From: Candidatus Acidiferrum typicum | Lineage (GTDB): Bacteria > Acidobacteriota > Terriglobia > Acidiferrales > UBA7541 | Reading direction: 5' to 3' | DNA length: 64,000 nucleotides | Assembly: GCA_025463055.1 (NCBI GenBank) | Contig: JAOAPV010000037.1 | Location: 1 to 64,000, forward strand | In this document: one piece after another, positions 1 to 64,000 of the stretch | How the letters are laid out: the number at the start of each line of letters is the position of its first letter | How positions within the stretch are numbered: position 1 is the first letter of the stretch | Notes under the pieces: model-generated | The model's database searches: none | What the model saw: the letters and a program-made list of their open reading frames with translations, nothing else | What the model was told of the DNA's origin: nothing | Translations under genes and position numbers: made by a program

Positions 1-230
<230 letters not shown>

Positions 231-240
231 CTAAAGTAGT

Positions 241-315
241 CGTGGCTCCACCCGCTATGGTGTGCGGGTCATGCCACGCAATGTAAGTCACAGCCCTCAC
301 GAGCTCGTGACTTAC
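241..315 (+). other. Inverted repeats just downstream of 16S
   Basis: Two stem-loops are visible. CGTGGC (241-246) pairs with GCCACG (273-278) and encloses a second stem, ACCCGC with GCGGGT. A 9-bp repeat, GTAAGTCAC (283-291) with GTGACTTAC (307-315), follows. Such structures could be part of the 16S processing region, but the matching upstream strand lies outside the window, so the role is inferred. Confidence 0.4.
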
Positions 316-414
316 ACGCTTCGATTTATCTTTACCCGGAGAGCTTCCGCTCAAAGGGCCGGGCGGATTCTGGCAGATCGTATCGAGTCAAAAGCGAATT
401 CAATTTATAAATGC

Positions 415-446
415 AAAGGGCCGCTGAGAAATCAGCGGCCCTTTTG
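415..446 (+). terminator. Rho-independent terminator after 16S
   Basis: A 13-bp perfect stem (415-427 with 432-444) closes a GAAA tetraloop and runs into a T tract (442-445). It sits between the 16S end and the next gene and points the same way, so it should end the 16S transcript. Confidence 0.85.
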
Positions 447-477
447 CGTTTTCGGGTACGCGGTGCCCTAGCTGATT

Positions 478-1465
478 ATGCGAGTTTTTGTCGACGATTC
501 GGGTGACTTCGGGTGGACGCCTCCTCATATCTCGCTACACTGCGGCGTTATTGTCTGCAATTCGTCGCTTGTGGAGCTCTTCCGGCGTCATTTTGAATGG
601 AAGAGATCGCTCCTTGGACCTCATCGAAAACTGGAGGTGAAGGCGAGCACGCTTACCGACGACCAACTCGAAAGCTTTGCAAGAACAGTGATTGGTCCCG
701 AAACCGATCTAAAGATAATCGTAGTCGGAATTGATAGCAGCCTCGTAAGCAAGGAATTTCTTGAAAAATGGCGGGACGGAATATCACTGTTATGTCAGGG
801 AGCCTCCGATTGGAGCAACAACCAAGGGTTCCCAACTGCCAAGCGCCAAGTATGACGAAATGAGCGGGTGGATTTGGAATAGGAGTCCCGAAAACTTAGC
901 TTTGATGTTGTCATTAGGAGAAATCCTTTTGGATTCTCTACAAACTGCGATCATCCATTATCACGATTCCAAGTTTGAACAGGAGTTTGACGATTTCGAA
1001 ATTGTAATTGACCGCGGTTTTATCCGAAATGCGGAACACGAGGTTTTCTGGCGGGAATTCCTTAGAACCTACGTAACTAACAGGTGTCGACGCGAACCTT
1101 TGGGGACCCCCGAGGAGTGGAAGAAAACCAATCACATATTCGAACGTAAGTACGCTCGAGACGAGAATCAGATTGACTTAACTACCCTAATGCGGGATAG
1201 CACCTATTTTTCCGACTCTAAGATGACAGAAGGTCTACAGATCGCTGATATTTGCGCGAATATTTGCCTGAAGTACCACCGTCGAAAACAATGGTTTGAA
1301 GCCTACCGTCTGCTTAGAAGATTCATTGTGGGGAAACAAGGCAGTCCGATGAAGGCCTTAATTCCGTTCGGCAATCTCGATCTCGCGTCGGAAGCTCCAA
1401 CCAGAACTCAGCAGGAAGTCCTCGTCTACGCCAGTAAGCTAAAGCCGCGGTCGCGAAAGCATTGA
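478..1465 (+). pseudogene. DUF3800 domain protein, frameshifted
   Basis: The N-terminal half (478 to about 850) begins MRVFVDDSGDFG, the acidic start typical of DUF3800 proteins. The C-terminal half continues one frame over (open until 1465) and contains GLQIADICAN, matching the LQxAD motif at the end of the family. The join falls near 840-850, where one extra base would turn ...KRQ-YDEM... into the out-of-frame reading. Each half alone is incomplete, so the gene is broken or the sequence has an indel. DUF3800 is of unknown biochemical function and is often found in accessory or defence neighbourhoods. Base composition is visibly AT-richer than the flanks, which suggests transfer. Alternative: a sequencing error in an intact gene. 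Confidence 0.75.
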
Positions 1466-1536
1466 TCGGTCCAAGGCAAAAACCGCAGCGCTGACTCTAA
1501 AGAACAGCCGGGTGCCGCTCGATAAGAGCCGGGTGC

Positions 1537-1568
1537 CCCAGACGTCGGTTTAACGTCTGGGTCTTTCC
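1537..1568 (+). terminator. Rho-independent terminator after DUF3800 gene
   Basis: A 9-bp stem CCCAGACGT (1537-1545) pairs with ACGTCTGGG (1553-1561) and is followed by TCTTTCCTTT. A direct repeat GCCGGGTGCC (1508-1517 and 1529-1538) lies immediately before it. Confidence 0.75.
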
Positions 1569-1616
1569 TTTCCTCTCGCAGAGGTCCCTTGCAGACTCTC
1601 CCCTTCCCCGCCAGCG

Positions 1617-1634
1617 TATAATCGACAAGAGGGG
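1617..1634 (+). promoter_or_regulatory. Perfect -10 box and ribosome binding site for the antitoxin gene
   Basis: TATAAT lies at 1617-1622 and AGAGGGG at 1628-1634, six bases before the ATG at 1641. No good -35 is found at 16-18 bp spacing. If this -10 is used, the leader is only about a dozen bases long. Confidence 0.35.
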
Positions 1635-1640
1635 CAGCCA

Positions 1641-1988
1641 ATGACTATCGAAATCCGGAACGCGGCACTAGAAGCCAGACTTCAAAAGCAACTCAAATCG
1701 ACCGGCTCCCGCACCGTCGAGGAAGTCCTACAGCACTTGCTCGAAACACAAGAGGAGCAGGATCGCTGGCTGTCCGAGAACCGCGACGCAATCAATGCGA
1801 AAATCCGACGCGGAATCGAGCAACTCGACCGTGGCGAAGGGATTCCGGACCGCCAACTTAAGTCTCATCTCAGGAAACTGAAGACATGCCCCACACGCTC
1901 AGTTAACGGTTTGCAGGTATTCGACTTACCCCCGCGGTCCCCTAAAGTCAGTTCAAAGAGGACGCGCACCCTGAGCACAGGGGAATAA
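1641..1988 (+). CDS. Orphan ParD/RHH-type antitoxin with divergent C-terminal tail
   Basis: The first ~80 residues (helical, charged, with INAKIRRGIEQLDRGEGIP) match the ParD-like antitoxins that neutralise ParE/RelE toxins and autoregulate their operon through an N-terminal ribbon-helix-helix. After LRKLKT (about residue 83) the protein runs on for ~33 residues of unrelated, Ser/Pro/Arg-rich sequence. A second ATG at 1886 in another frame gives only MPHTLS before a stop and may be the vestige of the toxin start. No toxin ORF follows. The gene is preceded by its own -10 and a good ribosome binding site. I infer a decayed toxin-antitoxin pair; function of this antitoxin is uncertain. Confidence 0.65.
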   Translation: MTIEIRNAALEARLQKQLKSTGSRTVEEVLQHLLETQEEQDRWLSENRDAINAKIRRGIEQLDRGEGIPDRQLKSHLRKLKTCPTRSVNGLQVFDLPPRSPKVSSKRTRTLSTGE

Positions 1989-2063
1989 CGATAGTGCATA
2001 CCCTATTGGATTCACTTTATGCCGCGCGAAGGTCCTTTGTTTTTAGTTACTTATAGAATTAGC

Positions 2064-2093
2064 TTGACAAACTGATACTGAGTCCGGTATTAT
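2064..2093 (+). promoter_or_regulatory. Sigma-70-type promoter TTGACA-18-TATTAT
   Basis: A consensus -35 (2064-2069) and a near-consensus -10 (2088-2093) are separated by 18 bp. Transcription would start near 2100 and lead into the gene at 2224. Confidence 0.55.
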
Positions 2094-2171
2094 TCGCGGG
2101 TAGAGTTTTGCGCCCAGTCGTAAGAGAGCACCCCTCAGCAGCATCCCTTGGAAATTTTTCGGCAACTCTTC

Positions 2172-2199
2172 CCTCCGTGCTCTCTGTGTCTCTGTGGCC
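2172..2199 (+). repeat. Short dispersed repeat copy (CTCTGTGTCTCTGTGGCC type)
   Basis: The stretch ending TCTGTGTCTCTGTGGCC recurs in shortened form at 7973-7991. Read on the minus strand it gives the GHRDTEST peptide seen in spurious ORFs. I recognise it as a common intergenic repeat in acidobacterial genomes; copy number here is only two. Confidence 0.45.
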
Positions 2200-2223
2200 A
2201 ATCCTCTTGATCCTGAGGTTCCA

Positions 2224-2637
2224 ATGCAACCAGACTCCCCCGATTCCATCAACAACAAGTGTCTCCGCCAATTCACCGATGGCCGCTCCTGCCGCATGCT
2301 CCGCAAGAAAGACCATCCCACCCTCTGTATCTTCCACGCGCGTGAAGAACAGCAGCTTCTCGAATCCGACCAGCTCGCCGCCGAGTTCGCTTCCCTTTCC
2401 GGCAAGCTCAACACCGTCACCGACATAAACCACGTCCTCGGCAAAGTCTTCACCGCTCTAGCCGAAAAACGCATCTCGCACCAGACCGCCGACACGTTCG
2501 CCTATCTCGGCCAGCTACTACTCCAATCCATTCCCGGCGTCAAAACCGAACTCAATGCAGCCGTGCAACATCCCGGCGCCTACGATGCCATGCTTCGGCA
2601 CAACATCCCGTTTTTCAGCAAGTTCCGCAAGCAATGA
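2224..2637 (+). CDS. Conserved acidobacterial hypothetical protein with Cys/His cluster
   Basis: The start is the ATG at 2224, preceded by GAGG (2215-2218), rather than the in-frame ATG at 2194 that lies in the repeat. The 137-residue protein has an N-terminal cluster C-(x)8-DGRSC-(x)~12-CIFH, resembling small zinc-binding modules. A helical C-terminal part follows, with TFAYLGQLLLQSI. I recognise the pattern from hypothetical proteins of acidobacteria, but no function is known. It is monocistronic, with its own promoter at 2064-2093. Confidence 0.7.
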   Translation: MQPDSPDSINNKCLRQFTDGRSCRMLRKKDHPTLCIFHAREEQQLLESDQLAAEFASLSGKLNTVTDINHVLGKVFTALAEKRISHQTADTFAYLGQLLLQSIPGVKTELNAAVQHPGAYDAMLRHNIPFFSKFRKQ

Positions 2638-2850
2638 CGCCAAGAGCAACGGCAGCGCGCGGGCTAAGGCGTACCCACCCCTCCCCCTGTTTCCAGATCT
2701 GTTGATTCCACAGGGTTTACGCTGGATCAGTCTGGATCTGCACATTCTAAACGGCTTGGAGGCATATAGGGGCCGCGCTTTAGTTTATCTAGACGAAGGA
2801 CGGGCGCGCCCCAGCGAGTGATGCGAAGTAAAATCCGTTCCGTGACTCTG

Positions 2851-4170
2851 TTACTCCGATCCCCCGAAGAGGCGAATCACAATCCCGGCGGAAGCCCAAA
2901 TATTACCCTGATGAAGATTGGTACCGAAAGAAGTCCGGTAGTAGTCGACATCGAGCAAACGTATCTCGAAATGTCGGGATGGCTTGATATCCAGGCCGCC
3001 GCCCACTTTATACGAGATACAGTTTGTCGAAGTTTGGTATCCGCCGGCTCCGCTGATTGTGGTATCTGCGCGCGATCCTCCAACCAACCCTTCCACAAAT
3101 GGGGTTAGGCCCCATCGATTTCGTACGCGACGAAAGATGCGGGGGCCCCAATGATTTCCGTAAAGGACGTTCTTCGTGCCGCTGACCGTTACGACGTTGT
3201 AGCTGCTATCCGCGACGATTTGCAGCCAAGGTCTAATGTTCCAGCCGAACGAACCCATGACGCCGTGCAGGTTGCTCGCCGCCACTCCTGCCCCGTTGTC
3301 AAACCGAGCAAACCCATAGCCGCCAAACAATTCGATCAGAGGCGTGTGGCGAACACCACCGGCATTTGGCCTCTCCCAGCTTTCCCTAGCGTTCGCGGGC
3401 TGCACAGCCGGTCTTACCGGTTCAGCCGGTGAAGGCTCAGGCTGCGCAGCCGGACCCGGATCAGCCGGTGTGACCGCCGCTGGAGCTTCCGAGACACTCG
3501 CAGCAGGGGCGGGGGTAGCAGCCTCTGCTGCGGCCGGCTGGCCCGGCACGGCTTGAGGTTGCTCAGTCGCTGCCGAAGTGGATGCGACAGAAGTGGACGG
3601 AACGATGGTTGGCCCTTCGGTGGCGCGTGAAGGCGTCGCGAACGCCTGCGCCGGAGCAGGCTGGACCGCCGCAGGCTGAGTCTGTGCCGCCGTGATCGAA
3701 TTAGGCTGCACGGCGGGAGCAGCTGCAGTCGAGACGCTTGAAGCGGCTGCAGGCACTTCCGGCCGGGCCTGCGTAGCCGCTGCTTGAGGTGGTGCAGGCG
3801 CAATCGCCTTAGGCTGGGCGTCCGCCGCGCTCGTGCTCGCCGGCTTCGATGCGGCTGCCGTCAACGGAGCTGACGCCGGCTGTTGCACCACAGCCCCAGA
3901 ACGATCCAAGGAGAGCAAATTCGAGTAAACGTAGCCTACCGCGCCGTCTTTAGTTTGAATGCGGGAGAAGATGAACCCGTTGAGCAGGATTGTGAAGCGC
4001 TCTCCGCAAGGTAGGGAGGCAACGGTATCGGGAGTCCTCCGGGGCTTCCCGAAAACTGGTGTACCGTCTGGATGGCTGGAGCAATCTATGTACCCCACGC
4101 CGTCAGCCCAAGCGGCTGAGGCCGCCAGTAAACACCCACCCACCAGAATTAGCACACGATTCCGCAACAT
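2851..4170 (-). CDS. Secreted SH3-like protein with Ala/Pro linker and outer-membrane beta-barrel
   Basis: Signal peptide MLRNRVLILVGGCLLAASAA at the N-terminus. An SH3b-like region (residues ~28-90: FGKPRRTPDT...GAVGYVYSNLLSLD) follows, then ~160 residues of low-complexity Ala/Pro/Gln/Ser, then a ~160-residue C-terminal domain (IELFGGYGFARFDN...SAGIVIRLFG) that looks like an 8-strand OmpA/OmpX-type barrel with an aromatic-alternating end. The start at 4170 is chosen over 4194 because GAGGAGG lies just upstream. It probably spans the outer membrane and reaches peptidoglycan through SH3; ligand unknown. The gene stands alone between oppositely oriented genes. Confidence 0.75.
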   Translation of the reverse strand: MLRNRVLILVGGCLLAASAAWADGVGYIDCSSHPDGTPVFGKPRRTPDTVASLPCGERFTILLNGFIFSRIQTKDGAVGYVYSNLLSLDRSGAVVQQPASAPLTAAASKPASTSAADAQPKAIAPAPPQAAATQARPEVPAAASSVSTAAAPAVQPNSITAAQTQPAAVQPAPAQAFATPSRATEGPTIVPSTSVASTSAATEQPQAVPGQPAAAEAATPAPAASVSEAPAAVTPADPGPAAQPEPSPAEPVRPAVQPANARESWERPNAGGVRHTPLIELFGGYGFARFDNGAGVAASNLHGVMGSFGWNIRPWLQIVADSSYNVVTVSGTKNVLYGNHWGPRIFRRVRNRWGLTPFVEGLVGGSRADTTISGAGGYQTSTNCISYKVGGGLDIKPSRHFEIRLLDVDYYRTSFGTNLHQGNIWASAGIVIRLFGGSE

Positions 4171-4489
4171 CGCCCCTCCTCGGCCCGGGGACACGCCGAG
4201 CCCCTAAGACTGTTATCGGCCCCGCGGACGTGTGGGTCAAATGGCACGAAGGCCAGCATTTCCCAAACCGGTACTGGACGAAATGCCGGGTGCCGCGACT
4301 TCCCTTAAGGCCAGAAGACGCGAGCGCCCAGCAAATTAGCGGCGTCTATAGCGCCTTGATTGTTAAGAGCGATCCGAAAAAACGCCGGGGTGAATTTGAC
4401 CGCCGATTGCGGATAGAACCGCAGAGCCTGCACACCCACAATGAGTAGAAGCGAGCCAGTTCGGCCAAAGTTATTGTGAGGAGATTTTC
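4171..4489. other. Divergent intergenic region, no gene seen
   Basis: This 319-bp stretch separates two divergently transcribed genes and must hold both promoters. I see a good ribosome binding site at each end, but no convincing -35/-10 pair, terminator, RNA gene or repeat. Confidence 0.5.
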
Positions 4490-4966
4490 GTGAAGAACGT
4501 TCGCATCGTCGCCATCGGAACCGAAATCGCGGAGCAAGTGCGCGCAACGCTTAAGGCGCCGGTCTACGGCTTCCCTGCTCACCTCGAAATCGCCGCGGAC
4601 GAAGTCCCGTGTCGCCACTGCCTGCGCGCGATCACGCCGACGGAGCGCAGAATTCTTTTTACGTATGACCGTTTCACAGGGAAAGAGTCGCTACCTCAGC
4701 CTGGCCCGGTTTATATCCACGCTGACGGCTGCCTGCGCTATCCCGAAGCCGCCGGCTTCCCGGAGGACCTACGCAAAAGCCCGCGCACAGTGGAACCTTA
4801 CGCGCCCGGCCGCAAGCTCCAGGCGCAGGAGTACGTAAGGGACGGCCGCTTCGAGCCCGTAATTGAAAAACTATTCGCCAATCCTGCTATCGACTACGTG
4901 CAAGTCAACAGCACCACCGCCGGCTGTTTCACATTCCGCATCGAGCGCGCAGCAAATGGCGAGTGA
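4490..4966 (+). CDS. DUF1203 domain protein
   Basis: The 158-residue protein has the DUF1203 hallmarks. These are an N-terminal IxAI segment, CRHCLRAITPTERRILFTYD at residues ~41-60, PVYIHADGCLRYPE at ~73-86, and a C-terminal YVQVNSTTAGCFTFRIER. The start is GTG with GTGAGGAG (4476-4483) upstream. The family is cytoplasmic and functionally uncharacterised; conserved Cys and His suggest metal binding, which is inference. Its end converges on the MscS gene with an 11-bp gap. Confidence 0.85.
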   Translation: MKNVRIVAIGTEIAEQVRATLKAPVYGFPAHLEIAADEVPCRHCLRAITPTERRILFTYDRFTGKESLPQPGPVYIHADGCLRYPEAAGFPEDLRKSPRTVEPYAPGRKLQAQEYVRDGRFEPVIEKLFANPAIDYVQVNSTTAGCFTFRIERAANGE

Positions 4967-4977
4967 TTGTACAGAGG

Positions 4978-6717
4978 TCAGTGCTTCGGCGGGACTATAT
5001 CGGCTGCGAGTTCGGGCCTCTGGTTGCCGGGGACGCCGGGGTCGCGGCTCTTCTCCATGGCTTTCTGGGCTGCGGCCGCTTTTTGCGGGTCGACCCAGGC
5101 GTCGCGCGTGACCATGGTGGTCTGCCCAGGTACCGCAACCGCTGCCCCGCTGTTTTCCAGCACGTCCATCGCTTGCAGAATCAGTTCCTCCTGCACGCCG
5201 AGAAACTCGCGGTATTCACGTGTCAGGATGTACGCGTAGACTTCCACCTCAATGGCGTTCTCTCCCAGCTTTAGTAGCCGCACACGCGCGCTGCCATCGT
5301 CCACTTTCGGATGGCGCGTCAAAACCTGCCGCAATTGCTCAGATACGTAGCGCACGTGATCCGGCGAAAGGTCATAGCGCAAGCGAACAGTCTGACGGAA
5401 CAAAATTTTGTCGCGCAGCCGGAAATTCTCCAGAATCGCGGTGGCCACGGTGCCATTCGGAATCGAGACGAGCGTGCGCTCCTCTGTTCGCAGTTTGGTG
5501 GACCGCAGTCCAATGTCTTCGACCATGCCGCGCTGATCCCCGATCTTGCAGACGTCGCCCACCAGTAACGCACGGTCGGTGAGAATTGAGATGCCTCCCA
5601 TCATATTTTCAAAGGTTTTCTGCGCGCCCAAGCCAATCGCCAAGCCGCCTATTCCGAGGCCGGCAAGTGCAGCGGTAAGGTTCCAGTTCAAGACATCCTT
5701 GAAGACTACAAGGGCGATTACGAAGAAGATCGCGACGTCCAGGACGCGGCGGCTCAGTGACACTAGTGACCGCTCCGCAAAGCGGCCGCGGTCGGTCAGC
5801 CGGTTCCACATACGCACAGAAAGCCAGTACGTAATCTTTGTGATCGCCCAATACAGCGCGAATGCCAGCAAAATCAAAAGCAAGTCGCGGTAATATTCGC
5901 GGTAAAGAATCGATGCGCCGATTAGGTAGACAAAGTAATAGTGGATGATGACGGCGCCCAGCACTGCAGTGGGCCCGAAGCGCCGCAGCGGCTCTGTTTG
6001 CAGCGGAGCGAGGCCGAGGGCACGCCGTATGCGGTGAGAACCGAGCCGAACGAGCAACGCGGCCAGCCAGCCCAAAAGCAAAGCAACCGGCGCGAACAAT
6101 AGGATCGCAATCCACTGCCACAGCGGCATCCCAAGGAAACGAGTCTTGACCAGAAATCCAGGCAGTCGTTTTTCCAATTGCGCGAACCGCAGCGAGTCGT
6201 ACACCTCAGGAACTTGATCGAGAGTCTGCCGTGAAATCAGCCAGACCTTCGCGCCATGGGCGACGTCCTCGTGAACCAGATAGATTGGAAACGATTCGCT
6301 CAAGCCGCGCCCAACACCTACCACAATCTGGTCGCGTGGCGGCTCACTCTCTTGCCGACCGGTGGGATCGTTGGTGATGGACTCGAGCGAGCCTCTAAAT
6401 CGAGCGTTGAGAATTGCGAGAAGCCGTTGCGCCAGTTCCCGCTCTGGTTCGATGTTGGCGCGGCGGCGCGGCTCGAAGTATTGAACGGCCAGGTCGTAGT
6501 TCTCAGACTGCGCTGCGCGGACGAAGCTAATCACCGTTCCGCGCGGAGTCTCGCGGTTCAGCTCCAGCGGATCGGAGGGAGCCGCCGGCGATGGCGTGGC
6601 GGCAGGCGCGCGCTGCAGGATTTGCGCGTGTACCACGGGCGCGGTGCTAACCGCGAGAGTCAGCAAAATGCATATTTTTTGCAGCACGGAGAATGACCTG
6701 ACGATGACGCTTTGCAT
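4978..6717 (-). CDS. MscS-family mechanosensitive ion channel
   Basis: 579 residues. A signal peptide (to about residue 31) and a ~150-residue periplasmic domain precede several membrane helices (~190-345). The pore-lining TM3 is LAGLGIGGLAIGLGAQ, rich in Gly/Ala as in MscS, and is followed by the beta domain (GDVCKIGDQRGMVEDIGLRS) and an alpha/beta C-terminal domain. The protein is longer than E. coli MscS (286 aa) because of the extra N-terminal region. It should release solutes on hypo-osmotic shock from the inner membrane. It is transcribed alone. Confidence 0.92.
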   Translation of the reverse strand: MQSVIVRSFSVLQKICILLTLAVSTAPVVHAQILQRAPAATPSPAAPSDPLELNRETPRGTVISFVRAAQSENYDLAVQYFEPRRRANIEPERELAQRLLAILNARFRGSLESITNDPTGRQESEPPRDQIVVGVGRGLSESFPIYLVHEDVAHGAKVWLISRQTLDQVPEVYDSLRFAQLEKRLPGFLVKTRFLGMPLWQWIAILLFAPVALLLGWLAALLVRLGSHRIRRALGLAPLQTEPLRRFGPTAVLGAVIIHYYFVYLIGASILYREYYRDLLLILLAFALYWAITKITYWLSVRMWNRLTDRGRFAERSLVSLSRRVLDVAIFFVIALVVFKDVLNWNLTAALAGLGIGGLAIGLGAQKTFENMMGGISILTDRALLVGDVCKIGDQRGMVEDIGLRSTKLRTEERTLVSIPNGTVATAILENFRLRDKILFRQTVRLRYDLSPDHVRYVSEQLRQVLTRHPKVDDGSARVRLLKLGENAIEVEVYAYILTREYREFLGVQEELILQAMDVLENSGAAVAVPGQTTMVTRDAWVDPQKAAAAQKAMEKSRDPGVPGNQRPELAADIVPPKH

Positions 6718-6820
6718 TTCTGGTTCAACCTACGTTGAAAAAACGGCCTAATCTCGCATTGTATCTAGCCGGGGGCGCGGGGGGAAATCTACGTGGAATA
6801 CAGGTTCGTTCTTGGAAACG

Positions 6821-7948
6821 CTAGCTTGCTGCAGTGGAATTGCGGAAGTATTCGCGATGCTGGCGCAGCAAGAATTGATCTGTCATTCCCGCAATGTAAT
6901 CGCAGACTGCAACGTGGCGCGGTTCCGTGCGCACCAGCTCTTCGTGCGACGCCGGCATGGAGCCCGGGGCGTGTAGATAGTACTGAAACAATTGCTCCAA
7001 AGCGCGAACAGAGCGGTTGCGATCCTCGGTGATGACCGCCTCCTCGTAAACGTGAGTAAAAAGGAAACGCTTGAGCTGCGCGTTGCACGCCGCAAATTGC
7101 TCGCTGAATCCGGCCAGCCGTTTTGGCGCTTTGCGAATGTCCTCCACGCTCTCAGCTCCCAGCTCCTGCACTCGCCGCATGGTCATCTCGATCAGATCGG
7201 TAGCAAGAAGATCCAGAACCCGCTTGAGAGCCTCGTTGAATATCAATTTCTCGCGCGCGGAAGAGTGCCCGGTACGCACGTGAGCATACGCTTCGCCAAA
7301 AATCGGAACTTCCTCGCATAGCGCGCCAGTGTCTAGGAGCTCTGCTTCGCGCGCGTCGTCCACATCCGCCGTGTTGTACGCGATCTCATCCACGCAATCG
7401 ATCAACTGCGCCTCGAGCGGCGGCTGCAAGTCCAAGAGGTATTCGGAAAGCTGCGGAAACGCCGCCGCCGAGTATTGCCGCGAATGCTTGATGATACCTT
7501 CGCGCACCTCAAAGGTAAGATTCAAGCCGGGAAAATCCAAATAACGCTGCTCGAACTTTTCGACAATTCGCAAAGCGTGCAAGTTGTGATTGAACGAGCC
7601 GCCGTACGGACGCATCAGTGCGTTCAGCGCGCGCTCTCCAGCATGGCCAAATGGCGGATGGCCGATGTCGTGTACCAGCGCTAGCGCCTCCGCCAATTCG
7701 GGATTGACGCTTAGCGCGGCGGCCACGGTGCGGGCAATTTGCGCCACTTCCAAAGTGTGCGTCAGACGGTTGCGAAAATGGTCGGAAAAGCGCGTAGTGA
7801 ATACTTGCGTTTTGGCTTCCAGGCGCCGAAACGCTCGGGAATGAATGATGCGGTCGCGATCTCGCGCGTAGTCGCTGCGATAGGGATGCGGCGGCTCCGG
7901 ATAACGCCGCCCGCGCGAATGCTTCGCGCGCATAGCCCAAGGCGCCAT
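6821..7948 (-). CDS. dgt: dGTP triphosphohydrolase-like HD-domain protein
   Basis: 375 residues, the usual length of the short (type 2) dGTPase family that hydrolyses dNTPs to deoxynucleosides and triphosphate. The signature SRAFRRLEAKTQVF (residues ~36-49) precedes the HD metal site, with RLTHTLEV and HDIGHPPFGHAGE (~91-103). Further conserved motifs are GGSFNHNLHALRI and CVDEIAYNTADVDDA. The exact start is uncertain. It lies downstream of the TPR gene on the same strand, with a 48-bp gap that holds a short repeat copy. Confidence 0.9.
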   Translation of the reverse strand: MAPWAMRAKHSRGRRYPEPPHPYRSDYARDRDRIIHSRAFRRLEAKTQVFTTRFSDHFRNRLTHTLEVAQIARTVAAALSVNPELAEALALVHDIGHPPFGHAGERALNALMRPYGGSFNHNLHALRIVEKFEQRYLDFPGLNLTFEVREGIIKHSRQYSAAAFPQLSEYLLDLQPPLEAQLIDCVDEIAYNTADVDDAREAELLDTGALCEEVPIFGEAYAHVRTGHSSAREKLIFNEALKRVLDLLATDLIEMTMRRVQELGAESVEDIRKAPKRLAGFSEQFAACNAQLKRFLFTHVYEEAVITEDRNRSVRALEQLFQYYLHAPGSMPASHEELVRTEPRHVAVCDYIAGMTDQFLLRQHREYFRNSTAAS

Positions 7949-7972
7949 TGCCGCAAATTTTTCGATGGGGGC

Positions 7973-7991
7973 GCTCCGTCTCTCTGTGGCC
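7973..7991 (+). repeat. Short dispersed repeat, second copy
   Basis: GCTCCGTCTCTCTGTGGCC resembles the longer element at 2172-2199, lacking its inner TCTGTG unit. It lies between the TPR and dGTPase genes. Confidence 0.35.
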
Positions 7992-7996
7992 GGGAG

Positions 7997-8719
7997 CTAG
8001 GATTTTGGCGCAAGCAGATCCAGCCCGCGGTCTGCCTGCTCTGAAATGCTGGTGTCCGGAAATTCTTTCTTAATCTGCTGGTACACGTTCGCGGCTTCTT
8101 TCGCGTTGGTTTGCCGAAGAGTGTTGGCTAACTCGAGCAACGCTACCGGACGGGGAACGAAGACGGAGTGCTTGTCCGCAAGCTCGCGGAATATCTTCGC
8201 GGCGTCATCGGGCTTCCCGGTACGCGCGTAAATCACGCCGATTTGGTATTGCGCCATGCTGGCGAGCTCTTTGTCGCTGCCGGAACTGAGGTTCTTCAAA
8301 TCTTCAAGGGCTTGGTTGTGGCGCTCCAAATCTTCGAGGCAAAGCGCTGCGTAATAGCGAGCCTGTTTTCCTGGAAGGGTGTTGGGGTACTTGTTTGCCA
8401 CCAGGTTGAACTTATTCAAGGCATCATTCGAACGCTCCGCCTCATCCTTGTACGAGACATCGGTCGGATCTTGCGGATCCGGCGCACCGCCGATGCGGCC
8501 ACTGTAGGCCTTCATGGCGGTGTCCAGCGCCACTGTGGCAGTGGCCGTCTGTCGATCGTGATACACGGTCCAGGAACCGTACCCGACTGCCCCCACCAGG
8601 ATTACAAGTAAAACAATGAGAGTGATTTGCTTGTGCAAGTAAAACGCTTCGGCACCGTGCTCGATGGCGTCGTGAATTTTGTCCTGCTTAAGCTCTTTGC
8701 GCGAAATATGGTCTGACAA
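7997..8719 (-). CDS. Inner-membrane tetratricopeptide protein (YfgM-like)
   Basis: The start is taken as the TTG at 8719 (product begins MSDHISRKELKQDKI). GGGAGAG lies six bases upstream, and residues encoded further upstream look non-coding. A short cytoplasmic N-terminus leads to one membrane helix (ITLIVLLVILVGAVGYGSW, ~residues 32-50). The periplasmic C-terminal part has TPR-like helical pairs (YYAALCLEDLERHNQALEDL, YQIGVIYARTGKPDDAAKIF). Such proteins act as periplasmic chaperones or scaffolds near the Sec machinery; that role is by family analogy. It is divergent from the FHA gene. Confidence 0.8.
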   Translation of the reverse strand: MSDHISRKELKQDKIHDAIEHGAEAFYLHKQITLIVLLVILVGAVGYGSWTVYHDRQTATATVALDTAMKAYSGRIGGAPDPQDPTDVSYKDEAERSNDALNKFNLVANKYPNTLPGKQARYYAALCLEDLERHNQALEDLKNLSSGSDKELASMAQYQIGVIYARTGKPDDAAKIFRELADKHSVFVPRPVALLELANTLRQTNAKEAANVYQQIKKEFPDTSISEQADRGLDLLAPKS

Positions 8720-8907
8720 TGCCGACTCTCCCGCTTGGTTTATAACCTGCAATCGTAGCACAAACGCGTCGGAAGAGCGTCGCGAAGCCGCTTGTTTTGC
8801 GGCCAGCAGCAAGCCTAGCGACCAAACTGGCGCGCAGTAACCCTTGCAGCAAGCCTGTACTCCGGCCCAGCTAGTGAGAGGCTTCGGAAAATTATAGGGT
8901 TAGAACC

Positions 8908-9441
8908 ATGAAGGCGGCTTGCAACCATTGCGGCATGGAGCACGTCCTGAAGGACGCGGAAGTCGCCGCGCACAGTAAGGTCCAGTTTCACTGCTCGAAG
9001 TGCCGGCAAACCACAGTGGTGGAGATAAAGCTGCGCCCCGATCAGACTATGGTAATTTCGCCGCTGCCTTCCTTCGCGCGCAGTAATGCGAACCGTTCCA
9101 ACATGAATTTGCTTCCGGAAGAGGACGGTTTGAAGCTGGCTGCGAATAAGGCAGCGATTCTCACGGTCATATCCGGCCCGGCGAAGGGCGCAGTGCACAA
9201 TCTGAAAAATTCCCGCGTGATTCTGGGTCGCGAAGGCGCTGGCATCGTGCTGAACGACCAGGAAATTTCGCGTCACCACTGTCTAATCGAAGTGCGCGAC
9301 AATTACGCCAACCTAAAAGACCTCGACTCAACCAACGGCACATTCTTCGAAGAAGAACGAGTACGCGCCGCAATGCTGCAGGACGGCTCCGAATTTCGAA
9401 TCGGAAATAGCGTCATTCGCTTTACGCTCGCCTCGAAGTAG
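8908..9441 (+). CDS. Zinc-ribbon plus FHA domain protein
   Basis: 177 residues. The N-terminus carries a zinc-ribbon pair C5-xx-C8 and C29-xx-C32. Residues ~83-175 form an FHA domain with GREGAGIVLNDQEISRHHC and DLDSTNGTFFEEERV, holding the Gly-Arg, Ser-Arg-His and Asn-Gly residues that bind phosphothreonine. It is presumably a cytoplasmic reader of Ser/Thr kinase signalling; the kinase partner is not adjacent. The gene stands alone, divergent from the TPR gene, and is followed by glycosyltransferases on the same strand. Confidence 0.9.
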   Translation: MKAACNHCGMEHVLKDAEVAAHSKVQFHCSKCRQTTVVEIKLRPDQTMVISPLPSFARSNANRSNMNLLPEEDGLKLAANKAAILTVISGPAKGAVHNLKNSRVILGREGAGIVLNDQEISRHHCLIEVRDNYANLKDLDSTNGTFFEEERVRAAMLQDGSEFRIGNSVIRFTLASK

Positions 9442-9526
9442 CAAGACTCATCAGAACACAGTTGAACCTTAGGCTCTGCGGCAAGTCGTGAGATACTGGC
9501 GCAGATTCCTTAGTTCCTTTCTTCCG

Positions 9527-10303
9527 ATGAATCGCCTCTCTGTCTGCATCATCACGCTCAATGAAGAAGGAAATCTGCCGCGCGCGCTGGCTTCGCTGAA
9601 GGAAATTGCCGATGAAATTGTAGTGGTGGACTCCGGGAGCACGGACCGCACCTCGGAAATCGCCCGCGAATACGGCGCATCCTGGTTCGAACGTGCCTGG
9701 AGCAACTACGCCGACCAGAAAAACTACGCCGCGGAATGCGCCGCCAATGATTGGGTCTTTTCGATGGATGCCGACGAAGAGCTGAGCAGCCCGCTAAAAA
9801 CGTCCCTGCTCGCCTGGAAGAAGCACGCGCCCGAGTTTTGCGTCTACGAAGTCTCGCGTAAGACATTTTATCTTGGAGCTTGGATTGAACATTCCGGCTG
9901 GTATCCGGATTTTCAGCGGCGCTTATACCGGCGGGACGAGGCGGAATTTTTCGGTATGGTGCACGAATCCTTGCGTCACGCCGGCAAAATTGGCCGGCTG
10001 AGCGGCGACTTGCTGCATTACACGGTGCGCTCCTTTGAAGAGCACGAGGCGAACGTGGAGCGTTACACAACGCTCGCGGCGCAGCAAATGTTTGCGGAAG
10101 GCAAGCGCAACTGGAAAGGCGCGATGTGGTTTGCGCCGGCGTGGAGCTGGTTTCAGAATTTCGTGTTGCGCGGGGGATTCATGGACGGCTATCGCGGCGC
10201 GCTTATCGCGAAAATGGCCGCCCGGGCGGTACGTCTCAAGTACGCCAAGCTCGGCAAGTTGGTCCGCGCCACTCACGACGGCAGCCCCGAGGCCGCGCCG
10301 TGA
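9527..10303 (+). CDS. Family 2 glycosyltransferase, WaaE/KdtX-like
   Basis: The start MNRLSVCIITLNEE fits the family, and the upstream in-frame GTG at 9488 has no better ribosome binding site. The GT-A fold is shown by VVVDSGSTDRTSEIA and the metal-binding FSMDADEE (DxD). The C-terminal HYTVRSFEEHEANVERYT and the end of the protein are like the lipopolysaccharide-core beta-1,4-glucosyltransferase WaaE. It likely transfers a sugar to LPS core on the cytoplasmic face. It overlaps the next gene by four bases. Confidence 0.85.
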   Translation: MNRLSVCIITLNEEGNLPRALASLKEIADEIVVVDSGSTDRTSEIAREYGASWFERAWSNYADQKNYAAECAANDWVFSMDADEELSSPLKTSLLAWKKHAPEFCVYEVSRKTFYLGAWIEHSGWYPDFQRRLYRRDEAEFFGMVHESLRHAGKIGRLSGDLLHYTVRSFEEHEANVERYTTLAAQQMFAEGKRNWKGAMWFAPAWSWFQNFVLRGGFMDGYRGALIAKMAARAVRLKYAKLGKLVRATHDGSPEAAP

Positions 10304-11403
10304 AGGTGCTGCTCGTCGATCTGGAGACAGAATGGCGGGGCGGGCAAAACCAAGCATTGTTGCTGCTGAAGGGATTGCGGGATCGAGGGCACGAAGCAGA
10401 GTTGGTTACGGCCCACAGTTCCGCGCTGGGTGAACGCGCGAGAACCGCCGGCACGCCCGTTCATTTGACCTCGCGTGGCTTCTTTCGTGTAGCCGCCGCT
10501 CAAAAGGTTCGCAATGTGTTGCGCAACGGAAAATTCGATCTCGTTCACGCAAATGAAGCGCATGCGGTTACTGCCGTGTGGCTCGCGCTTTGGCAGCGGC
10601 GCGAGGCTTCACGCGTTCCGTTTGTGATCTCGCGACGCGTCGGTTATCCGATCGGCAAAGCTTCCCTAGCACAGGCGCGGTATCGAACGGCGGCGCGAAT
10701 TGTTGCCAACTCAAAATGGGTGGCGGAACAAGCGGCCGCTTCCGGCGCGCCTCGCGAAAAACTCAGCGTTGTTTACGAAGGCGCGGAGATTCCGCCGCGA
10801 TTTACAGCCGAACAGCGGCAACATGCCCGAGCCCGATGGGGAATCTCGCAGTCCACAAAACTTCTGGGTTGCGTCGGCGTGCTGCTTCCGGACAAAGGCC
10901 AAGAATGGCTGATTCGCGCGCTGGCGGAAATGAAAAGGGAATTTCCTGGAACCAAACTGTTGCTGGCTGGCGACGGACCTTGTCGTGCTCAACTCGAAGC
11001 ACTTGGCCGCGAGCTTGGCCTCGCCGACGATGTAATTTTCGCCGGTTTTGTTAGAGACGTAGAGAATGTTTACGCCGCACTTGATGTTTTTCTGCTTCCA
11101 TCTTTCTTTGAAGCACTGAACAATTCCCTTCTCGCCGCGATGGCCTACGAAATTCCGTCCATTGCATTCAATAAGGGCGCGCTCGGAGAGATTATTGAGA
11201 ACGGCAAGAGCGGATTGCTGGTTTCCGGGCCCGATGCTGCAGAAATTTCAGATGCGGCCCTAAAGATCCTACGAGATCACAATTTTGCGATGAGCCTGGG
11301 ACGGACTGGGCGAGCACGCATCGAGGAAAAGTTTTCTGCGGAAAAGATGGTTACTGGAATGATTCAGGTCTACGAGGAATCCCTTCGCGGCAAGGCTGTG
11401 TAA
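10300..11403 (+). CDS. Family 4 glycosyltransferase (GT-B)
   Basis: The start is the GTG at 10300, which overlaps the TGA of the preceding gene (GTGA), so translation is probably coupled. The product begins MKVLLVDLETEWRGGQNQAL. The Rossmann-type C-terminal half has LLGCVGVLLPDKGQEWLI, LAGDGPCRAQLEALG and the donor-binding motif SFFEALNNSLLAAMAYEIP...GALGEII, in which E-x7-E is replaced by a nearby variant. Acceptor unknown; the context suggests LPS or another surface glycan made together with the GT2 enzyme. Confidence 0.88.
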   Translation: MKVLLVDLETEWRGGQNQALLLLKGLRDRGHEAELVTAHSSALGERARTAGTPVHLTSRGFFRVAAAQKVRNVLRNGKFDLVHANEAHAVTAVWLALWQRREASRVPFVISRRVGYPIGKASLAQARYRTAARIVANSKWVAEQAAASGAPREKLSVVYEGAEIPPRFTAEQRQHARARWGISQSTKLLGCVGVLLPDKGQEWLIRALAEMKREFPGTKLLLAGDGPCRAQLEALGRELGLADDVIFAGFVRDVENVYAALDVFLLPSFFEALNNSLLAAMAYEIPSIAFNKGALGEIIENGKSGLLVSGPDAAEISDAALKILRDHNFAMSLGRTGRARIEEKFSAEKMVTGMIQVYEESLRGKAV

Positions 11404-11450
11404 CGGCCTGCTCCACAAGTCTGGCGAGATACTCGGTTAAAGCTCCTAAA

Positions 11451-11503
11451 AAAGGACGAAGCGCCGAACGGCCTTCTCTTCCGTGCGACGCTTCAGATCC
11501 TTT
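11451..11503. terminator. Possible bidirectional terminator-like hairpin between convergent genes
   Basis: Nested pairings are visible: AAAGGA (11451-11456) with TCCTTT (11498-11503), GAAGCG (11458-11463) with CGCTTC (11489-11494), and ACGG with CCGT inside. The stem lies between the converging glycosyltransferase and PilZ genes and has A-rich sequence on one side and short T runs on the other. Internal loops make it weaker than a classical terminator. Confidence 0.3.
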
Positions 11504-11589
11504 GTAACTTATTTGCGCTAGTTATCTGACTTCTGTTCCGAACGTTTCCCTCCCTCCGCCCGACCGTTGGGCCAAGCTATCTCTGGGAT

Positions 11590-11895
11590 TCAAACAACCC
11601 ATCGCCCTTTGGTCTCGAGGAACTCCACGCCAACCGCATAGCCGTCGCCATGCAGTGGCTGGCAGTAGGCCACTCGAGCCGAGGAGCGAAACTCTCCGGT
11701 GCGCGATGCGAGGGTCAACTTCTCGCCCTTTTCCCAGTTGCGCACGCTGACTATGCGCGCGCCGCGCGCACTCACATTTTCCGTAAAGGTCGATTCGGTG
11801 CCGGGCGTCCGCCGATGACCGTCGAGGACAACGGGTATCTCCATCGGGATGCGCTTCTCGGCGCGAAAGAACGTATGGGTAGTCTTGAGCGGCAT
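11590..11895 (-). CDS. PilZ domain protein (c-di-GMP receptor)
   Basis: 101 residues, a single PilZ domain. The protein begins with RxxxR-like basic residues (FFRAEKRIPMEIPV), then has TENVSARGARIVS (the D/NxSxxG element, with Asn-Val-Ser-Ala-Arg-Gly) and a beta strand GYAVGVEFLE. These residues bind cyclic-di-GMP in the family. It lies 18 bp downstream of a diguanylate cyclase gene on the same strand, so writer and reader are probably co-transcribed. Confidence 0.82.
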   Translation of the reverse strand: MPLKTTHTFFRAEKRIPMEIPVVLDGHRRTPGTESTFTENVSARGARIVSVRNWEKGEKLTLASRTGEFRSSARVAYCQPLHGDGYAVGVEFLETKGRWVV

Positions 11896-11913
11896 GGCGG
11901 GGTTCGATCATCC

Positions 11914-13305
11914 TCACAGACACGCCGCAATGCGCGCGAGATTTTGCACGCTCGTCCCGCGGTTCTTCATGCGATATAAGGCGCGGTCCGCAGCGGCAAG
12001 CAATTTTTCGGGAGTGTCGCCGTCTTCCGGAAAGGCGGCGACGCCGGCGCTAACGGAGAGTGCCGGCGGTTCCGCCTCGGCGGCTAGCCGCTCGCGAACG
12101 CGTCCGACAACGCGCGCGGCAATATCGCGGCCAGCCTCCGGCAACACCAGCGCAAACTCGTCTCCGCCATAACGCGCAGCGGTATCGATGGCGCGCGAAT
12201 GGCTCCGCAAAATTTTTCCCAGGCGCACCAACGCGCGGCTCCCGGTCAAGTGCCCGAACTGATCGTTGATGGCTTTGAGGCCGTCCATATCGAGGAGCAC
12301 GACACTGAAGGCGCGCTGCGTGCGGCGCGAACGATCCAGCTCTGCTTCCAGCACGCTCAGCAGGCGGCGATAATTGGCGAGGCCGGTCAGTGGATCGCTG
12401 ACCGCCATCGAGCGGACTTGATCAAAAAGCCGCGCTTGATCCAGCAATGCGCCGGAGAGCATCACGACGTAGCTGATGGTCTTACTTGTCTCCGCCAGGA
12501 AAAAGGGGCCGTCGAAGAGTTGCCGCGAAAACATGGCGGCCAGATGGCAAACAACGTTCAAGGCCGCTACGCCGAAAAGCGAATAGTCGTACAAACTTGC
12601 TGCGCCTTTGCTGTTGTTGGAGGACAGGCGCTGCCGAAAATAGATCGCCGCGATGAGAAACAGGCTGGCTGGGAGCAGTTCCCAGGGACGCGAGAAAATG
12701 TGCGACGAATGCGCGACCGGAGTTGCCGGTGCGGCCAGAAATGCTGCGCTGGTGAGATACGCGGCCGTAGCTACAACCAGCAGAGCGCCCGCGGTTTCGC
12801 GGCTGGGCTGGCGCGCGGTAGGAATGTAGCGCTCAATTAAAATCGCTGCGAGCAGCATCACGCCTAGCAGCGTACGGCTGACCATCCAACCCATCGGGAT
12901 GCTGGTCATCGGCACTTGGCCGGACTGCAACTGATCGTTGAGGCCGAAGTAGCTAACGGTCTCAATAATTCCGGACAGCACGAAGCCGAAGGATAGAATC
13001 AGTGCGGTGCGATCATGTGTGCCACGGAAGCGCACCAAGGCGTTTGCCGCATAGCAAAAACTGATGAGCGTGCCGCCAATTTCCAGGTAAAGATAGGTTT
13101 GCGGATTGCCGGAAACCTCCCCGGAGCGCAGATAGAAGATCGAGCCGAGGAACAGAAGGCCCAAGCCTATTGTTGAGGCCAGCAGGAGTCGGGACTGTTC
13201 TTTCTTCCAGAATGTCAAAAGGCGTGCTGCTGCATCCGCGGCGCTCCAGTGCCGAGTCTGCAAGAAGCCTGTGATTGTCCCCCAACCGCCCACGAAAACC
13301 CCCAA
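11914..13305 (-). CDS. Membrane diguanylate cyclase (GGDEF)
   Basis: 463 residues. About eight hydrophobic helices fill residues ~35-300 as an integral membrane sensor of the MASE kind. The GGDEF domain follows (DPLTGLANYRRLLSVLE...YGGDEFALVLPE at about residue 380). The active-site GGDEF is intact, and an RxxD inhibitory site (RAID) lies five residues before it, so the enzyme should make c-di-GMP from GTP under product control. The signal sensed by the membrane part is unknown. It forms a two-gene unit with the PilZ gene. Confidence 0.92.
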   Translation of the reverse strand: MGVFVGGWGTITGFLQTRHWSAADAAARLLTFWKKEQSRLLLASTIGLGLLFLGSIFYLRSGEVSGNPQTYLYLEIGGTLISFCYAANALVRFRGTHDRTALILSFGFVLSGIIETVSYFGLNDQLQSGQVPMTSIPMGWMVSRTLLGVMLLAAILIERYIPTARQPSRETAGALLVVATAAYLTSAAFLAAPATPVAHSSHIFSRPWELLPASLFLIAAIYFRQRLSSNNSKGAASLYDYSLFGVAALNVVCHLAAMFSRQLFDGPFFLAETSKTISYVVMLSGALLDQARLFDQVRSMAVSDPLTGLANYRRLLSVLEAELDRSRRTQRAFSVVLLDMDGLKAINDQFGHLTGSRALVRLGKILRSHSRAIDTAARYGGDEFALVLPEAGRDIAARVVGRVRERLAAEAEPPALSVSAGVAAFPEDGDTPEKLLAAADRALYRMKNRGTSVQNLARIAACL

Positions 13306-13527
13306 ATGCCTACAAAGACCAACAACTAGCGGAGGAGTGCAAGTTCATCTCCGTTCTGGGATGGAATTTCGTTAGTTGTAAGCCACTGGAAGTGAGGGAC
13401 TTATAATCTGGGGGGTAATCAGCAAAGCACTTTCGTCGCGAGTCGAGACAAGGGACGCAAGGTGTGTCTCACCCGTACTCAATTCAGAAGAATACGCTTA
13501 CGTGGCGATCTGAACGATTTTGGCCGA

Positions 13528-13560
13528 GAGACGCGGTTTGTCTCAGTCTGAGACTGTCTC
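13528..13560. repeat. Alternating GAGAC/GTCTC inverted repeats
   Basis: GAGAC (13528-13532), GTCTC (13540-13544), GAGAC (13550-13554) and GTCTC (13556-13560) alternate, and GTCTCAGTCTGAGAC (13540-13554) is a perfect 15-base palindrome around one base. A GAGAC/GTCTC pair also occurs near 13445-13475. The region lies between the diguanylate cyclase start and the CDGSH gene end. Role unknown: it could be an operator or a small structured RNA. Confidence 0.4.
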
Positions 13561-13564
13561 ACTG

Positions 13565-13807
13565 CTAAAGGGTCGAAAGCTTAGGCTTAGGGGGAGCCAA
13601 CTCGCGGGCGACGACTGTGTCTGCAAAGCCGCAAGCCTTATGGCTACCGTCGCAAAAGGGCTTATTGGAGGATTGCCCGCAGCGGCATAGGCCTACGGTC
13701 GTTCGCCCCGCCAATCCGAAGGGCTTTCCTTCCGGATCGACGATCTCGAAATCGCCCTCGATACGAAGCGAGCCGTTATGGTTTACAGTGATCTTGGTCG
13801 CCGCCAC
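13565..13807 (-). CDS. CDGSH-type iron-sulfur protein
   Basis: 80 residues from the GTG at 13807, chosen because AGGAG lies five bases upstream; a longer reading to 13843 has no such site. The single CDGSH module CRCGQSSNKPFCDGSH has the three Cys and one His that bind a [2Fe-2S] cluster in mitoNEET-like proteins. The N-terminal part (NHNGSLRIEGDFEIVDPEG) forms the expected beta strands. It is probably a small cytoplasmic electron-transfer or redox-sensing protein. It lies 111 bp downstream of moeZ on the same strand. Confidence 0.9.
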   Translation of the reverse strand: MAATKITVNHNGSLRIEGDFEIVDPEGKPFGLAGRTTVGLCRCGQSSNKPFCDGSHKACGFADTVVARELAPPKPKLSTL

Positions 13808-13918
13808 TTTTTCTCCTAGGAACCGCACCCCATGATAGCGCACTCGAGGCAGATGCCCGTGCCTTTGCGCGAAAAGCGAACGCGTCTGCTACGGATATGT
13901 AATTCTACGGTCGTACGA

Positions 13919-15109
13919 TCAGTATTTCGGGACGGAGGGATCGACCTCGTCCGACCAGGCCAGGATGCCGCCCTTGAGATTCAAGATTTTGCGGAATCCG
14001 GCTTTGCGCAGGAAATCCACGGCTTCGGCGGAACGCTTGCCGCTGCGGCAATGTGCCACGATTTCGCGCGAAGAATCCAATTCGTGCACCCGGCGCGGAA
14101 GTTCGCCAAGCGGGATCAGATTGCCATTTAAATTGCAGATCTGGAATTCGTGGGGCTCGCGCACATCGAGAATGAAAAGATCGTCACCACGATCCAGGCG
14201 CGACTTCAACTCGCGCGGGGTAATCTCGGGAACTTGTACATTGGAGTCCGGCGCTTCTTCACCGCGTACGCCGCAGAATTCGTAGTAATCGATCAGCTTG
14301 TTTATCGTGCGATGCTCGCCGCACATCGGGCAGTTGGGGTTTTTGCGTAGCTTCAGCTCGCGGAATTTCATCGCTAGCGCGTCGAAGAGTAGCAAGCGAC
14401 CGGCGAGGCTGTCGCCGCGGCCTAGAATTAGCTTTATCGTTTCCATCGCCTGTAGTGAGCCGACGATTCCCGGCAGGACGCCTAGCACGCCGCCTTCTGC
14501 GCACGAAGGGACTAACCCGGGTGGTGGCGGTTCCGGATACAGGCACCGATAGCAGGGGCCTTCTGGCATCCCGAAGACCGTGACTTGCCCTTCGAATCGA
14601 AAAATGGAGCCGTACACGTTAGGCTTGCCAAGCAAGATGCACGCGTCGTTGACGAGGTAGCGGGTGGGGAAATTATCGGTGCCGTCGACTATGATGTCGA
14701 AATCCTTAAAGAGCTCCAGGGCATTGTCGCTGGTCAGCTTGGTCTCGAATGTGTCGATCTGAATGTCTGGATTAAGGCTGGAGAGGCGCTCGCGAGCAGC
14801 TTCGGTCTTGGGTTTGCCAACATCGCTGGAACCAAACGTAACCTGGCGCTGCAAGTTCGTGAGATCAACGACGTCGAAGTCCACAAGACCTAGCCTGCCA
14901 ACCCCGGCTGCGGCAAGGTACAGGCCTAGTGGCGCGCCCAATCCACCGGTGCCGATGAGCAACACCTTGGAGTTCTTGAGCTTGAGCTGACCTTCCATGC
15001 CCACCTCGGGCATGATCAAGTGGCGGCTGTAGCGGAGGATTTCCTCGTTCGAAAGGGTCGTCGCGTTGGCCGCTGGCGCGCCCGTCATTGGTTGTACTTT
15101 AGTTGCCAT
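13919..15109 (-). CDS. moeZ: Sulfur-carrier adenylyltransferase/sulfurtransferase (MoeB-rhodanese fusion)
   Basis: 396 residues. The E1-like domain (~20-270) has the ATP-binding GTGGLGAPLGLYLAAAGVG, DFDVVDLTNLQRQ and zinc-binding CPMCGE. The C-terminal rhodanese domain (~290-396) has active-site Cys354 in CRSGKRS. Enzymes of this architecture adenylate the C-terminal Gly of CysO/MoaD/ThiS-type carriers and pass sulfur to give a thiocarboxylate. AGGGG lies upstream of the ATG. It is the last gene of a cysM-mec-cysO-moeZ cluster, which points to CysO as its main client, while a role in molybdopterin synthesis is also possible. Confidence 0.93.
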   Translation of the reverse strand: MATKVQPMTGAPAANATTLSNEEILRYSRHLIMPEVGMEGQLKLKNSKVLLIGTGGLGAPLGLYLAAAGVGRLGLVDFDVVDLTNLQRQVTFGSSDVGKPKTEAARERLSSLNPDIQIDTFETKLTSDNALELFKDFDIIVDGTDNFPTRYLVNDACILLGKPNVYGSIFRFEGQVTVFGMPEGPCYRCLYPEPPPPGLVPSCAEGGVLGVLPGIVGSLQAMETIKLILGRGDSLAGRLLLFDALAMKFRELKLRKNPNCPMCGEHRTINKLIDYYEFCGVRGEEAPDSNVQVPEITPRELKSRLDRGDDLFILDVREPHEFQICNLNGNLIPLGELPRRVHELDSSREIVAHCRSGKRSAEAVDFLRKAGFRKILNLKGGILAWSDEVDPSVPKY

Positions 15110-15261
15110 AAAATTTCCCCTGAACCACCAGTCTAGTTCAAATCAGATGAAAAAGAACGTCAAGCGATGCAAGTCCGAGCGGTCTCCCCTGGAGCAAGCA
15201 AGCAGATCCCTCGCTTCCTCGGCATGACAGATTTGTGCAGGGATTTGTAATGGAGAACGAA

Positions 15262-15576
15262 TTAGGCGTGAGGGCGGCTACAACAACGACGCACGAGAGA
15301 GGATCCGCCAGCGATGGAAGGAACGATGCTGATGGTGTCGCCGTCTTTGGTGGGGGTATTTTCTTTTGCGAGGTAACGGATATCCTCGTCATTCACGTAG
15401 ACATTTACGAAGCTGCGCAGCTTCCCTTCTTCGGTAAACAAATGCTTGCGCAGGTCGCCGAATTCGGTGGTTAGCCGGCCCAACGCTTCGCCGACGGTTG
15501 CGGCCTTGACTTCCGTCGAATCGCGCTTTCCCGCGTACACACGCAGCGGCGTTGGAATAATTACCTTCACTCCCAT
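15262..15576 (-). CDS. cysO: CysO-like sulfur carrier with a C-terminal extension past Gly-Gly
   Basis: The start at 15576 (MGVKVIIPTPLRVYAGKRD) has GAGGAG nine bases upstream. The ubiquitin-like fold is of the MoaD/ThiS/CysO family. The functional Gly-Gly lies at residues 90-91 in SIVPSIAGG. In typical CysO the protein ends there, but here 13 more residues follow (SSLVRRCCSRPHA) before the stop. The Gly-Gly must be terminal to be adenylated by MoeZ and thiocarboxylated, so the tail must be removed. The JAMM peptidase encoded 20 bp upstream is the obvious candidate. Alternatively the tail reflects a recent stop loss. Confidence 0.88.
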   Translation of the reverse strand: MGVKVIIPTPLRVYAGKRDSTEVKAATVGEALGRLTTEFGDLRKHLFTEEGKLRSFVNVYVNDEDIRYLAKENTPTKDGDTISIVPSIAGGSSLVRRCCSRPHA

Positions 15577-15596
15577 AATGAATTTCTCCTCACGAA

Positions 15597-16085
15597 CTAC
15601 AACTTGGCCGCGCGATCGCGAATCGCAATTTCCTCGCAAGCATATTCCGAACGGTCGTCACTTAGTCGCCACGAAGTCATCTCCGCGGGTTTGCCGTTGG
15701 CCACGCTCACAATCACATAGCTATACCATGGCCAGGCATGCTCGCGGTCGTACTCGCTGGGCCGTGCCGGATGGTCCGGATGCGAATGATACCAGCCAAC
15801 GACCTCGAGCTTTTTTTCGCGAGCGGCTTTCTCCGCATCGCGCACATCTTCCGCGGTAACGGAAAAGCGATTGTGCGGTGAATCTTCCCGACGGTTCGTC
15901 AGCGGGTATAGCCCCTTGACCTCGCGCAAGGGCAATTGCACGCCGCCGGCCGTGGCCACGTCTCCATCCGCACCGTCGCGGCCCAGTAATGCGCCGCAAC
16001 ATTCATGTGGATAGGTCTCGGCACCGTGCTGGCGGATCTGCTGCGCGATTTCGGCGGTCATCTTCAATGTTGGCGCAGTGGCCAT
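15597..16085 (-). CDS. mec: JAMM/MPN+ metallopeptidase, Mec-like
   Basis: 162 residues with a complete JAMM site: Glu28 in YPHECCG, then His100-Ser-His102 and Ser110/Asp113 in HSHPDHPARPSEYD, the HxH-x7-S-x2-D pattern that binds zinc. In Mycobacterium, Mec cleaves cysteine from the CysO-Cys adduct; QbsD-type relatives trim C-terminal tails of QbsE-like carriers. Both jobs would be useful here, because CysO carries a tail. The gene starts two bases after the cysM stop and ends 20 bp before cysO. Cytoplasmic. Confidence 0.92.
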   Translation of the reverse strand: MATAPTLKMTAEIAQQIRQHGAETYPHECCGALLGRDGADGDVATAGGVQLPLREVKGLYPLTNRREDSPHNRFSVTAEDVRDAEKAAREKKLEVVGWYHSHPDHPARPSEYDREHAWPWYSYVIVSVANGKPAEMTSWRLSDDRSEYACEEIAIRDRAAKL

Positions 16086-16087
16086 AA

Positions 16088-17047
16088 TTAATACTCGTCC
16101 CAGAAACGTTCACTTAGGTATTTTGCGCCGGAATCGGCGAAAACCGTAACGATCACTGCATGCTGCTCTCGCGGAATTTTCTTCGCAACCGCGAAGCAGC
16201 CAGCCAGAGCGGCCGCGGCGCTTGGACTGACCAACAAACCTTCTTCGCGCGCGATGCGTTTGACGAGGCGATAGGCGTCTTCGGTACTGACGGCAATATC
16301 TTCATCGGCCAGCGTGTCGTCGTAAATTGCAGGACGAATCGCCGTTTCCATGTGCTTCCAGCCTTCGAGGCCGTGAAAGGATGCGTCCGGCTGCAAACTG
16401 ATGCAGCGAATCGCCGGATTCAATTCGCGCAAACGCCGCGTGGCTCCTACAAACGTGCCGCTAGTGCCCAGGCCGGCGACAAAATGCGTAATGCGCCCGG
16501 CAGTCTGCTCCCAAATTTCATTAGCAGTGCCACGATAGTGGGCTTGCCAGTTCGCCGGGTTGCTGTATTGGTCCGCGTAAAAGTATTTCTCGGGTTCGGC
16601 GCCGACGATTTTCTGGACGCGACGAATGGCGCCGTCCGTACCTTCATCGCCGGGCGTAAAGATTATCTCTGCGCCGAAGGCCCCCAAAATCCGTTTCCGC
16701 TCGTGTGAAGCGCTGTCCGGTACACAGAGCGCCACCGGATAACCCATGGCGGCGCCGATCATTGCGTACGCGATGCCCGTGTTGCCGCTGGTCGCGTCAA
16801 TAATCGTCTTTCCAGGCCGAAGCGCTCCGCTCGCCAGTCCCGCCTGAATCATGCTCAGGGCCGGGCGGTCCTTTACCGAGCCACCGGGATTGAACCATTC
16901 CGCCTTGGCTGCAAACTCGATCTTGGGGAACTCGTGCCCTACTCTCTCGAGACGAAGCAGTGGTGTATTTCCAATACGCTCGAGCACAGACTGCCCGATC
17001 GCACCGGAGGGGGTGCCAGATTCCCTTTTAGCCGTAGCTGCTGGCAT
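16088..17047 (-). CDS. cysM: PLP-dependent cysteine synthase, CysM type
   Basis: The ATG at 17047 (MPAATAKRE) is preferred to a TTG four codons upstream. Fold-type II PLP enzyme with Schiff-base Lys59 in NPGGSVKDRP, the phosphate-binding loop SGNTGIAYA and GLGTSGTFVGATRRLRE. It joins O-acetylserine or O-phosphoserine to a sulfur donor. Clustering with mec, cysO and moeZ argues that the donor is the CysO thiocarboxylate rather than free sulfide, as in M. tuberculosis CysM. First gene of the cluster; the 180 bp upstream should hold its promoter, but no clear boxes were seen. Confidence 0.93.
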   Translation of the reverse strand: MPAATAKRESGTPSGAIGQSVLERIGNTPLLRLERVGHEFPKIEFAAKAEWFNPGGSVKDRPALSMIQAGLASGALRPGKTIIDATSGNTGIAYAMIGAAMGYPVALCVPDSASHERKRILGAFGAEIIFTPGDEGTDGAIRRVQKIVGAEPEKYFYADQYSNPANWQAHYRGTANEIWEQTAGRITHFVAGLGTSGTFVGATRRLRELNPAIRCISLQPDASFHGLEGWKHMETAIRPAIYDDTLADEDIAVSTEDAYRLVKRIAREEGLLVSPSAAAALAGCFAVAKKIPREQHAVIVTVFADSGAKYLSERFWDEY

Positions 17048-17228
17048 GTTTGTTCCCAAAGATTAGACGCTCTCCCCAGCCAAATCCCAGCGCAGAACGA
17101 TGACAATCTTACTCTTGATTAGATGCACGGGCCAAACGTGCCGGTATTCGCCGAATCCCTTGAGGGTAGCGCGTCCAGGACCTTGAGCCGCACCGCTTTA
17201 CAGGCGCGCATCGCTTCCTTTACTCTGA

Positions 17229-17678
17229 ATGCCCATGTGGAATGTCGATCAACGATTTTCGCAAAAAGCGATTGAGAGCCTGGCGGCGCTGGGGTTTAGC
17301 GTTGGCAGCACGCGCGGTGTGGTGCGCGTGGAAAAGTACGGGTCTGGCGCGGAGTTCCGCAAGGACTCTGACGGCCTATATCATATGACCGTGCAGCCAA
17401 CCATAATGCTCAATGGGAAGTTCACGCGCTTGTGGGATGCGGGTTACCAGAAATTTCTGCTGACCGACGACGGCCACAAGGTACCCGCGCTGGCTTCGCA
17501 CCTGGCGAATTTGCGGAAATTCAATGAGGAGCTGCGCACCGCTCTAGGGGTGCCTACGTTTTATAACGAAGCGCTCGGTTCAGTGAGCCAGGTCAGCGTG
17601 TACGACCGCGTCAAGGGCCGCGCCGGCGATGTGCCTGACAAGACGGTCGGAGTGCACGGCGACGGCGACAGCCATTAA
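17229..17678 (+). CDS. Hypothetical protein
   Basis: 149 residues, predicted soluble, with no signal peptide or membrane segment. A charged alpha/beta-looking middle (VVRVEKYGSGAEFRK..., KFTRLWDAGYQKFLL) precedes a polar tail. I do not recognise the family and assign no function. It is divergent from the cysM cluster and is followed on the same strand by the receiver-like gene. No strong ribosome binding site is visible, so the start is tentative. Confidence 0.6.
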   Translation: MPMWNVDQRFSQKAIESLAALGFSVGSTRGVVRVEKYGSGAEFRKDSDGLYHMTVQPTIMLNGKFTRLWDAGYQKFLLTDDGHKVPALASHLANLRKFNEELRTALGVPTFYNEALGSVSQVSVYDRVKGRAGDVPDKTVGVHGDGDSH

Positions 17679-17846
17679 CGTCGAGATCATTCGTCGCAGC
17701 GTACGCTCCGCATGGCAAATCTCCGACGCACCCTGCATCCGAGCTGTGCATCAGGTGCGCAACTCGGCAGAACAAACGAAATGGGCTTGCCGCGGTGCAC
17801 GCGGCATCCCGAACGCGCATCCTAGAAAAGTGTGAGAGGCAACTTC

Positions 17847-18197
17847 ATGGGCAGAGTCATAGCGCTGATGGACGATCTGTTTTTTCAAATGAAGCTGGCG
17901 GAGACAGCCAAACATCTCGGAGTGGAAGTGAAAGTGGCCGCTACTCCCGAGGCCCTGCAAACGCTGCTGGAGCCGCCGCCGAGACTGCTGATTGTGGACC
18001 TGAATTCGCGTAGCCAACCGATCGCGATGATTCAAAAGCTGCGCGCCGACAAGAATGGAGTGCGGGTGGTCGGCTTCTTGTCCCACGTGCAGACGGATTT
18101 AGCCGCGCAGGCTCGCGCTGCGGGATGCGATGAGGTGATGCCCCGCTCTGCCTTTACGCAGAACCTGGCGGCCATTCTTGCCGCGGCGAAGGACTGA
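17847..18197 (+). CDS. Receiver-like (degenerate response regulator) protein
   Basis: Start at the ATG 17847 with GAGAGG at 17834-17839. The 116 residues follow the receiver fold: an acidic pair in MDD (residues 9-10 region), a potential phospho-acceptor Asp in LLIVDLNS, and VVGFLSHVQ for the Ser/Thr position. The conserved Lys before strand 5's Pro is missing (VMPRSAF instead of a KP motif), so phosphorylation switching is doubtful. The lipoprotein gene starts two bases after the stop, so the two are co-transcribed. Confidence 0.65.
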   Translation: MGRVIALMDDLFFQMKLAETAKHLGVEVKVAATPEALQTLLEPPPRLLIVDLNSRSQPIAMIQKLRADKNGVRVVGFLSHVQTDLAAQARAAGCDEVMPRSAFTQNLAAILAAAKD

Positions 18198-18198
18198 C

Positions 18199-19152
18199 GT
18201 GGTTCGACGTGTACCTTTGTTCTTGATTGCCTTTGCCGCGCTAGTATCGGGCTGCGCGTCAACAATGGCGGGGCAGGAATCCAGTTCCGCGACGCCTGCC
18301 GCCGCCGCGACACCTCTCACGAAGGCACCCGACGCGCCAACCGCGGCGCTGCGCGATGCTCTGTTTGCGGCTTGCACGCAGAGTGAGCAATCGTTCTCCA
18401 AATTCCTTACGGCGAGAAATGCGGATACGTTTGCGCACTTGACGCCTTCCGCCCGTGTCGCTCTGATGAAGCGTTTCGTGCTCCTGAATCAGCCTGGCAA
18501 GGCTTCCCTGCTCCCATCAGCTTCGGGACGCCCGACCATTCAGTGTGAAACACCCGGCGGAGCGGCGGAGTTACAAATCGGCGGCGCCGAAATTTCGGAC
18601 AATCTTGCTTTTCTCCCGGTGGAAGTGCGTGAGGCTACGGACACCACCGGAGCGAGCGTAATCCGCGTGCAGATGGGGTTGGTGCGAGAAAAGAGCGACT
18701 GGAAGCTGCTCTCGGTTGGACTTGTCTTGCTGGACTTGCCGGCGCTTGCTTTCGAATGGGATGCTGCGGAAATGGATAGCACGGAACGCGCTGCCGTCGA
18801 TGGGCTGAAAAAAATCACGGAGGCCGTTGAATCGTATCGGCGCACCTATGCGCGGTTGCCGGAATCGCTCGCGAAGCTGGGCTCTCCTGCGAGCGGGGCG
18901 GCAACTGGCCCCGATGCTGCAGGTCTATTGGAACCCGATCTGGCGTCGGGAGTGCGAAGCGGGTACAAGTTCCGCTACGTCATCTCCGGCGGAAACAGCC
19001 TGGGCGCGCCGGCGAAATACGAAGTGGCGGCAACACCAGAAACGTACGGACGGACGGGGCGCCGCTCATTTTTCCGCGACACGAAAGGCGTCTTGCATGG
19101 CGCGGACCGGCAAGGAGCGGTAGGCAGCGAAGTTGACCCGCGCGTTGAATGA
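18199..19152 (+). CDS. Hypothetical lipoprotein
   Basis: Start at GTG 18199, just after the preceding stop, with GAAGGA upstream. The N-terminus is a lipoprotein signal with lipobox LVSGC. The mature ~300-residue protein has an Ala/Pro/Thr-rich linker, a first domain (LMKRFVLLNQPGKASLLP...VRVQMGLVREKSDWKLLSVG) that resembles NTF2-like or DUF4878-type folds, and a C-terminal part with LKKITEAVESYRRTYARLPESLAKL, like the pilin-type head helix region. Function unknown; probably periplasmic, membrane anchored. Confidence 0.65.
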   Translation: MVRRVPLFLIAFAALVSGCASTMAGQESSSATPAAAATPLTKAPDAPTAALRDALFAACTQSEQSFSKFLTARNADTFAHLTPSARVALMKRFVLLNQPGKASLLPSASGRPTIQCETPGGAAELQIGGAEISDNLAFLPVEVREATDTTGASVIRVQMGLVREKSDWKLLSVGLVLLDLPALAFEWDAAEMDSTERAAVDGLKKITEAVESYRRTYARLPESLAKLGSPASGAATGPDAAGLLEPDLASGVRSGYKFRYVISGGNSLGAPAKYEVAATPETYGRTGRRSFFRDTKGVLHGADRQGAVGSEVDPRVE

Positions 19153-19277
19153 CGGTTCTGTATCCCAGACAGCCGCTGAGAAGGCGAACCGCTAAAGCGC
19201 GTTTCTCGGAATTCCCATCCTGATTCGTATCCGATTTGTGCGTGAGCGCGGTTGGCGATACCATCGGGCACTTCACC

Positions 19278-20414
19278 ATGCGATGCTTCGCTCCCATCCG
19301 CCTGCCCATAGTTCTATTCATTGCGGCGCTTTGGTTTCTGCCGGCGTTTGCAGCCCCTCCGCAAATTGACCCGGTCTATGGACCCCTGCCCGTCTTCGAA
19401 CTGCACAGCGGTTTCTGGATCAACTTGCATCACAGGCTGTACGAAGAGGCCCGAGAGCGGCGCAGCGGCGCTTCTGGCGACGCGGCAAAGTCCGGGAAGG
19501 CCGGAAAACCCACGTTGCAAGTCGCGCCAGGCGCAAAGATCGCGTTGAGCGCCGCCGAACAGCGTGCCTGGGACGATGCAGTCTCGTATTACGTCGCCAA
19601 TTACGCTGACAAGGACTTGCTGTTCAGCACCGAACTGGTGCTGTTGAAGAATCAGCTCGGGGATTTTGAAACTTGCGAGGAGCTCTCGGGCGCGAAAAAA
19701 AGAACGTGCGACGCCGGTTTGCCGGGGAAGCTAACGCAAATTCTGGACGCTGCCGGGCCCGTTTATCGCGCTCGCCGCTGGTCCGCCGATGACCGGGCGA
19801 ACCGCGCATGGATCAAGCGCGTAGCGCCGCTTGTGCGCGAGCAGGGTGTCGGCCTGTCGCACCGTCTTGCGGACATTTACCAAACGCGGTGGCCGGCGGA
19901 GCGGATTCGAGTGGATGTTAGCGCGGTGGCGAATAACGCAGGCGCTTATACGACGCTCGATCCCTTGCGCGTCACGATCGCCAGCACTGATGCGCGCAAT
20001 CAAGGTGCCGCCGCTCTGGAGGTGCTCTTCCATGAAGCATCGCATGGAATTGCCACGCCGGTGGAGCAAGCAATCGCACGCGAGTGCCGCCAACGGGAGA
20101 AACCGATCCCGCGAGATCTCTGGCATGCGCTGATCTTTTACACTACGGGAGAAGTCATCAAACCGGTGATGGATACGGAAGACGATGCAACAAATGACCG
20201 CGCGTTGCCAACCGGCTCGGGGGGAAGCAACGCACCGCCAGCGGACAAGCGCAGTTTGGAAGAGGCGCAGTACACTCCGTACGCGATTCGCGAAGGGCTT
20301 TACCGGCGCGGCTGGGAAAGTTACCTTCAGATCCTGACGAACTACTGGCAACCGTATCTCGAAGGCCGAGTCACCTTCGATGACGCCATCGCGCATATGG
20401 TTTCCGCGCTCTAG
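19278..20414 (+). CDS. Secreted putative metallopeptidase (HExxH)
   Basis: The start at 19278 gives a signal peptide MRCFAPIRLPIVLFIAALWFLPAFAA (cleavage about residue 26). The ~350-residue mature protein contains HEASHGIATPVEQAI, a zincin-type HExxH with a hydrophobic context, inside an all-alpha region. I do not recognise a named family, so proteolytic activity is inferred from the motif only. It is transcribed alone. Confidence 0.65.
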   Translation: MRCFAPIRLPIVLFIAALWFLPAFAAPPQIDPVYGPLPVFELHSGFWINLHHRLYEEARERRSGASGDAAKSGKAGKPTLQVAPGAKIALSAAEQRAWDDAVSYYVANYADKDLLFSTELVLLKNQLGDFETCEELSGAKKRTCDAGLPGKLTQILDAAGPVYRARRWSADDRANRAWIKRVAPLVREQGVGLSHRLADIYQTRWPAERIRVDVSAVANNAGAYTTLDPLRVTIASTDARNQGAAALEVLFHEASHGIATPVEQAIARECRQREKPIPRDLWHALIFYTTGEVIKPVMDTEDDATNDRALPTGSGGSNAPPADKRSLEEAQYTPYAIREGLYRRGWESYLQILTNYWQPYLEGRVTFDDAIAHMVSAL

Positions 20415-20484
20415 CCCGACAAGGCCCCCTCCGGCGTGCCCACTTGTTGCTTCGATGGTAAGTAGTGGAAATTCAAATCCATAG

Positions 20485-20493
20485 TGCTATACT
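20485..20493 (+). promoter_or_regulatory. Extended -10 promoter element
   Basis: TGCTATACT carries the extended -10 TGn plus TATACT (20488-20493). The -35 region is weak. The sequence after it (CCGCGTGAAC) resembles that after the -10 of the TonB-receptor promoter (CCGTGTCAAC at 38216-38225). It precedes the gene at 20578. Confidence 0.35.
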
Positions 20494-20577
20494 CCGCGTG
20501 AACACCGGTTTACCCCTTGCTTGTCCACCTCCTAATCCTCGGGGCAGGCACTGCGGCACGGTTCCACGGAGGTTACG

Positions 20578-20862
20578 ATGGAAGCGACGCTTACGGGGCC
20601 CATTCTGTACCTTCTGATTGTCTGGGGAATCCTTGTTGCCACATTTTTAGCACTGCTGTTGTGGCGGAGCATTCTCACTACACATGAAGACGATCAGCTG
20701 TGCATCGATGCGGCCGGAGAACACATCGCGCAAGAGCAGCGTGAATTGTTCGCGAAAATCACGAGACTCTCGAAGCCGATTACAACGAGCGGCATCGCCG
20801 CGGGAGCGCTCCTGCTGGTTATTGCCGGCATGTGGCTCTACGAAGGACTGAAGAGCTTCTAG
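20578..20862 (+). CDS. Small two-helix membrane protein
   Basis: 94 residues with GGAGG just upstream of the ATG. Two hydrophobic helices (residues ~8-29, LYLLIVWGILVATFLALLLW, and ~71-88) flank a charged, helical ~40-residue segment (DDQLCIDAAGEHIAQEQREL). Family not recognised. The hairpin topology suggests an inner-membrane protein with both ends on the same side. It is monocistronic. Confidence 0.65.
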   Translation: MEATLTGPILYLLIVWGILVATFLALLLWRSILTTHEDDQLCIDAAGEHIAQEQRELFAKITRLSKPITTSGIAAGALLLVIAGMWLYEGLKSF

Positions 20863-20890
20863 CACTTGCCGCGTATGAGTTAGCTGAGCG

Positions 20891-21520
20891 CTAAGAGGTC
20901 GGAGGTTTGCTCGACGGGTGTGTTGGTGTGCTCGCTGGAACCGCCGGCTGCGCGGGACTACCCGGAGTAGGCAGCGCTACTGACGTGTGATTGTGCACAA
21001 TTAACCAGCGATCGTTGCGCTTTTCGAATACTAGAGTTGTTTGCCCACGGGTAGTCATCGGCTGTCCGTCCACCGTGCCGCTGAACTCCCACTGATAGCA
21101 TGCCCATGCGACTGTCCCACTCACTTTAATGAACGTATTCATGCGGTCCAGGCGCACCTGCTGCGTGCGGGCGTGCTGCTGTTGGTACAAGGGAAGATAG
21201 TTGGACCAGCCGAAGATCGGGGGCGCCCAAACGCCGCTCACGAAGACGGCATCGTCAGCATAGGCTTTGTGGAGGCGGTCGATGTCGCCGAGCTGCCAGG
21301 CGCCGAGCAACTCGGAAATGGCGTAGTCAATTTGCTGCTCGTCGGGCATGGGGAGCTTGATGTGCGCGTCTTCGGACGCGTTAGCGTCCTTTTTTCTCTT
21401 CTTTTCCTTTTGTGCTGCCGCTGGAGCGGCCGTCGAGAGGAAAACGACAAAACAAATGGCGAATGTGAACAGCGCGCGCAAGGTGCGCGCAAAAGCGCGG
21501 ACGGGCTCTGCAGCTATCAA
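20891..21520 (-). CDS. Secreted NTF2-like (SnoaL/DUF4440) protein
   Basis: Start taken at TTG 21520, which has GGAGAG upstream, rather than TTG 21541. A signal peptide ends at AAPAAAQ. A Lys-rich stretch precedes an NTF2-fold domain (SELLGAWQLGDIDRLHKAYADDAVFVSG...TRGQTTLVFEKRNDRWLIVHNHTS) of the DUF4440/SnoaL type. These small cone-shaped domains bind ligands or act as simple enzymes; no active site can be assigned. A Pro/Ser/Thr-rich tail ends the protein. Predicted periplasmic. Confidence 0.78.
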   Translation of the reverse strand: MIAAEPVRAFARTLRALFTFAICFVVFLSTAAPAAAQKEKKRKKDANASEDAHIKLPMPDEQQIDYAISELLGAWQLGDIDRLHKAYADDAVFVSGVWAPPIFGWSNYLPLYQQQHARTQQVRLDRMNTFIKVSGTVAWACYQWEFSGTVDGQPMTTRGQTTLVFEKRNDRWLIVHNHTSVALPTPGSPAQPAVPASTPTHPSSKPPTS

Positions 21521-21672
21521 AGGTCTCTCCGTGAGTTTCAACTTGCAAACGGAAGGATAGCACGCGGAAGAATCGGAGAATTTTCAAGGTTCGCGTGAGT
21601 TACTGCGTTCCTGACCTTCAGGATCGCATTCGGTGCGGCGCCTGCGGAGTAAAGTGCGCCTGAGCAGGCTCG

Positions 21673-24357
21673 TCAACGTTGCGGACGAGAGGCGCTTAGA
21701 AGATTTACGAAAAGACGATACGCGCCGGGGACTCCTTCCGGGAGTTGGCGGAAAAAAGCAATGCCGGTGTAGATGTAAAAGCCTTTGCCATAGCGGGCAT
21801 AGACGATGGCACCATTCTGCTCCGGCTCGCCGGGATCGTTCATGACTAGAAGCGGCGTGTACTTGGGATCGAACTGCGACCAGAAATACAAGCCGCGCTC
21901 CTGGACCCAGCCTTTGAAATCGTTTTGCGCGATTTTGTTAGGGCGATTTAGAAGCGGATCATTCGGCTTAAGAAATTTCACTGGAGACTTTTCGTCGGTG
22001 ATGCGCGGGAGAGGACGCGGCGACGAAGTCGAACCTCCGCTCGCAGATGGCGCTGGGGGAGAGATCAGCGCGGGATAGGGTGCAAAGGAAGATCGGTCCC
22101 AGGCGAAGTCGCGTTGATATTGAACGAGGAGCGTCCCACCGTTTGAGGCGTAATCCAGAAGCCGCTGATTCGCGCCGGGAAGATCGGAGCGCAGCTCGTA
22201 GGCACGCACGCCGACTACGATGGCATCAAATTTGGAGAGATCGCGGAACGCGAGGGCTTGCGCATCCAGCAAGTCAACTTGAATGCCAAGCATGCGCAGA
22301 GCATCGGGGATCGGCTCGCTTTCGGCGGTGATGTATCCCACACGCAGGTTTTGCACCTTGATGGGGAAAGCGTGGACGATGCACCGCGCAGGCTCAGCCC
22401 AGAGTAGTGTGGGCATCGTGGGTAGGGGCTCGAGCGAGAGAGTAAATCTATCGTCCTTGCCGCCGGGCGTTCGCGCGGCGCTGCAGGCGTGAGCCGAAAT
22501 TTTGTAGTTCCCCGCAGCGAGCTGGACGGGCGGAGTTACCTGGAAGCGCGCAAATTGATCGCCCACGCCGGTGAAGTTCAGTGGCACTGGAGCAGAGACT
22601 TTCCAAAGGCGCGGCGCATCCAGACCGATAGTTACCTTACCAGGGTCCGTAGCATAGGAGTGGACGCGCAGCAGAACGTCGAAAGGCTTGCGTAGTGGTC
22701 CGGTTTTCGCCAGGACGTCGACGACTTGATTCGGTTCGACGGCGATCGTGTACGCAGGAACGGCACGGGGACGAATACGATCCGCGCGTGTAGACGTCGC
22801 GCGGATACTCGTGACGGCAGAAATCGCGCTGAAGGAATAGGCGTTGAGCGCTATATCTTGCGTAGCGGCTGCAAGCGGCGTCGGTTCGGCTAGCAAAGCA
22901 GGAGAAGGCAAATTCGGAACATTGCCCGCGATTCGCGGCGACCAAGTAGGCCAGTCGGAGGCGTTTTGAGGAAAGCGCAAGCCCTGCGGAACAGAAATCG
23001 TGAAGCGAACCGCACCGTTTGGCTCGGGCTCTTCTTTGACGATGTTCCAATCCTGAGGAAGGGCGAGGTTGATTTTTCGCGAGTCCGTATTTATTCCGTC
23101 GCGGTGATGCGGCTCGACGCGGACTATGAACGTTTCGCCAGGGACAAGTTCACTGCGATCAGCGATCGCATCGAGGCGAAGACCGGCGACGAGAACGAGC
23201 GCGGCGTTAATCTTTTCACGCTTGCGGCGAATGCTGCCGGCGAGGGACTGAACCGGAGGGGGAGTCTGGCTCGAAAGCGCCGGCAGCGGAATTTGATCCA
23301 GCTTTTTGCCCGCAGCGATCAAGGACTCAGTGGAGGTTTTGTATTCGAGGCGCAAGGCGGCATCGCGAGCAGCCACCAGGGAAGCGTCGACGGAACGCAT
23401 CAGTGGATCAACACCCTTGTTGCCCACTTCAAAATCTTCATCAAGCGGGCCTAGAGGCTCGTTGAGAGAAGCGGGATCGAAGTCGCCGCCGTCTTCGCGC
23501 TTGAGGGTGATGGGGCGGCGGAGAAATGGCGAGTTCAAGAATCCGGTGATGCCTTGCGTGTGATGGTTCGCGAACGCGTCCACACCGATTTCGCGCCATG
23601 ATTTTCCGTAGAGGGGAGAGACGTCGTCGAGTGGCAACGGATATCCTTGCGGTTTTTCGCCGCGATCGATATCGAGCAACAAAATCGGACGGCGGTCTCC
23701 CCAAGGCGTGATTTCTTCCTGCGCGGATGACGAGCCACGCACTTTGAAATTCGGATCCGCTGCAAGCTGAACGGCTTTAGGTGTGAGTAGCCCAGTGGCT
23801 TGATGGTGGCCGTGACCCGTATGAACGCCACCCCAACCGTTTATGACTATAGTTGGCCGAAAAGCACGAATAAGTTCGACCATGTCCTGCAAAACTTCGT
23901 CGCCCCAGACTTTTTCTGTTTCTTCCGGGGTCTTGGAGTAGCCGAAATCTTTAGCGCGGGTGAAAAAGAGTTTGACCCCGTAACCGCGCGTGGCGGCGAG
24001 CAATTCTTGCGAGCGGATGAGACCAAGTTGCGGAGCCTGCTCCGGGCCGAGATCGTTTTGTCCACCCTCGCCGCGCGTAAGAGAGAGGAGTGCGACATCG
24101 GCATGAAGTCCCCTGGCGAGATAGGTGAGCACGGCGGCCGATTCGTCATCCGGATGCGCGGTGATGTAGAGGATGCGAGTGGTTACGCGAGCGTTTTCGA
24201 TGGCTTCTACAGTCTCAGGCAGGCCTGGACCGGTACCTGGAGACGGAGGAAATTGGGCTTCGACCGGCAATGCGAAAATCGAGATAAGCAGAAAAAAAAG
24301 AGCGACGAAAGAAAGCTGCGGCGCGAATTGAGGATGTTTCAGGCAATGTATTTTCAC
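21673..24357 (-). CDS. Secreted PIG-L deacetylase fused to a ThuA/GATase-like domain
   Basis: 894 residues, about three times a single PIG-L enzyme. Signal peptide to ~34. PIG-L/LmbE domain with the metal motif AHPDDE at residues 67-72 and HTGHGHHQAT further on, as in zinc-dependent N-acetylglucosamine deacetylases. A central ~350-residue region looks like beta-sandwich repeats. The C-terminal ~230 residues (VGYITAESEPIPDALRMLGI, FDAIVVGVRAY, GGTLLVQYQ) resemble the ThuA/class I glutamine amidotransferase fold. The start overlaps the APC permease stop by four bases (ATGA), so the two are co-expressed. It is likely periplasmic, removing acetyl groups from amino-sugars; substrate unknown. Confidence 0.85.
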   Translation of the reverse strand: MKIHCLKHPQFAPQLSFVALFFLLISIFALPVEAQFPPSPGTGPGLPETVEAIENARVTTRILYITAHPDDESAAVLTYLARGLHADVALLSLTRGEGGQNDLGPEQAPQLGLIRSQELLAATRGYGVKLFFTRAKDFGYSKTPEETEKVWGDEVLQDMVELIRAFRPTIVINGWGGVHTGHGHHQATGLLTPKAVQLAADPNFKVRGSSSAQEEITPWGDRRPILLLDIDRGEKPQGYPLPLDDVSPLYGKSWREIGVDAFANHHTQGITGFLNSPFLRRPITLKREDGGDFDPASLNEPLGPLDEDFEVGNKGVDPLMRSVDASLVAARDAALRLEYKTSTESLIAAGKKLDQIPLPALSSQTPPPVQSLAGSIRRKREKINAALVLVAGLRLDAIADRSELVPGETFIVRVEPHHRDGINTDSRKINLALPQDWNIVKEEPEPNGAVRFTISVPQGLRFPQNASDWPTWSPRIAGNVPNLPSPALLAEPTPLAAATQDIALNAYSFSAISAVTSIRATSTRADRIRPRAVPAYTIAVEPNQVVDVLAKTGPLRKPFDVLLRVHSYATDPGKVTIGLDAPRLWKVSAPVPLNFTGVGDQFARFQVTPPVQLAAGNYKISAHACSAARTPGGKDDRFTLSLEPLPTMPTLLWAEPARCIVHAFPIKVQNLRVGYITAESEPIPDALRMLGIQVDLLDAQALAFRDLSKFDAIVVGVRAYELRSDLPGANQRLLDYASNGGTLLVQYQRDFAWDRSSFAPYPALISPPAPSASGGSTSSPRPLPRITDEKSPVKFLKPNDPLLNRPNKIAQNDFKGWVQERGLYFWSQFDPKYTPLLVMNDPGEPEQNGAIVYARYGKGFYIYTGIAFFRQLPEGVPGAYRLFVNLLSASRPQR

Positions 24358-25751
24358 TTGGCGGCCTCAAGAGGCGGCGCAGCGAACGGCCACTCTCTCC
24401 GAAGTCGCGACTGCACAAGAAAAACGGCCAGTCCCAAGACGATCACGAATAACCCCCACCAGATGGCTCTCCCGGTCCGGAGAAAGAGCCATATCCAACC
24501 CGCAATGGTTAACAGTGCAGGCAGCGGATACAACCACATCTTAAACGGGAGGCGCTCTGGAGGCCAACGACGCCTTAAGAGCATCACTCCTACAGCCTGG
24601 CCGATGAACTGAATGATGAGCCGCATGGCGAGCACGGCGGCGATGACCGTCCTGAGCTTGAACAGCAGCGCGAAGAGAAAGGTCAGCGCCCCGAGGAACA
24701 GGAGTGAAACGTGCGGAAATTTCTTTTGCGGATGCACGCGGGCGAACACGCGGAAGAAATTTCCGTCGAGCGCGGCGGAGTATGGAACGCGCGAATATCC
24801 GAGCAGCGAAGAAAAGACCGAGGCGAAAGCGATCCAGAGAACCATGGCGGTGGCGAAGCGGGCCGCGCCGGAGCCATAAAGTTTTTCAACGAAAGCACTG
24901 ACGATGAAGGGCGAGTCTTGCGCTTGCTGCCAAGGCAACACGCCGAGGATGCTGGTCTGCATGGCGAGATACAAAATCGCGATGCCGATTATGGAAATGA
25001 AAATGCCGCGTGGGATGTTGCGCGCAGGATCGCGGATCTCGCCGCCGAGATGGCAAATATTGTAATAGCCCCAGTAAGTGTAAATCGTGTTTACGGTTGC
25101 CGAGCCGAGGGTAGCAAAGAATAGCCAAGAAAAATCCCAAGATCCTGGCGCGTAAGTGAAGACCAAGCGAGGCTGAAAATGCGTGGCGCCACCCCAAATG
25201 AGCCACAGAATGGTGCCGACAACACCTACCCATAGGAAGAGAGAGATTTTTCCGATGGACTCGATACGGCGATACAGCAGCACGACGAGCAGGATGACGA
25301 GTGCGCCGGAGACCGCCTTCTGCCCGTACTTGCCAAGCGGGTAAAGGTAGGAGGCGTATTGCGAGAAACCAATCGCGCCAGACGCGAGGCTTAAGGGAGC
25401 TTGAATCAACGTTTGCCAGACGAACAGGAAGGACATCAGGCGGCCCAGGCGGCCCGGACCGTACGCTTCGCGAAGAAACACGTAGCTGCCGCCCGCGAGA
25501 GGCATCGCCGCGCCCAGTTCGGACCAGACGGATCCATCGAGCAGCGCAAGCACTGCGCCCGCGGCCCAGGCCAGCAGACACTGCGGTCCACCCATTGCCT
25601 TGATGACCAGCGGAATTACGACGAAAGGGCCGATGCCGACCATCTCAATCATGTTGAGAGCGACGGCTTCTTTGAGGCCAAGGGCGCGTTCGAGGTCGCC
25701 GCGCTCGTTCGCAAGCGGGGTGCGTTGCGCAGCGTTTTCGGTGGGGTTCAT
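24354..25751 (-). CDS. APC-superfamily amino acid permease
   Basis: Twelve hydrophobic helices. The protein starts (from MNPTENAA at 25751; 25817 also possible) with an ERALGLKEAVALNMIEMVGIGPF region carrying the GxG-type helix-1 break of the amino acid/polyamine/organocation family. ELGAAMPLAGGSYVFLREAYG is a further family signature. It should be a proton-coupled inner-membrane transporter of an amino acid or amine. It forms a two-gene unit with the PIG-L/ThuA gene downstream, which suggests uptake and hydrolysis of the same class of compound. Confidence 0.88.
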   Translation of the reverse strand: MNPTENAAQRTPLANERGDLERALGLKEAVALNMIEMVGIGPFVVIPLVIKAMGGPQCLLAWAAGAVLALLDGSVWSELGAAMPLAGGSYVFLREAYGPGRLGRLMSFLFVWQTLIQAPLSLASGAIGFSQYASYLYPLGKYGQKAVSGALVILLVVLLYRRIESIGKISLFLWVGVVGTILWLIWGGATHFQPRLVFTYAPGSWDFSWLFFATLGSATVNTIYTYWGYYNICHLGGEIRDPARNIPRGIFISIIGIAILYLAMQTSILGVLPWQQAQDSPFIVSAFVEKLYGSGAARFATAMVLWIAFASVFSSLLGYSRVPYSAALDGNFFRVFARVHPQKKFPHVSLLFLGALTFLFALLFKLRTVIAAVLAMRLIIQFIGQAVGVMLLRRRWPPERLPFKMWLYPLPALLTIAGWIWLFLRTGRAIWWGLFVIVLGLAVFLVQSRLRREWPFAAPPLEAAK

Positions 25752-25955
25752 TTGCGCGCCGAGAATAGCAAATGCGGAGCGCCGGGGCGAATCGTACGAG
25801 GGGTAGCCAAAGTTCATCCGGAGCAGATCATCGTGTACTCTTCGCTTCGCAGAACTTTACGTTTTGGCAGAAACCATTTTGTTTTGCAACGCTCCTCGAA
25901 CAGCTTAAACTCGTTCGGCGCAGAGTCTGAAGCATAGTAGTCTCATGGTCACGCG

Positions 25956-26909
25956 GTGCAACGCGTTCGAACGATTTCTCACGTCTTGATGGTCTTGTTG
26001 TGTTCTGCGGTATTTGTATGCGCGCCGGCTCGCGCAGACAAACTCACGCCGACGCCTGAGGCATTGGCTGTCGCCGATCAGATTTATTCCGGCGATTTCG
26101 AGGGTGGCCGCGCGGCTGCGTTGCGCTTGCAGGAACAGCAGCCACAACATCCCATCGGCTACCTCCTCGAAGCAGAAGCGCTGTGGTGGAAACTCTGGTG
26201 CACGTCGGCGGAATTCAAGTACGGGATGACCTATCCGCGGCATCGCGCCAAGTTAGCGGCGGACCGGCACTATTTTGAATTAGCGGCCAGGGTCTCCTCG
26301 CTCGCAGAAGAGAAAATCGCGCAGCACGACTCGGCGGAGATGGAATTTTACGCGGGCATGGGAAACGCCCTGGCATCACGACTCTATGGGCTGCGTGGCG
26401 AAGGGCGCAACACAGCGCGAACTGGAGTACGCGCGCGCGAACATCTGCTGCGAGCGATCGCCATTAACGCGGAACTCGCCGATTCAGACTTTGGGCTGGG
26501 TCTATACAACTACTACATCGACACGCTTTCGGCGGCAGCGCGCGTCTTGCGCTTTTTTATGGGCATTCCCGGAGGAAGCAAGAAAGAAGGGATCCGGCAA
26601 TTAGAGCACGCGATTGAAGAAGGCGTATTGGTGCCCCCGGAAGCGCGTTTTTATCTGGCGATCAATCTTCACAACTACGATCAGCAGTACGAGCGGGCGC
26701 TGGACGTAATCGGCCCGCTCGTTGAGAAATATCCATCGAATGCGCTTTTTCAGTTGGCGCGCGGCGACCTCTTTGCCAAGCTTGGGCGCAAAGAACAGGC
26801 TCGCGAGTGCTATCGGGCAGCGGGTGCCGCGGCCATCGACGATCCAGACTGCCGCAGGCATGTCCAAGAGCTGGTACGGGCTGCCCTGGCGGCCGTGAGC
26901 GCCGACTAA
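25956..26909 (+). CDS. Secreted TPR protein
   Basis: 317 residues from a GTG start. A signal peptide (to ...CAPARA, about 27) precedes helical tetratricopeptide-like repeats: YLLEAEALWWKLWCTSAEFK, AREHLLRAIAINAELADSDFGL, and NALFQLARGDLFAKLGRKEQARECYRAAG near the end. TPR proteins mediate protein contacts; no partner is suggested by the neighbours. Predicted periplasmic. Followed by 284 bp without a gene, which holds the inverted repeat 27008-27033 (no T tract in a useful orientation). Confidence 0.75.
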   Translation: MQRVRTISHVLMVLLCSAVFVCAPARADKLTPTPEALAVADQIYSGDFEGGRAAALRLQEQQPQHPIGYLLEAEALWWKLWCTSAEFKYGMTYPRHRAKLAADRHYFELAARVSSLAEEKIAQHDSAEMEFYAGMGNALASRLYGLRGEGRNTARTGVRAREHLLRAIAINAELADSDFGLGLYNYYIDTLSAAARVLRFFMGIPGGSKKEGIRQLEHAIEEGVLVPPEARFYLAINLHNYDQQYERALDVIGPLVEKYPSNALFQLARGDLFAKLGRKEQARECYRAAGAAAIDDPDCRRHVQELVRAALAAVSAD

Positions 26910-27193
26910 CAGGCATTTGAGTACGACGTGGAGGAGGCTTGAGGCCGATTGACCTTGTCCTACTTCCAATGGTAAGGATGTAAGGTTGCGCGAGGCTTGT
27001 TTTTTGCGTCCGCGGAGCGCGCCCACCGCGGACTGCTGGATTATTCGGCTTGGGGACGGCGGGTCAACGCGCAGCGCGAATTCCGCATCACATCCCGACA
27101 GCACTGTGGCGAACGCGACTCTCCGCGGAATGCGCAGTTCCCTGGGAGCGCACTGCGAGGCACACCTCGCGGTCAACACGTGAAGGAGTTTTC

Positions 27194-28495
27194 ATGAAGC
27201 GGTCTTGGACAGCACTGGCTGTCGCACTGGCGGCGGTTTTCGCCGGGATAGGTTGCAATGACTATGGGAACACGTTCCAAGTGCCCACCGGCGGATCCAT
27301 CAGTTCGCTGTCGCCTGCGAATGTTACGGCGGGAAGCCCGCAGTTCACGCTAACCGTGGTAGGCAGCGGATTCGTCGCCAAGACGGTTGTGCAGTGGAAC
27401 GGACAGACCCTTGTCACACAGCTGCTGACCGATAGCAGCGGCAACGTTGTGGGCACAACCGCCACCGCCGCAGTGCCTGCGTCACTAGTGACCAAGGTGG
27501 GCACGGCGTTTGTGAATACGCTGAGCCCCCACTCCGGGGCGGGCACCAATGGGCTCTCGAATCCAGTGGCATTCATCATTAATCCCCCGGGAAATCCCTT
27601 GCCGGCGGTCTCTTCGCTATCGCCGAGTTGCGCCGTCGCGGGTGGCGCCGGGTTCTCTCTCACCGTCACTGGCACCAATTTCGTAACGAATTCGACTCCG
27701 GCGCAAGCTTCACAAGTCTTATGGGGAGTTGGTGGATCGCAGACAACTTTGACCGGGACGACCGTCACGAGCGCTACACAGATTCAGACCAGCGTTCCCA
27801 ACACGCTAATCACGACCGCGGGAACGGCGAATGTGAGCGTTTTCAATCCGCCGGCGGCGCAAGCAGGAAGTGGGAACGGTGGAGGTGGCACGAGCCCGAC
27901 GAGTTTGTCTTTTACGATCGCCGCCACGTGCCCTGCTGCGAGCGCGCGCCCCGCGGCAACTGTGCAAACGATTGGCGGGGCAACTCCCGCGGTCAGCGCG
28001 GACGGAAGATTTGTTGCCTTCACCGCGACGCAAAACGAACACGCGCAGATTTTTGTCCGGGACACTTGCCAAGGTGCCATCGAAGCGTGTCATGTTCGCA
28101 CTCTACTAGTTTCATCCGCCGTGGATGGTGCGGCGGGCAACGATGACAGCGGCTCCCCTTCCATGAGCGCCGACGGACGCTACATCGCGTTCAGTTCCGC
28201 GGCCACCAATCTGCTCCCAGAAGCGCCCCCAGGATCCCAAATATATTTGCGCGATACGTGCTTGAATGCGCGGACCCCCTGTGCGCCTGTGACGCAGTTG
28301 GTCTCTACGGATGCGCAAGGCGCGCTAACTGGAACTGAAGCAATTCTGCCGTCGATCAGCGCGTCGGGAAGATTTGTGACGTTTGTTGCAGTAACGCCCA
28401 GTCAGGGGGCCAACGGCCGGTTCCGTCAAGTTTTCGTGCGCGACACTTGCCTTGTGACGAGTAACTGCACGCCGACGACAGTTCGCACCCCTTAG
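27194..28495 (+). CDS. Lipoprotein with TIG (IPT) domains and TolB-like propeller repeats
   Basis: The ATG at 27194 has AAGGAG just upstream; the longer reading from 27050 is non-coding. Lipobox-like AGIGC at residues ~19-23. Two IPT/TIG domains follow (SSLSPANVTAGSPQFTLTVVG, SSLSPSCAVAGGAGFSLTVTG), then PD40/TolB-type repeats with SADGRFVAFTA and SADGRYIAFSS, each ending in a VRDTC/LRDTC unit. The third unit stops abruptly after TTVR, so the propeller appears incomplete and the protein may be truncated at its 3' end, where glpX begins 20 bp away. Cell-surface or periplasmic; function unknown. Confidence 0.75.
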   Translation: MKRSWTALAVALAAVFAGIGCNDYGNTFQVPTGGSISSLSPANVTAGSPQFTLTVVGSGFVAKTVVQWNGQTLVTQLLTDSSGNVVGTTATAAVPASLVTKVGTAFVNTLSPHSGAGTNGLSNPVAFIINPPGNPLPAVSSLSPSCAVAGGAGFSLTVTGTNFVTNSTPAQASQVLWGVGGSQTTLTGTTVTSATQIQTSVPNTLITTAGTANVSVFNPPAAQAGSGNGGGGTSPTSLSFTIAATCPAASARPAATVQTIGGATPAVSADGRFVAFTATQNEHAQIFVRDTCQGAIEACHVRTLLVSSAVDGAAGNDDSGSPSMSADGRYIAFSSAATNLLPEAPPGSQIYLRDTCLNARTPCAPVTQLVSTDAQGALTGTEAILPSISASGRFVTFVAVTPSQGANGRFRQVFVRDTCLVTSNCTPTTVRTP

Positions 28496-28515
28496 CCTCG
28501 CGGCCGGTGCCGTGC

Positions 28516-29502
28516 CTAGTAGAACCGCACCCTTACATCGGCCCGCTTCTCGAGGTGCACGGAATCGATAAAGCGCACCTGGCGGTCGTCGAGCGTCAGA
28601 ATCATAGAGGTTGTGCGCACACCCTCGCCGAAAAATCGCACGCCCTTCAGCAAATTTCCATCGGTCACGCCACAGCACGCGAAAATCATTTTCTTTCCGG
28701 GAGCCAAGTCCTCCGTGTCATAAATCCGTTTGTGGTCCTTGACACCCATTTTGGCAAGGCGCTCCGCGTCCTGCGGTTTGGCGATGACCAGGCGGGCAAG
28801 GATTTGCCCGTTTAAACAACGCAAAGCTGCGGCCGTCAGGACGCCTTCTGGCGCTCCTCCCGTACCCATCACCGCATGAATGCTGGTGCCGACGACAGCG
28901 GCGGTGATGCCTGCCGACAAATCGCCGTCTCCGATAAGACGGATGCGCGCGCCAGCTTTCCGAATGTCGGCGATTAATTTCTCATGGCGCGGGCGGTCGA
29001 GGACGATGATGACCAAGTCCTCGACGTCGCGATCGAGCCGCTTGGCGATGGCCTTAAGATTATCGGAGACCGGGGCATCCAGTTCGACGGCGCCCTTGCA
29101 GGACGGACCAACCACAATCTTTTCCATGTAGAGATCGGGAGCGTGCAGCAGCCCGCCCTTTTCACTGGCGGCGAGCACCGCGATAGCCCCGGCCGCTCCC
29201 GTGGCGCAAAGATTCGTGCCCTCCAGCGGATCAACGGCAATGTCGACTTCGGGAAAAAGCGCTTTGGGCGCATGAGTCGCCAGGCCAACTTTCTCGCCGA
29301 TATAGAGCATAGGAGCTTCGTCGCGTTCGCCTTCGCCGATGACAATCGTGCCGTCCATCTGCACCGCATCCATCGTTTTGCGCATGGCTTCCACAGCGAC
29401 TTCATCTGCCTTGTGGCGGTCGCCGAATCCCATGGTGCGCGCAGCGGCGATGGCGCCGTTCTCCACAACGCGCAGAAATTCCAGGCTAAGCTGCTCTTCC
29501 AT
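28516..29502 (-). CDS. glpX: Class II fructose-1,6-bisphosphatase
   Basis: The start is the ATG at 29502, because GGAGGG lies five bases upstream. 328 residues, the family's usual length. Active-site motifs are [12 protein letters not shown] (metal-binding Glu/Asp), [13 protein letters not shown], and [19 protein letters not shown]. It removes the 1-phosphate of fructose-1,6-bisphosphate in gluconeogenesis using Mn2+. It is convergent with the TIG lipoprotein and divergent from the PQQ dehydrogenase. Confidence 0.95.
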
Positions 29503-29699
29503 GCTTCCCTCCGGCAAACTATAGATGAAATTTGGCGCCGATATGCCGCCGCTGCGGACTCTCCGACTGCGCTATTTCGATGTTGCTCAGCGGCGCTTGG
29601 ACGGCACGCTATGCTAGACCAAACGCGTGTGGGCGTCGATATGGGTTGCATGCCGTTAAGACCTCAACTCAATCCCTCTGCTTTGGTATGATTCGCGCG

Positions 29700-31778
29700 A
29701 TGAAATCGTTCAGATGTTTCCTTATGTTGTGGGCACTTCTCTCTGCCGCCGCGGTACGCTCTCAAGACAAAGCAGATTGGCCAGTCTGGGGCGGCGGGCC
29801 GGAAAATACGCACTACTCAAAGCTGTCGCAGATCAATCACAGCAACGTAAAGAAGCTGGCGATGGCATGGACTTTCGATACTGGCGAGCAGGGCGGTTTG
29901 CAGACTAACCCGATTATCATCGGAAACGTGCTTTACGGAATAACTCCGACGCAAAAAATCTTTGCCCTTGATGCAGCTACCGGGAAATTGCTTTGGAAAT
30001 TCGACTCCGGGATCAAGGGCACACAGCCGGACCGCGGCCTGGCGTATTGGTCAAGCGGCAAAGACAAACGAATTCTCGCGGGCGTCATGAACTTCCTTTA
30101 CGCGCTCGATGCCGCCAGCGGCAAACCAATTCCCGGCTTCGGCCAAGACGGACGCATTGATCTCCGCCAGGATTTAGGGCGCGATCCTGAGAAACAGTCC
30201 ATCGCGTTGACCAGCCCGGGCGTTGTCTATAAGGATTTGATCATCGTCGGAGGGCGCAACCCCGAAACTCTGCCTGCTCCTCCCGGTGATGTGCGCGCAT
30301 ACGATGTGCGCTCCGGAAAGTTGCGTTGGTCGTTTCATACTATTCCGCATGACGGCGAATTTGGCCATGAGACGTGGCCAGCCGACGCCTGGAAAACGAG
30401 CGGCGCAGCGAATAACTGGGCTGGGATGGCCGTTGATCCGCAACGGGGCATCGTCTTTGTCCCGACTGGCTCGGCTGCTTTTGATTTCTATGGCGCCGAT
30501 CGCGTTGGTGACGATTTATTCGCCAACAGTCTGATCGCGCTCAACGCGGAAACCGGCGAAAAAATCTGGTATTTCCAAGGCGTCAAGCACGATATCTGGG
30601 ATCGAGATTTTCCCTCCGCTCCCGCGCTGGTTACTATAAAACGCGATGCCAAAGACGTGGAGGCGGTAGCACAGGCCACCAAGCAAGGGTTTGTCTATCT
30701 ATTTGAACGCGCCACCGGGAAACCGCTTTTCCCGATCGAGTATCGCAAGTATCCCGCAAGCACGATCCCGGGCGAAGTAGCGGCAAGCGAGCAGCCTCTT
30801 CCCACAAAGCCCGCCCCTTACGCGCGACAACTTCTCACGGAAGATATGCTCACAAACCGTACTCCGGAAGCGCACGTATGGGCGGTTGACCAATTTCAAA
30901 AATCCCGCAGCGCAGGGCAATTTGTTCCCTTCAGCGTGGGAAAAGATACGGTGATTTTCCCCGGATTCGACGGCGGGGCGGAGTGGGGTGGTCCCGCGAT
31001 CGATCCAGAGACCGCGACGATTTATATAAACTCCAACGAGATGGCCTGGATGGCTGCGCTCGCGGAAAACACGGACTCAAGCGGCCCGAAAGCGACTTAC
31101 ATGAGCCAGTGCAGCGTGTGCCACGGCGATAAAATGACAGGCTCGCCGCCCGCGATTCCCTCGCTGATCGGTGTTGGTGGACGCCTCGCACCGGACCAAA
31201 TCACCGCGACTATCAAGAACGGAAAAGGCAGGATGCCGGGATTTCCGAACATTTCCGGGGAACAATTGATCGCGCTCGTCGACTTTCTTACCAATGTTGA
31301 GCGCAAGGAACTGGGCAGCGTCGGCCCCGAGCTCCTCGGAATGAAATATCGATTCTCGGGCTACCGCAGATTCTTGGATCCCGAAGGTTACCCAGCGATC
31401 GCTCCACCCTGGGGCACGCTCAACGCCATCAACCTGAACACTGGCAAATACCTCTGGAAGATCAATCTCGGCGAATATCCGGAGCTTGCCGCCCAAGGAA
31501 TGAAAAATACTGGAAGTGAAAACTATGGCGGCCCGATTGTAACCGCCGGCGGACTCGTCTTCATCGGCGCCACCAACTTCGATAAAAAATTTCGGGCGTT
31601 TGATAAATCGAGCGGTGAACTATTGTGGGAGACGACCCTTCCGTTTGCAGGCAACGCAACCCCCTCTACCTACGAAGTAGATGGGCGGCAGTTCGTGGTC
31701 ATCGCCGCGGGCGGTGGGAAGGATCCGAAATCCCCATCGGGCGGCGTTTATGTCTCGTTTGCGTTACCAAAGCAGTAG
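29700..31778 (+). CDS. PQQ-dependent dehydrogenase with inserted cytochrome c domain
   Basis: The chosen start MKSFRCFLMLWALL gives a signal peptide; an ATG 12 bp upstream and a TGGTATGAT extended -10 at 29683-29691 complicate the choice. WGGGPENTHYSKLSQIN and repeats such as IFALDAATGKLLWKFDSG are blades of the eight-bladed PQQ propeller. A class I cytochrome c (heme motif CSVCH at residues 471-475, Met ligand in GRMPGFP) is inserted before the last blades (INLNTGKYLWKINLGEYPE). It should oxidise an alcohol or sugar in the periplasm and hand electrons to its own heme. Substrate not assignable. Confidence 0.9.
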   Translation: MKSFRCFLMLWALLSAAAVRSQDKADWPVWGGGPENTHYSKLSQINHSNVKKLAMAWTFDTGEQGGLQTNPIIIGNVLYGITPTQKIFALDAATGKLLWKFDSGIKGTQPDRGLAYWSSGKDKRILAGVMNFLYALDAASGKPIPGFGQDGRIDLRQDLGRDPEKQSIALTSPGVVYKDLIIVGGRNPETLPAPPGDVRAYDVRSGKLRWSFHTIPHDGEFGHETWPADAWKTSGAANNWAGMAVDPQRGIVFVPTGSAAFDFYGADRVGDDLFANSLIALNAETGEKIWYFQGVKHDIWDRDFPSAPALVTIKRDAKDVEAVAQATKQGFVYLFERATGKPLFPIEYRKYPASTIPGEVAASEQPLPTKPAPYARQLLTEDMLTNRTPEAHVWAVDQFQKSRSAGQFVPFSVGKDTVIFPGFDGGAEWGGPAIDPETATIYINSNEMAWMAALAENTDSSGPKATYMSQCSVCHGDKMTGSPPAIPSLIGVGGRLAPDQITATIKNGKGRMPGFPNISGEQLIALVDFLTNVERKELGSVGPELLGMKYRFSGYRRFLDPEGYPAIAPPWGTLNAINLNTGKYLWKINLGEYPELAAQGMKNTGSENYGGPIVTAGGLVFIGATNFDKKFRAFDKSSGELLWETTLPFAGNATPSTYEVDGRQFVVIAAGGGKDPKSPSGGVYVSFALPKQ

Positions 31779-31811
31779 CGCGATTTCGTGGAAAAGCTGC
31801 TTCAGCTAGTT

Positions 31812-32738
31812 TCACGGCACGAGCATTCGCACCGCTCTTGGCAGTACCTCGATCTCAACGGGCGCTGGCCCCAATATTTCGCCATCTCCGTGAAAAAGAC
31901 AATCGCGGTCGCTCGTGAGACGTACGCACGACGCGCTGACGCGATCCACGTAAGAATCCGGCAGGTCACCGCGAGTGAGTAACCGCGGGATCGCAGTAAG
32001 CACTTGCCACGCGCTCAGGTGCTTCACGAAAAGCGCGGTAAGCAAACCGTCATCGAGGCGCGCATCCGGCGCGAGCCGCAACCCTGCTCCGTAACTGCGC
32101 GTATTCAGTACACCGGCGACGAACACTTGCGCTTCCATGGCCGGCATTTTGCTGTTCGGAAATTCGGCGCGGACGCGCAACGGCTTGAACTCGCGGAGCG
32201 CGCGAAGAGCGGCCGCAATATAGCGCAGGCGTCCAGGCAGGTGTGCGTAAACGCCGTCCACGTAGCGCGCCGAGTCCGCGTCCAAACCGAGGCCACCGCC
32301 GCCGAGATACAATCGCTCTCGTCCGTCGGCGGTGCGCGCGCGAAGCACGTCCACACAGCGCGGCTGCGCGGATGTAATGACCGCCGCGGCGGACATCAGA
32401 TTCTTCGGTAAGCCAAGATGGGCCGCGAAATCGTTCCCGCCACCCGCGGGCAAAACGCCGAGCACAACTTCACTGCCGTACGCAGCGTTGACCAACGCGT
32501 GCAGACTGCCGTCGCCACCCATCGCAAGCAGCACGTTACTTCCCGAAGAAATCGCCTCGTGTATGCGCGATTCCATCTCTTCCCTGCTCTCGGTGAAAAC
32601 ATACTCGACTGGAAAAGACCGCGCGGATAGAAGATCCTTAATTCTTGCTAACCGGCTGCGCCGCAGCCCACCGCCCGCATGAGGGTTAACGAAGGCGACA
32701 GCAGGAGTTTTGCGCAAAATATCGAAGGGTTGAGGCAC
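31812..32738 (-). CDS. Diacylglycerol kinase/YegS-like lipid kinase
   Basis: 308 residues, typical for the family. The N-terminal nucleotide-binding part has VNPHAGGG and the hallmark MGGDGSLHALVNAAYGSEV, with VLPAGGGNDFA. The C-terminal beta-sandwich has GGGGLGLDADSARYVDG and the late FHGDGE. It transfers phosphate from ATP to a lipid (diacylglycerol or similar) at the inner membrane. Converges on the PQQ dehydrogenase gene. Confidence 0.9.
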   Translation of the reverse strand: MPQPFDILRKTPAVAFVNPHAGGGLRRSRLARIKDLLSARSFPVEYVFTESREEMESRIHEAISSGSNVLLAMGGDGSLHALVNAAYGSEVVLGVLPAGGGNDFAAHLGLPKNLMSAAAVITSAQPRCVDVLRARTADGRERLYLGGGGLGLDADSARYVDGVYAHLPGRLRYIAAALRALREFKPLRVRAEFPNSKMPAMEAQVFVAGVLNTRSYGAGLRLAPDARLDDGLLTALFVKHLSAWQVLTAIPRLLTRGDLPDSYVDRVSASCVRLTSDRDCLFHGDGEILGPAPVEIEVLPRAVRMLVP

Positions 32739-32824
32739 TTAGCAGGAGATGCTGCCAAGTGCACCCATCCATGTCAATGCGAAGAAGTTCGGATGGCACT
32801 AAAGGGGGAGCCTACAGAAAGTGA

Positions 32825-34442
32825 TTAATGCAGTGCGCCGACCTGCGAGCCGATCACTTCACCACTCACTATGATTTCCACGCGTCGATTCTTCCTGCGT
32901 CCTTCGGGAGTGGAATTGTCGGCAACCGGCATGTTTGGCCCCAGACCGACCGCGTCGATTGAGTCTGTCTTCACGCCTTGGCCAACGAGAAAGGAACGAA
33001 CGATATTGGCGCGCTCTTCGGAAAGCTTTTGATTGAATTCTTCAGTTCCACGCGAGTCTGTGTAGCCTTCCACTCGTAATTTCAACGCCGGGTAATTCAC
33101 CACGATGCCGGAAAGTTTGGCGAGAGCTTCGCGCGCCCCCGGTTTTAGCGTGTACTTCGCAGGGTCAAACAGGATGTCGCTCAAGTTGACCACCAACCCG
33201 CGGGGCGTATCGCGCGTCTCGAGTATCTGGTTGAACTGCGAGTAACTTCTCGCGAAGCTCTTGTTTTTCCCTTTCTGATTGCGCGGCCTGGTCCTGTGCC
33301 TGCTTCGCCTGGCGTGCGGCTTCCTGCGCCTGTTGCTGAGCCTGCTGGGCCCGCTGTGCCTCGGCCTCGCGTTGCGCCTCTGCATCGGCACGACCTTTTG
33401 CTTCAGCTTGCTGTCGCGCTTCAGCTTCCGCCCGAGCTTGCGCCGCGTGCTCTTGGACTTGTTGTGCCTGGCGCGCAGCTTCCTCCGCCTGTTGCCGAGC
33501 CTGCTGGGCCCGCTGCGCCTCCTCCTCACGCTGGGCTTCGGCGTCGCGGCGTCGCTGCACTTCTGCTTGTTGCTCAGCCTGAGCTCTTGCGGCTTCGTCA
33601 GCGGCGGCCTGCTGTTGGCGCGCGATCCGATCTGTTTCTTGGCGCTTAACGGCGATGGAACGAGCATCCTCAGCCGCCTGCACCGCATTGCGGGAAACTG
33701 TCAGCACTGGCTGCTTCTGTTTGCGGTGATAGTAGTCTTCCGCTTGCAGAAGCGCACCTTGCGCCTTCGCCCATGACTCCGGAGCAAACTGGGGTGCGCC
33801 TTGCGCTTCGGCGATTCGCACCGCATTGCGGGCCTCTTGTAGCGCGAGCGGCGCTTTCTCGTCCTGTGTGGACGCCGGTAAGTTGAGCTGTTCGTAGCGG
33901 CCCCGCTCCAGTAGTTCATACTTCGCGTCCACTTCCGTAACGGCGCCCTTGGTGTCCTGGCGAGCTATATTTTCTATCACTACGGCATCGCTCGGCCGCG
34001 TCACAGCGAAGTAGGGCTCGGCTGTGACGATCATTCCAAACGACTGCAGCTTGGTGGTTGCGTCGAGCTTGCCTTTCTTTCCTTCGAGGAGCAGCTCGCC
34101 CAAATTGTTGGGTTGGCCTTCCGGGGAAATTGCCCAAAGCACGTACGCGCGGCCGGCCCTAGCGGCGGGCTCCAGGTTCTCGAACTCTGCCTTAACCTGG
34201 ACGCGGCCCCCTTTCGCTTCAATGTGCGCCTTGCCTTCCGCTCGCGGGAGCAACACCGTGCCCTTGAAATCGATCTGCGTTGACGTATTTTCGCGATAGG
34301 TCACGGCCTGAATGGAGCGCGAAACACGGACGTCGATCACCGGCTGCCGTTGCGATGAGGCATTTTGAGCCGCTGACCCGTGCGCAGTTATGAGCACTAC
34401 GGCGCAGAAAACGCCTAAAGGAAGACGGAAATATTTAATCAC
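32825..34442 (-). pseudogene. Coiled-coil OmpA-family protein, frameshifted
   Basis: The 5' part starts at GTG 34442 (AGGAG five bases upstream) with a signal peptide. It continues with a ~190-residue N-terminal region and a long Ala/Gln/Glu/Arg coiled coil, and stays open to 33165. The OmpA C-terminal domain (LSDILFDPAKYTLKPGAREAL, YTDSRGTEEFNQKLSEERA, RRKNRRVEI) is in another frame and ends at 32825. The join falls near 33232-33250, where ...REKLLA should meet QFNQILETRDTPRG. The intact product would be ~538 residues: an outer-membrane or periplasmic protein gripping peptidoglycan through the OmpA Asp/Arg pair. Either the gene is decaying or the sequence has an indel. Confidence 0.8.
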
Positions 34443-34586
34443 GTGAACTCCTGAACGGGCTGGAGTGTTCCTCGAGGTGAATCCATGTAACCAGTATCGG
34501 TTCTCGCGTTTGCCACAAAATACAAAATTCTGTGTACTTTGCGGACGGCGATGCCGAATTACATCCCAGTGGGTCTGTAAGGAAGG

Positions 34587-35660
34587 CTAGTAGAGAGCGG
34601 AACACGCCGCGCTGCTTGCGCGAACGATAAACTCCGGTTCAACCGTGATGGTTTTCGGGTAGGGAGACTTAGCGGAAGCGCCAATGCGGCGCAACAACGT
34701 TTCGGCCGCAATCACTCCCATTTGGCGCAAGGGCTGCCGCACCGTGGTCAGGGCCGGATTCTGAAAGGCCGCGCTTTGAATGTCGTCGAAACCGACCACG
34801 GAAACATCCTCCGGCACACGACGGCCCGCTTCGCGCAGCGCATGGATCGCGCCGATCGCCGAAATATCATTGAAGGCAAAAAGCGCCGTGAACGGACTGC
34901 CTGTCGCTAGCAGTTTTCGCGTCACTTCATAGCCTAGTTGCGGAGAAGAAGATTCACCTTCGAGTTGTCCTACTAGCCGAGTGTTCAGAGCGAGGCGCAT
35001 ACTTTCTGCCGTCCGGCGCACCGAGTCCCACCGAATTTCCGTGTCCGAGCTAAACGCCTGCCCCTTTATGAACGCGATTTTCTGATGCCCTAGCGTGGCT
35101 AGATGCTCAAGAGCCATCCGCGCGGCGCGATCGTGATTCAGCACGATATTCGTGACGCCGGGCATTTCGCGATGACCCGAAACGGCCACCACCGGAATCG
35201 GCACACCTTGCTGACAGGCCGTATCGACCGCGATTAATCCTTCGACTGCGCGTTCTTGCAGCAAACGCGGATACTCTTCCACTAAATCGCTGCGATGCCG
35301 GTGGCTCACGACGAAATAAAAATATCCTTCCTGCAAAAGATAGTCTTCGATTCCAGACATCACCAGCGCCGCGTATCCCTCGCTGATCTCGGGCACAACT
35401 ACACCGATAGTGAAGCTCCGCTGCGCGCGGAGGGAGCGCGCCATAAAGTTGGGCCGATAGTTTAGTTCGTGCGCCACTGCCCGGATGCGCTCTTGCGTGC
35501 GCTGCGGAATCGACTTGGCCGCGGGAGAGCGATTGATCACCAACGAAACGGTAGCCGGCGAAAGCTGCAACCGCGCAGCCAGGGACTTCAGGCTCACGGA
35601 TGACGTTGACGCTTCACCACCCTTGGACTTCGACGTGGAGACAATTTTCGGAGGGGTCAT
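34587..35660 (-). CDS. LacI-family transcriptional regulator
   Basis: 357 residues. The helix-turn-helix [21 protein letters not shown] (~20-40) and hinge helix region precede the periplasmic-binding-like sensor domain ([48 protein letters not shown]). The start MTPPKIVS at 35660 is preferred to 35705. Family members bind palindromes with a central AAnCGnTT and let go on binding a sugar. Two such sites occur nearby (38231-38246 and 45161-45172), next to glycan genes, so this is the likely local repressor. Confidence 0.92.
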
Positions 35661-35816
35661 TGTTATTTTGCGGCGTAGTCTGTCATAGCATTTCGCAGGC
35701 GGCAAGGGCGCAAAGAGCTACATGGCTTCGGCGTAGTGATCCTGCAGAGCCGGGCAGCACCATCGATACGCAATTTTCCTGGCAGCGGCAGGCGTTTCAA
35801 TAAAGGCTCCGCCCTC

Positions 35817-38078
35817 CTATGGATGCTTTCTCGAGGTTAAGCCGATGCCGTCGAGCATAGGCTTGATCTCAGGGTTCGACATAAACAGTTTCCAGATCAG
35901 TCCGGTGCGATAGTTCTCGATCATCACGGCAATAGGAGCTTGGTTGAGGCCCATATAAATGGGAGAAAACCAATTCGCGCTTTCGTTGAAAGCGTCGCGC
36001 GGACCGTAAATTCCCCACGCGCGATCCCCCAGGTCACGATAGAAGTGCTTGAATGCTGCCATCGACGCTTCCGGCGTGTACGGAAACGAAGCGAGTGCGC
36101 CAGTGGGAGTGATGGTGCCGTCATCGTCCTGTGCGTCCGGTGCATGGGCCAGATAGCCGTTCGGGCCATCGCTGGCGGTCAGGCCCCAAGAGTTTGCGCC
36201 GTAGCCCTTGAAGTGTTTGGGATTTGCTTTACAGTACGCCAAATTGATTCGTGCCATGTTCCGGTCGTTCTCGAAATAATTTGTGAATCGGTCGCGAACT
36301 CCACGCGGATCGAATCCCATGTACGAATAGTGCGCAAAGAAAAGCGGACCGCCGCTGCCGACTCCCACATCCAGTTTGACTCCGAAATACGTCTGCCCAT
36401 TAACGTAGTGGTCCCCAGCGGCGGCCGAAGCAGCCCCACCCCGCCGGTAGTCGATGGCCGCCTTCTCCTGACCCGCCCATCCCCTGTAATACAGGTCCGC
36501 GGGAACGGCGTGCGTGGGAGAGGCAATCCCCAGCAGATACACGATCATCGTTTCGTTAAAACCTGTTAGCCGGTGATTGATGTGCCAGGACCAGTCAGGC
36601 GACCAGTGCCAGTACAGCGCGTCACTCTGCGGTGAGCGGCGATACCAATCCCATTCGACCGATTCCCAAAGTCGCGAAATTCTTTTATAAAGCGACTTTT
36701 CGATTTCGGCCGTGCCCTGAAAATACTGACGTGCCGCCAGCAAGCCTTCCATCAAAAACGCGGTTTCCACTAAATCCCCGGCATTATCGAACATGTCGAA
36801 TACCGGCAGGCTTTCGCCCGTATGCCCGTCCATGAAGTGCGACCAAACTCCATGATATCGAGGCGCTTTCTCAAGAAAGCTCACGATCTTCGTCAGACGT
36901 TCCGCGCCTTGCTCCCTCGTGATAAATCCGCGATCAACTCCGACCACCAGCGCCATAACTCCAAATCCGCTCGCTCCCGTGGCGACAATCCGGTCATCTC
37001 CTGGAATGTTCTCGAGTGTCATGCCCGCGTCCGGATGCGCTCCTTCCCAGTAGTACCTGAAACACTCCAGTTGCACCATCGTGAGTAACTCATCGTCACT
37101 CATCGGATGGGTCGTCGCGCTCGCTTCCGCGGAAAGCGCTGATTGCTGGTGGCTACGGTCCGACGCCGCTACTTTGTAAAAGACTTTCTGACTCGTCTTG
37201 CCGATAAAGTCTGTATACCGCTCAATCCCGCGAACCTGCATGCCCACCGGCTTGAATTCCTTGCCGTCAAAAGACCGGTAAATGGCGTAGCGCTCGATGT
37301 TTTCATCCGGCACTGGCTCCCAACTCAAATCGACGTGCCGTTCGTATCCAGTCGCAGTTAATCCCCGTGGAGTCGAAACCGCTTGCTCACCGCTGGACTT
37401 CGCGTTTGTCACTTCCGATTCGTCACCGATCCAAATCTCGTCGATCAGCACGGTATGCGCGATCCCATCCGCGGTACTCTGCGAAAACACAATGCTCTGC
37501 AGCCGCTCCGGGTCCAACGCATGAATCGATCCCGAGCTGAATCGGGCCAGAGGGATTCTAATCCGCACCCATTCGTGTGCCGGTATGTTCGTACCATCGG
37601 CAAACAGCGCCAGCTTCAGTGGCGCCGAAAAGTTTCCTGCGGTATCGGCGATGTGAATCAACGGAAGCGCCGACGCAGGCACGCTCTGAGCGGAGAAACA
37701 CGAAAAGTACAGCGCGCTCCCGCGAAACTGAATCTCACGGTTACGAAAGCGCATCACGTCCACTTGCGCCTCCCAGCCGCCGCTCTCCGCCGATTGCCAT
37801 TCCAGACGTAAAGCATTCGGAGGCGTAAGAAAGTTCTTCACCTCGACCGGAATTTTTCCGTTAACCAGCGTAAGCACACTCGGGGCTGATGCTTTTCCCG
37901 AACTGTAAAAATACTGATCCGGCGTCAGGCTATTGTCGAAAAAGCTGTGCTGGTAATAGCGGGTGTCCGCATAGAGGGAGCCCGTCAATAAGATGCCGGC
38001 CCAAGCCGCACATATAGTCAGATTCGTAGCCATCCGCACCACAAAACTGCGGGGAACCGCTTTGCGTTCGTATCTCAT
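35817..38078 (-). CDS. Secreted GH144-type (glycoamylase-domain) glycoside hydrolase with FnIII and CBM-like modules
   Basis: 753 residues. Signal peptide/anchor (to ~38), an N-terminal beta-sandwich of ~200 residues ([12 protein letters not shown]..., binding-module-like), and an FnIII domain ([19 protein letters not shown]...). The catalytic (alpha/alpha)6-barrel follows from ~320 on, with [54 protein letters not shown] and [21 protein letters not shown], hallmarks of the Pfam glycoamylase domain that defines GH144 endo-beta-1,2-glucanases. A second paralogue is at 43573-45030. Divergent from the TonB receptor gene; likely controlled by the LacI regulator. Confidence 0.88.
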
Positions 38079-38186
38079 CGCTCCTCGGCAAGATTAGCTT
38101 TTATGATCTTCTCGCTGCTTTAAACAACCGCCCTACTCGCGCGCAGCCAACTTACAAAGACTCTCAAGCATCAAAATCGCAAATGG

Positions 38187-38215
38187 TTGACACGTAGAAT
38201 TTTCATCACTATACT
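38187..38215 (+). promoter_or_regulatory. Consensus sigma-70 promoter of the TonB receptor
   Basis: TTGACA (38187-38192) and TATACT (38210-38215) are separated by exactly 17 bp. The expected start point is near 38222, about ten bases before a LacI-type operator. Confidence 0.75.
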
Positions 38216-38230
38216 CCGTGTCAACGGCTT

Positions 38231-38246
38231 AGTGAACCGATTTACT
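38231..38246. promoter_or_regulatory. LacI-type operator
   Basis: AGTGAACCGATTTACT is an imperfect palindrome around CG with the LacI-family core AAnCGnTT (AACCGATT). It lies directly downstream of the -10, where a bound repressor would block transcription. A related perfect palindrome is at 45161-45172. Confidence 0.65.
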
Positions 38247-38311
38247 TAAGGGTGTTTGCAGCTTTTCGATTTTTGTTGAGACTCAAATTGTTGTTCCGGA
38301 TAGGGGTGGGT

Positions 38312-41300
38312 ATGACTTCTTCAAAGCTCGGCCTTCGCTTCGTTCTTGTTCTTTCCTCTCTGTTCTTCCTGACCCTAACCGCCCTTGCCCAGTACCGCGC
38401 GGGTATTCAGGGTGTTGTCCTTGATTCGCAAGGGAATTCGGTGGACGGCGCGACCATTACCCTAACGAATAAAGAAACCAATAAGACGAATCAGGTCACC
38501 AGCGATGCCGCAGGTGTGTATAACTTCCTGAGTCTTCCCCCAGGCCGCTACAGGATTGAAGCCGAAAAGCCTGGCTTCAAGAAAAAAGTACTGGAAGATG
38601 TGGCCATCGAAGGAGAACAGACCCAGGCCATAAACATCTCGATGGAGGTTGGTGATGTTAGCCAGCAGGTTTTGGTCACCGCGGACTCAACTCCTGCAAT
38701 CGATACAGAGACCGGCAACATTAGCGGAACTCTAAGCAGCAGAGAAATTCAGAATCTACCTTCGTTCAACCGCGATCCCTTTCAACTCTTGCGTTTGGCC
38801 CCCGGTGTCTTCGGCGACGCCGCACATGGCTCTAGCGGGGACTCCGCGAATACTCCGGGTAGTCAAGGACCCGGTGGACCCCAAGCCACGAGGGGCATTT
38901 TCGCGACGGAAAACCAGGTACAAGTAAACGCAAACGGCCAGCGCAGTACCGCGAATAGCTTCCAGGTCGATGGGGTTTCCGTCAACAGCTTGGACTGGGG
39001 CGGCGCCGCCACGATTACTCCGAACGAGGAGTCCATCAAGGAAGTTCGCGTCACCGCCAATTCCTACGACGCACAGTATGGTCGCACCAGCGGTGCGCAG
39101 GTTGAAGTGGTATCACAAAATGGCACCAACCAATACCACGGCAGTCTTTTTCTCAAAATCGATCGCCCTGGGCTGAATGCCTTCCAACGAAATTTCGGCT
39201 TGGGAACTGCCGCAGACCAGCGGGCCACGAATCGTTTTAATCAATACGGCGGCAGCGTCGGCGGGCCTATTATCAAGAATCGCTTGTTCGCCTTCTTCTC
39301 CTACGAAACCCTTAGAGATAACTCGATATCCACAAATAACACCTTCGCCGAGACGACGCAATTCCTGAAGCAAGGTGCCCCTGGCAGCATCGCTAACGGC
39401 CTGTTGTCCTTCCCCGGCGAAGGCACATCTTTCACCACCATTATCCCCAGAACGTGTGAGCAAGCCGGCTTCAAGACTGGCGTCGATTGCAACCCCATCG
39501 GCACCAACGGTTCCCAGGGCTTGGACATTGGTTCGCCAATCAAAGCGGCCCTGGGGACTCCCGACCCTACCTTTGGTTCAGCCGCCACCCCGTTTGGCGT
39601 GGGTGGCGGCCTCGACGGTATTCCTGATATTGCCTTTGTACAGACCACGAATCCCAGTCAGTATACGGCGACGCAGTACAACGGTCGTTTGGACTTTCAG
39701 GCTACTCACAACGATCTATTCACCTTTAGTGTGTACTGGGTGCCAACTAGCTCCACTTCCTTTAACGGAAATGCGCGCGCCGCCAATCTTTTCCACTCGG
39801 ATCGGACCAACCAGAGTGCTGCTGTGCTCTGGCAACACACTTTCGCGCCCACGCTCATTAACGAGGCACGCTTCAACGTATCCCGCTGGTACTTCAACGA
39901 GTTACAAACCAATCCCCAGGAACCTTTCGGACTGCCGCAAGATGTGCTGAGCCAGGGATTTGGCAATATAGGAGGCTTTGTCTTCATCTTTGGCTCCAAT
40001 GGCCCAGGGGTTTTTTATAAGACCTCCTACAACTTTCACGACACGGCCACCAAGGTTCTCGGTAGTCAAACCTTGAAGTTCGGGTTCGACATCTATAAGG
40101 ACCAGAACACGGACGCGAATGTCGGCGGCGCGCTGCCACAATATTTCTTCCGGAATCTCTGGGATTTCACCAATGACGCTCCCATCCAGGAAAATGCAAC
40201 CTTTAATCCCTTGACCGGCGCGCTGACGCAAACCCGGCATTATATTCGTTCCAATAGTTATTCCATCTTCCTTCAGGATGATTGGAAGCTGAAGCCCAAC
40301 CTTACGGTTAACCTTGGCATGCGCTGGGAGTACTTCGGCCCGATTCACGAAAAGTTCGGCAACCTCGACGTCGCTGTCCCCGGGGCCGGCGCCAACGCAC
40401 TCACCGGTGCATTTGTGCGTGTCGGCGGGAATCTCTACAACTCCAGCTACCATAACTTCGGTCCGCAGATTGGTTTTGCCTGGAGCCCTGGTCACTTCCC
40501 CTTATTGCGCCAGGATTTCCACAATCATCTGGTGGTCCGAGGCGGATTTGGCATCGGTTACAGCCGCGGAGAGCAGGCTATTTTACTGAACGGACGTAGT
40601 AACCCGCCGCTGGTCGCAGGGGACAACCTGTTTGGCTCGAACATCCTGTACGCAGCTTCCAGCGATCCGCACAACATCAACGGCTTCCCATCCAATCCCC
40701 ATACCATCGTGGCCTTTAATCCCAACAATCTCCCCGCCAGCGGCGCACCCGTGAGCCTGACGGGCTTCGACACAAATTTTCCCACCCCTGTCACCTACCG
40801 CTACTCACTCGGAACTCAATATGACCTGGGTCACAATTGGGTCGTGTCGGTGGGGTATCAAGGCAGCCTGAGTCGGCACTATACTCGTAACCAGAATTTC
40901 AACCTCGTCAATTTCCAAAACCTCAACCCGCAAATACAGAGCTTCGGTCGCTTCACCAATGACTCCAATGGCTCATACAACGCACTGCTGACCGAGCTGC
41001 AGCATAAATTTTCCAGCACCTTCGAAATCGACGGCCAATACACATTCGCCAAAGCGGAAGACAACTATTCTGGGGATTTCCACGGGGATTTCGATCCCGG
41101 CGCGGATCCCTTCAACCGCCAGGCCGAATTTGCTCCCGCTGATTACGACGTCAGGCATAACTTCAAGCTGTATGGAGTCTGGACCCCGCGCATCTTCCAC
41201 GGCGACAATAGCTGGCTTGAGAAAATCGTCGGAGGGTGGACGGTCACTGGCATCCTCAATGCCCACACCGGTTTTCCTTGGACTCCGTTCTATAACGTCC

Positions 41301-41824
41301 AGGTACAGAATGGGGGCAACACCTGTAGCCTCGCCTACTTAAACAGCAACTATTGCACGGTTCGGCCAGCCTCTTTCCTCGGCGGCGCGCATTCCGATTT
41401 CAGCAACGCCGGGTTTGAACCGACCACCACCAACTTTTCCAATAGCTCCCTCTCCTACTTCACCGCGCCAAATCTTGGCTCGGGATCCGGGATTCCTCCA
41501 GCGCCGGGCGTGGCTCGCAATTCCTTCCGCGGACCGCGCTATTCATCGGTTGACGTAACGCTTGGCAAGGCGTTCGGATTACCGACCTTGCCCATTTTGG
41601 GCGAGAACGCGAAACTCGATTTCCGCGTCAACTTTTACAATTTGTTCAATCAGCTCAACTTCGTCCCCCTCGGCCCGCAAAATATCGGCACCATTGTTGT
41701 CACTCCTGCGACGGGCAGCACACCTGCCTCGCAAACGGTGACCTCGCCAAACGGCACGTTCGCTCAAGGGACGAGCGCTCTCGGCGGCCGTATCATCGAG
41801 GCGCAAGTCCGTTTCAGCTTCTAA
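38312..41824 (+). CDS. Oar-like TonB-dependent receptor with carboxypeptidase-regulatory domain
   Basis: The start at the ATG 38312 (AGGGG upstream) gives a signal peptide ending at ALAQ; a GTG at 38252 is less likely. 1170 residues. A CarboxypepD_reg-like beta-sandwich (GIQGVVLDSQGNSVDGATITLTN...) precedes a plug domain (TRGIFATENQVQVNANGQ...) and a long 22-strand-type barrel ending in the aromatic terminus QVRFSF. Acidobacteria use this class, without SusD, to import bulky ligands across the outer membrane with TonB energy. Its position between two GH144 enzymes, GH39 and a LacI regulator suggests an oligosaccharide ligand. Confidence 0.93.
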   Translation: MTSSKLGLRFVLVLSSLFFLTLTALAQYRAGIQGVVLDSQGNSVDGATITLTNKETNKTNQVTSDAAGVYNFLSLPPGRYRIEAEKPGFKKKVLEDVAIEGEQTQAINISMEVGDVSQQVLVTADSTPAIDTETGNISGTLSSREIQNLPSFNRDPFQLLRLAPGVFGDAAHGSSGDSANTPGSQGPGGPQATRGIFATENQVQVNANGQRSTANSFQVDGVSVNSLDWGGAATITPNEESIKEVRVTANSYDAQYGRTSGAQVEVVSQNGTNQYHGSLFLKIDRPGLNAFQRNFGLGTAADQRATNRFNQYGGSVGGPIIKNRLFAFFSYETLRDNSISTNNTFAETTQFLKQGAPGSIANGLLSFPGEGTSFTTIIPRTCEQAGFKTGVDCNPIGTNGSQGLDIGSPIKAALGTPDPTFGSAATPFGVGGGLDGIPDIAFVQTTNPSQYTATQYNGRLDFQATHNDLFTFSVYWVPTSSTSFNGNARAANLFHSDRTNQSAAVLWQHTFAPTLINEARFNVSRWYFNELQTNPQEPFGLPQDVLSQGFGNIGGFVFIFGSNGPGVFYKTSYNFHDTATKVLGSQTLKFGFDIYKDQNTDANVGGALPQYFFRNLWDFTNDAPIQENATFNPLTGALTQTRHYIRSNSYSIFLQDDWKLKPNLTVNLGMRWEYFGPIHEKFGNLDVAVPGAGANALTGAFVRVGGNLYNSSYHNFGPQIGFAWSPGHFPLLRQDFHNHLVVRGGFGIGYSRGEQAILLNGRSNPPLVAGDNLFGSNILYAASSDPHNINGFPSNPHTIVAFNPNNLPASGAPVSLTGFDTNFPTPVTYRYSLGTQYDLGHNWVVSVGYQGSLSRHYTRNQNFNLVNFQNLNPQIQSFGRFTNDSNGSYNALLTELQHKFSSTFEIDGQYTFAKAEDNYSGDFHGDFDPGADPFNRQAEFAPADYDVRHNFKLYGVWTPRIFHGDNSWLEKIVGGWTVTGILNAHTGFPWTPFYNVQVQNGGNTCSLAYLNSNYCTVRPASFLGGAHSDFSNAGFEPTTTNFSNSSLSYFTAPNLGSGSGIPPAPGVARNSFRGPRYSSVDVTLGKAFGLPTLPILGENAKLDFRVNFYNLFNQLNFVPLGPQNIGTIVVTPATGSTPASQTVTSPNGTFAQGTSALGGRIIEAQVRFSF

Positions 41825-42006
41825 CTTTCGACTCGGCTTTAGTTCGATCGGAAGATAATCTTCAGGTCGTTCTCCACAAGTGGGAAGCGATACCGCCGCT
41901 AGACCGGCCAACAGGTCGGTCTGGTGGCACGCCTGTCAATTCGGTTAGACTTCAGGGCAGCACGTTCTCTTTTGCTCGTTGCTATAAATTTTTTGGAGAG
42001 ATTTAC

Positions 42007-43551
42007 TTGCGTCCACTCTGTCCCTCTAGTCGTCGTGTCGCGCTTCTCTTCCTTTTAGGAACGTTCGCTGTTACTGCGGAATGGCTCCCGGCCCAAACGG
42101 CTCCGCAGCCTCAGCCGGGTGCGGAGGTCATCGAGGTGGATGCCAACGCTCCGTCGCATCCTTTTCCGCATTTCTGGGAACAAATGTTCGGCTCTGGTCG
42201 CGCCATCCTCTCCCTCCGCGAAAGCTACCGCCACGATCTGCGCGAAACCAAGCGCATCACTAACTTCGAATACGTCCGCTTCCACGCCATTTTTCACGAT
42301 GAAGTCGGCGTTTACGATGAAGACGCTTCCGGCAAGCCCGCTTACAACTTCTCCTATGTCGATCAGATTTACGACGGCCTGCTCGAAAACAAGGTGCGTC
42401 CCTTCGTGGAACTGAGCTTCATGCCCAAGAAGCTCACTTCTGATCCCAACGCGCTGCACCCGTTTTGGTACAAGCAGAATGTCGCGCCGCCGAAAGACTG
42501 GAACAAATGGGACGAACTCATGGAAGCGTTCGCGCGCCACTTAATCCAGCGCTATGGCGAAGACGAAGTCGCGAATTGGTATTTCGAAGTATGGAATGAA
42601 CCGAACCTCGACTTCTGGTCCGGCAATCCTAAAGAATCCACTTACTACGAGCTCTACGATCACACCGCCCGCGCCATCAAAAAAGCCAGCACGCGTCTAC
42701 GCGTTGGCGGACCATCCACAGCGCAAGCTGCCTGGGCCGACCGCTTCCTCGCGCACTGCAAAGAGAAGAATGTCCCGGTGGATTTTGTCTCCTCGCACGT
42801 CTACGGAAACGACAAAGCGGAAGACGTCTTCGGCACGCACGAAAACATTTCGCGCAACGAAATGGTCTGCCGCGCGGTGAATAAAGTGCATCAGCAAATT
42901 GCCGCCTCCGCGTATCCGCACATGCCCCTCATCTGGACCGAATACAACGCCGATTACAGCAATCAACCGCAAGTGACTGACAGCGCCTATATGGGCCCGT
43001 TTCTCGCCAACACCATTCGCGAATGCGACGGTCTAACCGAAATGATGAGTTACTGGACCTTTTCCGACGTTTTCGAGGAGCAAGGGGTCGTCAAGACTCC
43101 GTTCTACGGCGGCTTCGGCATCCTAGCCGAACGCAGCATCCCAAAACCGGCTTTCAATGATTTCACGCTATTGCATCGCCTTGGCGACGCGCGGCTCGAC
43201 GTGAGTTCAGATTCAGCGCTGGTGACGCGCCGCAAAGATGGATCACTAGTGATCGCAGTTTGGAACCTCTTTTTGCCGGAACAGCCAGGATCGCCCAAGA
43301 CTGTGACCCTGCATTTCAAAGGCTTGCAATCAGCGCATTCTGCTCGCATCACTATCGTCGACAAAGAGCATGGCTCACCGCTGCTCACGTATGACAAGCT
43401 AGGCCGCCCTCAATCGCCGACGCTGTCGCAAATCGAAGCGCTGCGAAAGGCTGCAACTCTCCCAGCGGCGCAACAACAGATAATCACAAACGGGGCCATA
43501 ACACTAAAACTTCAACCCCACGCCCTTGCCTTGATCGAATTGGAAAAGTGA
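42007..43551 (+). CDS. Secreted GH39 glycoside hydrolase
   Basis: Start at TTG 42007 with GGAGAG six bases before it. Signal peptide to ~30. The 514-residue protein has the GH39/clan-A (beta/alpha)8 barrel. The acid/base Glu198 lies in YFEVWNEPNLDFW, and the nucleophile is Glu312 in LIWTEYNADY. A C-terminal beta domain follows. GH39 members are retaining beta-xylosidases and related exo-enzymes acting on beta-linked ends; which sugar is removed here cannot be told. Converges on the second GH144 gene (21-bp gap) and follows the receptor on the same strand. Confidence 0.9.
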   Translation: MRPLCPSSRRVALLFLLGTFAVTAEWLPAQTAPQPQPGAEVIEVDANAPSHPFPHFWEQMFGSGRAILSLRESYRHDLRETKRITNFEYVRFHAIFHDEVGVYDEDASGKPAYNFSYVDQIYDGLLENKVRPFVELSFMPKKLTSDPNALHPFWYKQNVAPPKDWNKWDELMEAFARHLIQRYGEDEVANWYFEVWNEPNLDFWSGNPKESTYYELYDHTARAIKKASTRLRVGGPSTAQAAWADRFLAHCKEKNVPVDFVSSHVYGNDKAEDVFGTHENISRNEMVCRAVNKVHQQIAASAYPHMPLIWTEYNADYSNQPQVTDSAYMGPFLANTIRECDGLTEMMSYWTFSDVFEEQGVVKTPFYGGFGILAERSIPKPAFNDFTLLHRLGDARLDVSSDSALVTRRKDGSLVIAVWNLFLPEQPGSPKTVTLHFKGLQSAHSARITIVDKEHGSPLLTYDKLGRPQSPTLSQIEALRKAATLPAAQQQIITNGAITLKLQPHALALIELEK

Positions 43552-43572
43552 TCGCTGCCGCCCTGTGGCACT

Positions 43573-45030
43573 TCACTGAATGACAAAAAACGGAAAACCA
43601 TTCGGCACAGGCATTTTGGGCGGCGCCAGGGCTTCCTCAGGTGAGACGGCATGGAATCCCGCGCGAGCCATGCCGTTTCGGGCCACCTCGTTCTTCATAA
43701 ACTGTTCCCAGACAAACCCGGTTCTCGCGTTTTCCGCCATTAGCAGCGTAATGCCCACATCGATCCCGATCACATCCGGGCTGTACCAGTTTGTCAGCGG
43801 ATTGAAGGCGTCCACGAATCCATACCTGCGCCAGACGCGCTGTTCATACTTCTCACGGATATTTCTGAGCACCCGCACGGTTTCTTCCGGGAGAAACGGC
43901 AGTGAGCCGCCCGACGCGCACGGAACCACGCTGCCATCGATGCGCCCCATCGCCGGCGGACCTCCCCATACGGCATACCCTCGCGCCGAATCGGAAGCCG
44001 TGATGCCCCACAGGTCCTCGGTATAGTCCGGAAACTCTCGCGCCAACTCCAGGCACCACAATTTGTGCACTTTCGTGGCGATCATGGAATTCGTGAAATA
44101 GTTCGCGTATTTGTCCCTCTGACCCCGAAAATCAAACCACGCGTGAGAATACTGGTGCACAAATAGTGGTGCGTGTGAACCGATGTAACGCACTCCATTA
44201 AACTCAAAATACGGGCGCGTCCACGCGTCCCAGCTCTGCTTCGACATAGCTGTGCCCGATGAACCCAGCCCCAACAGATACACCATCATCAGTTCGCTGT
44301 AGCTATCCCATCGGCTGCGAATGAACCCGTGCTCCGGCGTCCAGCCCATCGACAGCGTTTTGTCTCCGTGCAGCAGCCAGTTCCAGTCCATGCGCTGGTA
44401 AATTCTCTGGGCCAGGCTCCGAATCTCAATGTCGTCGAAATAGGCGGCACAGGTAAGCACCCCACAAATAAAGATCGCAGTATCGATGGACGAGACCTCC
44501 GACTGGAAAACGCGTTCGCCGTTCTGAATATTGAGAAAGTGGCAAAAGAAACCGTGTGCCTGGGGCACGCGAGACTCGACGAAGCGCAATGTCGTTGCCA
44601 CCCGATCGCGTATTTTCGTCGGCTCCTGCCAACCGCGATTGTCCGCGATGCACAGCGCCGTTAACCCAAAGCCCGTCGCCGCGATGCTCGCCACATTTCG
44701 GGAATCTGGCCCGCTCGCTTGGCTCCGATCCTTCACCAACCCCGTAGCCGGATTCGCCTCATTCCAGAAAAATTGAAAGCAGGCATTTTCCAGCTCCTCA
44801 AGAAAGTTGTCCTCTTGCGGAGTGAACCGGTATCGCGTGGGATCCCCGCTGAAGAGTGGCGCTGGGCCATTTGCGGGAGGGGTTTCCTGTAAATCAAGCG
44901 CTCCTCTGGAATCAAGCCACCTTTCGGCTGCATGCAGCTCGGAAAGGCCCGTGAAGCCGAGAGACAGACCGGCAGCGCCACGCGCAGTGAGCCGCAACCA
45001 TTCGCGGCGTGAGAGCTTTCGATCCTTCAC
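43573..45030 (-). CDS. Tat-exported GH144-type glycoamylase-domain hydrolase
   Basis: GTG at 45030 is chosen because CGGAG lies six bases upstream. The N-terminus has a twin-arginine signal (SRREWL then a hydrophobic stretch to SELHA), so it is exported folded, unlike its Sec-type paralogue at 35817. The catalytic (alpha/alpha)6 region has FQFFWNEANPATGLVKDRSQ, ATGFGLTALCIADNRGW, YSHAWFDFRGQRDKYANYF, LWGITASDSARGYAVWGGP and FNPLTNWYSPDVIGIDVGIT. A LacI-type operator lies 130 bp upstream. Probably attacks beta-1,2-glucan or a similar chain. Confidence 0.87.
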   Translation of the reverse strand: MKDRKLSRREWLRLTARGAAGLSLGFTGLSELHAAERWLDSRGALDLQETPPANGPAPLFSGDPTRYRFTPQEDNFLEELENACFQFFWNEANPATGLVKDRSQASGPDSRNVASIAATGFGLTALCIADNRGWQEPTKIRDRVATTLRFVESRVPQAHGFFCHFLNIQNGERVFQSEVSSIDTAIFICGVLTCAAYFDDIEIRSLAQRIYQRMDWNWLLHGDKTLSMGWTPEHGFIRSRWDSYSELMMVYLLGLGSSGTAMSKQSWDAWTRPYFEFNGVRYIGSHAPLFVHQYSHAWFDFRGQRDKYANYFTNSMIATKVHKLWCLELAREFPDYTEDLWGITASDSARGYAVWGGPPAMGRIDGSVVPCASGGSLPFLPEETVRVLRNIREKYEQRVWRRYGFVDAFNPLTNWYSPDVIGIDVGITLLMAENARTGFVWEQFMKNEVARNGMARAGFHAVSPEEALAPPKMPVPNGFPFFVIQ

Positions 45031-45160
45031 CCGCAACTCCGGCTAGGACCGCACGAGCGCTCCCGAAGGACTGACGGCTGGGTTATCCACTCCATAGTCG
45101 GCCATTCTACAGAACTTAGTGTATGAGGGAAAATCGAAATGCAGCCCATGCGCTAAGTGA

Positions 45161-45172
45161 TAAATCGATTTA
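45161..45172. promoter_or_regulatory. LacI-type operator (perfect palindrome)
   Basis: TAAATCGATTTA is a perfect 12-bp palindrome with the AAnCGnTT core. Beyond the core both sites share CGATTTA followed by TAA. It lies upstream of the GH144 gene at 43573-45030. Confidence 0.65.
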
Positions 45173-45242
45173 GCTAAGGTTTGTGTTTACTCGCCACGTG
45201 GCGCCGGCTGGAACGCGCGCTGGAATATTTGCCTGCTTGGTA

Positions 45243-45317
45243 TGGTGCCGGCGGGGGGAATCGAACCCACGGCCTAGGGATTATGAGACCCTCGCTCTAC
45301 CACTGAGCTACGCCGGC
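45243..45317 (-). tRNA. tRNA with CAT anticodon (Met, elongator type)
   Basis: The minus strand folds into a cloverleaf: acceptor GCCGGCG/CGCCGGC, D arm GCTC-AGTGGTA-GAGC, anticodon loop CTCATAA, T loop TTCGATT, encoded CCA. The 1-72 pair is G-C, so it is not an initiator; elongator Met is most likely, tRNA-Ile2 (CAU modified) cannot be excluded. Two stem positions mismatch: U-U at the base of the anticodon loop and U-C in the T stem. Confidence 0.9.
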
Positions 45318-45583
45318 CCAAGGCAACTCTCCATGCTACGAAGTAGCAAGTGGAAGTGTCAAGACAATCGCGGAACAGCCGAGTGAAGGCAAGTTCCGCA
45401 GGGCGATGTCCTTGCAGTAGCCGAGTGAGACCTAGTACTACCGTACCGTTGACCCTCCAAGTCCTAAAACCTACTATGCCCCTGCAAGACCTCCCCCGGT
45501 GGCTCCGGCGCGGGCGAAAGCCTGGCGAAGAGATCAACAGGGGGAAGGTGTACTTTTCGGGACAGGCTCGTGGTGTGAGCTCG

Positions 45584-45611
45584 TTGACATTGGTGTAATT
45601 ACATATAGAGT
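45584..45611 (+). promoter_or_regulatory. Promoter of the repeat-peptide gene
   Basis: TTGACA (45584-45589) is followed after 16 bp by TAGAGT (45606-45611). A good ribosome binding site (GGAGG, 45634-45638) lies between it and the ATG at 45647. The remaining bases back to the tRNA (45318-45583) hold no gene; AGCCGAGTGA occurs twice there (45377 and 45418 regions). Confidence 0.5.
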
Positions 45612-45646
45612 GCTCCCTGGCTGCTACTGCCTCGGAGGCACTCTTA

Positions 45647-45901
45647 ATGTCACGTAAACTCACGTCTCTTCTCCTAGCCATGCTGATCCTGGCAGGAGCC
45701 ATGACCCTGAAGACCGTCGTATCGGCGCACAGCAACGGCGCTGTTATGATGGCCAACGGTGCGGCCCCAGTTCCGCCGCCTATGTTCCGGAACGGCGCGG
45801 CACCAGTGCCACCGCCTTCTTCCCGGAATGGTGCAGCTCCAGTGCCGCCTCCTTCGTTTCGGAATGGCGCGGCACCAGTTCCACCGCCTAGTGCCCAATA
45901 G
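45647..45901 (+). CDS. Secreted small protein with four NGAAPVPPP repeats
   Basis: 84 residues: a signal peptide (to ~27, VVSA) then four tandem 12-residue units, each NGAAPVPPP plus three residues (MFR, SSR, SFR, SAQ), encoded by ~36-bp DNA repeats. The repeat would form a rigid polyproline-like rod. It has a promoter and GGAGG of its own and lies next to the tRNA. I do not recognise the family; a surface or periplasmic linker or ligand-binding peptide is possible. Repeat number could vary between strains. Confidence 0.75.
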   Translation: MSRKLTSLLLAMLILAGAMTLKTVVSAHSNGAVMMANGAAPVPPPMFRNGAAPVPPPSSRNGAAPVPPPSFRNGAAPVPPPSAQ

Positions 45902-45947
45902 CTAGTTCCCGTTTCTGAACAAGCGGGTTGGGCACGCGAAAGGTATC

Positions 45948-46652
45948 GTGCCCGACTCTATCGGATATGCGCAGGCTGCAATCTGGTTCCTAGGAACGAT
46001 CCTAGAAGTCGCGGTTGTGGTGTGTGCGGTGACGCGTCATTCTTTTCGCCGTTACCTCTGTTTAAACCTCTACATGTTTTTTTCCTTCTTGGTTAGCGTC
46101 GGCCGCTATCAGGCGCTCAGTCACTTCGGCCTACGATCCAGTGAGTACAAATTTGTCTATTATTACTCCGATGCGGTACTGACGATCTTTCTGTACTTAG
46201 CCCTTATCACTCTTTACCTGCACGTGTTCGATGAAATGAAGGTCGAAAAGTACGTGCGCTTGGCTGCGGTAATCCTTCTCGCGGGAACGGCACTCTTTTC
46301 CTACGGAGTCGTTCAACAGTCGCAACACCGGATGCTTACAAGCTTTGTGTACGAGCTTTCGCAGAACCTGTATTTCGTGGGGCTTGTGCTCACCTACCTC
46401 CTTTGGGGAGCAATACTGAAGCTCCGCGAAACGCGTACGCAGCTCATCCAGCTAGTGCTCTCGCTGGGTGTATATTTCAGCGCGTTCGCCGCCACGTTTG
46501 CTCTTGAAAATATGTTCCCGAAGCTCGAATCTGTCACGTATATCGCTCCCGTGTTCGGTTGTCTCTTGCCGCTCGCCTGGGCCTACGCATTCTGGCGATT
46601 CCCTCACGACGCACGGATGTCAACGGCTCGGCTCGCCATGGTGCCCCGCTAA
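45948..46652 (+). CDS. Multi-spanning membrane protein, family unknown
   Basis: 234 residues from a GTG start, with about seven hydrophobic helices (AAIWFLGTILEVAVVVCAV, YMFFSFLVSVGRY, AVLTIFLYLALITLYLHVF, LAAVILLAGTALFSYGVV and more). No domain recognised; similar hypothetical 7-TM proteins are common in acidobacteria. The stop overlaps the next start (TAATG), so the two are translationally coupled. Confidence 0.7.
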   Translation: MPDSIGYAQAAIWFLGTILEVAVVVCAVTRHSFRRYLCLNLYMFFSFLVSVGRYQALSHFGLRSSEYKFVYYYSDAVLTIFLYLALITLYLHVFDEMKVEKYVRLAAVILLAGTALFSYGVVQQSQHRMLTSFVYELSQNLYFVGLVLTYLLWGAILKLRETRTQLIQLVLSLGVYFSAFAATFALENMFPKLESVTYIAPVFGCLLPLAWAYAFWRFPHDARMSTARLAMVPR

Positions 46653-47050
46653 TGGCTACGCTCATATTCCTGCTCTCCGCGGCTGCCCTGTTGCAGTTCT
46701 TTATCTCGTACTCCCGCTCGCTCATCGCCGCCTCCATTAAGCAGCCGCTTTCTGCCGAGGTTCGCGACGTTACTGGCATACCCAGCACCGCCGCGGGCGA
46801 AGACTTCGCGCGCGTCATCCAACTGCTGGATCTTTGCCCGGAGCGCCCGGAAGAACGCGGCCGTCTACGCGCCATTAACGCTTACTTCGGCCTGCTGAAC
46901 TTTGTAAGCTCCACTCTTGCCCGCGTGATCCCCGCCCTCATGAGCTGGACCGAGATGGAGCGCGCTCAATGCGCGTACTTCGCCGCGGTAACCCTCGATA
47001 GACGCATTGCCTTCAGCCGAGACATGCTCGCGCAGCAAAGCGAAGTCTAG
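46652..47050 (+). CDS. Hypothetical membrane-anchored protein
   Basis: Start at the ATG 46652, one base shared with the preceding stop. 132 residues with one N-terminal hydrophobic helix (LIFLLSAAALLQFFISY) and a soluble, largely helical remainder (FARVIQLLDLCPERPEERGRLRAINAYF). Function unknown. Co-expressed with the 7-TM protein. Confidence 0.6.
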   Translation: MATLIFLLSAAALLQFFISYSRSLIAASIKQPLSAEVRDVTGIPSTAAGEDFARVIQLLDLCPERPEERGRLRAINAYFGLLNFVSSTLARVIPALMSWTEMERAQCAYFAAVTLDRRIAFSRDMLAQQSEV

Positions 47051-47195
47051 CGTTAACGCTCTCCTACAATAATTCCCCTACTGCTTGATACGAAACATTC
47101 CTTCAAAGCTTGTCTTGGCTTCTCTTTTCTTCGTGTTATTCTCGTCGGGTTCACTCCTCACCGGAGTGGGAGCGTCCGCAGCGCAAAACGCACCG

Positions 47196-48200
47196 GTGAC
47201 AAAAACATGCTTGCAGTGTGGCGCAGTATTGCCGTCCAGCGTACGCGCCTGCAATTTTTGTGATTCATCATTCTCCTCAAGCACGTATTGCTATGAGGAT
47301 TTCTCTGCCTCTCCCCCTCCGGAAACACTCGATCGGAAGGCTGCCTCGGCGAATCGGTCTATCGACTCGCCGGGCGATCCTTCGTCCATCCATGCGCAGG
47401 AAGATCAGGCTTCTGCCTGGCGCGGCGAAGTAAGCGTGCGCATGGAAGCGTATCGTGCGCGCAAGCGCCGGCGCCCGGCTCAAGCAAACCAATCGCAGCT
47501 CCCGTTTGAATACGATTCTGTGCCGTCCGCGCGTGCGGTGGCTCTCGACGAAACTCGCAGTCCTGCAGCCGACGATTTTTCCTTCACGATCGCAATCGGC
47601 CGCAACGCCCAAAGCCGCGAAAAATCAGACGGTCGCATGGAAATTGATGTCTCCGTTCCGCCGCCATCTCGCAACGACAATCCAGATCGCAATCACGACC
47701 CGGCCACGCCGCAAAAGGAGCTCACGGAAACCTACGGTCTCTATCCCGTGGCCTCGCTCGAAGAGCGACGCCTTGCGGCGGCCATCGACATCGCATGCCT
47801 CCTCTTCGCCTATGGCGGCTTCCTCGCCCTGTTCGGTTCACTCGGAGGGCAATTCACAGTCAGCAAGCTGAGCGCCGCGGTCTATGGCCTGACTTTCGCC
47901 ATCGTCTACTTGCAATATTTCGCCCTATTCACCGTCTTCGGCGGCACTACGCCAGGGATGATGTTCCGCGGTCTCCAAGTCGCCAGTTTCACCGGCGACC
48001 CACCCACACCGCGACAAATGCTGCTTCGCGCAGCCGGCTACATCCTTTCCGCCGGAACGTTTTTCCTCGGCTTCTTCTGGGCGTGGTGGGATGAGGACGC
48101 CCTCACCTGGCACGACCGCCTGTCAAAAACGTATCTAAGCGTCCTACAGACTCACGAGGATATCCACTCCTCAGCCGTAGCACATAGCCACAGCCGCTGA
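47196..48200 (+). CDS. Zinc-ribbon and RDD-family membrane protein
   Basis: The start is uncertain: the reading is open from 47085, but that N-terminus is a hydrophobic stretch, and GTG 47196 puts the zinc ribbon (CLQCG...CNFCD) at the N-terminus as in cytoplasmic-side homologues. A long, charged, low-complexity middle precedes the RDD domain, with LAAAIDIACLLFAYGGFLALF, GTTPGMMFRGLQVA and WHDRLSKTYL, which carries the conserved Arg and Asp residues and three helices. RDD proteins are linked to ion or small-molecule transport and have no firm substrate here. Confidence 0.75.
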   Translation: MTKTCLQCGAVLPSSVRACNFCDSSFSSSTYCYEDFSASPPPETLDRKAASANRSIDSPGDPSSIHAQEDQASAWRGEVSVRMEAYRARKRRRPAQANQSQLPFEYDSVPSARAVALDETRSPAADDFSFTIAIGRNAQSREKSDGRMEIDVSVPPPSRNDNPDRNHDPATPQKELTETYGLYPVASLEERRLAAAIDIACLLFAYGGFLALFGSLGGQFTVSKLSAAVYGLTFAIVYLQYFALFTVFGGTTPGMMFRGLQVASFTGDPPTPRQMLLRAAGYILSAGTFFLGFFWAWWDEDALTWHDRLSKTYLSVLQTHEDIHSSAVAHSHSR

Positions 48201-48286
48201 GCGGCTTCGCTGGACGAATCGGATGGGTGCCGCCTCGAGTCTTACCTAGAATCCCTGGCGAACCAAGTCTGCAAGAGCATGTGAGA

Positions 48287-48439
48287 TCATTCTTTCAATT
48301 TATGGTCGAAGCGGCCTTCCTGGCGAAGCATGAAGTATTTGGGTGCCTCAATCCAAGCGCGGAAAGCTGGCGAAAACCACCAAAGCAAAAGCAGACCGAA
48401 CACAATGGCTGAAATTACGATCACAATCAGATTGATCAT
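48287..48439 (-). CDS. CcoQ-like small subunit of the fused oxidase
   Basis: The ATG at 48439 overlaps the stop of the oxidase gene (ATGA). 50 residues: one membrane helix (LIVIVISAIVFGLLLLWWF) and a short charged tail (EAPKYFMLRQEGRFDHKLKE). Size, topology and place at the end of a cbb3-type operon fit CcoQ-like assembly or stability peptides; sequence similarity is low, so the name is functional analogy. The operon ends here. The longer reading to 48529 is a shadow of the oxidase gene. Confidence 0.65.
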   Translation of the reverse strand: MINLIVIVISAIVFGLLLLWWFSPAFRAWIEAPKYFMLRQEGRFDHKLKE

Positions 48440-51174
48440 TGTCCTGAGTTCTCCTGCGGCGGGCCATAAAGAGAGCGCACGAATTCGACTAAGGCGTGCC
48501 GCTGATCTGCGCTGAGTTGGCTCTGCCACGGCGCCATCGCTGTTCCCGGCACGCCATTTTCCAAAACTTCCCAGGCTCGTTCTTCTGTAGGCTTCTTCAG
48601 GTGGAAATTTGTTGGTGATGGTGCAAGAACACCCGCTGCCGGCCCGTTACCCGCTCCGGTGTCGCCGTGGCAACTGGCGCAGTAGGCTACAAACAGGGAT
48701 TTGGCCTGGCCCAGAGTCGTACTTTCTTGCGTGGATGGCGCAGCACTAGCAACGTGCAAGCTCTCGATGTAGGCCACAAGAGCGCGCAAATCCTCGGTGG
48801 GCAGCTGGCGCCAGGGCGGCATGGCAGACCCAGTGATTCCATTCCACAGCACACTGCTGAGTCGTTCGTCGGAGAAGCGGGCAGCAGTCAGGTTCGCCGG
48901 TTTCGGCAATAGACTCGCGGAAGCTCTGCCATCGCCCTTTCCGGCGGACCCATGACACGAAGCACAATTCGCGGCGAAAAGAGTACCGCCGCGGTTTACT
49001 TCTTCCTGCAAGTCGGCCGGATTTGACGCAGGATGCAGAACGGGTGCGCTGTCGCTGTATCCTCCCGTCATGGCAATCGGAACGGAGGGAGGAGTGGCTC
49101 TGGCGGAAGCCTCTTTTGGCATCGCCATATCCGCTGTCGCTGCATGGACGCTTGACGCCAACGGCTGTCGCTCAAAGCCGGACAATTGTCGAGCCCGCCC
49201 AAGAGATTGGAGATAGGCAAGCAGATCCAACCCTTCCTGCGTCGGCTGATTAGCGTTGCCTTTGAAAAGCCACGGATACGGAGGCATTACCGAATCGCGC
49301 ACGACGAACCGGGGATTGTAGAGATGAGTGAGTTGCCAGTCGCGGGGATGAAGGTTGAATTCGCGCGACAAATCCGGCCCGATGCGCCGCGTGCCCCAAA
49401 GCTGCGGATAATCATACTTGGTCTCCCATGCTTCGGTGGGCGCGCCGAAGCGGCGCACATCCGCCGCGAGAGACCGGACCTGCTGAGTGTGGCAGTAAGC
49501 GCATCCTTCGCGCCCATAAACGACTCTGCCTCTTTGTTCGGACGCGGTGAGCGTTGCCATGGTGACGGGAGCCACCCGCTTGATTTCATCTGCCAGTTCT
49601 TTTCCAGGGAGGATCGCAAGGACAAGAAACGACAGCGCGAAGAAACCCACACCTGCACCGAAGGCGATCACATGCGCATGGCTGAGCCAACCGGTCAAGC
49701 TGAACTCGTGTGAAGCCGCCGAGCCATCCTCGAATGCGGCCACGTCTTCGGAAGTCAGGCGCCTGGTCTCAGATATGGTGGCCTCTGACAACTTTGGCCC
49801 CGTAACGAGAGAGGTCCAGAAAAGAATAAAGCCCGCGAGAATGGGGAGCCCCGAGAGTGTACGCACCAGCCAGTAACTTCCGATCGCTCGGACAGAATCG
49901 ATCCATGGCGCGCTCGACTGCCAGACCTGAGCCTCTACCAAGCCCGCAATCGTGAGATCGGTGACCATCAACGTCAGGCCCACTGCAAGAAGCCAGAACG
50001 ACCAACTCATCATGCGCTCGTTGTAGCGCGTTCCAGGGATGCGTTGCCAGAGATGGGCGATGCCACCGAGCGCGCAGAAACTTGCAAAACCGATCATTGC
50101 CAAATGGGAGTGGCCGATCACCCAGTCGGTGAAATGAATGACGCGATTGACGGGCATCAATGCCTGTACCGAGCCCTGCAACCCCACCAAAAGATAGGAG
50201 ACGACACCAAACCAGACGAAGCGCAGCGGCACGTCCTTCGAAGTAGTTCCACTGCTCCCGCGTAGCGAGAGCAGAAGGTTGGTAACGACCAAAATCACGT
50301 CCATTCCGAGATAGGCCGAAGCAACGATGGCACCTTTCTGCGCGGCCATGGGGATTGCCGAATACACATAATGGTGAGTCCCATTTAGGGGATAAGTAAA
50401 GAAGAGCACCCAGAAGCCCACCATCGATAGGAAATGACTGTAGATCGGACGGCGCGTGGTGGCGGGAATAACGTAGTAAGCCATAGCAAGGGCAAAAGGC
50501 GTTACGAAGAGACCCACCGCATCGTGAATCCAGAGTCCGCTGAACGCCGCGCCCCGCGCCCCGGGAACGAGCTCCGGCACAAAATTCCCGACAGGGTAGG
50601 CAAGCATCGTGAAGATAATGCCGCCAATGATGTACCAAGCACTGACGTAGAGGTCCGAGAGCCGAGCTTTAAGGAATGGCAGGACAAACTCGAAGACCAT
50701 CAAAATGAAGGCAAGGACCACGAAAGCGTCTACGACAAGCGGAAACTCCGCCCACTCCAATGGCTGGCTGAAACCGGCGGCAACCAGTACCCAGCCGGGA
50801 AGGACTACCGCAAAATTCCAGATGCAGAAAAGGAACCATCCCAGTTTGCGGCTCAAGACCGGCCGATTGGCGAGGCGTGGCACCGCGTAATAAAGGAAGG
50901 CCAGGAACGCGTTGCCCAGCCATCCGAAGAATATGCCCTGCGTATGGTTGTAGCGAAGCCTGCCCCAGGTAAGCCATCCATGGCCTCCCAGAAATTCGGG
51001 AAAGGTGAACTTTGTGGCCACCAGAATACCGAATAGGACGGAGCACACTAAGGTGACGAGGGACGCAAAGACGTGCGCACGGATCAGGCCATATTCAACC
51101 GATGGAAGCGCATCCGAACTCTGGGAATCTCGTCGCTCACTTGGATAGGCGGCAATTTCTCCGGGATTTCTCAT
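48436..51174 (-). CDS. Fused CcoN-CcoO-(cytochrome c)2 cbb3-type oxidase
   Basis: 912 residues in one frame. Residues ~25-460 are CcoN with His77 (heme b), His217, His267, His268 (CuB), Tyr261 six residues before His267 as in the cross-linked Tyr of cbb3 oxidases, and His355/His357 (heme b3/b). Spacings match the P. stutzeri enzyme (50 and 87 residues). Residues ~500-660 are CcoO with CAYCH (558-562) and MPPYPW. Then come two CcoP-like cytochrome c domains with CASCH (737-741) and CASCH (832-836). Normally these are three genes. It reduces O2 in the inner membrane. The start overlaps the previous gene (ATGA). Confidence 0.93.
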   Translation of the reverse strand: MRNPGEIAAYPSERRDSQSSDALPSVEYGLIRAHVFASLVTLVCSVLFGILVATKFTFPEFLGGHGWLTWGRLRYNHTQGIFFGWLGNAFLAFLYYAVPRLANRPVLSRKLGWFLFCIWNFAVVLPGWVLVAAGFSQPLEWAEFPLVVDAFVVLAFILMVFEFVLPFLKARLSDLYVSAWYIIGGIIFTMLAYPVGNFVPELVPGARGAAFSGLWIHDAVGLFVTPFALAMAYYVIPATTRRPIYSHFLSMVGFWVLFFTYPLNGTHHYVYSAIPMAAQKGAIVASAYLGMDVILVVTNLLLSLRGSSGTTSKDVPLRFVWFGVVSYLLVGLQGSVQALMPVNRVIHFTDWVIGHSHLAMIGFASFCALGGIAHLWQRIPGTRYNERMMSWSFWLLAVGLTLMVTDLTIAGLVEAQVWQSSAPWIDSVRAIGSYWLVRTLSGLPILAGFILFWTSLVTGPKLSEATISETRRLTSEDVAAFEDGSAASHEFSLTGWLSHAHVIAFGAGVGFFALSFLVLAILPGKELADEIKRVAPVTMATLTASEQRGRVVYGREGCAYCHTQQVRSLAADVRRFGAPTEAWETKYDYPQLWGTRRIGPDLSREFNLHPRDWQLTHLYNPRFVVRDSVMPPYPWLFKGNANQPTQEGLDLLAYLQSLGRARQLSGFERQPLASSVHAATADMAMPKEASARATPPSVPIAMTGGYSDSAPVLHPASNPADLQEEVNRGGTLFAANCASCHGSAGKGDGRASASLLPKPANLTAARFSDERLSSVLWNGITGSAMPPWRQLPTEDLRALVAYIESLHVASAAPSTQESTTLGQAKSLFVAYCASCHGDTGAGNGPAAGVLAPSPTNFHLKKPTEERAWEVLENGVPGTAMAPWQSQLSADQRHALVEFVRSLYGPPQENSGQ

Positions 51175-51680
51175 TTACCTACACCTTCGCCGGGTTTCTT
51201 GTCTCGATCGAAACTGTTCAGAATCCAACTCGCAAGGGCGATCCGGTCATCAAGCGACAGCTCAGACTCCGAGGGGCCCGGAGCAAAATTGCCCCATCCT
51301 GGCCGCGGATGTGTCACTGCTGTGGCTAATCGAGAGCGCAAATCAGGGCCGTCGGCCGAGGTAGAAACTTCACGGCGATAGAACGTCACAATTTCCTTAT
51401 AACTGGGCCCACTGGAGCGTGTGGCCATTTTGTGACAACCCGCGCATTGCCTCTGTGAAATTTGGGAGCCGCGATCAAGCGATGCACTCTCTTCCTGCGT
51501 GACCCGAGGAAGAACCGTGCCCCCGGCGGCAACCGGTTCGCGCTGCGGTTCCCCAAACAGACGGCGATGGCCGCGTGTTCCCCACCAAGCGAGTAGCGTA
51601 CCCACAAGCAGTACGGAAGCCAGCAGGAGTGTCAGCTGCCGTGACCGCGAATGATGCTCGCCTCCGACTCTATTCGCCAT
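51171..51680 (-). CDS. Membrane-anchored cytochrome c
   Basis: 169 residues: N-terminal helix (LTLLLASVLLVGTLLAWW, ~17-34) and one class I cytochrome c domain with CAGCH (residues 79-83). It overlaps the sorB-like gene by 11 bases and the oxidase gene by four. As the carrier placed between a cytochrome-bearing sulfite dehydrogenase and an oxidase, it probably shuttles electrons to the CcoP-like hemes; that path is inferred from gene order. Confidence 0.87.
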   Translation of the reverse strand: MANRVGGEHHSRSRQLTLLLASVLLVGTLLAWWGTRGHRRLFGEPQREPVAAGGTVLPRVTQEESASLDRGSQISQRQCAGCHKMATRSSGPSYKEIVTFYRREVSTSADGPDLRSRLATAVTHPRPGWGNFAPGPSESELSLDDRIALASWILNSFDRDKKPGEGVGK

Positions 51681-52101
51681 ATGTGCCTTTAGGAGCTTGA
51701 CCAGAGTCAGGCTTTCCGTTGATAGAAACCAGGTAGTCCGTAATTCTCAGCACCTGCTCATCGGAAATATGCGCGCCGTAGACATCTTTCATTTTGTTGA
51801 CTTCGCTCAACCACGTAGTCCGGGAAAATCGCGGCTGCATCGTGATGTATCGTGTTGAGTGGCAAACGACGCACGCGGTCGCAAATTCATCACGGCCAGG
51901 ACCCGGAGGAAGCAGCGGCTCGTAATGCGGCATCACGATGGTGTGAACCGGGTTGTCCGGCTTTGAATCAAGCATCGATTCCGTTTTTCCGTTTGCGCTA
52001 CCATGCGCTGATTCCTTAGAGATGTTTGACGAATGTCCACAGCCGGCGGCCAATGCCGCAAGCCCCAGCGAGAGAAACACATTCTTTATTCTTGGGGCCA
52101 T
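51670..52101 (-). CDS. sorB: Lipoprotein cytochrome c, SorB-like
   Basis: 143 residues with a lipobox LAAGC (Cys21) and a single heme motif CVVCH (77-81). A C-terminal region MKDVYGAHISDEQVLRITDYL follows, like the cytochrome subunit of SorAB sulfite dehydrogenase. It should sit on the periplasmic face and accept electrons from the molybdenum subunit, whose stop is six bases upstream. The next gene overlaps its end by 11 bases. Confidence 0.83.
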   Translation of the reverse strand: MAPRIKNVFLSLGLAALAAGCGHSSNISKESAHGSANGKTESMLDSKPDNPVHTIVMPHYEPLLPPGPGRDEFATACVVCHSTRYITMQPRFSRTTWLSEVNKMKDVYGAHISDEQVLRITDYLVSINGKPDSGQAPKGTYGE

Positions 52102-52107
52102 GCGTTG

Positions 52108-53298
52108 TTACCCCACCTTTACTTCCACTTGCGAGATCACATTCCACATAAAACCACTACGGTTCCACTGTTCCTTGCTCTGCGTGTCTCCCACCCCATT
52201 TGTCGCGCGAGCCATCAGTCGGTATGGTCCGCGATTTCTTGGTGTCCAGGACGCCCGCCAGCGTCGCCACGAATACTTTCCGAGTTCCGGGTCCAGTCGG
52301 GCATCCGCCCAAGTGGTCCCGCCGTCCGTCGACACCTCCACTCGTCGAATCCCGTAACCGGAGTCGAAAGCAATACCTTCCATTTCAGCGGGCATTCCGG
52401 GACGCAAGGTCTGATCGGGTTCGGGACGAACAAATATGGAACGCACGTTGAATCGATTGATGGGAACTGTGTCCTTCGCCAAATCCTTTGGAGACTCGGT
52501 GCCATTCGGTCCGCTGGGGATGCGATACGCTTTGTCCGTCCAGAAATTGCTGAATGCCTGAGGCAACACGGTGATATCGCTGAGAGCTTTCACCCAATAC
52601 GTTCCATACCAACCAGGCACGACGAGGCGCAGGGGGAAGCCGTTCACCATGGGCAACGAATGGTCATTCATCGCGTAGGCGATCATCACCTCTCCATCTC
52701 GTGCGTGATCAATCGAAAGGGCCTTCACGAAGTCAGCCACAGAAGGCAGTGGCGGCGCGTCAAGCCCATTGAATGAAACATCCACGGCGCCTGACTTCAC
52801 TTGGGCACGATCCAAAATCGACTTCACGGAAACGCCGGTCCATTTGGCGTTGCCGACTGCGCCATGCTTCCACTGGCCGCCGGGAACGCGGGGCTCGAAG
52901 AAACTGCGAGAATTGCCGGAACATTGATTGACGGCGATGATGGAGATTGGCTCGAACCGCGATCGAAGTTCGTCCACGCTTAGCTGTAAAGGCTGCCGGA
53001 CGTGACCGCTGACATTGAGCCGAAATGTTCGAAGGTCCACGGAAGTCGGGATCCCTTCGAGGTGCCACCGAACGAAGAAAGCTTCGTTCGGCGTGAGGTC
53101 CTGCCGAAAATAGTGGATCGGTGTTTCCAGCTGTGGCGGCCGGTCGGTAAGCAAGATCATCTCTGTTTTCTCTGGAAATCGAACGAGGTTAGCCGGACTC
53201 GACAGAGTGCCCACTACAGAATTGATTCGATTACAGGAGGCCGTCAGCGCCGTAGCACCGGTAGCGCCAATGACCCGTAAAAATTTCCGTCGGTTCAT
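52108..53298 (-). CDS. sorA: Molybdenum sulfite dehydrogenase subunit, SorA-like (Tat-exported)
   Basis: 396 residues. The Tat motif MNRRKFLRVIG leads to a lipobox-like TASC. The sulfite-oxidase fold has the Mo-coordinating Cys126 in NQCSGNSRSFFEPRVPGGQW, nearly identical in pattern to SorA, and residues ~300-396 are the Mo-co dimerisation domain (RRVEVSTDGGTTWADA). Length and the dimer domain argue against MsrP (YedY). It should oxidise sulfite to sulfate in the periplasm and pass electrons to the cytochrome encoded next. First gene of the operon, with 227 bp upstream; no clear promoter seen. YedY-like reductase is the alternative. Confidence 0.88.
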   Translation of the reverse strand: MNRRKFLRVIGATGATALTASCNRINSVVGTLSSPANLVRFPEKTEMILLTDRPPQLETPIHYFRQDLTPNEAFFVRWHLEGIPTSVDLRTFRLNVSGHVRQPLQLSVDELRSRFEPISIIAVNQCSGNSRSFFEPRVPGGQWKHGAVGNAKWTGVSVKSILDRAQVKSGAVDVSFNGLDAPPLPSVADFVKALSIDHARDGEVMIAYAMNDHSLPMVNGFPLRLVVPGWYGTYWVKALSDITVLPQAFSNFWTDKAYRIPSGPNGTESPKDLAKDTVPINRFNVRSIFVRPEPDQTLRPGMPAEMEGIAFDSGYGIRRVEVSTDGGTTWADARLDPELGKYSWRRWRASWTPRNRGPYRLMARATNGVGDTQSKEQWNRSGFMWNVISQVEVKVG

Positions 53299-53525
53299 TA
53301 AGTAACCTGTTGTGCATTGGCGATGCCAATCCTGTTTGCGACCGGCGTTGGGATAAGGTGCTTAGATATAATCAGATAGGCGGCGGTGGCGAGCCCGCGA
53401 GGATGGTCGGGTGTCCTTGGCTTGAACACTTGTGTCGCACTGCTTGACACCTGCGGGTGCCCACGAGAGTTCGATCTTCATACCTCACCGCGCATCGGCG
53501 AGCGTTCTCCTCCCGCTCGGGGCGC

Positions 53526-54908
53526 TTAAACTCCGCGTGCGCGCGCGATTCGCACCATTGCTTCAAGACTGCGATCCACATCGGCTTCCGTCGTTGCCCA
53601 TGACGAGACGCTAATTCGCATCGCCGTCCTTCCCTTCCACTCCGTACCACCGCACCAGCATGTCCCATCCTCCTGGATGCGGCTTATGACTTCGCGCGTG
53701 ATCGCATCATCCCCGAACGACACCAGCACCTGATTAATCACGACCTCATTCAATATCTGAAATCCTGCCGCCAGCAGACCTCTCTCGAACTTCTTCGCCA
53801 GCAAGCAAGTTCGCTCGATCAACTCACATAGTCCTGATCGCCCCAGAGATTTCAGCCCGGCCCACAGCTCCACTCCCCGCGCTCGGCGTGACGCCTCGGG
53901 AGTATGGTGCATCGGTTCGCGGCGCGTGCCCGGCGCGAGGTAAGCTGCACTCAGAGTCATGGCCGCTCGCAATGCCGAGCCATCTCGCACCAGCACAATC
54001 CCGCTGTCATAGTTCACGTTCGGCCATTTGTGCGCGTCGGTCGCCCAGGAATCGGCCAACTCGAAACCATCCGTGAGATGCCTGTAACGCGGCGAAACGC
54101 CTGCCCAGAGACCAAACGCCCCATCAACGTGCACCCATGCGCCTTGCTCCTGCGCGCGCCTGCAGATTTCCGCGGCCGGATCAAACGAGCCAGAGTTCAC
54201 ATTTCCCGCCTGAATGCACACAATCGCGCGCTCGCTCAATTTCGGCAGCTTGTCCGCCCGCATTCGCCCCTGCCCGTCCGATTCGACGCTTGTGACCCGC
54301 CGCTTCCCAAATCCCGCCAGGCTTAATGCCTTCAGAGCTGAGGCATGCACTTCCGCGCCTACGACGACTTGGATCGGAGGCGCGCCAAACATTCCGTCTT
54401 CCGCCACGTCCCATCCGGCCTTTTTCAGCAATGCGTACCGCGCTGCCGCCAGGGCCGTAAAATTCGCGGCCGTCGCGCAGGTAACCAGCCCGCCTTCACA
54501 ATCTGCCGGCAAGTTGAGCGCTTCGCAGATCCATCGCAGAACGACGTCCTCGAGTTCCGCTGCAATCGGCGACATTGCCCGCAGCGCGGCGTTCTGGTCC
54601 CACGCCCCCGCGAGCCAATTCGCGCCCATCGCCGCCGGCAAAACTCCGCCAATCACGTACCCGAAGTATCTGCCTCCTGTAGTCGCGACCGTCGCTGGCG
54701 AACCAAACTCGTCTAGCATCGCAATCACGCTCTCCGCGTCGCTCGGGCCTTCCGGAAATGTCTCCCGAAACTTCTCTAGCGCCTGAAGGTCGGGTGCCCC
54801 CGGTGCCACCCTGCGCTGCCGAACTCCATTTGCGTACTTGATGGCCCGCTCGGCAGCCAAGCTGAGAACTTCCCTGCCGGTTGACGCCGTCTCGTTTTTC
54901 GTTGCCAT
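53526..54908 (-). CDS. PLP-dependent amino acid decarboxylase (group II)
   Basis: 460 residues, typical of the aromatic-L-amino-acid/glutamate decarboxylase-like group. Motifs are GRYFGYVIGGVLPAAMGANWL, GGLVTCATAANFTALAAAR, HASALKALSLAGFG and the Schiff-base Lys in DSWATDAHKWPNVNYDSG. It would remove CO2 from an amino acid using pyridoxal phosphate; the substrate is not predictable. Cytoplasmic. Its promoter must lie in the 421-bp region upstream, which also holds an oppositely directed consensus promoter. Confidence 0.9.
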   Translation of the reverse strand: MATKNETASTGREVLSLAAERAIKYANGVRQRRVAPGAPDLQALEKFRETFPEGPSDAESVIAMLDEFGSPATVATTGGRYFGYVIGGVLPAAMGANWLAGAWDQNAALRAMSPIAAELEDVVLRWICEALNLPADCEGGLVTCATAANFTALAAARYALLKKAGWDVAEDGMFGAPPIQVVVGAEVHASALKALSLAGFGKRRVTSVESDGQGRMRADKLPKLSERAIVCIQAGNVNSGSFDPAAEICRRAQEQGAWVHVDGAFGLWAGVSPRYRHLTDGFELADSWATDAHKWPNVNYDSGIVLVRDGSALRAAMTLSAAYLAPGTRREPMHHTPEASRRARGVELWAGLKSLGRSGLCELIERTCLLAKKFERGLLAAGFQILNEVVINQVLVSFGDDAITREVISRIQEDGTCWCGGTEWKGRTAMRISVSSWATTEADVDRSLEAMVRIARARGV

Positions 54909-54952
54909 ATGTCTCTTTTCTTCAGCGGTTTACAAGTTCTATATATTTACTA

Positions 54953-54980
54953 TTGACAAATTCTGCGTGTCTGTTACAAT
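54953..54980 (+). promoter_or_regulatory. Consensus promoter pointing into a gene-free region
   Basis: TTGACA (54953-54958) and TACAAT (54975-54980) are 16 bp apart, start point near 54987. No ORF follows on this strand for more than 340 bp (to the ABC ATPase end at 55330, which is antisense). A small RNA or long antisense leader is possible; the region 54909-55329 otherwise holds only short repeats. Confidence 0.5.
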
Positions 54981-55124
54981 GCGTCTCGTAAAGTCTTGCG
55001 TCCTGCCGCTGTTTCTTCCCCTAATTTTTCACGGTCTGTAGAACATAAGTGCTTTGTTTTCCGCACTTGTGAGCCAATACCGTGTTTTGCCGGTTTTTAC
55101 CCGAAATAGTCGACCCGCAACTCC

Positions 55125-55184
55125 CTTTAGAATGAACACTTGTGAGACGGTGCCCCTCCAAGCTCTTTAGAATCCGCACTTACA
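55125..55184. repeat. Direct repeat CTTTAGAAT...CACTT, 40 bp apart
   Basis: CTTTAGAATGAACACTTGTG (55125-55144) and CTTTAGAATCCGCACTTACA (55165-55184) share the first nine bases and CACTT at the same phase. A partial third copy, CCGCACTTGTGAG, is at 55061-55073. The pattern could be regulator binding sites or part of a structured transcript from the promoter at 54953. Confidence 0.45.
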
Positions 55185-55329
55185 AAAAGGGGGGAGGGGG
55201 GCCCCCGGCCTCGGACCGCCAAACAAAGCTACGCCCCGCTATTTCCAAGGCAAGAGCCGAATTGTCCGCTATTCACAAATTAATTAGGAGTAGGTTAAAA
55301 TCGGGAGGAACGCAACATCTACCGGCGCG

Positions 55330-56070
55330 TCACTTCTTGACCGCTTGATCCGACGCGATCTTCCCGTCGCGGATGAAGATGATGCGGTGCGCATGCTGCG
55401 CAATATCATTCTCGTGGGTAACCAAAATTATCGTATTCCCCTGCTGATAGAGATTCTCGAAGAGCGCCATGATCTCATCGCCGGTTTTTGAATCCAGGTT
55501 TCCAGTAGGCTCGTCCGCCAACACAATCGATGGTGAATTAACCAGCGCTCGCGCGATCGCCACGCGTTGCCGCTGTCCTCCCGATAGCTCATTGGGCTTG
55601 TGATTCATCCGATCGACCAAGTCCACGCGCTCGAGTGCCTTCTTTGCGCGCTCCAGCCGCTCTTCCGAAGGAGTGCCGTTGTATATCAGCGGCAGCTCTA
55701 CGTTGTGCAGCGCCGTCGCGCGCGGCAGCAGGTTAAATGTCTGAAACACAAATCCAATCTCTTTGTTCCGGATGTACGCCAGCTCATCATCATCCAGATC
55801 GCTCACCAGCCGCCCTGCCAACCAATACTTCCCGGAACTCGGCGAATCCAGGCACCCGATCAGGTTCATCAGCGTTGATTTGCCGGAACCCGAAGGCCCC
55901 ATGATCGCCACGTACTCGCCTTTGCGAATCTCCACGTCGATGCCGCGCAGCGCGTGCACCTGCTCCGCTCCCATTTCGTAGACTTTGGCAAGCTCTTCCG
56001 TCTTGATCACAATTCCAGAGCTGACCAAATCCTCGCGATAGGAATCCGTCGATGTCGTCTCCACCGGCAT
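55330..56070 (-). CDS. ABC transporter ATPase, MacB/LolD type
   Basis: 246 residues with Walker [10 protein letters not shown], the signature [15 protein letters not shown], Walker B SIVLADEP and the H-loop VTHEND. The Q-loop region [21 protein letters not shown] is of the MacB/LolD/FtsE class, which works with FtsX-like permeases. An adaptor gene lies 26 bp upstream on the same strand. No permease gene follows in the 420 bp to the next gene, so the transporter is incomplete in this window. Confidence 0.93.
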
Positions 56071-56096
56071 GCGTTTATCCTCGGTCCTTCACCAGC

Positions 56097-57500
56097 TCAG
56101 CTCTGACTATCTTCCGGCTTCTTCGGTGCAGAGTTATCGATCTTGACGCTCGCTTCGGGTTTCAAGGTGCGTAGCGCCTTGTAGCTTCCGACGACAATTT
56201 CGTCGCCCGATTGCAAGCCCTTCGTAACCTCAATGTCGGTCACGCCGCTGATGCCCGTCTCGACCGGGCGGAAAATGGCCTTCTTGCCATTGACCACAAA
56301 CACGCCCTGAACCTCATCCTTTTTCGGGTCACCGGGAGCCGGCGGCGGCGGCGCAGCCAGCGTCACACCAGAGTCCTTTTTCGCATTCTTTGCCGCCTCT
56401 TCCAGATCCTTGCGCGTTCTCACCGCAATCGCTTGAATCGGAACGGCCAGAACGTTTTTCTTCTCCGCAGTCCTGATCTTCGCCGTCGCCGAAAGGCCAG
56501 GCCGCACATGCTCCGGCGGATTTGATATCGTTACGACCACTTTGAAGTCTTTCGCTTCCTGGTTGCTCGCGGTCGACTGTGTTGTTGCCAATCCCGAAGT
56601 TCGCAACACCGCTTGCGAACCAATCTCCGTCACCTTGCCTTTGAAGATCTTGCCAGGCACTGCGTCAATGCTGACGTCTGCATCCTGCCCCATCTTCACC
56701 ATCACGATATCCGTCTCATCCACTTTGACTTCGGCAGTGACCACAGACATATCCGACAGTGTCATCAAGAAGCTGCCATTCGAGTTCTGGATTCCCGGCA
56801 CTACATAATCGCCAATGCGCTCCGGCAAATAGCTCACAATCCCGTTAATCGGCGAGGTGTAAACCGTTTTGTGCAGAATATCCTGCGTGTGCACCAGCAC
56901 CGCGCGCCCCTGCGTGACCTGCGCGCGCATTTGATCCAAAGAGGCTTTGAGTGACAACACGCGCGCTTTCGAGGACTCCGCCTGTGCGACAGCAGCATCA
57001 TAGCCGGTCTTGCGCTGGTCGAAATCCTGCTTCGGGATCAAGCCGTCCTTAAACAAACCCTGGCCACGCTCCCAATCCAGCTTGGCTTTCTCTAGGTTCG
57101 CCTGCTGCATCAACAAATCCGACTGCGCCGCCCGGTAACTCGCTTCCGACGCCTGCACCCCAGACTCTGCGGAGTTGATCGCTGCGGCCTGGGCCTGCAC
57201 GTCTGCGCTGGCCTGAATGTTCTCCTGCAGCAGTAAGCGGTCGCCTTTCTTGACGTGGTCGCCTTCCTTCACCAGGATTTCGGTGATTCGGCCAAACCCC
57301 TGCGCCGTAACGTTGGTGTACGTCGTCGGCTTGATCTCGCCCGACGCCGTCACCTGCGACACCAGCGTTTCTTGCGGCGCCACCTTCGCGGTTTGCACCG
57401 TGACCACTCCTTTATTTGCTTGGTTGACGCTGAAGAGAACAATCCCGCCCAGCACAACCACCGCACCCACCCCGATCCCCACCTTCTGCCAGGTCTTCAT
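56097..57500 (-). CDS. Periplasmic adaptor (MacA/HlyD family)
   Basis: 467 residues. An N-terminal helix (IGVGAVVVLGGIVLFSV) anchors the protein in the inner membrane. Lipoyl/biotinyl half-motifs (GEIKPTTYTNVTAQGFGRITEI) flank a long alpha-hairpin (ADVQAQAAAINSAESGVQASEAS...), followed by a beta-barrel. The C-terminal region (VETGISGVTDIEVTKGLQSGDEIVVG) is typical of MacA. It would bridge an inner-membrane pump to an outer-membrane channel for efflux. First gene of a unit with the ATPase. Confidence 0.92.
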   Translation of the reverse strand: MKTWQKVGIGVGAVVVLGGIVLFSVNQANKGVVTVQTAKVAPQETLVSQVTASGEIKPTTYTNVTAQGFGRITEILVKEGDHVKKGDRLLLQENIQASADVQAQAAAINSAESGVQASEASYRAAQSDLLMQQANLEKAKLDWERGQGLFKDGLIPKQDFDQRKTGYDAAVAQAESSKARVLSLKASLDQMRAQVTQGRAVLVHTQDILHKTVYTSPINGIVSYLPERIGDYVVPGIQNSNGSFLMTLSDMSVVTAEVKVDETDIVMVKMGQDADVSIDAVPGKIFKGKVTEIGSQAVLRTSGLATTQSTASNQEAKDFKVVVTISNPPEHVRPGLSATAKIRTAEKKNVLAVPIQAIAVRTRKDLEEAAKNAKKDSGVTLAAPPPPAPGDPKKDEVQGVFVVNGKKAIFRPVETGISGVTDIEVTKGLQSGDEIVVGSYKALRTLKPEASVKIDNSAPKKPEDSQS

Positions 57501-57629
57501 TGCAGTCCTCTTTGCTTATTGCGTTCAGACGATCTACACAACTACACGAATCTTTTGGGTCCCGTCGCTACTTTACATACGTCCGGGCAGCCTAGAATGT
57601 TTCGCGTTGCGGACTAAATCCTTCGCGGT

Positions 57630-57658
57630 CTGACCTTTGGTGGTCGTTCCAAGGTCAG
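57630..57658. repeat. 8-bp inverted repeat in divergent promoter region
   Basis: CTGACCTT (57630-57637) pairs with AAGGTCAG (57651-57658) across 13 bp. It lies in the 431-bp gap between the adaptor and the OFA transporter, which run in opposite directions and holds no gene. It may be an operator; no T tract follows. Confidence 0.35.
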
Positions 57659-57931
57659 TATTGCGACTGCTGCAGCCGCCGGTTCAGCCAGCATCCCGCC
57701 AGCCTCAATCCAATCTCGCCTGACCTATTTTAGTTTCAAATGAGCTCAAAAGGAATGATTCGTTTTCGCGGCATAGAGATGTCTACCGTTCGCCAGCTCC
57801 GACGGCCAGTTTCCCCTCACCGTACCCGTGCGGCAACGGTTCGCATCTCAACTATTGAGGACAATTTAGGCGCGCAAACTGTTGCTCTCCACCCCGCGTA
57901 CAGTTTTTCGTTACCGGCAAGGAGATTTAAG

Positions 57932-59185
57932 ATGGCATCGGAAAAGATTCGCAATCGCTGGGGCATTGCGGCTGCAGCCGTCCTTATGCAGATTTGCCTC
58001 GGCGCAGTTTATGGCTGGAGCGTTTTCAAGAAGCCCATCATCAGTGCCGAGCACTGGTCGGAAACCTCCGTTCAGCTTACGTTCACGCTCGCGATATTCG
58101 TCCTCGGGATCGGAACGATCATCGGCGGGCTCTGGCAAGACAAAGTCGGCCCACGCAAGGTCGCGTCCGCCGCGGGCATCATCTACGGACTCGGTTACAT
58201 CGTTGCCGGTTACGCCGCCGCGCATCACTCGCTGCGTGGCATGTACCTCGGTTACGGCATTCTGGGCGGCCTCGGAATGGGGATGGGCTACATTACTCCC
58301 GTCGCGACCCTCGTAAAATGGTTCCCCGATATGCGCGGCCTTATGACTGGCGTTGCCGTATGTGGCTACGGATTCGGCGCGTTGATAATGAGTCCATTTG
58401 CCGCTTGGGAGATGTCCAGAGCGGGAATCCCTGCAACCTTCTACACTCTCGGTATCGTTTACCTCATCGTGGTTTTCGCCACCGCACAGTTCTTCGCGAA
58501 TCCTCCCGAAGGCTGGCGCCCTGCGGGCTGGGAGCCCCACACCGCCGTCGCCCGGGAAGCTACTTCCTACAATTTCACGGTCAGAGAAGCCCTAGGCACT
58601 TGGCAATTTTATTTGCTGTTCGCGATGCTTTTCCTAAACGTTTCCGCGGGAATCATGGTGATCAGCCAGGCCTCACCCATGGCGCAGGAAATAGTCGGCA
58701 TGTCCGCATTGCAGGCCGCCGGCATCGTCGGCCTGATTTCGTTGTGTAATGGGCTAGGTCGCGTGTTTTGGGCCTGGGTATCCGACCTTATCGGCCGCGC
58801 CCGCGTTTACTTGTTGCTGTACCTGATCTACGCGATTGTTTTTTTTATGCTACCGCGCATCCACAGCGTCACCGCATTTAGCATAGCCGTAGCCGTTATC
58901 GGGCTCTGCTACGGTGGCGGATTCGGCGTCATGCCCTCGTTCACCGCCGACTTCTTCGGACCAAAATTCATGGGCGGCATCTACGGCATCATTTTATTGG
59001 CCTGGGGACTCGGTGCTATCCCGTCACCCATCATGATCGCGCGCATTCATCAGACTCAAGGAACTTACGCGCCGGCCATTCACGCCGTCGCCATCCTAAT
59101 GCTGTTTTCCCTCGCGCTGCCGCTGATGGCGCATCCGCCACGAAGAAAAGAGGCTCCACGTGTGCAAACTCGCGCCGCCGCCTAG
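57932..59185 (+). CDS. OFA-family MFS transporter (oxalate/formate antiporter-like)
   Basis: Start at the ATG 57932 with AAGGAG eight bases upstream. 417 residues, twelve helices. The family start RWGIAAAAVLMQICLGAVYGWSVFKKP and the central GGLGMGMGYITPVATLVKWFPDMRGLMTG are OFA signatures. Members exchange oxalate, formate or other monocarboxylates; the substrate here is unknown. Transcribed alone, divergent from the efflux genes. Confidence 0.9.
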   Translation: MASEKIRNRWGIAAAAVLMQICLGAVYGWSVFKKPIISAEHWSETSVQLTFTLAIFVLGIGTIIGGLWQDKVGPRKVASAAGIIYGLGYIVAGYAAAHHSLRGMYLGYGILGGLGMGMGYITPVATLVKWFPDMRGLMTGVAVCGYGFGALIMSPFAAWEMSRAGIPATFYTLGIVYLIVVFATAQFFANPPEGWRPAGWEPHTAVAREATSYNFTVREALGTWQFYLLFAMLFLNVSAGIMVISQASPMAQEIVGMSALQAAGIVGLISLCNGLGRVFWAWVSDLIGRARVYLLLYLIYAIVFFMLPRIHSVTAFSIAVAVIGLCYGGGFGVMPSFTADFFGPKFMGGIYGIILLAWGLGAIPSPIMIARIHQTQGTYAPAIHAVAILMLFSLALPLMAHPPRRKEAPRVQTRAAA

Positions 59186-59326
59186 TTTTCCGCCTTGCAG
59201 GACTCAAAATTCGACCTTACTCGCCACCCGCACGCGTAATGGTATTGCGTTATATATCAAGGTATGAAGCCAAGTAAGTAATTTAACCGATCATCTCCGC
59301 ATCTAACATTGTGGAGGCAAAAAATT

Positions 59327-60591
59327 ATGAGGCAGTCAAGGTTGATAGGAATTGCAGGCGTCTTCCTGGCTGCAGCTCTCTCTGTGCCCGCATGGGCCAC
59401 AGACCCAGCTGACCCAGGAAAGACAAAAGCAAATCCAGCACGTCCAGGCAGTTTGAACTATATCGAGGGCCAGGTTTCTATTGAAGGGCAAAACCTTGGT
59501 CCGGAAGCGATTGGGAAGACAGAATTGAAGCCTGGTCAGTCGCTCGAAACGCAAGCAGGTAAGGCGGAGCTTCTCTTGACGCCGGGCGTCTTTTAAGACT
59601 CGGCGACAACAGCTCGGTAATGATGATTTCGCCGAGCTTGACCAATACAGAACTCCGGCTGGACAAAGGCGAGGCCACCGTGGAGGTAGCCCAGCTACAC
59701 CCGGAAAATAACATTGTTATCGCGGAGGGCGGCGCGAAGATTCGACCCACGAAAACCGGCTTCTACAACTTTGACGCAGACCACAATATGGTTCGCGTCT
59801 ACGAGGGCCAAGCCACTGTGGAAGTAAATGGCCAGAACATCGAAGTGAAGAACGATCATCAGCTCGCCTTCAATGCCGGCGGGTCGATGAAGCCAGAGAA
59901 GTTCGACAAAAATACGCAAGACGATCTATATAAATGGAGCAGCCTACGCTCTTCTTATCTGGCGGAAGCCAACGTGGATAGGGCGCAAGTCTACCAAATG
60001 GGGAATTGGTACGGAGCCGGTTGGGATTGGGATCCGTATTATGGCGCTTACACGTTCATTCCCGGTGATGGCATCTTCTACAGCCCGTTCGGTTGGGGTT
60101 TCTATTCACCGTTCGACGTGGGCTTCGCGCCGTTTTTTTTCTTCGGCCACTTCGATCATGATTTTCGTCACTTTGAAGGCAGGGAGCACGGTGACAGAGA
60201 GCACTTTGCCGACCGGGGTCACGGTGATAGGGGGCACTTCGACGACAGGGGCCGCGGCGATAGGGGCCACTTCGACGATAGGGGCCACGTTGGTGACAGG
60301 GGCCACTTTGATGGAGGCGGGCATCAGGAAGCTCACTACTACGATCACGTCGATCACGGCGTCTACCATGGGCCTGGCCATTCTGACCACAGCGGCTTAG
60401 CCGGTCATCCCGGCGGTGTAAGTGTTGCCGGGGGATTCCATGGGGGAAATAGTGGCGCAGGCGTCCATGGAGCAAGCGGTGTGCACGGAATGGGAGGCGG
60501 AGCGCACGGAATGGGAGGAGGCGGCGGCTTTCATGGCGGTGGCGGTGGCGGCGGTCATGCCGGAGGCGGTGGGGGCGGCGGTCACCACTAA
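59327..60591 (+). pseudogene. FecR-like protein with His/Gly-rich tail, broken by one base
   Basis: The 5' part starts at ATG 59327 (GGAGG upstream) with a signal peptide, a FecR-like domain beginning SLNYIEGQVSIEGQNL, and a stop at 59596. The rest (ISPSLTNTELRLDKGEATVEV...) is in the next frame. Adding one T to the run at 59591-59594 restores LLLTPGVFLRLGDNSSVMMISPS. The ~180-residue C-terminal tail is very rich in His, Gly, Asp and Arg with HFDDRG-type repeats, probably metal-binding and secreted. A loss of one base in a T run can be mutation, phase variation or a sequencing artefact. Confidence 0.8.
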
Positions 60592-60621
60592 GCACTGAAC
60601 TCTGCCGATATCGGGACAACG

Positions 60622-60658
60622 CGGGCGGAGCGCCAAAAGCGCTCCGCCCGTTTCGTTT
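60622..60658 (+). terminator. Strong rho-independent terminator
   Basis: A 12-bp GC-rich perfect stem (60622-60633 with 60639-60650) with a CAAAA loop is followed by TTTCGTTT. It ends the FecR-like transcript. Confidence 0.88.
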
Positions 60659-61299
60659 AAGCATGCCGAAAAGCGCTAGTTCTTGTCGGCGTTCTTATGC
60701 GATTCGATAACAAGTCGCTAGTCCGCCCGTGTCCAAGAACGTCTGCAACCCGTGTGCAAGAAAAACATGCTTTGCCCCACTCCCCTTAGGGCCAGATGGG
60801 CTGTTTTGTTAACGTTCCCCACTGTGTTTCGTGATACCCGGCTATTTAATCGGCATGATACTGGGACGGTCGGGCCGGTAGTTGTCCGAGGTCGCCAGAA
60901 TTTTCACAAGGGAGAAGCAAAGAGAAATTAGAGATGGCAGCAGTCCGTCTCGCCAAATCTGACGAAAGGCCATTTGGAACCCGTCAACTTAACCACTGAG
61001 GTTCCCGACCCCCGAGCTGCAACGGGCAGCGATTTTACCTTGTGATGCTGCTGGGTCCAACAGGCGCCAGAGGAGTACGAAGGTTGGTAAGAGCGATGCG
61101 GTGCAACTGCGTGCGCCGTCCGCGCTGGCACGCCGGGCGGGAAATGGAGTATGTTGTGAATGCGCGCGCAAAGGTGTTCTGACTGCCGTCGTTGGCTGCG
61201 CTCTTATGGTTCGGAACCCGTAACAATACGGGGAAATCGCTCGTAGTGGTAATCGGCGCTGACGCCACGTAAAGTGGCTGCCGAATCAAGGATCCCGCG
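60659..61299. other. Gene-free region
   Basis: 641 bp with no convincing ORF, RNA gene or repeat. A 21-codon reading from the ATG at 60934 is too short to call. The end of the region holds the AAGGA (61288-61292) that serves the kinase gene. Confidence 0.5.
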
Positions 61300-64000
61300 A
61301 TGGATCTCTCGGATTACACCCTCGAGACGCTTCATAGTCACGGGGAGTTCGTGCTTTGCAGGGGCCGCCCCCGAACGGGCTCGAACCCGCATCCCTCTGT
61401 TCTCGTGTTGACGTTCAGATCTGAGCATCCCCGGTCAGATAGCGTCCGGATGTTGGAACACGAGCACTCCTTGCGTGCCGAGCTAGATCCGGCGTGGGCG
61501 GTCCCGCCTCTTGAGCTCACGCAGCACGAGGGGCGAACCGCACTTGTCCTCCAGGATCCCGGGGGCGAGCCGCTCGATCGGCTGGTCGGAACGCCGATGG
61601 AGATCGGACAGTTCCTGCGCGTTGCGATTGGTCTTTCTGCGGCTGTCAGGCAGTTGCACGGTCGGGGTCTGATACACAAAGATCTCAAACCTGCCAATGT
61701 CATGATCCAGCCCCGCACCGGCCAGGTCTGGTTGACGGGCTTTGGGATCGCCTCTCGATTGCCGCGCGAGCGCCAGTCGGCGGAACCTCCCGAGTTCATC
61801 GCGGGAACGCTCCCTTACATGGCACCGGAACAGACCGGGAGGATGAATCGTTCGATCGATTCGCGCAGTGATCTGTATGCGCTCGGGGTGACGCTGTACG
61901 AAATGCTGACCGGCACTCTGCCCTTCACGGCGTCTGAGCCGATTGAGTGGGTACATTGCCACATAGCGAAACAACCGCTAAAGCCTGCCGAGCGCCGAAA
62001 GGATGTTCCGCACTCCCTATCGGGGATTATTACGAAGCTGCTCGCGAAGACCGCAGAGGAACGCTATCAGACCGCGGCCGGCCTGGAGAGCGATCTTCGG
62101 CGTTGCCTTGCTGAATGGGACCGAGAGCACGGTATCGGCGAATTCCTGTTTGGCGAACATGACACGCCAGACCGCCTACTGATTCCTGAGAAGCTTTACG
62201 GACGACAGCGCGAGGTCGCGACCCTGCTCGCCTCATTTGAGCGTGTCGTCAAGAGTGGCATTCCGGAGTTGGTGCTGGTCTCCGGATATTCAGGCATCGG
62301 CAAGTCCTCCGTAGTCAATGAGCTACATAAGGTGCTCGTTCCGGCGCGGGGCCTGTTCGCATCAGGCAAGTTCGATCAGTACAAGCGGGACATCCCGTAT
62401 TCCACGCTCGCGCAAGCCTTTCAGAGCCTCATCGGGGCCCTTCTCGCCAAGAGCGAGGCCGAACTGAACAGCTGGCGCGAGGCGCTTCGTGAGGCGTTAG
62501 GTCCGAACGGACTGCTGATCGTGGATCTCGTTCCTGAATTGAAACTCATCATTGGAGAACAGCCACCAGTTCCCGATCTTGAGCCGCAGGACGCGCAAAG
62601 GCGTTTCCAACTGGTGTTCAGGCGGTTTATCGGCGTATTCGCTGGGCCAGAGCACCCGCTCGCGCTGTTCCTTGACGACCTGCAATGGCTGGACGCGGCG
62701 ACGCTTGACTTGCTGGAAGACCTCTTGACGCGATCGGATCTGCAGCACCTGATGCTGATCGGCGCTTATCGGGACAATGAGATCGATGCCATGCATCCGC
62801 TGGTGCGCAAGCTTGCGGCCGTCAAGAACGCGGGTACGAGGATAGAGGAGATCACGCTTGCGCCGCTCGCCAGCGAACACCTCACGCAGTTGATTGCGGA
62901 TGCGCTTCGCTGCGAACCGGAGCGCGCAGCGCCCCTCGCGCAACTGGTGCACGAGAAATCGGGTGGCAATCCGTTTTTCGCCCTTCAGTTCATTTCAGCG
63001 CTCGCCGAAGAGGGCTTACTCACCTTCGATCATGACGCTGCGCGATGGTCCTGGGATCTCAATCGCATTCACGCCAAGGGTTACACCGACAATGTAGTGG
63101 ACCTGATGGTCGGGAAGCTGACCCGCCTGCCGGTTGAAACCCAGGCTGCATTGCAGCACCTTGCCTGCCTTGGCATCGCCGATGTCACGATACTTTCTAT
63201 CGTTCATGGGACCTCGGAGGAAGAGATCCACTCGGATCTGTGGGAAGCGATCCGTCTAGAGTTGATTGTGCGTCTGGAAGGCGTTTACCGGTTTGTCCAT
63301 GACCGCGTTCAGGAAGCCGCCTATTCATTGATCCCGGCAGACCTGCGCGCCGCGGCCCATCTCCGGATCGGAAGGCTGGTCGCGGCACACACGCCCCCGG
63401 AGAAGAGGGAAGAGACGATTTTCGAGATCGTCAATCAGCTCAACCGCGGCGCCGCGCTGATCACCGCGCGCGACGAGCGCGAGCAGCTAGCCGAGCTCAA
63501 CCTGATCGCGGGCAAGCGCGCGAAGGCGTCTACCGCTTATGCCTCGGCGCTCACCTATCTCGTTGCCGGCGCGGCGCTGCTGCTGGAAGACTCGGGGGAC
63601 CGTCGGGACGAGCTCACGTTTGCGCTGGAGCTGCACAGGGCCGAATGCGAGTTCTTGACCGGCGCGCGGGCAGAAGCGGAGCAGCGCCTGGCGGCGCTGT
63701 CAAGCCGCGCCACGACGACTGTGGAACGAGCCACGGTCGCCTGCCTGCGGGCGGATCTGTACATGACCCTCGATCAGAGCAACCGCGCCGTCGCCGTCGG
63801 TCTCGACTATCTCCGGCATTTGGGCATCGATTGGTCGCCGCACCCTAGGGAAGAGGAAGCACGGCGCGAATACGAGCGGATCTGGTCGCAGCTTGGCGGC
63901 CGCGCGATCGAGGAGCTCGTCGATCTGCCTTTCATGAGTAACACCGCGTCCCTTGCGACCCTCGATGTGCTAACCAAGCTCGGGCCGGCTGCATTCTTTA
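61300..64000 (+). CDS. Serine/threonine-kinase-like and AAA ATPase signalling protein, partial
   Basis: The ATG at 61300 has AAGGA seven bases upstream; no stop occurs up to the window edge, so at least 900 codons are present. Kinase domain (~residues 1-280): HKDLKPAN (126-133) keeps the catalytic Asp and Asn, but the DFG motif reads GFG (Gly147). GTLPYMAPEQTGRMNRSIDS and DLYALGVTLYEMLTG follow. ATPase domain: Walker A GYSGIGKS (329-336), Walker B LFLDD (to Asp460). Helical repeats come after. This order matches the large multi-domain kinase/ATPase/histidine-kinase proteins, whose sensor and histidine kinase parts would lie beyond the window. Confidence 0.92.
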   Translation, partial: MDLSDYTLETLHSHGEFVLCRGRPRTGSNPHPSVLVLTFRSEHPRSDSVRMLEHEHSLRAELDPAWAVPPLELTQHEGRTALVLQDPGGEPLDRLVGTPMEIGQFLRVAIGLSAAVRQLHGRGLIHKDLKPANVMIQPRTGQVWLTGFGIASRLPRERQSAEPPEFIAGTLPYMAPEQTGRMNRSIDSRSDLYALGVTLYEMLTGTLPFTASEPIEWVHCHIAKQPLKPAERRKDVPHSLSGIITKLLAKTAEERYQTAAGLESDLRRCLAEWDREHGIGEFLFGEHDTPDRLLIPEKLYGRQREVATLLASFERVVKSGIPELVLVSGYSGIGKSSVVNELHKVLVPARGLFASGKFDQYKRDIPYSTLAQAFQSLIGALLAKSEAELNSWREALREALGPNGLLIVDLVPELKLIIGEQPPVPDLEPQDAQRRFQLVFRRFIGVFAGPEHPLALFLDDLQWLDAATLDLLEDLLTRSDLQHLMLIGAYRDNEIDAMHPLVRKLAAVKNAGTRIEEITLAPLASEHLTQLIADALRCEPERAAPLAQLVHEKSGGNPFFALQFISALAEEGLLTFDHDAARWSWDLNRIHAKGYTDNVVDLMVGKLTRLPVETQAALQHLACLGIADVTILSIVHGTSEEEIHSDLWEAIRLELIVRLEGVYRFVHDRVQEAAYSLIPADLRAAAHLRIGRLVAAHTPPEKREETIFEIVNQLNRGAALITARDEREQLAELNLIAGKRAKASTAYASALTYLVAGAALLLEDSGDRRDELTFALELHRAECEFLTGARAEAEQRLAALSSRATTTVERATVACLRADLYMTLDQSNRAVAVGLDYLRHLGIDWSPHPREEEARREYERIWSQLGGRAIEELVDLPFMSNTASLATLDVLTKLGPAAFF

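Follow-up and report, generated by a model that had tools for sequence, protein, structure and literature searches.

The sulfur carrier CysO encoded in the window (the whole 64,000-nucleotide stretch of Candidatus Acidiferrum typicum DNA analyzed here) continues past its Gly-Gly into a 13-residue tail. We propose that this tail is probably a leader peptide, joined to the C terminus of CysO and responsive to cysteine, at which a stalled ribosome would raise expression of moeZ, and that it is tolerated through its removal by the neighboring JAMM protease. JAMM cutting, ribosome stalling and moeZ as the target are what we infer from features read in the sequence: tails, in-frame fusions, a frame-specific enrichment of cysteine codons, a bias toward TGT, and detached poly-Cys mini-ORFs at the corresponding place in four relatives.

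The window operon and its CysO tail

Four genes on the minus strand, identified by open reading frames and profile matches, form a cysteine operon encoding CysM-like, JAMM, CysO and MoeZ-like proteins (Table 1). The ThiS profile PF02597 aligned to CysO residues 5 to 91 (2.3e-12), and solved relatives of CysO included 4n6e_B (5.5e-18) and 3dwg_C (3.5e-15), the latter of which we take to be the CysO of Mycobacterium tuberculosis. On the basis of its ThiS/MoaD-like domain, its Gly-Gly at residues 90 and 91, and its place in an operon with CysM-like, JAMM and MoeZ-like genes, the window protein is assigned as a CysO-type sulfur carrier of the ThiS family, with putative thiocarboxylate formation and cysteine release. 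The JAMM translation contains HSHPDHPARPSEYD, which fits the JAMM pattern HxHx7Sx2D, and this gene was the sole Prok-JAB match reported in the window genome.

Table 1. Features of the cysteine operon in the window
Feature	Position	Strand	Basis
PLP-dependent cysteine synthase (CysM-like), first gene of the operon	16088..17059	-	ORF; PF00291, 3.2e-68
JAMM metalloprotease (Mec-like)	15597..16085	-	ORF; PF14464, 3.3e-27; best solved relative 2kcq_A, 1e-35
CysO ORF, 104 residues	15262..15576	-	Translation, open frame
CysO carrier domain, 91 residues, Gly-Gly end, zero cysteine	15304..15576	-	PF02597 and solved relatives
CysO tail SSLVRRCCSRPHA and stop, predicted to be removed by JAMM	15262..15303	-	Translation
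Two adjacent TGT cysteine codons, proposed as regulatory	15280..15285	-	Context CGT CGT TGT TGT AGC CGC
Untranslated cysO-moeZ gap, 152 nt, proposed seat of the switch, with a repeat-like stretch inside	15110..15261	-	Measured, folded
MoeZ-like E1 enzyme (ThiF and rhodanese), presumed regulated gene	13919..15109	-	ORF; PF00899, 6e-87; PF00581, 3.3e-15

The carrier reads ...SIVPSIAGG-SSLVRRCCSRPHA-stop in one open frame without a frameshift, with the Gly-Gly at 15309-15304, the tail at 15303-15265 and the stop at 15264-15262. This confirmed the tail described in the initial annotation, although the upper limit given there, 15301, is 2 nt short of 15303.

Two further genes were observed. A small open reading frame immediately 3' of moeZ (13565-13843, minus strand), which is a possible fifth gene of the operon, encodes what we take to be a CDGSH iron-sulfur protein. 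The same genome also encodes a second, CysO-like carrier (L002, G000:C93, 1498-1809, minus strand) that ends GG-SR and adjoins a gene that reads as threonine-synthase-like, with no JAMM match within the 3.3-kb stretch.

In the M. tuberculosis CysO/CysM/Mec/MoeZ pathway, as described in the available text of PMC3227635, the sulfur of CysO is carried on the last glycine of Gly-Gly, and Mec releases cysteine from the CysO-cysteine adduct. The same four functions are encoded in the window, where CysO is matched by 3dwg_C; the window operon differs in the 13-residue tail of its CysO and in the presence of the E1 gene inside the operon. In Table 1 of Iyer et al. 2006 (PMC1779556), the E1-containing operon is listed as type 4c and the mycobacterial operon as type 4d, with no E1 named for the latter.

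Tails and fusions beside JAMM genes

Related loci were fetched among the matches listed: 82, then 30 loci and 60 regions (first list), then 29 new loci and 100 regions (second list), with sampling from the two lists favoring close relatives. Of the 301 fetched loci, 285 were kept; 15 identical copies around Gly-Gly and one locus without a readable Gly-Gly (L235) were dropped. Loci with a JAMM gene at most 700 nt upstream were termed JAMM-adjacent (229 loci, window included), and 4/285 with JAMM more than 700 nt upstream were placed in neither JAMM group. Among the JAMM-adjacent loci, 176 carried one or more residues past Gly-Gly without a fusion, 51 had an in-frame fusion to MoeZ, and two (L211 and L262) ended at Gly-Gly. 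The 52 loci without JAMM in the stretch comprised 22 Gly-Gly ends, 27 tails and three fusions (L040, L093 and L108). Gly-Gly ends were found in 2/178 unfused JAMM-adjacent loci versus 22/49 unfused loci without JAMM in view (Fisher 5e-15), a contrast into which phylogeny is mixed, since the group without JAMM comes mostly from other phyla.

The initial annotation had named two ways in which its reading could fail: a tail confined to the window sequence, or a sequencing error that deletes the true stop. Tails proved common beside JAMM genes, and a lost stop is unlikely because 227/229 JAMM-adjacent loci also run past Gly-Gly and the tail of the closest relative (L173, core 96% identical) is even longer, at 26 residues. 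Given the open frame and the tails across JAMM-adjacent loci, a frameshift or lost stop was rejected as the origin of the tail. Tail length reached 39 residues among relatives, and tails differed even where the cores were 84-96% identical. When homologues were aligned for conserved tails, as had been suggested, the presence of a tail was widespread while its sequence was not conserved. A tail conserved as a protein or pro-peptide was rejected, as both sequence and length differ even between near relatives.

In the fused form, CysO is joined in frame through a nearly cysteine-free linker to its own activating enzyme, MoeZ (L005, L014, L031, L085-L090 and others). By a hand count of listed frame length among the matches listed, this form was present in 85/132 CysO-bearing genomes outside the window's class. 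Fusion needs 17 changes on the best FastTree tree (213 rows), a count that weak branches may inflate. A phylum scan of 396 genomes found CysO in at least 175 and Prok-JAB in 195. Among the matches listed, JAMM was encoded by 90/91 genomes with a fusion-length frame, defined as a listed open frame of at least 372 residues and compiled by hand with some frames unread. The one remaining genome, G138 (an assembly of about 650 contigs, 91% complete), has a fused CysO (L093) and no JAMM match. An unrelated, non-JAMM gene lies directly upstream of this fusion (1832-2419, minus strand), and the lack of JAMM in G138 may therefore be real.

Adenylation requires a free carboxylate, as established for MoaD/MoeB and CysO/MoeZ in the available text of PMC3227635; tails and fusions thus imply cutting after Gly-Gly. 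The window has both hallmarks of a capped carrier, residues after Gly-Gly and a neighboring JAMM gene. These data strongly suggest that CysO tails are trimmed by JAMM after Gly-Gly. Short caps are likewise carried by HcyS and QbsE. The initial annotation had suggested that the neighboring JAMM protease may trim a pro-form, and the adjacency of JAMM, the near-universal tails or fusions and the co-occurrence of fusions with JAMM support this; the idea is not entirely new, capped carriers being known (PMC6006322, in part).

The portions of PMC6006322 consulted describe capped sulfur carriers that need a protease: the substrate of QbsD, PtmS2 with PtmS1, and PtmS3, which ends GG-C. Like the window CysO, these systems have extra residues past Gly-Gly that must be trimmed before activation, and for PtmS1 and PtmS2 the JAMM and carrier genes are clustered. 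The PtmS caps are 1-2 residues long, whereas CysO tails extend to 39 residues or a whole E1 and, in loci with a distant moeZ, are Cys-coded. In section 16 of Iyer et al. 2006 (PMC1779556), JAB was predicted to free ThiS/MoaD domains fused to other proteins, and the text available from that source gives a Ubl-ThiF fusion beside cysteine synthase in one species, Pelobacter propionicus. The DRJAMM MoaD-MoaE system, as described in part of PMC8832034, is similar in that a carrier-partner fusion is freed by JAMM, with MoaE as the partner there and the activating enzyme MoeZ in the CysO fusions. Because JAMM trimming agrees with the capped carriers and with the prediction of Iyer et al., this half of our reading is not new and was partly anticipated; the new element is the proposal that a disposable tail encodes a cysteine sensor. 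No description of Cys codons in a carrier tail was found in the best-ranked matches, by title and start of abstract, among open-licence PMC papers.

Some CysO proteins end exactly in GG-C (L059, L063, L064, L066, L068, L069, L076 and L082; Blastococcus, Modestobacter and Mariprofundus) and, as encoded, would equal the CysO-cysteine adduct cut by Mec. A P1' cysteine as a copy of this adduct was rejected as an explanation of the tails, since the position of the first Cys varies (14/64 directly after Gly-Gly) and the idea fits only cases like the GG-C of Blastococcus.

Cysteine codons in the tails and the distance to moeZ

Split operons were compared by D, the number of nucleotides separating the cysO stop from the RYSRH-type motif of moeZ. 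moeZ was called distant at D of at least 120 nt, a limit picked after the discovery loci were seen. The idea was formed on the discovery set (L001-L172), and a second set was fetched afterwards. In the 81 distant-moeZ loci, 138/658 tail codons (21%) were Cys in frame, compared with 20/658 (3%) and 5/658 (0.8%) in the other frames of the same tails. All three reading frames of the gap had about 2-2.5% Cys, and the CysO domains contained 6 Cys in 7345 residues. The enrichment was present in the discovery loci (59/236 in frame; 8 and 4 in the other frames) and, taken separately, in the second set (79/422 in frame; 12 and 1). In close-moeZ tails the excess was smaller, at 34/492 in frame against 11 and 8 in the other frames.

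A C-x-C-x ending is shared by 25 loci (CIC in 21, exactly RCICS in nine); this CxC family was delimited after five further C-x-C-x matches (L024, L136, L149, L192 and L291) had been excluded by hand. Enrichment of Cys over the gap frames was 16.5-fold within the family and 6.9-fold outside it. No other residue was comparable, the next most enriched being Met (3.1-fold, on 5 residues only). The last Cys lay no more than 2 codons from the stop in 54/64 Cys tails with a distant moeZ. The twin Cys of the window is a member of this strong, group-wide enrichment: the tail has only these two Cys codons, five codons ahead of the stop, and within RRCCSRPHA it has TGT TGT AGC in common with L137, L139, L141 and L142. 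Fused tails elsewhere looked like detached leaders (CCSCCPLL, TVCCPACCCCQ and CCPLAACCCR).

The ratio of TGT to TGC was 103:35 in the tails and 118:1055 in the PALP, JAMM and MoeZ genes of the same loci, the latter taken from alignment segments with possible overlap (Fisher 9e-60). Outside the CxC family, it was 66:16 in tails compared with 69:134 in all frames of the gaps (p 8e-13). Selection on the tail as a protein would give no reason to prefer the rare codon.

Cysteine in the tail was associated with a distant moeZ. Among 165 split loci with JAMM and MoeZ, 64 had Cys and a D of at least 120 nt, 18 had Cys and a shorter D, 17 had no Cys and a longer D, and 66 had no Cys and a shorter D (p 6e-14, ancestry ignored). 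The same classes numbered 30, 6, 4 and 18 in the discovery set (p 1.3e-6, ancestry ignored), and the association for any Cys was repeated in the second set (34, 12, 13 and 48; p 6e-8, ancestry ignored). moeZ was distant for 45/50 tails with at least two Cys, 19/32 with one and 17/83 with none; the five tails with at least two Cys and a close moeZ were L024, L028, L216, L223 and L225.

Nearest-neighbor pairs contrasting at least two Cys with none favored the link in 6/6 cases at 85% identity or more and in 14/16 at 75%, while pairs contrasting any Cys with none at 85% or more did not support it (6/11). Under tree control, too few independent pairs were left for a test of the link: only six supported pairs contrasted at least two Cys with none (sign test, median p 0.5), and 13 contrasted any Cys with none (median p 1). 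The best FastTree tree implies 16 changes of the two-Cys state, again a count that weak branches may inflate. Shared ancestry accounts for part of the association between Cys tails and long gaps, which is structured by clade.

Leader peptides, RNA features and rival readings

Among the 20 long-gap loci whose tails lack Cys, four contain a detached mini-ORF of 5-8 Cys between cysO and moeZ: MHSLPSTTDRCCCCPACA in L021, ...MPRYSACCCCCPSCCCR in L261, ...MRCCCCRPSCR in L280 and MKPTVTDRCCMCCPSCR in L293. In mononucleotide-shuffled gaps, four Cys were reached in 0.4% of trials. These detached mini-ORFs are our strongest reason for seeing in the tail a leader peptide that is joined to CysO. At the heads of operons, mini-ORFs with at least three Cys were present within 420 nt in 33/143 loci, a count made without a shuffle control. 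Two of these (L020 and L044, from Ignavibacteriae relatives), picked by eye and carrying runs of 4-5 Cys near the stop, lie upstream of the PLP enzyme gene and end ...LRCICCCCC and ...TPLACCCCPHPC. Elsewhere in the window genome, no convincing poly-Cys mini-ORF was found among 30 fetched of 51 pattern matches.

In the proposed mechanism, the ribosome would complete the Cys-free carrier as far as Gly-Gly and then meet Cys codons, mostly rare TGT, before the stop. Scarcity of charged Cys-tRNA would stall it in the tail, the stall would raise expression of the downstream moeZ, and the additional MoeZ would recharge CysO. JAMM would cut after Gly-Gly and remove the tail, so that any tail could be tolerated, from a random peptide or a run of regulatory codons to, as in many relatives, the whole of MoeZ.

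Intrinsic terminators are an improbable switch, being found in 1/25, 0/39 and 1/17 loci, near shuffled levels; the minus strand of the window is without a terminator-like site, both such sites found lying on the other strand. Because intrinsic terminators are nearly absent, we favor a signal passed on by a Rho-dependent switch, of which tna is an example, or by a translational one. The gap start was C-rich and G-poor, as for Rho (median C-G 0.075 versus -0.025, p 3e-4, with a control that reaches into moeZ; p 0.0045 against Cys-free long gaps), which weakly suggests a Rho-like feature. Modeled stalling raised Shine-Dalgarno exposure in nine and lowered it in none of the 25 CxC loci; in the 39 loci outside the family, exposure went up in nine and down in eight (window, 0.18 to 0.21), a mixed picture that makes Shine-Dalgarno unmasking doubtful as a general switch. 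No Rfam match to a known RNA family was found in window 13800-17400.

In the 25 CxC loci, such as L199, L215 and L222, a hairpin begins at the cysO stop codon (UAGCCUGGG...CCCGGGC); 5' of it, the Cys codons may form a second, small hairpin. The median folding z-score of the stop-codon hairpin was -2.2 to -2.4 (loci -0.1 to -4.9), compared with -0.2 to -0.4 in other groups. In the alignment, three rows of which (L227, L253 and L283) are misaligned in the stem, 97.6% of cells were paired in the basal helix and 93.4% over the whole tested structure, versus 26-52% when slid. Covariation was thin, with one double-sided pair, and did not convincingly exceed that of column shuffles, which reached the score in 36/500 cases and the paired cells in 85/500.

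Poly-cysteine leader ORFs are described for actinobacterial cys operons in the available text of Seliverstov 2005 (PMC1262725) and, via parts of PMC9031893 and PMC13236596, by Canestrari 2020, and a Rho-type switch has been proposed for these leaders (PMC1262725). The CysO tails resemble them in having Cys codon runs by the stop, upstream of a cysteine gene and without an obvious terminator. The actinobacterial leaders stand alone as short ORFs ahead of the operon, whereas the tail codons usually form the 3' end of a structural gene within the operon and are presumably cut off as peptide. The window has the Cys codons of an attenuator near a stop and upstream of a cysteine gene (two TGT, within the group enrichment). 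These codons are fused to cysO in the window, while in L021, L261, L280 and L293 the leader ORF is separate. Since the window has no separate ORF and no switch was found, the tail is not classed as a cysteine attenuator, although it would work like one.

The main competing explanation is a plain capped carrier, in which JAMM removes anything past Gly-Gly, the stop drifts freely and the tail is meaningless. Such drift would suit the scarcity of Gly-Gly ends in unfused JAMM-adjacent loci, the common in-frame fusions, the divergence of tails between nearly identical cores, and the finding that half of the split loci (83/165) have a Cys-free tail. However, drift predicts the roughly 2% Cys of the gap frames rather than 21% in a single frame, and it leaves both the TGT bias and the detached poly-Cys mini-ORFs unexplained; we regard it as rather unlikely. 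Cysteine pairs (CC and CxC), including the endings of the CxC family, are what would be expected if the Cys-rich tail worked as protein, be it a redox switch, a metal-binding tag or a JAMM recognition element. This is improbable in view of the preference for TGT over TGC, the position of the first Cys anywhere from 0 to 13 residues past Gly-Gly, the similar Cys block in mini-ORFs separate from CysO, and the linkers of 54 fused CysO-MoeZ loci, which contain 1 Cys in 1142 residues. The redox switch that the initial annotation had seen in the twin Cys is likewise unlikely, the signal being one of codons (TGT, frame-specific), at a varying distance from Gly-Gly and also present in detached mini-ORFs.

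A tail and long gap made of inserted-repeat debris that reads as Cys by chance would agree with the repeat-like GTCATNCYGAG, found in the tail or gap of 8/81 distant-moeZ loci: the window (15110-15261), L137, L139, L141, L142, L147, L148 and L173, where the repeat runs into the CysO tail and lengthens it. The 73 distant-moeZ loci without this sequence, the only repeat type searched, nevertheless keep the same Cys excess (111/542 in frame versus 17 and 3), and an origin in debris is exceedingly unlikely.

The reading of the tail as a fused cysteine leader leads to a broader claim, to which we give an even chance: that bacteria have repeatedly placed an amino-acid sensor in the part of a functional gene that encodes its C terminus, with a JAMM-cut tail whose cysteine codons report Cys-tRNA charging, which controls the gene for the activating enzyme of CysO and is selected as codons, not as protein. 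If true, proteolytic maturation of ubiquitin-like sulfur carriers would be joined to ribosome-based amino-acid sensing, a new combination, and a cleavable tail would constitute evolutionary free space for regulation. It would also explain the rarity of Gly-Gly ends in carriers with an adjacent JAMM gene, and it predicts two jobs for the JAMM protease in acidobacterial cysteine synthesis.
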